A DNA stretch of 42,311 nucleotides from Candidatus Hydrogenedentota bacterium. GTDB taxonomy: Bacteria > Hydrogenedentota > Hydrogenedentia > Hydrogenedentales > JAEUWI01. Positions within the stretch are counted from its first letter, which is position 1; every line of letters starts with the position of its first letter. The stretch covers positions 1-42,311 of the forward strand of contig JACPGE010000121.1 of NCBI GenBank assembly GCA_016182605.1, written 5' to 3'. The notes below the pieces were generated by a model that worked only from the letters and a program-made list of their open reading frames with translations, was not told the DNA's origin and did not search any database. Of the stretch, positions 1 through 42,311 are shown one piece after another. The translations under genes were made by a program, and so were the position numbers.

Positions 1-2
1 AC

Positions 3-113
3 GAGAAAGCCAGGAAGGTAAGTAACGCGGAGATGGCAGAAATCAACATCCACCCACACGAATTTCACGGTGAATGGAACTACACTATCCATGCAAACAC
101 ACCGCCAAAATGA
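3..113 (+). CDS. C-terminal tail of an ISAzo13-like transposase (partial, cut by window edge)
   Basis: An open frame enters from the window edge and stops at 111-113. It encodes about 36 residues ending in HEFHGEWNYTIHANTPPK. The FHGEWNYTI stretch resembles the conserved end of ISAzo13-family (Rhodopirellula-type DDE) transposases as I remember them. The rest of the gene lies outside the window, so I cannot tell whether the element is intact. I saw no terminal inverted repeat after the stop. The family call rests on one short motif. Confidence 0.55.
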   Translation, partial: EKARKVSNAEMAEINIHPHEFHGEWNYTIHANTPPK

Positions 114-135
114 TCGACTTGTTTTGTCACGACCC

Positions 136-426
136 CTAAGTCAGCGTGGTGATGGTCAGGAGCAGGGTCATCCCGTAGAGCAGCAGCATGGCGCCGTTAC
201 CCGCGTCCCGTGATCGCAGAACAATAATAATGGCCAGGATCGGCAGGAAATTCAGCAGGCCAAAGCCCAGGAGATAGGGCACGAGGCCAAACTCCGCCGC
301 GAAACCGGCTTGTGCGGTCGCTTGCCGGTAGGTGTCCCACCAACCCCGCAGAAAATCGAGGGCCCAGTAGGTTAGTGCCAAAGTTTCTGGACCGTGTTCC
401 TGGATGGCGGCAGTACGGGACTTCAT
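136..426 (-). CDS. Small two-segment membrane protein, unknown function
   Basis: This encodes 96 residues. A soluble N-terminal part is followed by a long hydrophobic stretch around FGLVPYLLGFGLLNFLPI and a second one near the C-terminus (GAMLLLYGMTLLLTI), so two membrane passes are likely. I chose the ATG at 426 because a GAGG ribosome-binding site sits six bases upstream. A further in-frame ATG at 459 would add 11 residues. It is divergent from the antitoxin gene that follows. I recognise no family. Confidence 0.5.
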   Translation of the reverse strand: MKSRTAAIQEHGPETLALTYWALDFLRGWWDTYRQATAQAGFAAEFGLVPYLLGFGLLNFLPILAIIIVLRSRDAGNGAMLLLYGMTLLLTITTLT

Positions 427-565
427 TCCGGGCCTCATTGCTTGTATTGTGCGTTTCATTGGTCAAAAATTGGGCGCTATAAACCGACGCGTAGATGGAG
501 TATACTTTAAACTAAGCTATTGCTGTAACTGGCAACCGAAACCGCAGGAATGGGCCGAAAATGCC

Positions 566-784
566 ATGAAAAACCTGATCCCACTCTCCGACATGACCGT
601 GGCGGAAAAGCTCCTCGCCCTGGAGGAAATCTGGAGCGATCTTCAGCAGGTGCCTGAGCAGATTCCCTCGCCTTCCTGGCATGCCGACATGTTGCGGGCC
701 CGGGAAGCGCGTGTTGCCGACGGCACATCCCATTACAGTGACTGGACCGAAGCGAAGGCGAGGCTTCAAAAAAACACCGAATGA
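566..784 (+). CDS. Addiction-module antitoxin component (PF09720-like)
   Basis: This 72-residue protein starts MKNLIPLSDMTVAEKLLALE and continues with an acidic, helical middle (EIWSDL) and a C-terminal half rich in Arg, Ala and Glu. Length and pattern match the 'putative addiction module component' family, the antitoxin partner of RelE/ParE-type toxins. The frame is open back to 404, but the family begins at this Met. A possible -10 box TATACT lies at 501-506. The stop overlaps the start of the toxin remnant in an ATGA, the usual coupled arrangement. The antitoxin looks intact although its toxin does not. Confidence 0.8.
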   Translation: MKNLIPLSDMTVAEKLLALEEIWSDLQQVPEQIPSPSWHADMLRAREARVADGTSHYSDWTEAKARLQKNTE

Positions 785-897
785 AAGTGCGGCTACTTTC
801 AGAAGCGGAAGACGACCTTTTGGGTGGCATATTTCAGGAAAACGCCATCCTGGCTTGCCTGCGGGATCCAGGAACGATTGCGAAGCGGTTCTCCTGA
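781..897 (+). pseudogene. ParE/RelE-family toxin with large internal deletion
   Basis: A 38-residue frame begins at the ATGA overlap with the antitoxin. Its first 16 residues (MKVRLLSEAEDDLLGG) match the usual start of ParE-like toxins. The next part (NAILACLRDPGTIAKRF) resembles the usual end of the same family, in which a V-L-D-C-R-x-D-P segment is typical. Normal members have about 95-100 residues, so roughly 60 central residues are missing, apparently in frame. The remnant should be inactive as a ribonuclease or gyrase poison. This reading comes from remembered family patterns, not an alignment. Confidence 0.6.
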
Positions 898-905
898 GTC
901 CACGC

Positions 906-1151
906 TTATGCCAAAACGCGGAGACAGTCGCGCAGAAACTCGGGGGCAAAGTCGGCGCCGTTCTTCCAGACTACCGTGCGGATCTCGGGATCAACACGAA
1001 AGGTTTGGAATTGGACCGGGTCCAGCAGTGGACCGAAGACTTCGCCGTTCAGTTCCGGCTCCAGATCCACTTCACCTTCGGTGCCATCGTTAAACCGAAG
1101 CCACAGTGTATAGCCGTAAAGGTACTTCGCTTCGCTCACGTGTAAAAACAT
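906..1151 (-). CDS. DUF2442 domain protein
   Basis: This encodes 81 residues from MFLHVSEAKYLYGYTLWLRF. The pattern of a short strand with FNDG, then VDL, then a hydrophobic FGPLLDP segment, then FRVDPEIRTVVWKNGADFAPEFL is characteristic of the DUF2442 family. Such proteins are often encoded beside DUF4160 or toxin-antitoxin genes and have no settled function. I chose the ATG at 1151 because the family begins there; an in-frame ATG at 1184 adds 11 unlikely residues. It converges on the broken toxin-antitoxin pair. Confidence 0.75.
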   Translation of the reverse strand: MFLHVSEAKYLYGYTLWLRFNDGTEGEVDLEPELNGEVFGPLLDPVQFQTFRVDPEIRTVVWKNGADFAPEFLRDCLRVLA

Positions 1152-1180
1152 GGTCCTACTCCGAACAACCCCGGCGCGAT

Positions 1181-1516
1181 TCATCCGCGCTCAGTATAAC
1201 CTCCGGGATCGCCGAGTTGCACTCGGCGCATGCCAGAAGAAGATGCCGAGTGCAACTCGGCGATCCCAGGAAGAGAAGTTTCGCATGCTTGGCGGGAACG
1301 CGCGTCGTCCACAGCCGCATGATAGCGCCGTTCCGGGGCGTCCTTCCGCTGCATCCACGAGAAGTTTTCCGCACTGGCGTAGACCAGGACCCCGCGCTCG
1401 GGTTCGTACGCGCTTCCGACGAAGGGAATGGACGGCACCCTCTCGTAGGCCCATGCGGGATGACTGATCTGGAAGTCGTGGTGGCGCTTGAAAGCGCGGA
1501 TGAGGGACTTGTGCAT
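1181..1516 (-). pseudogene. Gene fragment truncated at a REP-like repeat, unknown family
   Basis: From the Met at 1516 the product reads MHKSLIRAFKRHHDFQISHP and later FVGSAYEPERGVLVYASAEN, which looks like genuine protein of unknown family. After roughly 80 residues the frame runs into the composite REP-like hairpin and ends in sequence encoded by the repeat. I infer that the native 3' part was lost or replaced there. It lies downstream of the HEAT-like gene on the same strand. It could instead be a short intact hypothetical gene. Confidence 0.4.
1205..1267. repeat. REP-like composite hairpin with perfect 23-bp inverted repeat
   Basis: Arms at 1205-1227 and 1245-1267 are perfect inverted copies separated by 17 bases. 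Each arm itself contains a small palindrome (GCCGAGT-TGC-ACTCGGC), so the unit is two hairpins arranged head to head, like REP/BIME elements. It lies at the 3' end of the truncated minus-strand frame at 1181-1516. Confidence 0.85.
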
Positions 1517-1557
1517 ATTTGTGGTGCTCCGTGCCTGGATGGCGCGCTCGGTATGCA

Positions 1558-1579
1558 TTCCCACGGGGGACCGTGGGAA
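1558..1579. repeat. Palindrome; 15-bp inverted copy lies beyond the HEAT-like gene
   Basis: TTCCCACGG and CCGTGGGAA form a 9-bp stem with a 4-base loop. The 15 bases at 1558-1572 recur in inverted orientation at 2375-2389, so the pair brackets the minus-strand gene at 1634-2356. Confidence 0.6.
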
Positions 1580-1633
1580 CGAGACGCAACATCGGCGATC
1601 TCTCGAGCCGGCGGAGCAAATCCGGCAATCCCG

Positions 1634-2356
1634 TTAATCCCTCCACCGGGTTACTTGGCATACAAGCGCTTCCCAACGAACTTTCATGGCCGGGTCGCTG
1701 GCCCGTTGACGCAGGACTTGTGTGGCAGTCTTGCTGCGGGGGGCAATGAAATACACGCCGTACATGGCCGAAAGTCGCATGTGAGGCGACTGGTGGCTGT
1801 CGGCTGTCCAGGCGAGGAGTTCCAATCTTTCTTCATCGTGTCCTGGGATCAACGTAATGGCGTAGGGGAGCGCATCCCCTTCCAGGCGGTTCTCCACGGA
1901 ATCCGTCAACGCCTCGAAAAGGGCGTTCCGGACGACATCCATATCGCCATCCACCCGCGGCCAAAAGCTCTCTTGAGTTGTCCAGTCGGATCTAACGGCT
2001 CCTGCAAGAGCGCGCGCCGCCAAGACGCGAATTTCAGCAACAGAATGATCCAAGAGCCGTATCAATTCTCCGGTGGGCTTCTCCTCTAGCACGACTTCCT
2101 GAACGATCTCCGCTATTCGCGACTCGTCCAGCTTTTCCGGTGCGCCCTCGAGTTCAGGAATGGCGGCATCATGTTTACGGTGCGCAACTCCGGCTTCGAC
2201 CGATTCCCGCCTGCCCACGAAGGCCGGCGCCTCGCCGGGCTGAATCGGGACGCTCATAACGCCAAGGAGCGTCATCAGCACGAACACGGCTACCACAAGA
2301 AACAGTAGGCCTGTGCCGATCAAAAGGCTGCTCCAGCTAAACCTTGCTTTGCCCAT
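1634..2356 (-). CDS. Membrane-anchored HEAT-repeat-like protein
   Basis: This 240-residue protein has a short basic N-terminus, one strong transmembrane segment around residues 9-32 (SSLLIGTGLLFLVVAVFVLM) and a soluble helical part. The segments LIRLLDHSVAEIRVLAARALAGAV and LSAMYGVYF...QVLRQRASDPAMKVRWEALV have the alternating hydrophobic helix pattern of HEAT repeats, which usually mediate protein contacts. I chose the ATG at 2356, directly before the basic and transmembrane region. The frame is open to 2569 but that stretch runs through repeat and promoter sequence. Function is unknown. Confidence 0.65.
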   Translation of the reverse strand: MGKARFSWSSLLIGTGLLFLVVAVFVLMTLLGVMSVPIQPGEAPAFVGRRESVEAGVAHRKHDAAIPELEGAPEKLDESRIAEIVQEVVLEEKPTGELIRLLDHSVAEIRVLAARALAGAVRSDWTTQESFWPRVDGDMDVVRNALFEALTDSVENRLEGDALPYAITLIPGHDEERLELLAWTADSHQSPHMRLSAMYGVYFIAPRSKTATQVLRQRASDPAMKVRWEALVCQVTRWRD

Positions 2357-2499
2357 TCGGAATATCCTTCCTGCGGTCCCCCGTGGGAACGCATGCGTGA
2401 GCCTACCAGTCGGTGCACACCTCCAACAAGCCTTGTTTGCCTGCATAGTTTCTGGCGCTGGAATAGCGCCAGTGCTCCGGCTCGTCCACAAAGACCCGC

Positions 2500-2529
2500 T
2501 TGCGCTCTGGGGGAAGTATCGGGTATGAT
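2500..2529 (+). promoter_or_regulatory. Candidate promoter of the DeoR-family gene
   Basis: TTGCGC (2500-2505) and TATGAT (2524-2529) are 18 bases apart, a plausible sigma70-type pair about 57 bases upstream of the start codon. A small hairpin (CTGGCGC/GCGCCAG, 2452-2472) lies upstream. Confidence 0.45.
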
Positions 2530-2572
2530 TGTTTTTGATTGGAACCGAGCTTAAAGTTACAACAATCAATCA
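2526..2572. promoter_or_regulatory. Candidate operator with paired TGATTG/CAATCA half-sites
   Basis: Two TGATTG copies (2526-2531, 2536-2541) face two overlapping CAATCA copies (2563-2568, 2567-2572). The array overlaps the -10 box and the leader of the DeoR-family gene. I infer an autoregulatory site; nothing else supports it. Confidence 0.35.
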
Positions 2573-2586
2573 CGCAGCTTCACCCC

Positions 2587-3366
2587 ATGGCCGTTGACAA
2601 AAATAAACTCCTCGCGCCGCAGCGGCTGGAACAGCTCCAGGCCGTGGTGGGGGAGATGCATGTGGCGCGGGTGGATGAGTTGTGCGCCATACTGGAGGTG
2701 TCGCCGGCGACGGTGCGGCGGGATCTGGAGGTGTTGGAGCAGCGGGGGCTGGTGCGAAGGGTCCATGGCGGGGCGGTGGCCGTGGGCCGGGGGCGGGATG
2801 AGCGGCTCTTTAATGACAAGGCGAGCCTGGCGGCTGAGGAGAAGGAGCGTATCGCGCGGCGTGCGCTGGATTTCGTGAAGTCCAATGACACGATCTATCT
2901 GGACGGGGGCAGCACGGTGGTGCAGCTTGCACGGCTGTTGAAGGAGTATACGTCGCTGACGGTGGTGACGAATTCGTTACGTGCGGCGGTGGAACTGGCG
3001 GACGGCGGACCGGAGCTGGTGCTGATTGGCGGGCGGCTGCGGCGGCTGAGCCAGACGGTGGTGGGGCCGATGACGCGCTTTCTGCTGGAGGAGTTGCGGA
3101 TCGACAAGGCGTTCATGGGGACGCTGGGTCTGACGGTGGAGGATGGGATGACGACAACGGATCCGGATGAGGCGTATACGAAGGAATTGGTGATTGCGCG
3201 GGCGCGGGAGGTGGTGCTGCTGGCGGACAGCAGCAAGATTGGTCAGGTGACGTTTGCGCATGCGGGGAGTCTGAAGGTGGTGGATACGTTGATTACGGAT
3301 TCGGGCCTGGAGGTTGCGATGCGGAAACGGCTGGAGAAGGCGGGGCTGGCCGTGGTGGTGGTCTGA
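2587..3366 (+). CDS. DeoR/GlpR-family transcriptional regulator
   Basis: This 259-residue protein has an N-terminal winged helix-turn-helix at about residues 12-62 (ELCAILEVSPATVRRDLEVL, then GLVRRVHGGA, the family signature). It is followed by a DeoR C-terminal sensor domain at about 80-240, containing the phosphosugar-binding-type segment DGGST at 106-110. Length is normal for the family, which usually represses sugar-phosphate or polyol genes and is released by a phosphorylated intermediate. The downstream E2/E1 genes, 217 bases away on the same strand, are plausible targets by context only. The ligand cannot be told from the sequence. Confidence 0.9.
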   Translation: MAVDKNKLLAPQRLEQLQAVVGEMHVARVDELCAILEVSPATVRRDLEVLEQRGLVRRVHGGAVAVGRGRDERLFNDKASLAAEEKERIARRALDFVKSNDTIYLDGGSTVVQLARLLKEYTSLTVVTNSLRAAVELADGGPELVLIGGRLRRLSQTVVGPMTRFLLEELRIDKAFMGTLGLTVEDGMTTTDPDEAYTKELVIARAREVVLLADSSKIGQVTFAHAGSLKVVDTLITDSGLEVAMRKRLEKAGLAVVVV

Positions 3367-3371
3367 GGGTC

Positions 3372-3556
3372 ACATCCCCCCTACCCCCCTTCGAAGGGGG
3401 ACTATTGGAGTACTCGGATTGCGGACTTTCTCGCAGCCCATCGTCCATTGTGAAATAAGCGAATCGTTTAACCACGAGGCAAACAGAAACAATCACACCT
3501 CTCTGCCCAACCCGGCAAGTCCCAGGTCCCCCTTCGAAGGGGGGTAGGGGGGATGT
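3372..3556. repeat. MITE-like unit with perfect 31-bp inverted ends
   Basis: Positions 3372-3402 and 3526-3556 are perfect inverted copies of 31 bases, separated by 123 bases. The inner parts contain the palindrome CCCCCTTCGAAGGGGG. A related but diverged copy lies near 38102-38126. The unit fills most of the gap between the regulator and the E2 gene and could act as a terminator or attenuator hairpin. Confidence 0.85.
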
Positions 3557-3582
3557 AATACCTGTCAGAGGAACCGGAATTC

Positions 3583-4929
3583 ATGAAAGAAATCAAGATG
3601 CCCCAGATGGGGCAGTCGGTGGAAGAAGCCACGATTGTTGACTGGCTGAAGAAGGAGGGGGATACGGTTGCCGTGGGCGATCCGATCTTCACGATTCAGA
3701 CGGACAAGGCGGAGATCGAGTGCGAGGCTTCCGAAAGCGGGGTGCTGCGGAAGATCCTGGTGCCCGCAGGGGTGGAGGTGCCGGTGTTTACGGTGGTGGC
3801 CCTGGTGGGCGATGCCGGTGAAGCCCTGCCCGACCTGGCCGCTTATGGCGTGAAGGGCGGCGCGGCCTCCGCACCAGCGCCTGCTCCCGCAGCCGCCGCA
3901 GTGGAAGTCACGGCGCCCGTTGCCGCAGTTCCTGTGGCCGCGAATGCCCCTGTCTCCGCCGATGCTGCGGATCGCGTTTCGCCCCGCGCGCGCAAGGCCG
4001 CGCAGAGCAAGGGCGTGCCACTGGAGCAGGTGGCGGGCTCGGGTCCCGAGGGCCGGATTCTCAGCGAGGATGTGCTGGCCTGGGCAGGCGCCCAGGACGG
4101 GGTGCGCAGCACGCCGACGGCACGGAAGATTGCGCGGGAGAGTGGGGTGGACCTGACGCAGGTTACGCCGGGTCATGGCGGCCGCGTGACGAAGGACGAC
4201 GTGCTGGGCGCGATCGGCTCCACGCCCGTGGCTCCGGCTGCGTCAGGCGCGGCGGCCCCGAGCTTAGTGGCCGGTCAGGTGACGCCCTTGACGCCGATGC
4301 GGCGCATCATTGCGCAGCGCATGGCCGAGAGCAAGTTCAGCGCGCCCCATTTCTACGTGACCGTGGAGGTGGACATGCAGGAATGCGTGCGCTTCCGCAA
4401 CAGCGGCACGGCCTTCAAGCCCTCCTTCAACGACCTGATCATGCGCGCGACGGCGCGGGCCATTCAGGATTTCCCGCTGGTGAACAGCCGCTGGAAGGGC
4501 GACAGTGTGGAGACGGTGGCCGAGATCAACCTGGGCTTCGCCGTGGCGCTGGACAAGGGCCTCGTGGTCCCGGTGCTGAAACGCATCGAACGGATGTCCA
4601 TTCAGGACATCAACCGCGAGAGCAAGGTGCTGATCGACAAGGCGCGGAACGGCAAGCTGCTTCCAGACGACTATTCCGGCAACACCTTCACGATCTCGAA
4701 CCTCGGCGGTTTTGGCGTGGACCACTTCACGGCCATCATCAATCAGCCCGACAGCGCGATCCTGGCCATCGGCCAGATCAAGGATCGGGTGGTGGTGATC
4801 GACGGCGGCATTTGCGTGCGGCCCATCATGAAATTGACCCTGAGCAGCGATCACCGGGTGATCGACGGCTCCGTGGCCGCCCAGTTCATGGGCCGGCTCA
4901 AAACGGTTCTTGAAAAAGCAGACTTTTAG
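3583..4929 (+). CDS. Dihydrolipoamide acyltransferase (E2) of a 2-oxoacid dehydrogenase complex
   Basis: This 448-residue protein carries an N-terminal lipoyl domain (about 1-77) with the lipoylated lysine expected at K42 in QTDKAEIE, then an Ala/Pro-rich linker. Two peripheral-subunit-binding segments follow, at about 131-168 (VSPRARKAAQ...GRILSEDVL) and 174-211 (TPTARKIARE...GRVTKDDVL). The catalytic domain runs from about 232 to 448 with the motif DHRVIDG (H424, D428). It transfers the acyl group from E1 to coenzyme A. Most E2 proteins have one binding domain, so the doubled one is unusual. The E1 gene follows after 27 bases. Whether the substrate is pyruvate, acetoin or a branched-chain oxoacid cannot be decided. 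Confidence 0.92.
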   Translation: MKEIKMPQMGQSVEEATIVDWLKKEGDTVAVGDPIFTIQTDKAEIECEASESGVLRKILVPAGVEVPVFTVVALVGDAGEALPDLAAYGVKGGAASAPAPAPAAAAVEVTAPVAAVPVAANAPVSADAADRVSPRARKAAQSKGVPLEQVAGSGPEGRILSEDVLAWAGAQDGVRSTPTARKIARESGVDLTQVTPGHGGRVTKDDVLGAIGSTPVAPAASGAAAPSLVAGQVTPLTPMRRIIAQRMAESKFSAPHFYVTVEVDMQECVRFRNSGTAFKPSFNDLIMRATARAIQDFPLVNSRWKGDSVETVAEINLGFAVALDKGLVVPVLKRIERMSIQDINRESKVLIDKARNGKLLPDDYSGNTFTISNLGGFGVDHFTAIINQPDSAILAIGQIKDRVVVIDGGICVRPIMKLTLSSDHRVIDGSVAAQFMGRLKTVLEKADF

Positions 4930-4956
4930 ACCCTCAGCGAAGGGAAGGATACAGCG

Positions 4957-7488
4957 ATGACGAAGGCACTCATGGTACGGCCCGACGAAGTGCGCAAGGG
5001 CTTCACGATCAACCTGGGCGAGATCAAGGTCAATCAATACAGCAAGACCCTCAAAGACGAGCTGAAGGGCAAGGGTCCCATCACCCCGGCCCGCGCCATG
5101 CGCATCTACCGCGACATGGTGATCATCCGCGAATTCGAAACCATGCTCGACCGCATCAAGAAGACGCAGGTCTACGAAGGCATCAACTACATGCACGCCG
5201 GTCCCGCGCACTTGTCCATCGGGCAGGAGGCCGCGGCGGTGGGGCAGAGTGTGCACCTGAACGTGAGCGATCACCTCTTTGGCAGCCACCGCAGCCACGG
5301 GGAAGTGATCGCGAAAGGGCTGCGCGCCGTGGAAGACCTCCAAGGCAAGCCCTTGCAAGCCCTCATGGAAGGCTACTTCGGCGGCGAAATTTTGAAGACC
5401 GTCGAAAGCCACGAGAAGAACTTCTCGCCGCTGAAAGCGGGCGCGAAAGACGCGCTGAAGACGACCGAAGCCGAGGAACTGGGCATCGATTTCCTGCTCT
5501 ATGGCCTGCTCGCGGAAATCTTCGGCAAGGAGCCCGGCTTCAACAAGGGCATGGGCGGTTCCATGCACGTCTTCTTCACGCCCTTCGGCGTATACCCGAA
5601 CAATGCCCTCGTGGGCGGCAGTGCGGACATCGCCACGGGCGCGGCGCTCTACAAGAAGGTGCGCGGCGCGGAAGGCATCGCCATTGCGAACATCGGCGAC
5701 GCGTCCCTGGGCTGCGGTCCCGTGTGGGAGGCCATGGGCTTTGCTTCCATGGCCCAGTTCAACACGCTGTGGGAAGACTCCCACCGCGGCGGCATGCCGA
5801 TCATCTTCAACTTCATGAACAACTTCTACGGCATGGGCGGCCAGCCCATCGGCGAAACCATGGGCATTGAGCGCATTGCGCGCGCGGGATCGGGCATCAA
5901 CCCGGATTCGATGCACGCGGAATGCGTTGACGCGAACAATCCGCTCAGCGTGGCCGATGCGTACGCGCGGAAGACGGCGATCCTGAAGGAAGGCCGCGGG
6001 CCAGTGCTGCTCGAACTGCAATGCTACCGCCAGACAGGCCACAGCCCGAGCGACCAGTCCTCTTACCGCGAGCGCGAAGAGATCGACTTGTGGCGCAGCG
6101 TGGACCCCTTGCTCGAGTTTGGGCGCCAGCTCGTCGACGCGGGACTCGCGACAGAGAGCACGCTGGCCGAAGTGCAGGCCTATGCCACGCGCAAGGTTTC
6201 CAAGGCCTGCAAGCTCGCGGCGGACGAAACGATTTGCACGCGCATGGTGCTCACGCCGCATCAGGGCGTGTCCCAGATGATGTGGTCCAGCGAAATCGAG
6301 GACTTCTCGAAGACGCAGGTCCTCACCGAGGGCGTGCTACTGAAGGAAGAAGAAAATCCGCGCGTGCTGGCCATCGCGAAGAAATCGCGCAAGGGCATCG
6401 ACGAAAACGGCGCGGTAATCAAGGGCAACAAGGCGGTCACCTACGGCGAAGCCATCTTCGAAGCCGTGCTGCACCACTTCTACCGCGATCCCTCGCTCGT
6501 GGCCTATGGCGAAGAAAACCGCGACTGGGGCGGCGCCTTTGCCGTGTACCAGGGGCTGACCGAGGCGCTGCCGCACTACCGGCTCTTTAATTCACCCATC
6601 TCGGAAGGCGCAATTGTCGGCACGGCGGTGGGCTATGCGCTCGAAGGCGGCCGCGCGCTAGTGGAACTCATGTACTGCGACTTCCTGGGCCGTGCGGGCG
6701 ACGAGGTCTTCAATCAGATGGCGAAGTGGCAGGCCATGTCAGGCGGCTACTGCAAGCTGCCGGTCATCCTGCGCGTCTCCGTGGGGAGCAAGTACGGGGC
6801 ACAGCACAGCCAGGACTGGACGGCGCTCTGCGCACATATTCCGGGCCTCAAGGTGGTCTTCCCGGCGACGCCCTACGACGCGAAGGGCATGATGGCGACA
6901 GCGCTCAGTGGCAGCGATCCCGTGGTCTTCTTCGAGAGCCAGCGCCTCTACTCTGGACAGACGGAAGTCTTCCATCCGGACGGCGTGCCCGCGGACTATT
7001 ACCGCGTGCCGATTGGCGAGCCCCGCATCGTGAAGGAAGGGAAGGACCTCACGATCCTGACCTTCGGCGCCACGCTGTACCGCGCCCACGAAGCCGCGCT
7101 CGAACTCGAATCGAAGTACGGCGTCAGCGTGGAATTGATCGACGGCCGCAGTCTGGTGCCCTTCAACTACGACGTGCTCTACCAGAGTGTGAAGAAGACC
7201 GGCAAGCTCATCCTCGGCAGCGACGCGTGCGAACGCGGCAGCTATCTGCACACCATCGCGTCGAACATCACGCAGATGGCCTTCGATCACCTCGATGCGC
7301 CTCCGGCGATTGTCGCCGCGCACAACTGGATCGTGCCCCCCGCGGAAAAGGAAGAAGACTTCTTCCCGCAGCCCTGGTGGTTCCTCGATGCCTACCACAC
7401 GCAGATCAAGCCCCTGCCCGGCTACACCGCCCAGACCAACCGCACCCCGGGGGAAATGCTGTTTCTCTCGAAGTACGGCGTGGCATAA
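4957..7488 (+). CDS. Fused E1 alpha-beta subunit of a thiamine-dependent 2-oxoacid dehydrogenase
   Basis: This 843-residue protein joins E1-alpha (about 45-430) and E1-beta (about 485-843) in one chain. The alpha half has the thiamine diphosphate-binding motif starting GD at 247-248 (GDASLGCGPVWEAMG) and closing with FNFMNN around 288. The beta half shows YGEENRDWGGAF near 515-527 and SPISEGAIVGTAVGYALEGG, with the catalytic-type glutamates of the family. It decarboxylates a 2-oxoacid and passes the acyl group to the lipoyl arm of the upstream E2. A good ribosome-binding site (AGGGAAGGA) precedes the start. No E3 dihydrolipoamide dehydrogenase is encoded in the window, so it must be supplied from elsewhere. 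Confidence 0.92.
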   Translation: MTKALMVRPDEVRKGFTINLGEIKVNQYSKTLKDELKGKGPITPARAMRIYRDMVIIREFETMLDRIKKTQVYEGINYMHAGPAHLSIGQEAAAVGQSVHLNVSDHLFGSHRSHGEVIAKGLRAVEDLQGKPLQALMEGYFGGEILKTVESHEKNFSPLKAGAKDALKTTEAEELGIDFLLYGLLAEIFGKEPGFNKGMGGSMHVFFTPFGVYPNNALVGGSADIATGAALYKKVRGAEGIAIANIGDASLGCGPVWEAMGFASMAQFNTLWEDSHRGGMPIIFNFMNNFYGMGGQPIGETMGIERIARAGSGINPDSMHAECVDANNPLSVADAYARKTAILKEGRGPVLLELQCYRQTGHSPSDQSSYREREEIDLWRSVDPLLEFGRQLVDAGLATESTLAEVQAYATRKVSKACKLAADETICTRMVLTPHQGVSQMMWSSEIEDFSKTQVLTEGVLLKEEENPRVLAIAKKSRKGIDENGAVIKGNKAVTYGEAIFEAVLHHFYRDPSLVAYGEENRDWGGAFAVYQGLTEALPHYRLFNSPISEGAIVGTAVGYALEGGRALVELMYCDFLGRAGDEVFNQMAKWQAMSGGYCKLPVILRVSVGSKYGAQHSQDWTALCAHIPGLKVVFPATPYDAKGMMATALSGSDPVVFFESQRLYSGQTEVFHPDGVPADYYRVPIGEPRIVKEGKDLTILTFGATLYRAHEAALELESKYGVSVELIDGRSLVPFNYDVLYQSVKKTGKLILGSDACERGSYLHTIASNITQMAFDHLDAPPAIVAAHNWIVPPAEKEEDFFPQPWWFLDAYHTQIKPLPGYTAQTNRTPGEMLFLSKYGVA

Positions 7489-7761
7489 GGGGAAAAGGAC
7501 GACAGGGACTACAAGGACCTAAAGGTCCGAAGGCACCTAAAGTTTGAGTGAATGCAGGGCGTGGCGCGCGAGCGTTGCGCCCTGTTCTGTGGGGGCAATG
7601 GGAACGGGCAGATTGGGCGCGGGTCATACTCCTTGAAAGCGATCTGCGCACAGGGGATTGCGTCAACCAACCGGGGGGGGCGCCGGATATCTGTATTTGC
7701 GTGCGTCGCATGGGAACTTCTTGGTATCGTCAGGGACACACCTGCGACGGAGGGCTTTTCG

Positions 7762-8853
7762 ATGCGACTGCTTCTTTGTATACTGCTTCTGGCGTTGGCC
7801 GGTCTCCCGCTGTCTGCGCAGGAGCCGCAGGCGATGCCGAATCCTGTGTTGGGAACCTACGGGCACCCCCAGGCTTTCTGGGATGCAGGCGGGCATCTGG
7901 GAGACTACGGGATCAATGCGGTGTTCATCCACAGTGGCTCCCTGGACGCGAACACCGTGGCAAGAGCGCGGGCGGAAGGCGCGAAGGTTTTCGCCGAGTT
8001 TGCGACGCTAAACGGCAAGCAGGGCGCCTATGTGGAACAACATCCGGAGGCGCATCCCATCGACGACACGGGGAGTCCAGCGCGGCCCGCGACGTGGTTC
8101 ATGGGGGTGTGCCCAACGCACCCGGGCTTTCGGGAATACCGAATGGCGGAGCTGCGCGAACTGCTGGACCGGGTTCAGCTCGATGGCGTCTGGATGGACT
8201 ATCTCCACTGGCATGCACAGTTCGAGGATCCGTATCCGCAGTTTATCAAGACCTGTTTCAACGATTCGTGCGTGGGCGCCTTTGAATCGTCGGCGAAGGT
8301 AAAGGTGGAGGGGGCAACGGCGGCGGAAAAGGCGCAATGGATCTTCATGAACGCGGCGAAGGCGTGGGAAGACTGGCGCGTTTCGGTGGTGGTGGATTGG
8401 GCGCGTGAGATTCATGGCATCGTGAAAGCCAAACAGCCCAACGCGCTGGTGGGCAATTATCAGGTGGCCTGGAAGGACGAGGATCTCGGCGGGGTGCGGA
8501 GGCGCTGTCTTGGACTCGACTTTGAGGCGCTCGCACCTCATGTGGATGTCTATTCGCCCATGATCTACCACGGCCGATCGGGCAAGTCGCCGGACTATGT
8601 GCGCGAGTACGTGGCGTACTTCAGCGAGAAGCATGGTGTGTCGATCGAACCCGGCACGTATCCGAAGCTTTGGCCGATTGTGCAGGCGCACGACGATCCC
8701 CGCATCGAGCCGGATGAGTTTGAGGCGGTATTGCGCCATGGCCTGATCGCGAAGAGCACGGGCGTGATGATGTTCACTATCGGGAGCGTGGCCGCGGACG
8801 CGGGAAAAATGGCGGTGATGAAGCAGGTGTATACCGAAGCCACTACGAATTGA
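7762..8853 (+). CDS. Secreted TIM-barrel glycoside hydrolase-like protein
   Basis: This 363-residue protein starts with a signal peptide (MRLLLCILLLALAGLPLSAQ). The segment DGVWMDYLHW at 141-150 resembles the strand-end aspartates of putative glycosyl hydrolase families (DUF4015/GHL type), and VDVYSPMIYHG is a later barrel strand of similar pattern. The Met at 7762 directly begins the signal peptide; the frame is open upstream to 7552 but that part looks non-coding. The last five codons and stop form part of a 31-bp sequence repeated at 11044-11074, so a downstream insertion left this gene intact. Substrate is unknown. Confidence 0.7.
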   Translation: MRLLLCILLLALAGLPLSAQEPQAMPNPVLGTYGHPQAFWDAGGHLGDYGINAVFIHSGSLDANTVARARAEGAKVFAEFATLNGKQGAYVEQHPEAHPIDDTGSPARPATWFMGVCPTHPGFREYRMAELRELLDRVQLDGVWMDYLHWHAQFEDPYPQFIKTCFNDSCVGAFESSAKVKVEGATAAEKAQWIFMNAAKAWEDWRVSVVVDWAREIHGIVKAKQPNALVGNYQVAWKDEDLGGVRRRCLGLDFEALAPHVDVYSPMIYHGRSGKSPDYVREYVAYFSEKHGVSIEPGTYPKLWPIVQAHDDPRIEPDEFEAVLRHGLIAKSTGVMMFTIGSVAADAGKMAVMKQVYTEATTN

Positions 8854-8865
8854 GTGCGCTGTTTC
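8835..8865 (+). repeat. Left copy of 31-bp direct repeat (attL-like)
   Basis: Identical to 11044-11074. It covers the last codons and stop of the glycosidase-like gene (GAAGCCACTACGAATTGA) and the next bases. Confidence 0.9.
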
Positions 8866-8940
8866 TCCCTATCTCTGCGCGTTGAAAAAACTTGAAATTG
8901 GCATCAGACTTAAATGCAAATCCTTGACTTGCATATTGAT

Positions 8941-8970
8941 TTGGATCTTCACGATATGTAGAGCTACAAT
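8941..8970 (+). promoter_or_regulatory. Possible promoter of the nuclease-like gene
   Basis: TTGGAT (8941-8946) and TACAAT (8965-8970) are 18 bases apart in an AT-rich leader. TTGACT at 8924 lacks a well-spaced -10 box. The gene would have a leader of about 155 bases. Confidence 0.3.
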
Positions 8971-9131
8971 TACACTCAGCCATCTTGTGTTTACGCTTGT
9001 CCCATGCAGAACTGTTACCTGTGACAGCTCAAGAACACATACGAAGCTCACACAGTCAATCTGGATCTCGGCACTTCTCGATGATGCGCAATTATCGCGG
9101 AGTGGAATACTTCCGAAGTGATGGAAAAAAT

Positions 9132-11006
9132 ATGAGCACTGAAGATTATCTCGAAAAGGAAATTACGAAAGGACTTGCAGAACTCCGAGAGATTCTCGAC
9201 TCCTGCTCCACTCGTTCCGTCGTAGGCTCGTGCTTCTCGTATTACTTGCACACATCGGTACCCGATGGCAATTCGGAACGTCTGTCATCGACTTCCAAGC
9301 AAATTCCCTTTCTCTTGGCTGTTTTGCTGTCCAGCGAAGAGCCAATTAATCCCGTCGAATTCGGTGAAACTGAATGGGAGCGGGTACGAAAGAAGCTTGA
9401 TGAATTATTTTTCTCGTATATGGCGTTATACGCGCCCACAAGGGAAGAGTTCGAAACACCAGACTCCCGGTGGCATGAAGTGCGGGAAGTTTCGATGCTT
9501 GCATTTTTCCACTATTTCAGCACCGGATTGCTGGCTTCCATACAGCAAGTTACAGGTCGTATAATTAACTACTTAGTACCGTTTGACAAAGATCTGTTTG
9601 CAACGCTCGGGATTAGCGCATCTCAGTGTCTAGAAATCTGCAGTTGGATAACCGACCAACTTGAAAAATCTCTCGACGAGTTACAGGTCGCTGCCATTTC
9701 AGAACGGAAAGAACGATTAAAATTTCTAAATGAGGCAGAGAAGAAAAGATGGTCGTTGGAGACTATGCGGGAAAGAGTTCGCAGTAGTCCATGCTTCGAA
9801 AAGTCAACTGGGTTACTTTCAAGTATTCACAAGCTTGGGATCATTTCACTTCATGACTTGGAGACCACCTTCCCCGATACTGCCCACAAGTTCTGGGATC
9901 AGTTTTCAATACAACGCGGAGATGCGCAAGAGATTAGATATCCCACAGAACAAAGCATCTATCTTGAACGACCATTGATCAGGATTACTGACACGGAAGC
10001 CTTCTGCGCGCTTCCAAACGCATTGTTTACATCCCTACTTTTTGTCGGGGAAAAGACCTTGTTGAAAGGCCCCAATCGAATCTCGTTTCGTCGTATGCGA
10101 GATAAGGTGCTAGAAGAAGAGGCTCTGAAAAACTTAACGTTGCTGCTCAGTCCCGGTGCAAAGATCTTGTCCAATGTATGTGAAACGCCTGATAGACAAT
10201 ACGAACATGACCTCGTCGCGATCGACGACGGCTTAATTCTGATCGTTGAGGCGAAGGCCACACCGCCAATCGAACCCTTCCGTGATCCGAATAAAGCGTT
10301 CGTCCGTCTAAAAGATGCGTTCAGATCCGATACAGGAATTCAAAAAGCTTTTGAACAGGGGAACCGCATCATTAAAAAACTGAATGCGGGTGACACCGTT
10401 CCGCTCTATGACTTTCACGGACGCGAAGTGGTACGGCTGTCCCTGGACAACTCAAAGTTACCTGTTGCGATCTGTGTAACCCGAGATAATTTCGGGCCGC
10501 TGGCGACAAATTTGGCTTTATTGCTCACTAAGGACGCTAATGATTCGTATCCCTGGGCAGTAAACATCTTTGACCTTGAGAATCTTGTGGAGGCATGGAC
10601 CTACTTCGGTTGGGGGACGAAGGAGCTTCGAAATTATCTAAAGCAGCGCGTATTGCTCCACGGAAAGGCCTTTTCGGATGATGAACTCGATTACGTGGGT
10701 TTTTTCATGAAGCATGGCAGTTTCGATACTGTAATCGAGTCACGCGCTGACCTCTTACATCTGAATCCGGACTACTCAAATATTTTTGACGACATCTATC
10801 GACATTTGCATCAGCAAGGACCTCCGGTTAAGCTTGAAATTACGAATCCGGTTCTTCTGGACCTCAGGCAGTCCCTGAACTCAGAGCAGCCTGTCTTCTT
10901 TGAAGAGAAAAAATTCGGTGTTCCAGATGGAAGAATCGGGCGTAATGCGCCATGTCCATGCGGTTCTGGGACTAAGTACAAGCGGTGCTGTGGGACCATT
11001 CGTTAG
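9132..11006 (+). CDS. Putative PD-(D/E)xK nuclease with C-terminal SEC-C zinc motif
   Basis: This 624-residue protein has a long helical N-terminal region of no family known to me. The segment NVCETPDRQYEHDLVAIDDGLILIVEAKA follows, which fits a restriction-endonuclease-like core with D360, E373 and K375 (D-x12-E-A-K). Residues 602-624 form a SEC-C motif (C608, C610, C619, C620). SEC-C binds zinc and is common as an accessory domain in SecA and in many uncharacterised, often defence-linked, proteins. I chose the ATG at 9132, with GGA about six bases upstream; Met codons at 9081 and earlier are less convincing. It is the only gene of the flanked AT-rich insert. A role in DNA defence is inference; it could also act on RNA or be a structural relic. 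Confidence 0.7.
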   Translation: MSTEDYLEKEITKGLAELREILDSCSTRSVVGSCFSYYLHTSVPDGNSERLSSTSKQIPFLLAVLLSSEEPINPVEFGETEWERVRKKLDELFFSYMALYAPTREEFETPDSRWHEVREVSMLAFFHYFSTGLLASIQQVTGRIINYLVPFDKDLFATLGISASQCLEICSWITDQLEKSLDELQVAAISERKERLKFLNEAEKKRWSLETMRERVRSSPCFEKSTGLLSSIHKLGIISLHDLETTFPDTAHKFWDQFSIQRGDAQEIRYPTEQSIYLERPLIRITDTEAFCALPNALFTSLLFVGEKTLLKGPNRISFRRMRDKVLEEEALKNLTLLLSPGAKILSNVCETPDRQYEHDLVAIDDGLILIVEAKATPPIEPFRDPNKAFVRLKDAFRSDTGIQKAFEQGNRIIKKLNAGDTVPLYDFHGREVVRLSLDNSKLPVAICVTRDNFGPLATNLALLLTKDANDSYPWAVNIFDLENLVEAWTYFGWGTKELRNYLKQRVLLHGKAFSDDELDYVGFFMKHGSFDTVIESRADLLHLNPDYSNIFDDIYRHLHQQGPPVKLEITNPVLLDLRQSLNSEQPVFFEEKKFGVPDGRIGRNAPCPCGSGTKYKRCCGTIR

Positions 11007-11043
11007 AGAACTTGTGATTGTCTAATCCGTCGGTAAGGCCAGG

Positions 11044-11074
11044 CGAAGCCACTACGAATTGAGTGCGCTGTTTC
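11044..11074 (+). repeat. Right copy of 31-bp direct repeat (attR-like)
   Basis: Identical to 8835-8865. Beyond it the GC-rich native sequence resumes. The sequences differ immediately outside both copies. Confidence 0.9.
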
Positions 11075-11192
11075 CTCGCGTAATCCAGGTCCCCCTTGGT
11101 AATGAGGATGATCACCGTTCCCGTGGTAATGGCTCGTCCATAGGTCGCCTGCTGGACCGGCCGGAAATCCGGGCACATGGATCAGAGTCCAA

Positions 11193-11235
11193 ATTTATGC
11201 AAGAAAGTACTTGCGCTTTCCCAAGATTTATGCAA
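11193..11235. promoter_or_regulatory. Candidate ArsR operator: two ATTTATGCAA direct repeats and an inverted repeat
   Basis: ATTTATGCAA occurs at 11193-11202 and 11226-11235, starts 33 bases apart (about three helical turns). An inverted repeat GCAAG...CTTGC spans 11199-11214. The cluster lies 24-66 bases before the ArsR-family start codon, where such a repressor would bind its own promoter. The role is inferred from position. Confidence 0.5.
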
Positions 11236-11258
11236 TCATTTGCTTGCGGATAGAGGTC

Positions 11259-11624
11259 ATGAAAGCAAGAAGAGACATTTTTCAGGCCATTGCCGACCCG
11301 ACCAGGCGGTCCATGCTGCAATTGCTCCTTGAAGAACCCAGTACGGTGGGCGTGCTTGCGGAGCAGTTTTCCGTCTCGCGGCAGGCGATCTCCCTGCACG
11401 TACGGGTCCTTGAGGAATGCGGCGCAATCGCGGTCGAAAATCAAGGCCGCGAACGGGTGTGCAGGTTGGAGCCGGCAACCCTGGCTAAAGTTTCGGCTTG
11501 GCTGGATCCCTTCGTCGTGTTGTGGGACCAACGCTTCGATCAACTGGAAGATTTTCTAAACAAGCAAGAGGAAGAAAGCGATGAAAGCGTTTCTGAACAA
11601 GACGGCATACACGAAGGATCTTGA
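11259..11624 (+). CDS. ArsR-family winged-helix regulator (SRPBCC-linked type)
   Basis: This 121-residue protein opens MKARRDIFQAIADPTRRSML, the usual start of ArsR regulators found with SRPBCC genes, followed by the recognition helix FSVSRQAISLHVRVLEECG and a wing (RGRERVCRLEP). There is no CxC metal-binding motif, so it is probably not a metal sensor. A GAGG ribosome-binding site precedes the ATG at 11259. Its 3' end overlaps the next gene by 44 bases, which suggests coupled translation. It likely represses its own two-gene operon through the upstream repeat cluster. Confidence 0.88.
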   Translation: MKARRDIFQAIADPTRRSMLQLLLEEPSTVGVLAEQFSVSRQAISLHVRVLEECGAIAVENQGRERVCRLEPATLAKVSAWLDPFVVLWDQRFDQLEDFLNKQEEESDESVSEQDGIHEGS

Positions 11625-12087
11625 ACACAACCGCGTTGTGGTCGAACGGGAATTCCAGGCGGGGATTGATCGCGTGTGGCGGGCCTGGACGGACAGCGAG
11701 CAACTCGATCAATGGTGGGGGCCGAAGCCCTATAAGGCGGAGACCAAATCCATGGATTTTCGCGTGGGCGGCACCTGGCTCTACAGCATGGTCGGTCCAG
11801 ATGGCGGGCGCCACTGGGGGCGCGAAGACTTCCTGTCCATTTCAAAACCGACCGCCTTCGAAACGAAAAATAGCTTCTGCGACGAGGAGGGCAATCCAAA
11901 CCCATCCATACCGGCCAGGCACTGGTCCGTCACCTTCGCTGAGGTGGGTTCCGCAACGCGCGTCACGGTCGAGATTATCTGTCCTTCAGCCGAAACGCTC
12001 GAACGTTTACTCGAAATGGGATTCAAAGAAGGCTTTGCCGCCGCGCACGAAAACCTGGATGCACTGCTCGCGGCCTCTGGGGAGTGA
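11581..12087 (+). CDS. SRPBCC/AHSA1-family protein
   Basis: This 168-residue protein has the AHSA1-type pattern: VVVEREFQAGIDRVWRAWTD, then LDQWWGPKPY, then FRVGGTWLYSMVGPDG and a C-terminal helix ending MGFKEGFAAAHENLDALL. The fold makes a hydrophobic cavity for small ligands. Paired ArsR/SRPBCC operons are widespread but their ligands are mostly unknown. The start lies inside the regulator gene; another ATG further in is less likely because the family begins near this Met. Confidence 0.85.
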   Translation: MKAFLNKTAYTKDLEHNRVVVEREFQAGIDRVWRAWTDSEQLDQWWGPKPYKAETKSMDFRVGGTWLYSMVGPDGGRHWGREDFLSISKPTAFETKNSFCDEEGNPNPSIPARHWSVTFAEVGSATRVTVEIICPSAETLERLLEMGFKEGFAAAHENLDALLAASGE

Positions 12088-12234
12088 GCAGCCGGGGATT
12101 GGGAGACTGTCACGTCGAGGAGAGTGTGCGGAGCACCGATGACGGCAATATCAAGGAGACCTTGGAAACGAGCAATTGAATTTCAGGTGCGGAAACCCTA
12201 CGAGAATCGAGCACCGTTTCCGTTGCGGCCTGCC

Positions 12235-13005
12235 TCAATTCCTTTCCTGTGCCTCGCCGGTGAAGGGAACAAAGCGCACCAAGTCCTTCGTCTCGGTCTT
12301 GATAGTCCCATCCTCCAGCTTTGTCACCAGCGTCAGATCCTGCACGGCGTGTTCCGGGCCGACGGGGATGATCATGGATCCACCGGGCTTGAGTTGATCG
12401 AGGAGGGATTGGGGCAGATGGTCCGGCGCCGCCGTGACAATGATCTTGTCGAAGGGGGCCTGCTCGGGCCAGCCACGGTAACCGTCTCCGATGCGGACAT
12501 GAACGTTGTCGTATTTCAGATGCTTCAGCGTGGCCTCGGCGGCCTTGCCGAGTTCAGGCACGATTTCAATGGTGTAGACCGTTTTCACGATCTCCGCGAG
12601 GACCGCGGCCTGGTACCCGGAGCCGGTGCCGATCTCAAGTACCACATCGCCCGGCTGAGGATCGATGAACGCGGTCATGGCGGCCACGACATAGGGCTGG
12701 GAGATGGTTTGATCGTAACCGATGGGGAGGGGGGTGTCCTGATAGGCTGCATCACGGTGAGCGGGCGGCACGAACTCATGGCGCGGCACGGCACGCATGG
12801 CGTCGAGCACCGCCTTGTGGGTCACGGGCGTGCGCCCGAAAATGCCGGTCATGATCTGGGTGCGCACCATGGCCGCGCGTTGTGCGGCGCGATCTTCGGT
12901 GGATTGCGCGTGGGTGGGGGTGCATGCAAGTAAAGAGGCGGCCAGCGCGGTGAAGAAGGAGGTGGCGCGCGTGGTAAACCTGGCAAATTGGGTGGAGCGG
13001 TTCAT
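12235..13005 (-). CDS. pcm: Protein-L-isoaspartate O-methyltransferase, exported form
   Basis: This 256-residue protein carries an N-terminal hydrophobic stretch ([18 protein letters not shown]) that looks like a signal peptide, followed by a complete Pcm domain. Features include HEFVPP at 76-81, [15 protein letters not shown] at 97-111 and the S-adenosylmethionine-binding motif [11 protein letters not shown] at 122-132. The enzyme methylates L-isoaspartyl residues to start repair of damaged proteins. Export to the periplasm is inferred; the cysteine at 28 may even make it a lipoprotein. GAGGAG lies just upstream of the ATG at 13005. It is convergent with the SRPBCC gene. Confidence 0.88.
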
Positions 13006-13127
13006 GAAGGCTCCTCGCTGTATACAGCATACACCCTGGGACCGTGTTTCTGTAACCGGACGGGACAGGGGGAGGGCGCGCATCGGGAAAGGGTGTTGCC
13101 AGCGAGGAGCCCCGCTCTTGGGCCCGG

Positions 13128-13156
13128 TTGACATTCCCGTGACAGCATCCTATACT
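13128..13156 (+). promoter_or_regulatory. Strong sigma70-type promoter for the riboswitch transcript
   Basis: TTGACA (13128-13133) and TATACT (13151-13156) are separated by exactly 17 bases, near-consensus. Transcription would start near 13163, just before the cobalamin riboswitch. Confidence 0.75.
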
Positions 13157-13183
13157 GCGTTTACGTGCTGAGATTCGCTCAGC

Positions 13184-13350
13184 AGCTCCGGCCTTTCATG
13201 CCGGGGCCGTGTGGTTGGCGCAGGGAAGACGGTGAGAATCCGTCGCAGTCGCGCTGCTGTAACCGGTGACGAAAGCCGCAGTAGGCCACTGCCCGAAAGG
13301 GTGGGAAGGCGTGGTGAGTAGGGCGATCCGGAAGCCAGAATACCTGCCAA
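13184..13350 (+). promoter_or_regulatory. Cobalamin (adenosylcobalamin-type) riboswitch
   Basis: The segment contains the ordered core of the RF00174 family: CAGGGAAgacGGTGAGAATC, then CGCTGCTGTAACCGGTGACGA, a GCCACTGCCCGAAAGGGTGGGAAGGC arm and the B12 box AGCCAGAATACCTGCC at the end. It follows a near-consensus promoter and lies about 240 bases ahead of the gene at 13594. B12 riboswitches normally shut down cobalamin uptake or synthesis, or B12-independent isoenzymes, when cobalamin is plentiful. The exact outer boundaries are approximate. Confidence 0.93.
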
Positions 13351-13365
13351 CACATGTGTCGTTTT

Positions 13366-13391
13366 GCAATCGCTCGCGGGAAGGCGATTGC
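13366..13391 (+). other. Hairpin after the riboswitch, possible expression platform
   Basis: GCAATCGC (13366-13373) pairs with GCGATTGC (13384-13391), an 8-bp stem immediately 3' of the B12 box. No U-tract follows directly, so control of translation or a competing fold is more likely than simple termination. Up to 13580 I see only short inverted repeats such as TACCT/AGGTA around a T-rich loop. Confidence 0.4.
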
Positions 13392-13593
13392 GGGACAGGC
13401 AGTGTTCGCCCTACCTGGCCTTTTTAGGTACTTCCCACCGTTTTAGTCACAGGATACGTGTGTCTGGAGGCCTGCTCCGGCGGACGGCGTGCTACGGTGA
13501 TTGGGAACCGCGGTTCCTGAAGGCCGGCGCTGTGTCTTCATGCGCACGAATCCTGCCATCGGCCTTGAGTTTAGAGGCCAGGAGGATGTTGCC

Positions 13594-14649
13594 ATGTCTT
13601 GTATCCGTTTTTTAACTTGGGTGGGTCTGTGTGTGGCGCTGGTCTGCGGTGCGGCGCGCGCGCAGGGCTTCGGGAATTACGAACACTTTCCCGTGCCTGC
13701 CGCGGGGTCTTTCGGCATCGTGGGGGCCGCGCTGGAGGATGGCCGGCTGTTGTTGTGGAACGGGGACACGGTCTACCTGCAATTTGCGCCGGGTGCGGAC
13801 AGTTTTAGTCCCGTTGGGTCGGGCTATGTGGGCGATCCGGGATTTCTCATTCCCTTTCCGAATGGGAATGACTTTTTGCTCGGCGCGGGCTTTGGCGGGA
13901 ATCTCTACCGCTTCAATCCCGGCGAACCGGCGGATTATTCCCCGGCCGCATTGATCGGTTCGGTGAGCCACTATGCGGCGGCCTTTCTGAGCGACGAATT
14001 GCTGCTGCTCGACGTAGGCACTTTCGACCCCGAGACCTTCGAGACGGGGAGCCAGTTGGTGACCTTCGATCTCAGCGGCGCGAAGGCGGGCATCACGCCG
14101 GTAGTGACGAAGGGTCCGGAGTATTTCTCCTCCGACGCAAAGACCGTCGACAAGCCGGACGGCGCCTACAGTTCCTCCGTATTTACGGATACGGCCAACG
14201 GGATCGTGTATGCGATGGACGGGAACACGACCGAGCTGCGCCGCTTCAGTGTGGCCGCGCTCGTCAATGCGCACAATACCGCAGCGGATCTTGATTGGGC
14301 GGCGGATGGCACGCTCGTGGGCGATCCGGGCGACTTCCTGAGTGGCGGCGTTTCCGCGATAGACGTCAGCGGCCGTCTGGTGATTGCGGGCTTCGGCGGC
14401 GTGCAGTTTGTCGCTCCGAGTCTGGGCAACCCTGCGAACGCGGCGGTGGTGGAGACGCTGGCCCCGGCAGGCTCATTCGAATTCTACTCCGTGATTTACA
14501 ATCCGTATTTCGACTCCATCATCACCCGCATCTTCAATGGCGATGTGCAAACCCAGGAAGAGACGCTGGTGAACGTGCCGGCATTGGGGCTCACCGGATT
14601 GGGCATCCTTACGATGTTGCTGGCCGGTGTGGCGCTCAAGCGCCGCTAA
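13594..14649 (+). CDS. B12-riboswitch-controlled surface protein, beta-propeller-like, with IPTL/PEP-CTERM-like tail
   Basis: This 351-residue protein has a signal peptide (SCIRFLTWVGLCVALVCGAARAQ) and repeated strand-rich units such as LEDGRLLLWNGDTVYLQF and GRLVIAGFGGVQFV that suggest a beta-propeller. The tail VPALGLTGLGILTMLLAG ends in KRR, the tripartite pattern of exosortase-type (IPTL/PEP-CTERM-like) sorting signals. GGAGG eight bases upstream supports the ATG at 13594. The cobalamin riboswitch lies on the same strand with no gene between. I infer a corrinoid-related surface role, perhaps capture. It is not a TonB-dependent receptor and I recognise no named family. Confidence 0.75.
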   Translation: MSCIRFLTWVGLCVALVCGAARAQGFGNYEHFPVPAAGSFGIVGAALEDGRLLLWNGDTVYLQFAPGADSFSPVGSGYVGDPGFLIPFPNGNDFLLGAGFGGNLYRFNPGEPADYSPAALIGSVSHYAAAFLSDELLLLDVGTFDPETFETGSQLVTFDLSGAKAGITPVVTKGPEYFSSDAKTVDKPDGAYSSSVFTDTANGIVYAMDGNTTELRRFSVAALVNAHNTAADLDWAADGTLVGDPGDFLSGGVSAIDVSGRLVIAGFGGVQFVAPSLGNPANAAVVETLAPAGSFEFYSVIYNPYFDSIITRIFNGDVQTQEETLVNVPALGLTGLGILTMLLAGVALKRR

Positions 14650-14665
14650 TCTGTGTCCCATACTG

Positions 14666-14699
14666 CCCCCGCCTGTGCTGTTGCGCGGGCGGGGGTTTT
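14666..14699 (+). terminator. Rho-independent terminator
   Basis: CCCCCGCC pairs with GGCGGGGG around a 14-base loop and is followed by TTTT. It lies 16 bases after the stop of the riboswitch-controlled gene. Confidence 0.85.
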
Positions 14700-14726
14700 A
14701 CATTGGAGGCGGTGCTCTCCTATACT
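14697..14726 (+). promoter_or_regulatory. Candidate promoter of the CFI-box gene
   Basis: TTTACA (14697-14702) and TATACT (14721-14726) are 18 bases apart. The -35 box overlaps the T-tract of the preceding terminator. Confidence 0.5.
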
Positions 14727-14762
14727 TCGCGCGTCAACAAAGCTGCTTGGAGTACCGTTTTC

Positions 14763-16352
14763 ATGGGCATGAAACGACTGATTTTCCCATCCCTCGCGAT
14801 AGTGTTGCTCTTCCTGACTGGAGGGGCAACGCGTCCCCGCGATGTGCCCGCCCTTACGGAGGTCCTCCTCCCCGAGCCGATCAACAATTCCACGATCTGG
14901 GCGTCGAACGATGCAAGCAGTCTGCGCATCGATCTGGTGGCGGTGCCGGACAGTCCCGGGGACACGGAGCGGGTGCGCTTTTTCTACAACAACGGATTCC
15001 TGTTGCAGGAGATCGGGACCGACACGACTTCGCCATACAGCACTTCGGTGAACTTTCAGTTCAGCATACCGTTCAACCAGACGGTGCAGTTCATTGCAAA
15101 TGCGAAGGCACTGTACGAAGAGAATTTCGAGGTGGAGGGCTTCACCAATATTGGCTTTCTGCCAATCAGCACCATCCAGGATTCCGATCTGAACGGCCTG
15201 CCCGACGAACCCTTTGTGCGCCTGAACAACACCGGGGATCGCTGGGCGGAAACGACCCAGTTCGCCGATACGGACTTCCGGGTTTTCAGCGGGCTGCACT
15301 ACATGGAGGGCGATGATTTCCGTGGGACGGAGGAGACGGTGCGGACGGTGGAACTGATCTTGACGAGCCGCAGCAATCCGGATCATCTGGCGTCGGTGCG
15401 CGCGAGCGAGTTGCTGCTCGACGACGACGAGGAGGCGGTGCTGATCGCCCAGATCTCGGCGGATCTCCCGAGCCTGGTGGGTGTGGAGACCAGCGACGAC
15501 GTCGATCCGCTTCCTGCGGGGAGCATCGGCGACAGCGGAGAGATGATGCATGTCAGCATTATCAAGACGGACGATTTCGGGGAGAGCTTTGATCCTATTG
15601 CCAATGCGGCGCTGATTGCCAACCCGGTGACGGTGCGGATGCAAGGGCTGCCGTTGAACTCGGGCTTCACCTACGGCTTCATGTTCTATCCCACAAGCAT
15701 CGTGGAAACGGAGAACCGGATTGTGGTTTCGGCGGCCCGGCGCGACGCATGGACGAGCCTGGCCGCGACTTCGGTCGATGTGGCCACAGGCAGTCTCACG
15801 ACGCGGATGACCCGATCCGGAATACTGGTTCCGTTTGTAACTGGAACGGGCGGTGAAGGAGAGGGCGAAGGGGAGGGAGAAGGTGAAGGCGAAGGAGAGG
15901 GGGAAGGTGAGGGCGAGGGAGAAGGGGGTAATGCGATCATCGACTATCTCTTGTCGCTGCTTCGTCCCGTGTTGTTGGCACTGGGTGTGATTTCGCTCAC
16001 GGACGGCGGTGTGGGCGGGGCGAGTGGCCCGTGCTTCATTGCGACGGCGGCGTACGGCACACCCCTTGCGCCCCAGCTTGACGTGCTGCGGAGTTTCCGC
16101 GACGCGTACCTGCTCGATTCCGCGCCAGGAACCGCGCTTGTGGACATCTATTATCACGTGAGCCCGGCTGTTGCGGATTGGATTGCTACGCAGCCCCTGC
16201 TTGCCGCGGTGGTGCGGCCGGTTATCCAGATTGCGATCTGGCTGGGGCAATGGCGCGGGGTTGTGTGGTCGATCGGGGCGGTTGTGCTGGCCGTGAACGC
16301 CGTTCGATGGATTCGCCGCCGCCTGCACGCGCCGATGCGCATGCCGGATTAG
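14763..16352 (+). CDS. Secreted protein with Gly-Glu linker and CFI-box C-terminal domain
   Basis: This 529-residue protein has a signal sequence (MKRLIFPSLAIVLLFLTGG) and a large extracellular strand-rich part with no family I recognise. About 12 Gly-Glu repeats follow at residues 364-388. Next comes a CFI-box domain, PCFIATAAYG starting at P423, and it ends with hydrophobic segments and an Arg-rich tail (WIRRRLH). CFI-box-CTERM domains are C-terminal modules thought to act in surface processing or anchoring. GGAG ten bases before 14763 supports that ATG; a second ATG lies six bases later. The stop overlaps the convergent gene's stop (TTAG). Confidence 0.75.
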   Translation: MGMKRLIFPSLAIVLLFLTGGATRPRDVPALTEVLLPEPINNSTIWASNDASSLRIDLVAVPDSPGDTERVRFFYNNGFLLQEIGTDTTSPYSTSVNFQFSIPFNQTVQFIANAKALYEENFEVEGFTNIGFLPISTIQDSDLNGLPDEPFVRLNNTGDRWAETTQFADTDFRVFSGLHYMEGDDFRGTEETVRTVELILTSRSNPDHLASVRASELLLDDDEEAVLIAQISADLPSLVGVETSDDVDPLPAGSIGDSGEMMHVSIIKTDDFGESFDPIANAALIANPVTVRMQGLPLNSGFTYGFMFYPTSIVETENRIVVSAARRDAWTSLAATSVDVATGSLTTRMTRSGILVPFVTGTGGEGEGEGEGEGEGEGEGEGEGEGEGGNAIIDYLLSLLRPVLLALGVISLTDGGVGGASGPCFIATAAYGTPLAPQLDVLRSFRDAYLLDSAPGTALVDIYYHVSPAVADWIATQPLLAAVVRPVIQIAIWLGQWRGVVWSIGAVVLAVNAVRWIRRRLHAPMRMPD

Positions 16353-17473
16353 CCGGGTCGGGCGGGGCTGTTGGCGACCGGAGCCGCCGTATCGTTCCAT
16401 TGCGCAATGGAGCGCCATTCCAGAGCGAAGTAGAGGATGCACAGCGTGGTGGTGAGGCCCACGACAGGCCGAACCCACTTTGGATGCCCCATCATTCCCT
16501 TCGCCAGTGCCGCCAATGCGATGCTGGCACCGAGGAGAGGCACGATCAGTACGCCGCCGCCCTCACCGCTGATCGGATCGACACTGTATCCCACACTAAA
16601 GAGGCGGAAAGTCGCGGCCAATGCAATCCCCAGCCAGAAGGCGGACTGACGCAGTTTGAACCCGATGATGATGGTGATGGCGATTCCCATCCCCAACGCG
16701 GCGGCATAGTGGATGGGGGATTCGTGGAAACGCGCGACGGTCTCCGGGAGCAGGCCGATGGGGTAGACGAGTAGAAAGAGGGGGGTGAAGAACTGATCGA
16801 GCACCGCGGCGGGAATTCCGGAGCGGAGCAGGCCCGCAATGGCCAGAGGCAACCCTATCCCGGCGTAGGGCAGGACACGCCACCAGGGCCGCGCGCTATC
16901 CCCGGGCAGGGTGAGAAGGAGGAGCGGATACGCGCAGAAGAGTCCGGCGTATGCCGGGAAGAAGGGCGCCACAAGCAGGAAGCTGAGCAGGGAGAGGGCA
17001 TACCAGACCGTTTTCCGCTTCAAGACAATGGCACAATGAAAAGCGAGCAGGGAGAACAGCGCGAGCAAGGCCGGGAGGAGGTGCTGGATCCCGGTGAGCA
17101 TGAGCACGGCATCGTTTTTCATGGGGTTTGCCATGAGGATGGCGATCCCGAAGGATCCCAGCCAGATGGGACCGCGCACGGTGGCATTGATGAGGGCATA
17201 GGCCACGACGAGAATGGCATAGAGGAGGAGCAGATTGAGGAAGAGGTATCCAGCCTCGAAGTCGCCAAAGAGTTGCCGCATCAAGACGACAGCCCGCGCG
17301 GCGGGCACAGGCAGGGCATCGGCGTTGGAAAAGAGGGCCTGATCCGCGGGGGTGGGGCCGAGCGTCCACACCCGGGCATGGACCACGGCGAGGTAGAACA
17401 GGTTTGCCAGAAGAAATGCGCCGTGGGTGGCTTTCAATGGGCTTCGTGAGTTCTTCTTTGGCGGTAGATCCAT
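16349..17473 (-). CDS. Polytopic membrane protein, unknown function
   Basis: This encodes 374 residues with about ten hydrophobic segments, a short charged N-terminus (MDLPPKKNSRSPLKATHG) and few conserved polar residues. The organisation recalls glycosyltransferase-like or O-antigen-type membrane proteins (DUF-type mannosyltransferases), but I see no DxD or other decisive motif. The frame is open upstream to 17563, yet the charged stretch and first membrane segment favour the ATG at 17473. It converges on the CFI-box gene with a 4-base overlap of stop codons. Confidence 0.65.
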   Translation of the reverse strand: MDLPPKKNSRSPLKATHGAFLLANLFYLAVVHARVWTLGPTPADQALFSNADALPVPAARAVVLMRQLFGDFEAGYLFLNLLLLYAILVVAYALINATVRGPIWLGSFGIAILMANPMKNDAVLMLTGIQHLLPALLALFSLLAFHCAIVLKRKTVWYALSLLSFLLVAPFFPAYAGLFCAYPLLLLTLPGDSARPWWRVLPYAGIGLPLAIAGLLRSGIPAAVLDQFFTPLFLLVYPIGLLPETVARFHESPIHYAAALGMGIAITIIIGFKLRQSAFWLGIALAATFRLFSVGYSVDPISGEGGGVLIVPLLGASIALAALAKGMMGHPKWVRPVVGLTTTLCILYFALEWRSIAQWNDTAAPVANSPARPG

Positions 17474-17617
17474 GGCGGCTGAGTCTACCGGGCACCGGGG
17501 CTTGATGCAAATTGTGGCAGGACGCGCCGGGTTCAAGAAGCAGAAAGGATCGGGGGATCGCAATGGGCATTTGCCCCTCCGCTCTTGCTACCATAGGCCT
17601 TCAGCAGGAGTTTGTGC

Positions 17618-20479
17618 ATGCATTCATTGCTACTTGGGGTCTGCCTGGTATTCATAACCGGTCTGAGTGGGGCAGTTCAGGCCGATGTATTTGAAGGCGC
17701 GGAATGGCTTCGCGATCCGCGCATGGACGGTCATCCCATCGCGGATTACTATGGCCGGGAAGCGGCACCACCGCCCAAGGTCGTCACGCCCGCCAATCTA
17801 CACACGCTCTTCCGGGGCTTTCTCCCGCTCTTTTCAAAGCCCGATCGCGCCGTGCTGCATATCACGGCGGACGATTACTTCAAGTGTTATATCAACGGCT
17901 ACTACGTGGCGCAGGGACCGGAGCCCACGTATCCCTTCGCCCATGCCTACCTGACGCTGGACGTAACGGCATTGCTGGAGGCCGGTCCGAATGTGCTGGC
18001 GGCGCAATGTTACTATCAGGGCCGGCGCAACCGGGTGTGGAACAGCGGCGACAACCGGTCAGGGTTTATCGCGGTGCTGGAGCTGGCGTTTGCCGATGGC
18101 AAGACGCAGCGTTATGCGACAACGGAGCATTGGCGGTGCCTGCCGCTGGACGCGTCGATAACGGAGCGCACTTTTGGATACGAGACCCAGTTTGCGGAGG
18201 ACATGGATCTGTCGCGCATTCCCCGGGGCTGGCAGTTTGCAAATTTCGACGATCGCGGCTGGCAGGCGCCCTTCGTGGACATGCAGGATCACCGCTTTGT
18301 TCCCTCCGACATTCCACCGTTGCAGCGCTACCGCCTCGACCCTGTGCTGAAGAAGAAACGGGACGATGGCACCCTGTTCTTTGATTTCGGGAAAGAGATT
18401 GTGGGGCACACCGCGTTCAGGACCAAAGGTAATGCGAACCAGGAGGTGCGTATCCGGCATGCGGAAGAGTTGCTGGAACCCGATGTGGCGCGCTACAAGA
18501 TGCGCGCTTCCAAGTGCGACTACGAAGAATCCCTCTTCCTGACCGGCAATGAGGACAAGTACGAGTTCTATGATTACCGGGGCTTTCGCTATGTGGAGGC
18601 GCTCAACGCGCCCGAAGACTTCGAGCTATGGGCCGAAGTGCGCCACTACCCGCTGCCTGCGGAGCCGGCTGTTTTCAATTCGGGCAATACCCTGGTGCAG
18701 CAGATCTGGGATATCTGCCAGAACGGCGTCGTCATGGGCTCGCAGGGGGGATTTCTGGATTGCCCGACGCGGGAGAAGGGACAGTATCTCGGCGATGCCT
18801 TGATTGCGTCGCGCGCCCACCGGTGGATCACGGGGGATGCGCGGTTGACGGGCAAGGCCGTGAAAGATTTCGCCTTGTCCCGCATTGCACATGCAGGTCT
18901 GATGGCCGTGGCGCCGGGCAATTTCATGCAGGAAATTGCAGAGTACTCGCTCCAGTATCCTTTACTCGTGCAAGACTATTATCAGCATTCCGGCGACGCC
19001 ACCCTGAGCACAACGGTCGTCCAAGAGGTATTTCCGGGAATATTCGATTATTTTGCCACCTTCGAAAACGAGTCCGGACTCCTGGTGGGCATGAACAAGC
19101 CCGAGAAATGGCTCCTGGTGGACTGGCCCGCCAGTTTGCGCGACGGCTATGAATACTCCCTGTCCGAAAGGGACGGCAACACGGTTTTGAATGCCTTTTA
19201 TTATGGGGCGTTGACGACGGCTGCGGCCCTGAGCGGCGAGCTGGGTCTGGATGGTGCTGCCTACACCACGCGCGCGGATCGGGTACGACTGGCGATACAA
19301 AGTCAGCTTATCGACGCGACAACCGGGCTCTACATTGATGCTCCCGGTTCGTCCCACAGTTCACTGCATGCCAACGCGGTACCGCTTTTTTTTGGATTGA
19401 CGGACGGGGTCAATCTGGAGGCCGTCTGGAAGATGGTGGGGGAGAAGGGGCTGAACTGCGGGGTCTATATGGCGGCCTTCCTGATTGAGGCGTGCTTCAA
19501 GAACGGCGCGGCCGACCTGGCGTGGCGGCTGATCAATGCGGAGGACGAACACTCCTGGCAGGAGATGATCAGGAGCGGCGCAACCGCCTGCATGGAAGTG
19601 TGGGGCCCCGATCAGAAGGGAAACACAAGCTGGTGCCACCCCTGGAGCAGCAGCCCGGTTTACCTGATCACGGAATATGTGCTTGGGATCCAACCCGGCG
19701 CGCCCGGCTGGACCAGCATACGTATTGCGCCGGCTCGCATCCGGAACCTTCCGCCCATGCAGGTGGATTTACCCATTCCTGGCGGCCGGGTGCAGGTTAA
19801 CTACGCGCCGGGCAAAGGTTATACTGTGCTTGCGCCCAAAGAGATCGAGGTGTTGGCGCAAGCCCCTGAAGGAGAACGCATGAGTGTGAACGGCGAGGCT
19901 CTGCAGAGCACGGCGGCAGCCCCCGCATCCATCGACACGGATTTGCTCGCCGCACGGGGCTGGGAACAGCGCGTGGGGACCGGTCTGGGGGTGTGGGTGG
20001 ATGCGGCCACGCAGCGGTTCATTGTGTTGCAGGGCAAGGAGGTGCTTTGGCAGGCCGCCTGTGCCACGGCAGAGAACGGCACGGGTCAGGAAGAGGGCAG
20101 CTTGCAAACACCGCTCGGGTGGCACACGGTAGATACGAAACTGGGTGAAGGCGCCCCGTGGGGACAGGTCTTCCGGTCGCGCGCGGCGGCGAAGGAGGTC
20201 TGGAAGCCTGGGGACGATACGAAAGAAGATTTGGTGCTCACGCGCGTCTTGTGGCTTAGCGGATTGGAGGCGGGGGTGAATCAGGGTAAGAACGCCGAAG
20301 GCAAAGTGGTGGATTCCAAACAGCGCCACATTTACATCCACGGAACGAACGGGGAAGATCGGATCGGCACGCCTTCGTCCCACGGGTGTATTCGTCTCTA
20401 CAATGACGATGTAATCAAGGCCTTTGATATGCTGCCGGTGGGCACGCCCGTGCTGATCACGAACGGCGCCGGAAACTAA
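17618..20479 (+). CDS. GH78 alpha-L-rhamnosidase fused to an L,D-transpeptidase (YkuD) domain
   Basis: This 953-residue exported protein starts with a signal peptide (HSLLLGVCLVFITGLSGAVQA). Residues about 25-330 are the jelly-roll domains of bacterial rhamnosidases (DDYFKCYINGYYVAQGPEPT, FDFGKEIVGH). The catalytic alpha-barrel (about 340-690) contains FLDCPTREKGQYLGDAL with D381, R385 and E386 in the region where GH78 has its acidic residues, and later CMEVWGPDQKGNTSWCHPW. After a C-terminal beta domain (about 690-765), residues about 790-953 match an L,D-transpeptidase catalytic domain with IHG and SSHGCIRL (H922, C924, R926). AGGAG seven bases upstream supports the ATG at 17618. The reading frame is uninterrupted. 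The joining of rhamnosidase and peptidoglycan cross-linking domains is very unusual. Confidence 0.85.
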   Translation: MHSLLLGVCLVFITGLSGAVQADVFEGAEWLRDPRMDGHPIADYYGREAAPPPKVVTPANLHTLFRGFLPLFSKPDRAVLHITADDYFKCYINGYYVAQGPEPTYPFAHAYLTLDVTALLEAGPNVLAAQCYYQGRRNRVWNSGDNRSGFIAVLELAFADGKTQRYATTEHWRCLPLDASITERTFGYETQFAEDMDLSRIPRGWQFANFDDRGWQAPFVDMQDHRFVPSDIPPLQRYRLDPVLKKKRDDGTLFFDFGKEIVGHTAFRTKGNANQEVRIRHAEELLEPDVARYKMRASKCDYEESLFLTGNEDKYEFYDYRGFRYVEALNAPEDFELWAEVRHYPLPAEPAVFNSGNTLVQQIWDICQNGVVMGSQGGFLDCPTREKGQYLGDALIASRAHRWITGDARLTGKAVKDFALSRIAHAGLMAVAPGNFMQEIAEYSLQYPLLVQDYYQHSGDATLSTTVVQEVFPGIFDYFATFENESGLLVGMNKPEKWLLVDWPASLRDGYEYSLSERDGNTVLNAFYYGALTTAAALSGELGLDGAAYTTRADRVRLAIQSQLIDATTGLYIDAPGSSHSSLHANAVPLFFGLTDGVNLEAVWKMVGEKGLNCGVYMAAFLIEACFKNGAADLAWRLINAEDEHSWQEMIRSGATACMEVWGPDQKGNTSWCHPWSSSPVYLITEYVLGIQPGAPGWTSIRIAPARIRNLPPMQVDLPIPGGRVQVNYAPGKGYTVLAPKEIEVLAQAPEGERMSVNGEALQSTAAAPASIDTDLLAARGWEQRVGTGLGVWVDAATQRFIVLQGKEVLWQAACATAENGTGQEEGSLQTPLGWHTVDTKLGEGAPWGQVFRSRAAAKEVWKPGDDTKEDLVLTRVLWLSGLEAGVNQGKNAEGKVVDSKQRHIYIHGTNGEDRIGTPSSHGCIRLYNDDVIKAFDMLPVGTPVLITNGAGN

Positions 20480-20491
20480 CGCGGATTGGAG

Positions 20492-23400
20492 ATGCCACGC
20501 GGCAGGGAGAGGGAATTGCGCAAACGGCCTGTGCCAAAGGCAGTGTTGATCCTGCTTCTGCTGGGCGTGCAGGCGGTGGGTGCGGCTCAGGAGTCTCTGG
20601 ACACCCTATTGCTGCGCGGCTATGTGGCGCATTGGCTCGTTTGCGGCCCGTTTGCGAGCGATCTTCCCAATGGCATTTTAGCGGCGGCTACGGGGGGCAC
20701 GGCGGCGCTGGGCGCGACGGATTATCAGACACCGGCAGGGGGTGTGGCGCGGGTGCGGCCCCAACATCTGCTTGCGATACCGACGCCGGGGGGCGAGGCG
20801 ATTTGGCAGGAGGCGGGCACGCAATCGCGCTTCCTGGATTTGGCGCCTTTTTTTGAGAGCAGCAGTGAAGGCGTTTCCTATGCGGCGTTCTATATCCGGT
20901 GCGATCGCAACCGGACGGTGCTGATGGAGTTGAAGACGCTGCTCGGGGCACGGGTGTGGCTCAATGGATTTCCGGTGAGCGATATTTCCGGGCAGCCCAT
21001 CCAGAGTATGGGCGTTACACAAAAGCTGATTACCTTTCGTCAGGGCCAGAACCTGCTCCTTATCGAGCTGCCGGGACTACGATTCGAGACCCTGAGTCAG
21101 GCCTACGAGCTGCCGCCGCGGGCCTTCGGCGCGCAGTATCTCGCCAACCGTCCGGAGTTGCAAAACAGCAGTGGATTCTCATTTCATTTCCGGCTGCGCC
21201 CTGCAGCGCCCGTGGGCAGCGTGGCGTATATCACGGAACTGGATGAGACGGGCACCTTTTCCGGTTCGAAGTTCGATATCCGGCAAGACGCCCTATTAAC
21301 CCTCTTCAACTACGGCAAAGAGAAGTCGGGGCCGGTGAAGGTCAACTACAGTGTGCCGGGCGCCCTGGAGCCGGTGGAGATCACCGTGCCGCCCTTTGAT
21401 GTGGAGACCGTTCAAACGGTTCCCCTGGCGCTTCCGATTATGGCGCGCGCGCCGGGAGAGACGATTCCGGTGGAAGCCACCCTCGTTCATGGCGAAGCGA
21501 CGGCGACGCTGAAGGCGCCGGTTACGGTTCGGCCAGTGGCCCCGGATGGGCGGGTCTATGTGGTCACGGGGGCGCGATTTTATCCTGAGTTTGCGCTTTC
21601 GCAACGGGATGCCCAGATCCGTTTTCAGGAGGGCCTGGAGCGCCAGAGCCTGCTCTTAAAGCAAGAACCCAACTACGGCATGGACTTGGGCTATGTGTCT
21701 GACTGGCTGCCGCGGCTGTCGCACGATCCGGAAATGCTTAAGGCGATGAAGATCAGCGTGGCTGCGGGACAGTCTGGAACGCGCCTGGGCTTGGCGCAGC
21801 CTGACGCGCGCATCGTGGGGGGCGAAACGCTTTTCCGCAATCTCGTGCTGGGCGCTCTGGCGGCACAACGCTTCCTGGAGGATCCGAGTCCTTCGTACGT
21901 CTCGTGGTCGGATGGCGGTATCGCGCCGCAGATGCCCCAGATGCTCAATCAGTTCTCGCAGAGCGGTGTGCTGAGCAATGCCGATGTGACGGGCCTGCCC
22001 GCGCTGAGCCAACAGACGGCTCCCAGCGGCGCCACCGTGCTGCACCGGCGGAAGCGGCCCTCTCCGGGTCCCGCGACGGCAGACGAGCTTCGCCGTGCCA
22101 TAGCGCTTCAGCGGCAGGAGATTATCGGACTCGGAATAGCCGCAGATGTACTCGTAGTGGAGAATCTGCTGAAGCCGCCCGAACCCTTTTACTTTGGCGC
22201 CTCTCAGGCGCTGGCGCGCAACTTTCCCTCCATTCGCATTCAGGGCAATGGGATCAATGCGTTTACAGGAGAAGTATTGCAGGGCCATGCCAGCGCACTT
22301 CCATTGTTGCTGCACAGCAGCCGTCCGCTGAATATCGAAGGGCTCGGCGCGGCCAGCGTACACCCGGAATTGAAGCAGGCCTTTGCGTTTGCGGAATCGC
22401 AGTTGTTGCTCGCGGAACCCCTGGCCACGTGGGCGGCACTGGAGGGGGCGGTTTACCCGCATGAAACGCTGGACCATGCCTGGCGCGCGTTGATCGCCCA
22501 CAGCACACCGGCCTTCCTGGGGGCGCCGGTGCAAGCGGAAAACTATGTGGAGGCGCATCGCGCCTATGCCCAATTGCTTACCGGCGTGCGCGAAGTGCAA
22601 CTGAATTCGCTCAGGTATATTGCCAACGAAGCCGACACCCTCCAGGGCGCGCCCGCAGGCACGACACCCGCCGCGGCCATCGTGGTTTACAATCCCGTGG
22701 CCACTACACGCAATGCGCCATGCAGCGTGGACGTGACGCTCGAAGGCGTGCCCGGTATCGGTCTGGTGGATGCGCAGGGCGTGGCAGTGCCGTTTCTTGC
22801 GGAGCAAACGGTCTACGGTACCGCGGGCGCGCTTCAATCGGCGAGATTGACCTTTGTCGCGCGGGATCTCCCCGCCATGGGTTATCAGACGTACTATATG
22901 TTGCCGGAAGGATCCTTGAGCGAGGCGTCGGTGCTGGACGAACGGCAAATCGAAAGCAGCCGTTTCCTGCTCAACACGAGCATGCAGGATGGCTCCATTC
23001 TGCGTTTTCTCGACAAGAGCACGGGGCTCGAAATTGCAGGGGATGGCCTGGACAGGGTGACGCTGCTGGCCATGGGAGAATCCGGCGCGACACCCGATGA
23101 GGTGGTATTGCGGCCGGAATCGACCCGTGAGAGCCCGGGGCCGCCGCAGGCGGAGTTGCGCAAGACCTCATGGATGCAGACCCTGCGTTTGGTGAGCCCG
23201 TTTGCAGGCGGCAAACTGACGCGCCGCTATACCGTATATGAAGACGTGCCCTACGTGGAATGCCAGTTGGAGATAGAAGGCGCCTCTCTCGGCGGCCACG
23301 TGCTGGCTGTCACGCACGCACCGCTCTATGAGGGTCAATCCCTCCGCTATGGGGAACGGGATGCGGCGCTGCTGGGGGCTCCGAATCTGAAACAGGACTC

Positions 23401-25252
23401 GCTCATCACGCGAGGCCACGACCGCCCCACGGGGAGCGCGCTCTATCCGGCGTATCAATGGGTGGCGAGTACGCCGGATGTGTCGGTGGAGGTGGGGAGA
23501 GCGGGCGCGGTACCGCTTCTACCGGCCACGATTCATTTTGGCAGCAAGGACGTGCTGCGCGATGCCGCGCGCATACTGCAACAGGCCCTGGCCCGGAAAG
23601 GGGTGACGGCGGCACTTCAGGCGGATGCCATTCAGCCGCCCAATCCCCTGTGGACGGATTCGACGGAACTGCTCGACTTCAACGACTGGCAATACCATGG
23701 CGCGCCCATGCGTTTTCTGGTGGGCGGGCCCGATTCGAATCTGCTGTCGAAGGCCCTGCTGGAAGCCGCGCCACCGGACATCCAGGCGGAATTCGAACGC
23801 CGGCAGACGCAGGATGTGCTCTTGTTCTTGATGGACAACGCGGTGCCTGAGGGCGCTCCGGCCCGGCCGGTCTTTCTTTTTGCGGGACCCAGCAGCGTCC
23901 ATATTCACGAACTGGTGACCCGCATCGCCCGGGAACTCGATACACGGGACACCTTTTCCTTGCCGGTATCGGCCTATCTTGCGGGCACGCCGCCAGAACC
24001 GCTGACGCAGGGGCTCGCGGTGCTCTTCCCTGGCGCACGCACGGCCGCGATGGACCCCGACGGCACATTGTGGCAGATCCTGGGGCAATGGGCGGGGGAA
24101 GAAATGGAGACGGGGCTGATAGCGCCGCCGGGCGCGCCGGTGCGGTTTCAGCATGCATTGGCGCCGTTGAATGGCACGTGGCGGGACGCGCATGTGCCAC
24201 AGTTGGCGCAGGGTTACAGCCAGCCCGTGCTTGCGGTGCAAACGGGATTGCATGGGGGGAGGCAACCGATCCGGCAATCCTTTTTGACGAGTCCCCAGCC
24301 CAACCTGTTGATTCAGAGTGTGAAGCCTGTGGGGTATCCACTGTCCCAATTGTCCGCCGAGCGCCCCACACCGAGAGATGGAGTGATTGTGCGTGCGGTC
24401 GAGAGTGAGGGGCGGAACAGTGCGGGCGATCTGAGCTGGTACGCGCCGCTCAGCGGCGCCGCGGGTGCGAGCCCACTCGATGAGATTCGGGAGCGCATCG
24501 AAACGGTGGAGAACCGGCTTCCGGTGACGCTCGCGCCCTGGCAGATTGCATCGTGGTGGTGTATCCCAGTGTCACGCGCGAAGATGGGCGATCCCGTTTC
24601 GCTGGAAGCAACAAATCCGAGTCTATTGGAGCACAGCAAATTCTGGGAATATAATCTGGGTTCGGCGCCGCCGGGAAATGCGCCACTTGACTTGAGCCTC
24701 GACGGTTACCTGGAGGGCAACAGCCCGCAGATCCGGGTAGGTCTGGTGAATCACACAAATCGTATTGCCCAGGGCGCCATTTTCCTGCAGGGATCGGCCG
24801 ATCTGAGTGTGGGTCCGGGCCAGCTTTATTATCAACTGGCGCCCGGGGAATCGATGCTGGAGAATCTGGAAGTAGTACCGCTCCAGGAACAGGAGCATAG
24901 CGGCATTGTGGCCTATACGGAATGGAACGGGAAGATCCTTCGGGAGGTGATGCACCGGCAGGAAGGGCCCTTTGAAGTGAATGCCGCGCGGAGCGAGGCC
25001 CAAATCACGGTGGAAATCGCCAATCGCAGTGGTATTCCCGTGGTGGGCACGGCGGAACTTATTATGGAGACACCGGAAGCGGTGGAGTACGGACGAGGGG
25101 GGCCGATTCCGCCCATGGCACGGCAAACCGTGGAAGTCGCGCCGTTTAACAGTGTGAAGTATTTTTTTGCCGCGGACAGCGTCCAGGACCGGCGTTGGCG
25201 GGTAGTCAAAGTGGCAGCGAACGGAGAGGTTGCCTATAATACGGTTCCGTAG
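20492..25252 (+). CDS. Giant secreted GH38-like protein with degenerate active-site motifs
   Basis: This 1586-residue protein has an N-terminal hydrophobic export signal (KAVLILLLLGVQAVGAAQ). Residues about 40-230 form a galactose-binding-like sandwich (FYIRCDRNRTVLMELKTLLG). From about 360 it resembles GH38 alpha-mannosidases: NYGMDLGY at 394-401 sits where the family has the metal-binding H-x-D, SDGGIAPQMPQ with D474 resembles the nucleophile segment, and YPHETLDHAWRALIAHSTPAF near W664 resembles the helical middle domain, where HD is expected. A long beta-sandwich C-terminal half follows. The expected histidines look absent, so it may be inactive or act differently. It starts 12 bases after the rhamnosidase gene, probably one operon. 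Start choice (ATG at 20492) is uncertain; GGAG is adjacent. Confidence 0.65.
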   Translation: MPRGRERELRKRPVPKAVLILLLLGVQAVGAAQESLDTLLLRGYVAHWLVCGPFASDLPNGILAAATGGTAALGATDYQTPAGGVARVRPQHLLAIPTPGGEAIWQEAGTQSRFLDLAPFFESSSEGVSYAAFYIRCDRNRTVLMELKTLLGARVWLNGFPVSDISGQPIQSMGVTQKLITFRQGQNLLLIELPGLRFETLSQAYELPPRAFGAQYLANRPELQNSSGFSFHFRLRPAAPVGSVAYITELDETGTFSGSKFDIRQDALLTLFNYGKEKSGPVKVNYSVPGALEPVEITVPPFDVETVQTVPLALPIMARAPGETIPVEATLVHGEATATLKAPVTVRPVAPDGRVYVVTGARFYPEFALSQRDAQIRFQEGLERQSLLLKQEPNYGMDLGYVSDWLPRLSHDPEMLKAMKISVAAGQSGTRLGLAQPDARIVGGETLFRNLVLGALAAQRFLEDPSPSYVSWSDGGIAPQMPQMLNQFSQSGVLSNADVTGLPALSQQTAPSGATVLHRRKRPSPGPATADELRRAIALQRQEIIGLGIAADVLVVENLLKPPEPFYFGASQALARNFPSIRIQGNGINAFTGEVLQGHASALPLLLHSSRPLNIEGLGAASVHPELKQAFAFAESQLLLAEPLATWAALEGAVYPHETLDHAWRALIAHSTPAFLGAPVQAENYVEAHRAYAQLLTGVREVQLNSLRYIANEADTLQGAPAGTTPAAAIVVYNPVATTRNAPCSVDVTLEGVPGIGLVDAQGVAVPFLAEQTVYGTAGALQSARLTFVARDLPAMGYQTYYMLPEGSLSEASVLDERQIESSRFLLNTSMQDGSILRFLDKSTGLEIAGDGLDRVTLLAMGESGATPDEVVLRPESTRESPGPPQAELRKTSWMQTLRLVSPFAGGKLTRRYTVYEDVPYVECQLEIEGASLGGHVLAVTHAPLYEGQSLRYGERDAALLGAPNLKQDSLITRGHDRPTGSALYPAYQWVASTPDVSVEVGRAGAVPLLPATIHFGSKDVLRDAARILQQALARKGVTAALQADAIQPPNPLWTDSTELLDFNDWQYHGAPMRFLVGGPDSNLLSKALLEAAPPDIQAEFERRQTQDVLLFLMDNAVPEGAPARPVFLFAGPSSVHIHELVTRIARELDTRDTFSLPVSAYLAGTPPEPLTQGLAVLFPGARTAAMDPDGTLWQILGQWAGEEMETGLIAPPGAPVRFQHALAPLNGTWRDAHVPQLAQGYSQPVLAVQTGLHGGRQPIRQSFLTSPQPNLLIQSVKPVGYPLSQLSAERPTPRDGVIVRAVESEGRNSAGDLSWYAPLSGAAGASPLDEIRERIETVENRLPVTLAPWQIASWWCIPVSRAKMGDPVSLEATNPSLLEHSKFWEYNLGSAPPGNAPLDLSLDGYLEGNSPQIRVGLVNHTNRIAQGAIFLQGSADLSVGPGQLYYQLAPGESMLENLEVVPLQEQEHSGIVAYTEWNGKILREVMHRQEGPFEVNAARSEAQITVEIANRSGIPVVGTAELIMETPEAVEYGRGGPIPPMARQTVEVAPFNSVKYFFAADSVQDRRWRVVKVAANGEVAYNTVP

Positions 25253-25329
25253 GCTGTCAACCCACAGCGCCCCGTTCACGTAGTTGATACGGCACGTAGC
25301 CATACACCCCCACATGGAGAAGCACACTG

Positions 25330-26259
25330 TTGGACAAGAAGGGCATTGCCATTTTCCTGGGAATTACGTTCGCGGCGGGCTATGGACTCGAGATCGGGCT
25401 CCATCTGATGGGATTGATCGACATGGGTTCCCGGTCGTTGTTCCACTTCCTGATGCTTGGCGGATTCATGTGCATACCGGGCGTTGCGGCGCTGCTTGCG
25501 GCCCAGATGGCCCCGAACGCGCAGCACCCGCTTCCGGGTCTATGGCCGGAATACGCGGACAAGGCCATACGCGTGGGCGTGGTGACATTCATTGCGTTTG
25601 TGGTGATTTATGCCGTCATTGGCATCACCGGGGTGAGCAGCCCGCAATGGGATCTGGCCGTGCTGATGAACAAGGTGCCCAAATTGACCGAGCAATCGGA
25701 AAACCCGGCGGTGCTGAAGGTGGCGCCCTATATCCTCTTGGCCGTATCTCCATTCTTGTCGCTGGTGCTGGGTTTGACCCTCTTTGCGGTGGTCGCGCTC
25801 GGCAGCGAACTGGGCTGGCGCGCCTACCTCCTGCCGCGCCTGATGCCCTTGGGCAAAGTCCCGGCGTATACCATCGCCGGGGCACTCTGGACCCTGTGGC
25901 TCATGCCGCTGGTCTACTTGGGCTTCCAGTACGGGGCGCGCCTCGACGCCATGCCCCTGTTTACCGTTCAGTTGCTGGCGTGGGCAATCCTTTTTGGCGC
26001 CAGTCTGGCCGAAATCATGCGCCGGACCAACAATGTGGGCATGGCCGCGATGGCGCTGGGGTCGTTCGTTTCCCAGACTTTTGGTCTGTGGGGGCATCTT
26101 TTCCCCGTGACTGCCCCTCCCTGGACGGGATCCATCGGTGTGATAGCGCTGGTGGTCTGGCTTTTGCTGGCCCGCTACCCGCAATGCTATCTGGGCAAGG
26201 AAGAAATTGCAGGGATCGCCGCCCCTACGGCCAAGATGGACTCGAAAGCCTCCATCTGA
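25330..26259 (+). CDS. CPBP-family intramembrane protein lacking catalytic residues
   Basis: This 309-residue protein has about eight transmembrane segments. Motif 1 of CPBP (CAAX/bacteriocin-processing) proteases, normally EExxxR, reads SELGWRAYLLP with S159, E160 and R164. Motif 2, normally LWALWHLP, reads LWTLWLMP with L191 in place of histidine. The third motif (HxxxN-type) reads ALGSFVS. All three catalytic positions therefore look replaced, pointing to a pseudoprotease with a scaffold or immunity role. The gene starts with TTG at 25330, supported by GGAGA about ten bases upstream and by the lack of an earlier ATG. Confidence 0.75.
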   Translation: MDKKGIAIFLGITFAAGYGLEIGLHLMGLIDMGSRSLFHFLMLGGFMCIPGVAALLAAQMAPNAQHPLPGLWPEYADKAIRVGVVTFIAFVVIYAVIGITGVSSPQWDLAVLMNKVPKLTEQSENPAVLKVAPYILLAVSPFLSLVLGLTLFAVVALGSELGWRAYLLPRLMPLGKVPAYTIAGALWTLWLMPLVYLGFQYGARLDAMPLFTVQLLAWAILFGASLAEIMRRTNNVGMAAMALGSFVSQTFGLWGHLFPVTAPPWTGSIGVIALVVWLLLARYPQCYLGKEEIAGIAAPTAKMDSKASI

Positions 26260-26290
26260 AGCAGACGGGTTTTCCGGGGCCTGCGCATCC

Positions 26291-26299
26291 TGCTATACT
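26291..26299 (+). promoter_or_regulatory. Extended -10 promoter element before rimO
   Basis: TGCTATACT provides TGn plus a TATACT -10 box about 60 bases upstream of the start codon. I see no good -35 box, as is common for extended -10 promoters. Confidence 0.45.
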
Positions 26300-26358
26300 A
26301 TGCGCTCAGGCCACCCCACTCTGAATCCCCGTGCACCCCATTCATTTCTGGAGCCCCC

Positions 26359-27699
26359 ATGCGTGTAGGCATTGTCACCCTCGGGTGCGACAAAAATACG
26401 GTAGACAACGAATATCTCGCCGGCATGCTGTCTGCGCGCGGCTGCGAAGTCATGCCTGGCAACCCGGATGGACAGACGGCGCTGGACGCGGTGGTGGTGA
26501 CCACATGTGGATTCATCGGCGCCGCGAAGGAGCAGTCGGTGCAGGCGATTTTCGACCTGGCGGAAGCGAAGCGCGAGCACGGCAATCCGGCGCGGCTTTT
26601 CGTGGCGGGGTGTCTGGCGCAACGCTACGCGGACGATATCCTGGCCGAATTTCCCGAGATCGATGGTCTGGTGGGGGTGGGTCAGTTTGGCCAGCTTGCC
26701 GACATGATACTTGCGGCTGCGACCGCGGAGAAGCGCAATGCGACAGCGGAAAAGCCGCTTGTCGACATCTATCAATTTATCGAGCGCAAGAAACTCGATG
26801 ATCGGCCCTATGCGTTTTTGAAACTTGCGGACGGGTGCAACCACGCGTGCACGTTTTGTTCGATTCCGTCGATGAAGGGCAAATTGCGATCCGTGCCGCA
26901 CGAGATCCTGCTCGAAGAGGCGCGCGGCCTGCTCAAGCAGGGGATTAAGGAGATCAATCTTGTGGCCCAGGACCTGGCCGACTACGGCCGGGATCGCTGG
27001 AAGGATTACCGGCTGCCTCAATTGCTGCGCGATCTTTGCGCGCTTGAAGGCGATTTCTGGATCCGCTGTTTCTATCTGTATCCCGGCGGCATCAACGACG
27101 CGATCCTGGAGCAGCTTGCGACCCAGGAAAAGATCGTGCCGTATGTCGACATGCCCTTGCAGCATCTCGATGGAGGGGTGCTGCACCGGATGAAGCGGCC
27201 CTACCGCGACGTCAACACCGTGAAGCTGGTGGAGCGCATGCGCGCCGCAGTTCCCAATCTGACCTTGCGCACCACGATGATCGTCGGGTTTCCGGGCGAG
27301 ACCGACGCGGAGCATCAGCAGGTGCTGGAGGTGATGGAGGCGGTGCGCTTCGATCGGCTGGGCGCGTTCCAGTACTCTCAGGAAGAAGACACACCAGCCG
27401 GCATTATGGAAAACCAGGTGCCTGATGAGGTGAAGGCCGAACGCTGGCGCGCGGTGATGAACCTGCAATCGCAGATCCACGCCGAGCACAGCCGGGCCCG
27501 CACCGGCAGTATTACCCGCGTGCTTGTTGAGGGCTATGATGCGGAGGCAGGGGCCTTTGCGGCACGCAGCGCGGGGGAAGCCCCGGAGGTGGACGGGCTG
27601 GTCTACGTGGAGAGTGAGCGCCTCCTGCCGGGCGGCGAATTCCTGGACGTGGAGATCACCGGCGCACTGGAGTGCGATCTCTTTGCCGTTCCCGCCTGA
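26359..27699 (+). CDS. rimO: Ribosomal protein uS12 methylthiotransferase RimO
   Basis: This 446-residue protein is a full-length radical S-adenosylmethionine enzyme that adds a methylthio group to an aspartate of ribosomal protein S12. The N-terminal UPF0004 domain (about 1-120) holds cluster ligands C10, C50 and C85. The radical domain holds C159, C163 and C166 in GCNHACTFCSIPSMKG. The C-terminal TRAM domain spans about 380-446. DKNTVD after the first cysteine and IPSMKGK after the CxxxCxxC motif favour RimO over the tRNA enzyme MiaB. It begins with MRVGIVTLGC, the normal family start. It converges on the PQQ dehydrogenase gene. Confidence 0.93.
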   Translation: MRVGIVTLGCDKNTVDNEYLAGMLSARGCEVMPGNPDGQTALDAVVVTTCGFIGAAKEQSVQAIFDLAEAKREHGNPARLFVAGCLAQRYADDILAEFPEIDGLVGVGQFGQLADMILAAATAEKRNATAEKPLVDIYQFIERKKLDDRPYAFLKLADGCNHACTFCSIPSMKGKLRSVPHEILLEEARGLLKQGIKEINLVAQDLADYGRDRWKDYRLPQLLRDLCALEGDFWIRCFYLYPGGINDAILEQLATQEKIVPYVDMPLQHLDGGVLHRMKRPYRDVNTVKLVERMRAAVPNLTLRTTMIVGFPGETDAEHQQVLEVMEAVRFDRLGAFQYSQEEDTPAGIMENQVPDEVKAERWRAVMNLQSQIHAEHSRARTGSITRVLVEGYDAEAGAFAARSAGEAPEVDGLVYVESERLLPGGEFLDVEITGALECDLFAVPA

Positions 27700-27713
27700 A
27701 AGATGGCAGGGGT

Positions 27714-27740
27714 GGCGGCCCGGGAGAAGCCCGGACCGCC
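27714..27740. terminator. GC-rich hairpin between convergent genes
   Basis: GGCGG-c-CCGGG pairs with CCCGG-a-CCGCC around a 5-base loop, with one central mismatch. No clear T-tract follows in either direction. It lies between the stops of rimO and the dehydrogenase gene. Confidence 0.5.
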
Positions 27741-27752
27741 GCGAAGAGGAGA

Positions 27753-29642
27753 CTAGTGAATTGCCGGCACGCTCCCGGCCTTTGCGCGGCGCAGGTATAA
27801 CCCGGTCCCCAGCGCACCCAGGGCGAGTGCCAGCAACGCGAGGGGCCAATACCCTCCGGTGATGGGCAGATCGATATTGGCCGGAACGATTTTGTAGACG
27901 GCGCCGCCGCTCCCCGCGGGGGCGAGCGCCGTTGAAGCGCAGACGTAAACGTTGCCTTCGAGATCCTGGGCGAATCCTTTGACGTAGAGGCCCAAGTTCT
28001 GTGTGGGGAATCCTATCCGGAACTCGCGGAAGGTGTTGCTGCCAGGCTCCAGGTAGAAGAGGCGGCCGTCGGGTGCGCCAAAGCCCCGGCTGAAATCCCC
28101 GGCAATGTAGAGGCCGGCCAATTCAGGATCCGGGCCGTGGTGGACGAAACCGCCCTGAATTGCGAGTCCCTCGTCGTGATCGTATTCGGCCACGGGATCG
28201 ATGAGACCGGGAACGTCTTGTTGTCCGGTTACGAAACCGTCTCCGGCGCCATTCGAGTTGAAGAGGAAGGAGCCTTCCTTCATGTTCCAGCCATAGTTCC
28301 CGCCGCTTGCCACCACATCCAGTTCTTCGATGTCGTTCTGGCCCACATCGCCAACGAGCAAGTCACCGGTTGCCATATCGAAGCTGAACGAGAATGGATT
28401 GCGGAAGCCATAGGCGTAGATTTCATCCAGGCCCGCGATGCCCACGAACGGATTGTCGAGAGGAATGCCGTACTTGCCATTGGCGGAGAGGGCGCCGCCG
28501 TTGTCCACATCGATGCGCACGATAGTCCCCAGGATGCTGGTGAGATCCTGGCCATTACCGCCGGCGCTGTGCCCGGGCGGATCGTCGTCGGCCGCACCGC
28601 CATCGCCGAGCCCGATATAGAGGTATCCATCGGGGCCGAAACGCATGCATCCGCCATTGTGGTTGAACTGGGGCTGCTCGATACGCATCAATTCATTGCG
28701 CGATCCGGTATCGACCGCGTTTCCCACGACAGTCCATTCCGCGACGACGGAATGGTGCTCAACCGTGTTGTCCGCCACTTCAAAATCCGGCGTGCCTGAT
28801 CCGGCGGGTTCGGAGCTGTAGGTGTAGACACGCGGATCGGTGGGGTAGTCCGGGTGCAGGGCAAAGCCCAGGAAGCCCCGTTCGTCGTAGGTGCCCGGCC
28901 CCCCGATTCCCAGATCCACGAGGCGCGTGCTCAGGTCCAGAAAGGTGGACTGTCCGCCGCCGCTGGCCACGGCAATCACCACTCCGGTTTGATCGAATAC
29001 CAGCATTTGCCCGGAGGCATCATCGGGAAATACCGCGCCGAGGGGTGCAGGCAGGCCAGCCACGGCGGTTTCCAGCGCAATGATGCGATCACCGGGGGTG
29101 ATGGCCGCCAAGATCGGATTTTCCAGGGGCGCCTCTCCCTCGCCTTCCCCTTCGCCCGAGGCTTCCACAGTGAAATTGCCACGCATCATGGTGAAATGCA
29201 CGGCGCAGCGGTAACCGGGCTGCCGCCCCCCAGCCGTCATGGCATCCAGCAAGGCTTGGGTCACCGTAAACTCGACTTTGGCGTTGCTTGCCAGTCCGTT
29301 GTCCACCCAATCGACGCCCGCGTCACTTTCCAGGGTGCCTGAGAGGCCCCCCTGAGAGAGGAGGACCACGTCCGTACCCGAATTAGCCCCTTTGGCGAGA
29401 ATTTGCAGGGGGTGGGCGAGCGCATTGACGATGGTGATCTCGTAACGGCTTCCCAAGGAAAGCGTTAGGGTGGGATCGCCGGCGCCGGGCGTCCCACTGA
29501 AGACCTCCTGCGACGACACGCTATCGATTGTGTAGTTGTCGTCGTCTTCGTCTCCGAAGGTAAACTGGTAATCCGATGCTGCCTGTACCGAGCCCGAAAA
29601 GGCAAGTACAACGGCCAAGACTTCCCTCCATTGAATGCACAT
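27753..29642 (-). CDS. Cupredoxin-PQQ sugar dehydrogenase with LPITG-type sorting tail
   Basis: This 629-residue exported protein begins with a signal peptide (MCIQWREVLAVVLAFSGSVQA). A cupredoxin-like domain at about 25-160 has copper-ligand pattern H77, C146, H149 and M152 (YRCAVHFTM). A short Gly-Glu linker at 163-170 leads to a glucose/sorbosone dehydrogenase propeller (about 180-585) with NHNGGCMRFGPDGYLYIGLG, YGFRNPFSF and GDVGQNDIEELD, typical of PQQ enzymes that oxidise sugars. The tail has LPITG at 592-596, a hydrophobic stretch and LRRAK, a sortase-like sorting signal. I chose the ATG at 29642, preceded by AGAGGA; a GTG at 29669 is possible. Electrons probably pass to the copper domain. 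Confidence 0.87.
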   Translation of the reverse strand: MCIQWREVLAVVLAFSGSVQAASDYQFTFGDEDDDNYTIDSVSSQEVFSGTPGAGDPTLTLSLGSRYEITIVNALAHPLQILAKGANSGTDVVLLSQGGLSGTLESDAGVDWVDNGLASNAKVEFTVTQALLDAMTAGGRQPGYRCAVHFTMMRGNFTVEASGEGEGEGEAPLENPILAAITPGDRIIALETAVAGLPAPLGAVFPDDASGQMLVFDQTGVVIAVASGGGQSTFLDLSTRLVDLGIGGPGTYDERGFLGFALHPDYPTDPRVYTYSSEPAGSGTPDFEVADNTVEHHSVVAEWTVVGNAVDTGSRNELMRIEQPQFNHNGGCMRFGPDGYLYIGLGDGGAADDDPPGHSAGGNGQDLTSILGTIVRIDVDNGGALSANGKYGIPLDNPFVGIAGLDEIYAYGFRNPFSFSFDMATGDLLVGDVGQNDIEELDVVASGGNYGWNMKEGSFLFNSNGAGDGFVTGQQDVPGLIDPVAEYDHDEGLAIQGGFVHHGPDPELAGLYIAGDFSRGFGAPDGRLFYLEPGSNTFREFRIGFPTQNLGLYVKGFAQDLEGNVYVCASTALAPAGSGGAVYKIVPANIDLPITGGYWPLALLALALGALGTGLYLRRAKAGSVPAIH

Positions 29643-30084
29643 GGCTCCGTTCCTCTCGTTCGCATCCACACGTACCGGCTGGAAGCACTTGTTTACGTGG
29701 ATTCATCGCCATGGACAATTCATGTCAGCGCTTTTCCGTGCTGTTAACCCGGATAAATCACGGGTGCCACGTATTTGTGTCATAACCCCTTTTCTCGTCG
29801 GTCATTGTCACAACATGCACAGTGGAATTACCGGACAGACCGTGACTTCGCCTGCCCGGTGATGGCCAGCACCTTCGTCACGCCGAGCATATTTCGCCAC
29901 GTTCCAAGATGAGTTCATTGTCAGAAAGCTTTGAAGTGGTGAACTATGCGGGTTAACCCAACGCCACATGCTGCTCACCAGTAAGGAGTTATAGGGATTG
30001 AAGGGGAGGCGCCCAAAAAAATCGTTGACGGCCAAGCAGCCCTTTGGGGTAGTATGGGTGCACATTTCCGGGGAGGTATGTGCG
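29643..30084. other. Divergent intergenic region
   Basis: These 442 bases separate the divergent dehydrogenase and FG-GAP genes. I see no convincing gene. The rightmost part holds the promoter candidate at 30025-30055 and GGAGG at 30072-30076. No large inverted repeat was apparent. Confidence 0.6.
30025..30055 (+). promoter_or_regulatory. Candidate promoter of the FG-GAP lipoprotein gene
   Basis: TTGACG (30025-30030) and TAGTAT (30050-30055) have a 19-base spacer, slightly long. The -10 box ends 29 bases before the start codon. Confidence 0.4.
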
Positions 30085-33000
30085 ATGAAAATGCGAGTAT
30101 GTGTGTGGATCCTTGTTGTCTTTTGCGCCGGTCTGCTGCCCATGGCCTGTATGCCACCGCAACCGAGTGTGCCCACGGCGGCATTCAATGCAACGCCAAT
30201 AACGGGGACCGCGCCGCTCATGGTGCAGTTCACCGACGCCTCCACCGTAACGGGTGGCGGTGTGCCCAGTTCCTGGGCGTGGAATTTTGGCGACGGCGGC
30301 ACGAGCACGGCACAGTCTCCGCTGCACACGTACAACAATCCCGGCGTCTATACGGTTGCGCTGACGGCGACGGCGCCGGATGGCAGCAACACGCTGACGC
30401 GCGACGCCTTCATCACGGTGACGGATCCGCTGGCGCCGCCTGCTGCTCCCAAGATCCTGGTGGCGCCATCTACACCCGTGAACACGAATACCGCGGCGAT
30501 TACAGGCACTGCGGAGCCCAATGCCATCGTTCGCGTTATTGGCAGTGCCGATACCGGCCTTTCCGTAACGGCGTCCGCGACGGGCGCCTTCGCCGTCACG
30601 GTGACCCTCAATCCAAACACCCTGAATCGTATTTTCCTCATCGCGCGGAACGCGGCCGGCGTGGAAAGTGCGCCCGCACCCGTTGCCATCCTCCAGGACC
30701 GGCAAGACCCGGCGATTAACATCGACTTCCCCGCGAACGGTGCGGAATTGACCAACGAAACGATCCAGGTTGCGGGCCGCATTAGTGACACACTCAGCGG
30801 ATTCATGGGGCTCGATGCCATCGTGAACGGTCTGGCCGCCAGCGTCTACTCTGGTATTGGGACCAATGGATCGTTTGAGCGCAGGGACGTGCCATTGGCC
30901 CTGGGCGAGAACACGATCACCGTGACTGCGACCGACTTCAGCGGCAACCGGACCACGGACACGATTACGGTGACACGGGTTGCGGTCTCCGGGCCGCACA
31001 TGGAAATTGTATCCGGAAACGATCAGGTTGAGACCGTAAATGGAGAACTCGATCTGCCGATCGTGGTGCAGGTAAACGACGCTAATGGAGCGCCCTTCCC
31101 CAACAAGGCCGTCACTTTTCATGTCGTACGCAGCAATGGCCGGCTTGACAGCGCTACGGGCGGCGAAGCAGGCGCCATGCTGTTTCAGACGCGCACGGAC
31201 GCACAGGGCCGCGCGCAAGCCTTCTGGACGCTCGGCAGCGATGCGGGCCAGGGGAACAACCGTGTGGAAGTGACGAGCGAAGACATCGCGGGCACCACGT
31301 TCTTCTGCGCCTCTGCCGAGACGGGGCCGCCGGTGCAGATCAACATTGGCACGGGCAACAACCAGCGCGTGGAAGCGGGCGGGCCCGCACCCGAGGTTTT
31401 GAATGCGTGGGTGAGCGATGGCGGCAACGGGGTAGAAGGCGTGCCGGTGATATTCCGTGTCGTGGCGGGCGACGGCAGCCTGGGTAGCGATGGCGCCACC
31501 CAAGTCACCGTGACGACAGACGGTACGGGCCACGCCAAGACGGCGTTTGCCTCGGGTGTGTCTGGTGGCAACAACATTGTCGAAGCCGATTTTGCGGGCA
31601 ATGCGGGCATTCCCGCTTCCTTCTCCATTTTCGGCGTGGAACGCGTGGAAGGCCAACCCACGACGTTCTCGGGCCTGGTGCTCGACAATGCCAGTTCTCC
31701 CATTGGCGGCGTCGAAGTGAGCATGCACATCAATGGGGAAAACGTGGCGCCGGTGCTTACGAATGCGGCGGGAGAGTTCACCTTTACCGGAATTCCCTCC
31801 GGGCATGCACACGGCCACTTCGAAGGCAGTGTGGCCACTACGCTCAACGGCGAGCCCATAGCAGCGGGGAGCTTTCCCTCCCTGCCCTTCGAAACGATTA
31901 TCGTTGCCAATGCGGCGAACACCCTTTCCCGCGCCGCGCTGCTGCCGCAGCTCGATCCCGCGAACCGCGTGATCTATGACGGCACCGAGGACGTGGAGTT
32001 GACCGTGGCCGGCGTGGAAGGCCTGCGCATGATCGTGAAGGCCGGATCCATGACGCGTGTGGACGGCAGCGTGCCGGGCACTGCCGATCCCGCGACGCTT
32101 TCGCTGAATCAAGTGCATTATGACGACGTGCCCATGCCGATGCCGGATGGCGTGGCCCCTACTTTTGCCTGGACGCTTCAACCTTCGGGAGCGCATTTCG
32201 ATCCCCCCATTGAAGTGATCTATCCAAACATGTCGGGGCTGCCCGCGGGGGCGGCGGCCTACTTCCTGAGCTTTGAGCACGCGACGAACACCTTTGAAAT
32301 TGTCTCTTCGGCGCGCGTCAGCGACGATGCCAGTGAAATCGTTTCCGATCCGGGCGCGGGCATTCCTGTGGCGGGCTGGGGCGGCAATTGCCCGCCGTAT
32401 GCGGTCACGGGCAAGTTGCGCAATTGCTTTGAGGTCGCAGTCGCCTTCCTTGACGGCAATCCCCGATGCCCGCAGGCCTTCCCGGGACTCTGCCCGGAGG
32501 CGTGGGCGGATACAGCATTCTCCAGCGCCTTTGACGATCTTGCAGACGTGGTCCGTGAGTTAGCGCCTATGCGCGTTACCGCGAAGGTCTTTCCGGCAGC
32601 AAACTCCGCCGCGGCACAAATCTTCGCTGTGAACCAATGGATGGATCGCCTGACGGAAGAACCGCGCCCCGAGGTCCCCGATTCCGATGAATGCCCGCGG
32701 CCCTTCCTGATCCTGGTGGGGCACAGCCTGGGCGGCGACACCGTGCGTCTCGCGGATTCCCTCGATGCGGACATCTCCATTATCGCCGACGGCATCAGCC
32801 GCGAACTCACGCTGGATGCCTTCCCCGGCGCGGCTTTCTATCAACGCGATCAGGTGCTGGCAGGAGTGGGGGGCATTATCAACTTCATCACGCCGGATGC
32901 TCTGACGGCGGAGGAGCGCATGGCGTGCTCCGATGTAGGATTTGAGAACTTCGCCGATATCGAATGCCTGCGTGGCTTCCGGGTACAGGGCGATACGGCC

Positions 33001-36000
33001 ATTGAGGTCCCCGGGGCCGATCATCGCACCATCATTGAGAGCGCGCCTTTCCAGGAACGGGTGATCAGTGAGATCGTTACCGCGCTGGATCTACCGACGC
33101 CTCCAAAACAGGGCGAAGGGGAGAACCTGCTCCTCGACAGCCGCTTCACCATGTACGCCAATGGGCAGGCCTATCAACTGGAAAACGACGGCTTGATTGA
33201 AATCCCCAATGTGACCGCGCCCGACCAGTTTGGACCCGGCGGTCCCGGGACGCGCCCTGACTTTTTTGCGGATGAACTCATCAGCGTCTCCGGTGTGGCG
33301 AACATCGATGGCCAGCTTATGTATGCCACCAGCGCTATGTTCCGGGTGTTGAACGGCGGCGTTACTTCGGTCAACGAGTTCACCCTGTCGGACACGCCGC
33401 CTCCCTTCCCGAAGCGTTTGCTCCTCGACACGGCATCGGCCGTACTTGCGCCGGGGGCCACGAGCCAGCTCACGACGACCGCCGTGCAATTCGACGACAC
33501 GGAAAACGATGTCACGCCGGTGGCCTCGGGCACGGCCTACCGCGTCAGCAGCACCGACTTCATCACGGTGGACGATGACGGTGTGCTCAGCGCGGTGCAA
33601 AACGGCGTCGCCGTGGTCACCGCGTCCAATCAGGGCGCCACATCGGTGCGGCGCGTGACCATCGCGTCCGATACCATTATGACCACGGTAGAGGGCTTCC
33701 TCTTCGACGAGGACGGCAATCCCATTGCGGGCGCCACGGTGACTACCACCGCCTTCGGGGGCAACGGCACGACGGACGCCAATGGCTTCTTCTCCTTCGA
33801 ACTGACCCTGCCGTCCACCACCCAGTTCGTGACCATCCTGGCGTCCAACGACGCTATCCAGGTCGATTCCGGCCTCATACCGGTGGTACCCGGCGGGATC
33901 TCCGATGCGGGTATACTCGCGCCCATGTCCACGCGCTTCATGACCACCGTCTCCGGTACCGTGCAACGCGAAGACGAGAGCCCCGTACAGAATGCGGCGG
34001 TCTTCACAAGTCTGGGCGGCCAGGGCTTGAGCAATGCGAGCGGCGCCTTCTCGTTCGTGCTCGAAGGACGGGTGCCCGATGGCGGCCTGCCGCCGATCAC
34101 CGTGACGGCCCGCCTTACAGTGGGCGAATCTACCCTGAGCGGACAAGTCACCGGGATCGCGGTGGTGCCGGACGGCGCCACCAATGCGGGCGCCATCACG
34201 ATCAGTGAGACGATTGAACTGCTGTATCCCGGAGCGCGTTTCAGCGTGGGGGATGGCCCGCGCGCGGCGCAGACTGCAGACCTCAATGGAGATGGCCTGC
34301 TCGATCTCGCCATTACCACCAATGCAAATTTGAACGGTGTGACGACCTCCAGGCTCGCGACCGTGCTGAATCGCGGAAATGGCGCCTTTGGCCCGCCGCA
34401 ATCGGTGAGCATCGCGGCCAACCCGGACGATCTTGTCCTCGACGACATGAATGGCGACGATGTGCTGGATGCGATCGTTCCCGGTTTCTTGACCAACGTC
34501 GTTCAGGTGCTCCTGGGCGATGGCACTGGCGCCTTCGGCCCGCCAAGCGTCTATACGCCGAATGTGATGGGCGTATCCCGGGTCGCTTCCGGTGACATCA
34601 ATGGCGACAATAATTCGGATGTCATACTCACCAGCACTTTCCCGGTCACGGTCTTCACCTACCTGGGCAAGGGCGATGGCACCCTGGAGGAACCCACCTC
34701 GTTTACGGCGGAGGGCAACAACATTATCGAGCCGGAACTCAGCGATCTGAACGGCGATGAGAACCTGGATCTGCTCTTGATCAACCGTGGCCTGAGCCGC
34801 CTGGAAGTCTACCTGGGGAACGGCGATGCCACCTTTGACGCGCCGGTATTTTTCGCAACCGACGGTGCCCCGGAGGATATTCGTGTCCTCGATATCAACG
34901 GGGATGAGGAGCTCGACGTGGTCGTGGGCGGGTTCTTTGGTGCGGTCACCGTCTTGTTGGGGAATGGTGACGGCACCTTTGGCGAAAAGAGCAGCTACGC
35001 GGTCTTGGGCAATCCGTTCGATATAAATCTGGGGGATTTCAACGGGGACGGATTTCCAGACATTGCCGCCGGGGGCGTGGAAAACAACACCAGTCTGGTC
35101 ACTGTTTTCATCAACGATGGCGAGGGCGTCTTCCCGCAGCCGCAGATGATCGCCAGCCCCCACAGAACCGAATTGATCTCCATTATGGATGTGGATGGCG
35201 ACGATATTCTTGATCTGGTTCCGTTGCTCAACACGGGCTTTGGGGACATCAATGTACTGCGCGGTCTTGGCGATGGCGCCTTCGACACCCAATTGACCGT
35301 CTCCACCGGCGATTTCGGCAATCGTTCCGTGGAACTGGTGGATATCGAAGGAGACGGACATCTGGACATCGTGTCGATGCGTCACACGCCGAGCAATATC
35401 CTGGTATTCCCCGGCAACGGTGACGCCACCTTCATGGAACCCATCGTGACCGCTGCAGGCAGCAATCCGGTTCAGTTCGTTACTGGGCGGGTAAACGGAG
35501 ACACCGAATTGGACATTGTCTCGGCCCACCTGAATCCCGGCCGGATCGGCACCATGCTGGGTGATGGCAATGGAAGTTTCCAGGCACCCAGTTTGGTGGA
35601 AACCAATTCCTCTATCATTCAGGTCGTCACGGGCGATTTCGACCGCGATGGCGCGCTGGACGTGGCCTTCGTGCCGACCGTGAACTCGGACATCGGCATC
35701 TTGTTGGGCATCGGCGACGGATCCTTCCAGAACCTTCTGGAAGTCGGCGCACCGGGTTTCCCGCAGGGCATTCAGGTGGCCGATTTCAACGGCGACAACA
35801 ACCCCGACCTGGCCACGGCGGAAAGTGGCGGGGGTGTCCGGGTCTATTTGGGTACGGGCAGCGGCGCCTTTGGCGCGCCCTCCGCGGCCGGCGGCGGCAG
35901 CCGTAGCATCGGCGTCGGCGACGTGAATTCCGATGGAAAACAGGACATCGTCAGTGCCGGCTTCGACGATGGCTTCGTCCATCTGGCACTCGGCGATGGA

Positions 36001-36315
36001 GACGGCACCTTCCAGCCTGTGGTATCTTTCAATGTCACCGCAACGATCTATCCGAGTTCGCCGCTTCATTTTAACATGGTGGACGTTTCGCTGGACGGGT
36101 CCCCCGACATTCTCTTCAGCGAAGGGGACGGATTTCAGAGCGTGGGTATCTTGCTGGGGGATGGCAGCGGATTCTTCTCCGGCTTCAGCCGTTACGGATT
36201 GGCCGGCACCTTCACCATGGGCATCGCGGCCGGCGATCTGGACGAGGACGGTCAACCGGATATCGCCGCCGCCAACTCCGGCGCCAACAACATTTCCATT
36301 CTATTGCATCGATAA
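30085..36315 (+). CDS. 2076-aa lipoprotein-like protein: PKD, Ig-like domains, alpha/beta hydrolase, 14 FG-GAP-type repeats
   Basis: The protein opens with a lipoprotein-like signal (VVFCAGLLPMAC, C22). A PKD domain follows at about 32-115 (WAWNFGDGG, NPGVYTV), then several Ig-like and Big_1-like domains to about 560 and a carboxypeptidase-regulatory-like unit. At about 770-1000 is an alpha/beta-hydrolase-like region with VGHSLGG (S881) and GADHRTI (H980), a lipase/esterase pattern. Next come a Big_2-like domain (about 1109-1195) and two further regulatory-like sandwiches. From about 1380 to the end 14 repeats carry DxNGDxxxD calcium-loop motifs, consistent with two seven-bladed propellers. 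GGAGG eight bases upstream supports the ATG at 30085. It probably acts at the cell surface in adhesion or ester hydrolysis. Confidence 0.8.
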   Translation: MKMRVCVWILVVFCAGLLPMACMPPQPSVPTAAFNATPITGTAPLMVQFTDASTVTGGGVPSSWAWNFGDGGTSTAQSPLHTYNNPGVYTVALTATAPDGSNTLTRDAFITVTDPLAPPAAPKILVAPSTPVNTNTAAITGTAEPNAIVRVIGSADTGLSVTASATGAFAVTVTLNPNTLNRIFLIARNAAGVESAPAPVAILQDRQDPAINIDFPANGAELTNETIQVAGRISDTLSGFMGLDAIVNGLAASVYSGIGTNGSFERRDVPLALGENTITVTATDFSGNRTTDTITVTRVAVSGPHMEIVSGNDQVETVNGELDLPIVVQVNDANGAPFPNKAVTFHVVRSNGRLDSATGGEAGAMLFQTRTDAQGRAQAFWTLGSDAGQGNNRVEVTSEDIAGTTFFCASAETGPPVQINIGTGNNQRVEAGGPAPEVLNAWVSDGGNGVEGVPVIFRVVAGDGSLGSDGATQVTVTTDGTGHAKTAFASGVSGGNNIVEADFAGNAGIPASFSIFGVERVEGQPTTFSGLVLDNASSPIGGVEVSMHINGENVAPVLTNAAGEFTFTGIPSGHAHGHFEGSVATTLNGEPIAAGSFPSLPFETIIVANAANTLSRAALLPQLDPANRVIYDGTEDVELTVAGVEGLRMIVKAGSMTRVDGSVPGTADPATLSLNQVHYDDVPMPMPDGVAPTFAWTLQPSGAHFDPPIEVIYPNMSGLPAGAAAYFLSFEHATNTFEIVSSARVSDDASEIVSDPGAGIPVAGWGGNCPPYAVTGKLRNCFEVAVAFLDGNPRCPQAFPGLCPEAWADTAFSSAFDDLADVVRELAPMRVTAKVFPAANSAAAQIFAVNQWMDRLTEEPRPEVPDSDECPRPFLILVGHSLGGDTVRLADSLDADISIIADGISRELTLDAFPGAAFYQRDQVLAGVGGIINFITPDALTAEERMACSDVGFENFADIECLRGFRVQGDTAIEVPGADHRTIIESAPFQERVISEIVTALDLPTPPKQGEGENLLLDSRFTMYANGQAYQLENDGLIEIPNVTAPDQFGPGGPGTRPDFFADELISVSGVANIDGQLMYATSAMFRVLNGGVTSVNEFTLSDTPPPFPKRLLLDTASAVLAPGATSQLTTTAVQFDDTENDVTPVASGTAYRVSSTDFITVDDDGVLSAVQNGVAVVTASNQGATSVRRVTIASDTIMTTVEGFLFDEDGNPIAGATVTTTAFGGNGTTDANGFFSFELTLPSTTQFVTILASNDAIQVDSGLIPVVPGGISDAGILAPMSTRFMTTVSGTVQREDESPVQNAAVFTSLGGQGLSNASGAFSFVLEGRVPDGGLPPITVTARLTVGESTLSGQVTGIAVVPDGATNAGAITISETIELLYPGARFSVGDGPRAAQTADLNGDGLLDLAITTNANLNGVTTSRLATVLNRGNGAFGPPQSVSIAANPDDLVLDDMNGDDVLDAIVPGFLTNVVQVLLGDGTGAFGPPSVYTPNVMGVSRVASGDINGDNNSDVILTSTFPVTVFTYLGKGDGTLEEPTSFTAEGNNIIEPELSDLNGDENLDLLLINRGLSRLEVYLGNGDATFDAPVFFATDGAPEDIRVLDINGDEELDVVVGGFFGAVTVLLGNGDGTFGEKSSYAVLGNPFDINLGDFNGDGFPDIAAGGVENNTSLVTVFINDGEGVFPQPQMIASPHRTELISIMDVDGDDILDLVPLLNTGFGDINVLRGLGDGAFDTQLTVSTGDFGNRSVELVDIEGDGHLDIVSMRHTPSNILVFPGNGDATFMEPIVTAAGSNPVQFVTGRVNGDTELDIVSAHLNPGRIGTMLGDGNGSFQAPSLVETNSSIIQVVTGDFDRDGALDVAFVPTVNSDIGILLGIGDGSFQNLLEVGAPGFPQGIQVADFNGDNNPDLATAESGGGVRVYLGTGSGAFGAPSAAGGGSRSIGVGDVNSDGKQDIVSAGFDDGFVHLALGDGDGTFQPVVSFNVTATIYPSSPLHFNMVDVSLDGSPDILFSEGDGFQSVGILLGDGSGFFSGFSRYGLAGTFTMGIAAGDLDEDGQPDIAAANSGANNISILLHR

Positions 36316-36322
36316 TGCGCAA

Positions 36323-36361
36323 GCCGGAGCCGGACCGTCATGTGTCCGGCTTCGGCCTTTT
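36323..36361 (+). terminator. Rho-independent terminator of the FG-GAP gene
   Basis: A 13-bp stem with one mismatch (GCCGGAGCCGGAC with GTCCGGCTTCGGC), an 8-base loop and CTTTT. It lies between convergent genes and its T-tract abuts the stop codon of the cytochrome gene. Confidence 0.85.
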
Positions 36362-37680
36362 CACCCTTGGCCGGCCGTCCAATAGGCCGGCAGTCCCGGC
36401 TTCGTGGCCAGTAGAATTTCGCGGATGGCCCGGCTTTTGGCGTTGGTCAGGTGCAGGTAGTCGGGAGTGTTTTCCACTCCGGTGAGTATGCCCCACAGGC
36501 GCTGGTACACGTAGCCTTTCATCTCCTCGGGGAGCCCGTCGAACTGGGGCGAGTAGATGAGATAGCTCAGGGGATACTTGAAGAGGCGCGATTCCAGATC
36601 GAATTCCCGCAGCGAACGCCCCTGGCCGTCGAAGGGGCCCAGCGCGGCAAATCGCTCCGTATAACCCGAGGTCCCCACAATCGGGTCGTCGAGTTCCACC
36701 TCATCCACAAAGAGCATGTGGCGCACGAGTTTGTCGCCCGCGCTGGCGATGCGGCGCTGGGTCGATTCACTCAAGATGTCCGGTGCGCGATTCAGTATCT
36801 TGTCCATCACCGCCTGATCCCGCAACGCCATCCGGGTATGGAAGCCGGCCTCCGTGATCAGGTTGTGCATCTGCGTTTGGTGTTCGAGCACCATAAGGGC
36901 CACGATGTCGCTGTGTGGCGTCAGGTAGCGGCCAGCATCGACCCGCGGGTCCAGCGCCGTGCGGTTCGCGCCGGCTTCGGGATCGAATTCCGCGCCATTT
37001 TCCGTGGCCCGCGCAAGGGTATTGCCCAGGTGCCGCGCCGCGCCATGGGTGCCGGTCACGTACCAGCCGCCCCAGCGCTCTTCGAAGGGGCTGGACTGTG
37101 TGGTGAGGTGGGTGCCCGCGCCAAACAGCGGAAAACCCTTGGCGTCCGTGTACACCGAACGCACCACGTGGCCCGGCAGGTTGTTGGTCAATGCGGAGGC
37201 GTGGCACTGGAGACATTCGTGTCCCTGGCGCACAAATTCCGGCCGTCCGGTCTGTTCTTGTCGCAACGCGTAAAATACCGCGCCCAGTTCGGGGTCCGCC
37301 GTGGAGATCTCGATTACATTGCCGTGCTGCACCGTCCCCACGTAGCTGTCGTCATTGAAGTAAATGGCCCGGGGCGTGGTGGGGGAGATGTAGTCGTTCT
37401 GGAAACTGGTCTTCGAGAAAACCAGCACCTGCGACTCCGAAGCGATGCCCAAGGCCGCGAGCACCGGCTTCAAATAACCGGACTGGGGATCGAAGTCCAG
37501 CGCGACTGTGCCGTTCTCGATGCCCTCCTGCAAGCGCGAAATGGCATTCACCGGAGTCGCCCGGCTGTAGTTGATGGGCTCCGCCTCGAATCGATCCTCC
37601 GCCAGCGCGAGCAAGGGAAGGGCGCACAGCAGGCTCAAAAGGCCCAAGGCACGGCGCAAAGATGTATTCACAATACACAT
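36361..37680 (-). CDS. Exported monoheme cytochrome c-like protein
   Basis: This 439-residue protein has a signal peptide (LRRALGLLSLLCALPLLALA) and a single heme-binding motif CLQCH at 156-160 (HECLQCHASAL). The surroundings include ISPTTPRAIYFNDDSYVG, then GGWYVTGTHGAARHLGN and a helical C-terminal half. I recall similar single-heme proteins of unknown function in planctomycete-like genomes. An electron-transfer role in the periplasm is likely. The frame is open upstream to 37920, but that stretch overlaps intergenic repeats, so I chose the ATG at 37680. Confidence 0.75.
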   Translation of the reverse strand: MCIVNTSLRRALGLLSLLCALPLLALAEDRFEAEPINYSRATPVNAISRLQEGIENGTVALDFDPQSGYLKPVLAALGIASESQVLVFSKTSFQNDYISPTTPRAIYFNDDSYVGTVQHGNVIEISTADPELGAVFYALRQEQTGRPEFVRQGHECLQCHASALTNNLPGHVVRSVYTDAKGFPLFGAGTHLTTQSSPFEERWGGWYVTGTHGAARHLGNTLARATENGAEFDPEAGANRTALDPRVDAGRYLTPHSDIVALMVLEHQTQMHNLITEAGFHTRMALRDQAVMDKILNRAPDILSESTQRRIASAGDKLVRHMLFVDEVELDDPIVGTSGYTERFAALGPFDGQGRSLREFDLESRLFKYPLSYLIYSPQFDGLPEEMKGYVYQRLWGILTGVENTPDYLHLTNAKSRAIREILLATKPGLPAYWTAGQG

Positions 37681-37880
37681 TTGGCCACTATAGCCACCCA
37701 CTCCGCAGGCTGTCAAGCCGATGGAGGCGAGGATGGGCGCGAGTGCGTTGGGGAAAGGAGAGTTCCCCAGGAAAGGCGGCCAACCTTGCTCCCATTTCCG
37801 AATGGGAGTCCGACGCCGGCGTCTCAACACGCCCCCCTGGGATCGCCGCTTGCACTTGGCTTTTCCCGCGACGCCCCTCG

Positions 37881-37918
37881 CTGTCATCTCGAACGCCGTG
37901 AGCGATCTCCTCTTCCTC
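37881..37918 (+). repeat. Dispersed repeat copy (TGTCAT-TCGAAC type)
   Basis: This copy begins CTGTCATCTCGAACGCCGTG. A second direct copy lies at 38238-38277 with several substitutions. Similar CATTTCGAACnnAGTGAG repeats are widespread in bacterial genomes. Confidence 0.7.
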
Positions 37919-37926
37919 AACCCAAG

Positions 37927-37955
37927 GGGGCTGTCCCGAACGGCACTAACTTAAG
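37927..37955 (+). repeat. Inverted partner of 38168-38197
   Basis: It begins GGGGCTGTCCCGAACGGCAC and ends CTTAAG. The reverse complement matches 38168-38197 imperfectly (four differences in the 23 bases best conserved). Confidence 0.6.
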
Positions 37956-38011
37956 GAGCTGGCTCGAAGCATTGCCAAAAAAAACACGTGAATGACATCA
38001 ACAAACCGGAT

Positions 38012-38044
38012 AAAGTAGGCCTTCGCTCGCCGAGCGTAGGCATT
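38012..38044 (+). repeat. REP-like palindrome, left copy
   Basis: 33 bases with an internal palindrome (CGCTCG-CCGAGCG core). The inverted copy at 38394-38426 differs at two adjacent central bases. Confidence 0.75.
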
Positions 38045-38167
38045 TCCACACGAGCCAGCCGCACCACACTCTAACAATGACGTTCCAAACGTTGAAATGG
38101 TCCTTCGAAGGGGGGGAGGGGGGATGTAAAAACCTTACGCAAGACCAGACACCAGCATGACTTGTCT

Positions 38168-38197
38168 CTTAAATTAGTACCATTCGGGGCTGTCCCC
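38168..38197 (-). repeat. Inverted partner of 37927-37955
   Basis: It begins CTTAAATTAGTACCATTCGG. Together with 37927-37955 it encloses the 38012-38044 palindrome, a nested arrangement. Confidence 0.6.
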
Positions 38198-38237
38198 GGG
38201 CTCCACGCCAGACACCATTGCTACTCCCCAACCCTCC

Positions 38238-38277
38238 CTGTCATTTCGAACACAGTGAGGGATCTCCTCCTCTCCTC
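38238..38277 (+). repeat. Second dispersed repeat copy (TGTCAT-TCGAAC type)
   Basis: It begins CTGTCATTTCGAACACAGTG and matches 37881-37918 in the same orientation with scattered changes. Confidence 0.7.
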
Positions 38278-38393
38278 TCCCAGATGCGATGGAGTTCCGA
38301 TTGGCGCCAGCTTCTCGTGCGGCATTAGGCTCGGACGCGGCTTGCAAGAGGTTCTACCTGTTTGATCGGACGCGGGCGGGCACTTCGACGCGG

Positions 38394-38426
38394 AATGCCT
38401 ACGCTCATCGAGCGAAGGCCTACTTT
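38394..38426 (-). repeat. REP-like palindrome, right inverted copy
   Basis: Reverse complement of 38012-38044 with 31 of 33 bases matching. The central loop reads AT where the other copy has CC. Confidence 0.75.
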
Positions 38427-38476
38427 GGCGGCGTGTCAGGAGGTAGTGCAATGCTCGCCGAGTGGCATACTGGTGT

Positions 38477-39154
38477 TCACCCGGTGAACGAGTCACAGCG
38501 CATTGCAACTCCAGCACTCCGGATTACGGCAGAAATCTTTTCTAGTATCACATAAGTCCATACAAACGCGGCTGGGATAGCGCCAAACAATAAAATTCCC
38601 ATAACCCAGTAGAGAGTGAATTGCACGTACAACAGCAATAGCGCGAACAGGGCGACAAAAAGCAAAAAGACTGAAACAGCTCCGACACGGTATGCCACGA
38701 CTGTTATCAAGAGCATCATCGCTAAGGGCAAGGTTTGCGTAATCAAGAGTATTGCGGCAACACCCTCTCCATGCCATGTGTCGAATAGCAACGTAACTGC
38801 TACGACCGGCACCGCAAAGCATACTGCCCTAAACAGATTAGGTGCTGGAATGACGAAAGGCAGAATCCGCCAATTTGATCGCGTTCCATCCCAATTGCGC
38901 CCAATCGCCTCCGCAAGATCAGGCGCACCTGGTAAACCGCAAACGAGCAACAACCCAACCAATACAACAGTTGAATGCAGGAACAGCATCACCGAGTACT
39001 CTTCCTTCAAGTTCACACTCGCAATTCCAGGTACCGGCCAGTGTGCCAACATTGTCTCGGGAAATATACCGGGCAACAAAAGAACCACTAAGACAACCAG
39101 ACACGCTGTGAATCTCGCCGTCGAAGATCTTATCCATTCCCGCGGTTGGAACAT
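38477..39154 (-). CDS. Polytopic membrane protein, candidate immunity protein of the second Rhs tip
   Basis: This 225-residue protein has about six hydrophobic segments (CLVVLVVLLLPGIF, VVLVGLLLVCGL and others). It starts 12 bases after the stop of the second Rhs fragment, with GAGG ten bases before the ATG. Immunity genes commonly follow Rhs toxin tips directly, which is the only basis for the suggested role. I recognise no family. Base composition is more AT-rich than in the upstream Rhs core, typical of exchanged tip cassettes. Confidence 0.6.
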   Translation of the reverse strand: MFQPREWIRSSTARFTACLVVLVVLLLPGIFPETMLAHWPVPGIASVNLKEEYSVMLFLHSTVVLVGLLLVCGLPGAPDLAEAIGRNWDGTRSNWRILPFVIPAPNLFRAVCFAVPVVAVTLLFDTWHGEGVAAILLITQTLPLAMMLLITVVAYRVGAVSVFLLFVALFALLLLYVQFTLYWVMGILLFGAIPAAFVWTYVILEKISAVIRSAGVAMRCDSFTG

Positions 39155-39166
39155 TGTGGCACATCC

Positions 39167-40357
39167 TCAAACTTTCGGGCACCCGTCCTTCTTCCAGTCG
39201 GGAACCGTATCCGATTCATCTACTTTGTCGTCCCAAATTGGGTCGTCCTCGTAGCACCCATCATCTTTGCAGGTATATTCCGTGATTGGACCCGGGTCAT
39301 AGAATTTGTCACCGCAGCACATCCCGTCACAATCTCCATTATGACATTCCCCAGGCTTTAACAGCACCCAATCTGCCTCATCCAAAATGTACACTGGCTT
39401 TTTTGAGTAGTTGCAGCACCTGCCCCCGAGGGGCCAAGTCCACTTCCTCAATCCAAGACGATCAGTATTGCGAGTGGGGCTTCCCCCCACATACCCATAC
39501 ACATTCGGCCCATCCACCATCCCCAGCGGGTCGCGCGTGGTCCATCTCCCCATCCCGGGGCTGTAGTAGCGGTAGGGGAAGAAGTACAAGCCATCCTCCG
39601 CGTCGTAGCTCTTGCCGGTGAAGGTGTGGGGCATCGTGACCCCGCTCGCGGCATAGACCTCCCCGTAGGGCGTGTGCTCGTTTGACGCGATCACCGCCTT
39701 GCTCTGGTGGTGCAGCGCGCGCGTGGAGCCGAGGTGGTCGTGGAAGTAGTACTGGTAATTCCCCGTGGCGGGCGCCGTGCCGCCCACGTCCGCGAGGATG
39801 CGCGACACGCTGCCGCCGGGCGTGTGCGTATACGTCCGCTCCAGCGCGCCCACGTCCCAGATCGTCGTGGTGCCGGGGTAGTCCGCGTACTCCGCCAGCA
39901 CATTCCACCCCAGGTCCCACCGGTACCAAGACCACTCCGACGAGTTCACCACCTTGAAGCGCCGCTTGCCCAGGCCGTCATACATATATTCCACCAGCGC
40001 CGCCTCCCCGGGAAAGGTCGAAGTGACCATCTTCAGCTTGTCGCCGTAGCGGTAGAAATACTCCGCCTCATAGCTGCCCTGCGTCTTCGTGCTCAGCCGC
40101 CCCCAATCGTCATACGTGAACGAGGTCGTCACCCCGTCCTCCGTCATCGACGTCATCTCGTTCGCGTCGTTGTACGCGTAGGTGGCGCTGTGCGGGTCCG
40201 CCGTGGTGAAAACCACGTCATCCACCCAGTACCGCGACACCGAAAGCGTCTGCAATTGGATATACGCGCTGCTCATCATCGTCACGCTGTTCAACGCTCC
40301 CAGCAGTTCCATCGTCCCGCCCGCCGTCCCCCGCCAGACCTCTACGTGATCGCCCAC
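39167..40357 (-). CDS. Orphan Rhs core fragment with cysteine-rich tip (tip 2), 5'-truncated
   Basis: This 396-residue frame is an Rhs/YD-repeat core (TYDDWGRLSTKTQGSYEAEY, YMYDGLGKRRFKVV) ending in the conserved RHS-associated core motif (YYSPGMGRWTTRDPLG...NVYGYV...RLGL). After that come about 93 variable residues rich in cysteine (RCCNYS, CDGMCC, DDGCYEDD), the likely toxin-like tip. The core is a near copy of the one at 41269-42123. It lacks an N-terminal part: an in-frame TGA lies 30 bases upstream of the GTG at 40357. Such displaced core-tip fragments act as a reservoir of tips for recombination onto a full-length Rhs gene. The activity of the tip is not recognisable. Confidence 0.75.
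   Translation of the reverse strand: MGDHVEVWRGTAGGTMELLGALNSVTMMSSAYIQLQTLSVSRYWVDDVVFTTADPHSATYAYNDANEMTSMTEDGVTTSFTYDDWGRLSTKTQGSYEAEYFYRYGDKLKMVTSTFPGEAALVEYMYDGLGKRRFKVVNSSEWSWYRWDLGWNVLAEYADYPGTTTIWDVGALERTYTHTPGGSVSRILADVGGTAPATGNYQYYFHDHLGSTRALHHQSKAVIASNEHTPYGEVYAASGVTMPHTFTGKSYDAEDGLYFFPYRYYSPGMGRWTTRDPLGMVDGPNVYGYVGGSPTRNTDRLGLRKWTWPLGGRCCNYSKKPVYILDEADWVLLKPGECHNGDCDGMCCGDKFYDPGPITEYTCKDDGCYEDDPIWDDKVDESDTVPDWKKDGCPKV
39488..40342 (-). repeat. 855-bp duplicated Rhs core, copy 2
   Basis: Colinear and equal in length with 41269-42123, with scattered substitutions (for example KRRFKVV against KRRIKVV). Similarity ends abruptly at both boundaries. Confidence 0.85.
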
Positions 40358-40436
40358 GGCGATGAAATAAATTTGTACATATTGTCAGCCCGGAAATTCA
40401 TCCAGAGAATTTCGTAGTCTACCCTGGAAATACCGG

Positions 40437-40946
40437 TTACTGCCTCTTATTTTCGCCAGGTGTGCGATCCAACAAGTCGAGACTGCTACCATTAACTGGT
40501 CCATCAATCGTCTCTATCGACAGCGTCTCACCACACCAAGCCTTGGCAACAAGTACACCCCGTTCGTCAATCATAAACTGCATAGCGTAGAAAACGAATG
40601 GAAGTTGCTTGCAAGACTCTACTTCGTTCGGCACGTCTATTTCGGAAGATCGATCTCTAAAAGATAGAAAGTAGTAAATCTTATATTGCCCAAAACTAAC
40701 TACTGCATGTGGTTCCCGGTCACTCGGCGAAAAGACTGTTCCAATTTCACATTTCTTGTAGAACCTCAAGTGTTCGCCCCGATAAAAAACGAGTGCTTTC
40801 CAAATTGCGAAACACACAACTAAGAGCACAGTGAAAATCATGAGTTTGCGAATGGCCCAGTTCAATGACGACCGTCCCAAGCCAAATCCAATTTCATAAG
40901 ATTCACCATCCACGCTCGCGACACTTTTCTGTGCAGTAGTCATCAT
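40437..40946 (-). CDS. Single-pass membrane protein, candidate immunity protein of the first Rhs tip
   Basis: This 169-residue protein has one transmembrane segment (LMIFTVLLVVCFAIWKALVFY) after about 34 residues and a soluble C-terminal domain. It overlaps the end of the first Rhs fragment by 44 bases, suggesting coupled expression. An internal Met just before the membrane segment is an alternative start. It sits between the two Rhs cores, where an immunity gene is expected. No family is recognised, so the role is inferred from position. Confidence 0.55.
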   Translation of the reverse strand: MMTTAQKSVASVDGESYEIGFGLGRSSLNWAIRKLMIFTVLLVVCFAIWKALVFYRGEHLRFYKKCEIGTVFSPSDREPHAVVSFGQYKIYYFLSFRDRSSEIDVPNEVESCKQLPFVFYAMQFMIDERGVLVAKAWCGETLSIETIDGPVNGSSLDLLDRTPGENKRQ

Positions 40947-42207
40947 TATCCTCGTCGCACTTTGGAGCAGAAATATTTACAGCATCGTCTCCAGCGACTA
41001 TATCCATATCCGAATCCTCCGACGAAGGCCCCAAGGCCTCAAACACTCTATTGGCAATATATGCTGCCAGTATTCCTCCAATACTCCCAAGACATCTTTT
41101 CGCCTCACATACTGCGACACAGTGCCTAATACTGGACGTAGCTCCTGTGGCATGGTCAGCAATATGATAGGCCTTCAAAAGGCAGTCCTCGCCATACGGG
41201 CCCGGTCCCGGATATGTGTCCCTGATGGACAAACCTAAGAGGTCTTTATTCACAGAAACTCGTGCATTCACATACCCATACATATTCGCCCCATCCACCA
41301 TCCCCAGCGGATCCCGCGTGGTCCACCGTCCCATCCCGGGGCTATAGTAGCGGTAGGGGAAGTAATACAGCCCGGCCTCCGCGTCGTAGCTCTTGCCGGT
41401 AAAGGTGTGGGGCATGGGCGCGCCACTCGCGGCGTAGACGTCCCCGTAGGGCGTGTGTTCGTTCGACGCGATCATCGCCTTGCTCTGATTGTGCAGCGCG
41501 CGCGCGGAGCCGAGGTGGTCGTGGAAGTAGTACTGGTAATTCCCCGTGGCGGGCGCGGTGCCGCCCACATCGCCCAGGATGCGCGAGACGCTTCCGCCGG
41601 GCGTGTGCGTATACGTGCGCTCCAGCGCGCCCACGTCCCAGATGCTCGTGGTGCCGGGGTAGTCCGCGTACTCCGCCAGCACATTCCACCCCAGGTCCCA
41701 CCGGTACCAGGTCCACTCCGACGAGTTCACCACCTTGATGCGCCGCTTGCCGAGGCCGTCATACATATACTCCACCAGCGCGGCCTCCCCGGGGAAGGTG
41801 GAGGTGACCATCTTCAGCTTGTCGCCATAGCGGTAGAAATACTCCGCCTCATAGCTGCCCTGCGTCTTCGTACTCAGCCGCCCCCAATCGTCATAGGTGA
41901 ACGACGTCGTCACCCCATCCTCCGTCATCGACGTCATCTCGTTCGCGTCGTTGTACGCGTAGGTGGCGCTGTGCGGGTCCGCCGTGGTGAAGACCACATC
42001 GTCCACCCAGTACCGCGACACCGACAGTGTCTGCAATTGGATATACGCGCTGCTCATCATCGTCACGCTGTTCAACGCTCCCAGCAGTTCCATCGTCCCG
42101 CCCGCCGTCCCCCGCCAGACCTCCAGCCGGCTGCCATCCAACCGGACCGATAGATTGTACCACGTATCCAGCGCCGTGTCCGCGCTCAACAGGCAGGGCA
42201 ATCGCAT
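40903..42207 (-). CDS. Rhs core fragment with small cysteine-containing tip (tip 1), 5'-truncated
   Basis: This 434-residue frame carries a short LamG-like edge (WYNLSVRLDGSRLEVWRG), the same Rhs core as the second copy, and the closing motif ...NMYGYV...DLLGL. About 108 variable residues follow with seven cysteines (RHCVAVCEAKRCLG, CDEDNDDYCTEKC) and a central hydrophobic helix. Upstream of the ATG at 42207 an in-frame TAG occurs within 30 bases. The sequence just upstream reads on sensibly in another frame (YEVPVTGSFNAIALP), so a frameshift or recombination junction near 42190 is likely. The full-length Rhs parent, if any, lies beyond the window. Confidence 0.75.
   Translation of the reverse strand: MRLPCLLSADTALDTWYNLSVRLDGSRLEVWRGTAGGTMELLGALNSVTMMSSAYIQLQTLSVSRYWVDDVVFTTADPHSATYAYNDANEMTSMTEDGVTTSFTYDDWGRLSTKTQGSYEAEYFYRYGDKLKMVTSTFPGEAALVEYMYDGLGKRRIKVVNSSEWTWYRWDLGWNVLAEYADYPGTTSIWDVGALERTYTHTPGGSVSRILGDVGGTAPATGNYQYYFHDHLGSARALHNQSKAMIASNEHTPYGDVYAASGAPMPHTFTGKSYDAEAGLYYFPYRYYSPGMGRWTTRDPLGMVDGANMYGYVNARVSVNKDLLGLSIRDTYPGPGPYGEDCLLKAYHIADHATGATSSIRHCVAVCEAKRCLGSIGGILAAYIANRVFEALGPSSEDSDMDIVAGDDAVNISAPKCDEDNDDYCTEKCRERGW
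41269..42123 (-). repeat. 855-bp duplicated Rhs core, copy 1
   Basis: Direct duplicate of 39488-40342. The boundaries fall at the end of the YGYV region on one side and within GGTCTGGCGG on the other. Confidence 0.85.
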
Positions 42208-42311
42208 TAAAACTTCCCGTGACCGGCACCTCGTAGCCTAACGCCAGCCCTGTTTACTCTGCAATTTTCCCGAGGAGGAAGGGTCTTGCTAAGTAATAGT
42301 AGTTTGATATG

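What the first reader, a model, noticed from the sequence alone, without database searches (positions are those of the whole stretch)
17618..20479. Alpha-L-rhamnosidase fused to an L,D-transpeptidase
One uninterrupted frame joins a GH78 enzyme to a YkuD domain with an intact SHGCIR motif. I know of no described protein of this type. It could tether or cross-link the hydrolase to peptidoglycan, or couple rhamnose-polymer trimming to wall attachment.
Basis: partly seen in the sequence, partly recalled or inferred. Interest (0 to 1): 0.8.

Follow-up and report, generated by a model that had tools for sequence, protein, structure and literature searches.

The report
Rhamnosidase fused to wall-peptide (YkuD) enzyme
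In the little-known bacterial phylum Hydrogenedentota, one exported protein joins a sugar-cleaving rhamnosidase to an enzyme that trims or links the peptides of the cell wall; the join is real, old and found in about half of the related genomes, but other relatives have lost the sugar-cleaving half and kept only the wall half.

Summary
One frame (17612-20479 +, 955 aa from TTG; 953 from the ATG at 17618) carries a signal-peptide-like start, a complete GH78 alpha-L-rhamnosidase and a YkuD domain, with the catalytic residues of both in place. It is not an assembly join. The same full-length fusion (43-57% identity) occurs in 30 of 60 YkuD copies analysed across Candidatus Hydrogenedentota, in 8 family-level groups. 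The YkuD half is the constant part: an ElsL-like domain, present in 38 of 38 good genomes, nearly always single copy. It appears fused to intact GH78 (30), to a GH78 remnant without catalytic residues (5), to ankyrin repeats (1), split (1) or without GH78 (23). Within one genus, collinear loci differ only by 2.2 kb of GH78 between signal peptide and YkuD. So the fusion is a dispensable, repeatedly lost coupling. Best reading: an exported two-site envelope enzyme in which a housekeeping YkuD acts on stem peptides (L,D-carboxypeptidase suspected; LdcA is missing from 67 of 68 genomes) and a purifying-selected GH78 removes rhamnose from an unknown glycan nearby. Covalent tethering by YkuD has no support. 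The held literature describes no such protein. New variant of known kinds.

The parts
17612..20479 (+). GH78-YkuD fusion gene, 955 aa (TTG start; in-frame ATG at 17618)
   Evidence: single open frame; orthologous full-length fusions
17612..17683 (+). predicted signal peptide, residues 1-24 (...SGAVQA|DVFEG)
   Evidence: hydrophobic stretch near the N-terminus here and in the other complete fused frames; cleavage site by eye, no signal-peptide predictor available
17837..18325 (+). GH78 N-terminal domain PF08531 (residues 76-238)
   Evidence: 1.8e-14
18356..18613 (+). GH78 concanavalin-like domain PF05592 (residues 249-334)
   Evidence: 1.3e-10
18668..19681 (+). GH78 six-hairpin catalytic domain PF17389 (residues 353-690)
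   Evidence: 1.3e-41; Foldseek 2okx E 6.4e-42
18758..18796 (+). GH78 catalytic residues D383, E388 (general acid), D395
   Evidence: align with D567/E572/D579 of BsRhaB 2okx (roles from general knowledge); E388 and D395 in 28/28, D383 in 27/28 fused proteins
19595..19597 (+). GH78 E662, equivalent of BsRhaB E841 (general base)
   Evidence: 28/28 fused proteins
19682..19867 (+). GH78 C-terminal beta domain (residues ~691-752)
   Evidence: phmmer alignment to 2okx up to residue 756; predicted strands 693-749; PF17390 hit in a relative
19868..19960 (+). variable inter-domain linker (residues ~753-783)
   Evidence: pLDDT below 50 at 763-771; dN/dS 0.13-0.67 against 0.06-0.24 in the two domains
19991..20458 (+). 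YkuD domain PF03734, ElsL-like (residues 794-949)
   Evidence: model pLDDT 96.3, best fold match B. subtilis YkuD
20339..20389 (+). YkuD active-site motif HGTN...SHGCIR, H910 and nucleophile C926
   Evidence: H910 and C926 invariant in all aligned copies

Best explanation
It is an exported two-enzyme protein of the Hydrogenedentota envelope. The C-terminal YkuD domain is the phylum's near-universal, usually single-copy ElsL-like cysteine enzyme, and most likely works on murein stem peptides outside the cytoplasm: probably cutting the L,D bond of tetrapeptides (carboxypeptidase), or otherwise transferring that bond (transpeptidase). The N-terminal GH78 is a catalytically competent alpha-L-rhamnosidase module that removes terminal L-rhamnose from a glycan present in the same compartment. 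The two sites act independently on different substrates, joined by a loose linker; the gain of the fusion is shared export and placement near the wall. Shown by sequence: the fusion, conservation of both active sites, purifying selection on both domains, and in-place presence or absence of GH78. Inferred: export, activity, substrates and the benefit of the join.
For: Catalytic residues of both domains are conserved in 28 fused proteins with readable GH78. dN/dS in seven pairs is 0.07-0.24 for GH78 and 0.06-0.21 for YkuD, higher in the linker. YkuD is present in 61/68 genomes and 38/38 good ones. All 35 aligned YkuD domains match the ElsL model. S66 LdcA is absent from 67/68 genomes and VanY hits are few and weak, 5/68, which leaves this protein the leading L,D-carboxypeptidase candidate. 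N-termini are hydrophobic. Collinear loci in one genus differ by GH78 alone. GH78 and YkuD distances correlate over the 28 fused proteins (r 0.65, 0 of 5000 permutations reach it), as expected of long shared descent.
Against: The ElsL match (118 bits) is below the curated cut-off of 270, and ElsL itself is cytoplasmic and leaderless (PMC8649774), so carboxypeptidase activity is unproven. Solved structures nearest in fold are transpeptidases. No neighbouring gene points to the rhamnose substrate, and no operon is conserved. The r of 0.65 partly reflects species relatedness. The window's own GH78 groups with an unfused GH78 of another family, while its YkuD groups with its own family, so this particular GH78 may have been exchanged.
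Confidence: 0.6

Rival explanations
1. The YkuD half is a true L,D-transpeptidase (3-3 cross-links or protein attachment) rather than a carboxypeptidase; the rest is as in the best explanation.
For: YkuD fold with nearest solved structures all transpeptidases or YkuD; exported like transpeptidases, unlike ElsL.
Against: The best whole-length family model is ElsL, and transpeptidase models match only the last ~45 residues. The same genome has two other YkuD proteins, of 426 and 510 aa. LdcA is missing from the phylum.
Confidence: 0.3
2. The YkuD domain serves mainly to hold or covalently attach the rhamnosidase to peptidoglycan.
For: Same polypeptide and same export; the YkuD domain must bind stem peptides.
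Against: YkuD is kept alone or with dead GH78 remnants in 28 of 60 copies, so it is not there for GH78. Self-attachment is not a known YkuD reaction (general knowledge).
Confidence: 0.1
3. The protein is cut in the linker after export and works as two separate enzymes.
For: Low-confidence and weakly constrained linker; separate genes in some relatives.
Against: No cleavage motif was identified; not testable here.
Confidence: 0.15
4. The GH78 half is a non-catalytic binding module or passenger on its way to loss.
For: Five relatives keep a GH78 remnant without E388 and E662 joined to an intact YkuD; GH78 is absent at many YkuD loci.
Against: In every full-length fusion read the catalytic acids E388 and E662 are conserved, and GH78 is under purifying selection comparable to YkuD's.
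Confidence: 0.1
5. Assembly or frameshift artefact joining two genes.
For: None found.
Against: Same join in 30 genomes from independent assemblies.
Confidence: 0.005

Closest known systems
GH78 alpha-L-rhamnosidases (Bacillus sp. GL1 RhaB, PDB 2okx)
   Same: Domain order, fold (Foldseek 6.4e-42) and catalytic residues
   Different: About 18% identity; no YkuD domain; substrate of this clade unknown. Close unfused relatives lie in Lentisphaeria, Kiritimatiellae and Paenibacillus
ElsL, YkuD-type L,D-carboxypeptidase of Acinetobacter baumannii (PMC8649774)
   Same: Best whole-length curated match of the YkuD half; serves a species lacking LdcA
   Different: ElsL is a stand-alone, leaderless cytoplasmic protein; this one is fused and carries an export signal; score 118 against a cut-off of 270
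L,D-carboxypeptidase Csd6 of Helicobacter pylori (PMC4599014, abstract only)
   Same: An L,D-carboxypeptidase that trims peptidoglycan peptides, as is proposed here; YkuD-type by general knowledge
   Different: Different accessory parts; not compared by sequence here
B. subtilis YkuD (1y7m)
   Same: Best fold match; also shows that SKGC in place of SHGC occurs naturally
   Different: About 20% identity; no GH78

Membership tests
GH78 | GH78 Pfam domains above cut-off, in order | tested here: met
GH78 | Catalytic acids (BsRhaB D567, E572, D579, E841) | tested here: met
   D383, E388, D395, E662
GH78 | alpha-L-rhamnosidase activity | not testable with these tools
   needs assay
YkuD superfamily (L,D-transpeptidase catalytic domain) | YkuD domain above cut-off with His and Cys of HGT...SHGC | tested here: met
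   H910 and C926
YkuD superfamily (L,D-transpeptidase catalytic domain) | YkuD fold | tested here: met
   (TM ~0.5, E 8.7e-9)
YkuD superfamily (L,D-transpeptidase catalytic domain) | L,D-transpeptidase activity | not testable with these tools
   needs assay
ElsL L,D-carboxypeptidase (NF040925) | Score above the curated cut-off (270 bits) | tested here: not met
   118 bits, although it matches model positions 8-158 of 164
ElsL L,D-carboxypeptidase (NF040925) | Leaderless, cytoplasmic | tested here: not met
   hydrophobic signal-like N-terminus
ElsL L,D-carboxypeptidase (NF040925) | Tetrapeptide to tripeptide activity | not testable with these tools
   needs assay

The most novel reading that the evidence does not exclude
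A wall-remodelling enzyme with two coordinated sites: Hydrogenedentota carry a rhamnose-bearing polymer on or near their peptidoglycan, GH78 trims it, and the ElsL-like domain edits the stem peptides at the same place, so that the pair marks a so far undescribed rhamnosylated envelope polymer in this phylum.
Probability: 0.15. Interest if true: 0.75.

Novelty: new variant of a known kind. Interest (0 to 1): 0.45.

Why it matters
Joining an exo-glycosidase to a murein-peptide enzyme links two processes usually treated apart. Because close relatives have the same locus with an intact, dead, split or absent GH78, they form a natural set of experiments for asking what the join is for. It also points to an exported ElsL-like enzyme as the likely L,D-carboxypeptidase of a phylum without LdcA.

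Tried and rejected
Assembly artefact: rejected. Covalent self-tethering: no support. A conserved operon that would name the substrate: none; the GH38-like neighbour recurs in only 4 of the loci fetched. Fusion outside the phylum: among the 80 best of 311 GH78 relatives in GTDB, only records that belong to Hydrogenedentota by name or by the phylum scan match over the full length (the lower-ranked ones were not seen). In 247 genomes of a spirochaete's phylum (8 hits) and 289 of a Kiritimatiellae genome's phylum (112 hits), the frames read out held ElsL-like domains without GH78 (most of the 112 were judged by frame length only). Rooting the YkuD tree with those sequences left the deep order unresolved, so 'one early fusion then many losses' is favoured but not proven against repeated fusion. 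Change of the His in SHGC (M, Q or K in some copies) was considered as inactivation and set aside: B. subtilis YkuD has SKGC.

Full report
What is there. The frame 17612-20479 (+) is open throughout and encodes 955 aa: a hydrophobic start ending ...SGAVQA|DV, three GH78 domains (PF08531 76-238, PF05592 249-334, PF17389 353-690), a C-terminal beta domain, a linker of about 30 residues and a YkuD domain (794-949). AlphaFold2 gives a good two-part model (pLDDT 81.6, pTM 0.72, linker 763-771 below 50). Its best solved match is rhamnosidase B 2okx (6.4e-42), and B. subtilis YkuD also appears. The YkuD half alone models at pLDDT 96.3, with B. subtilis YkuD and mycobacterial transpeptidases as the nearest folds.

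Where it comes from. Records of the orthologues are named Candidatus Hydrogenedentota. The window is one contig of a 6.8 Mb genome.

It is not an artefact. In 60 genomes of the order, full-length matches at 43-57% identity lie in single frames. In the 68 genomes held of the phylum, the same YkuD subfamily is found in 61, and in 38 of 38 good ones, one copy each except G060 with two. I read 60 copies: 30 fused to full GH78 (4 of them cut by a contig end), 23 without GH78, 5 with a GH78 remnant, 1 split, 1 with ankyrin repeats. The fused ones fall in eight family-level groups. The 'split' copy (G030) could be a frameshift in a draft genome. One copy counted as 'without GH78' (G056) shares a frame with a membrane protein at a contig start.

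Active sites. Against 2okx, D383, E388, D395 and E662 fall on D567, E572, D579 and E841 (the roles of those residues are from general knowledge). In 28 fused proteins E388, D395 and E662 are invariant, and D383 is E in one; H910 and C926 are invariant. The H of SHGC varies (M, Q, K) in some; B. subtilis YkuD itself has SKGC. In the five remnants E388 and E662 are gone while YkuD is intact.

Both halves are used. In seven pairs dN/dS is 0.07-0.24 (GH78) and 0.06-0.21 (YkuD), against 0.13-0.67 in the linker where it could be computed.

Gain and loss in place. L057 (G049, fused) and L138 and L134 (G047 and G055, same genus, no GH78) are collinear on both sides; the difference is about 2.2 kb between the signal-peptide region and YkuD, and the leader sequences of G049 and G055 still resemble each other. 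On the YkuD tree the fused label needs 15 changes, 8 forced by well-supported branches. On the GH78 tree, several unfused GH78 of the phylum nest among fused ones (G039, G053, G057, the second GH78 of G005, G030), which fits loss of YkuD or fission. GH78 and YkuD distances correlate (r 0.65, 0 of 5000 permutations). I favour one early fusion followed by repeated loss, but the deep branches do not settle it.

Window's own copy. Its YkuD groups with its family, its GH78 with an unfused GH78 of G013 on a long branch; exchange of the GH78 part is possible.

What the YkuD half does. All 35 aligned domains match NF040925 (ElsL), the window's copy along nearly the whole model with 118 bits against a cut-off of 270; transpeptidase models match only the end of the window's domain. 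ElsL is a cytoplasmic carboxypeptidase that serves a species without LdcA (PMC8649774). Here S66 LdcA is missing from 67 of 68 genomes and VanY hits are few and weak, but the protein has an export signal. An exported L,D-carboxypeptidase is my first choice, a transpeptidase the second. The genome has two further YkuD proteins.

What the GH78 half does. Probably an exo-rhamnosidase; the substrate is unknown, and neighbouring genes do not reveal it.

Literature. No paper in the held library contains both YkuD and GH78, or transpeptidase, rhamnosidase and YkuD; the library lacks most subscription journals.

Verdict. A real, conserved, lineage-restricted fusion of two known families, the GH78 half being optional. 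Confirmed as an observation; function inferred.

Noticed in passing
window 20486-25252 (+): 1588-aa gene seven bases downstream with a weak GH38 alpha-mannosidase middle-domain match; homologues near the YkuD locus in three other genomes (G006, G028, G035).
   Followed up: partly
window 16349-17563 (-): Divergent multi-spanning membrane protein with no Pfam family; homologues near the YkuD locus in several genomes, and in L140 (G056) one frame joins its homologue to YkuD at a contig start.
   Followed up: partly
L146 4295-5887 (-): Ankyrin repeats fused to the same ElsL-like YkuD domain (G018).
   Followed up: partly
L257, L263, L265: Outside the phylum, an ElsL-like YkuD domain in one frame with a C-terminal stretch that looks like a HAD-type (SerB-like) phosphatase (by eye, no profile search).
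   Followed up: no
whole phylum, 68 genomes: S66 L,D-carboxypeptidase LdcA is absent from 67 of 68 genomes.
   Followed up: yes
L157 4395-6587 (-): Second, unfused GH78 beside the fused gene in G005, likely a tandem copy without YkuD.
   Followed up: partly
window 39167-42207 (-): Two frames with RHS repeats at the contig end.
   Followed up: no
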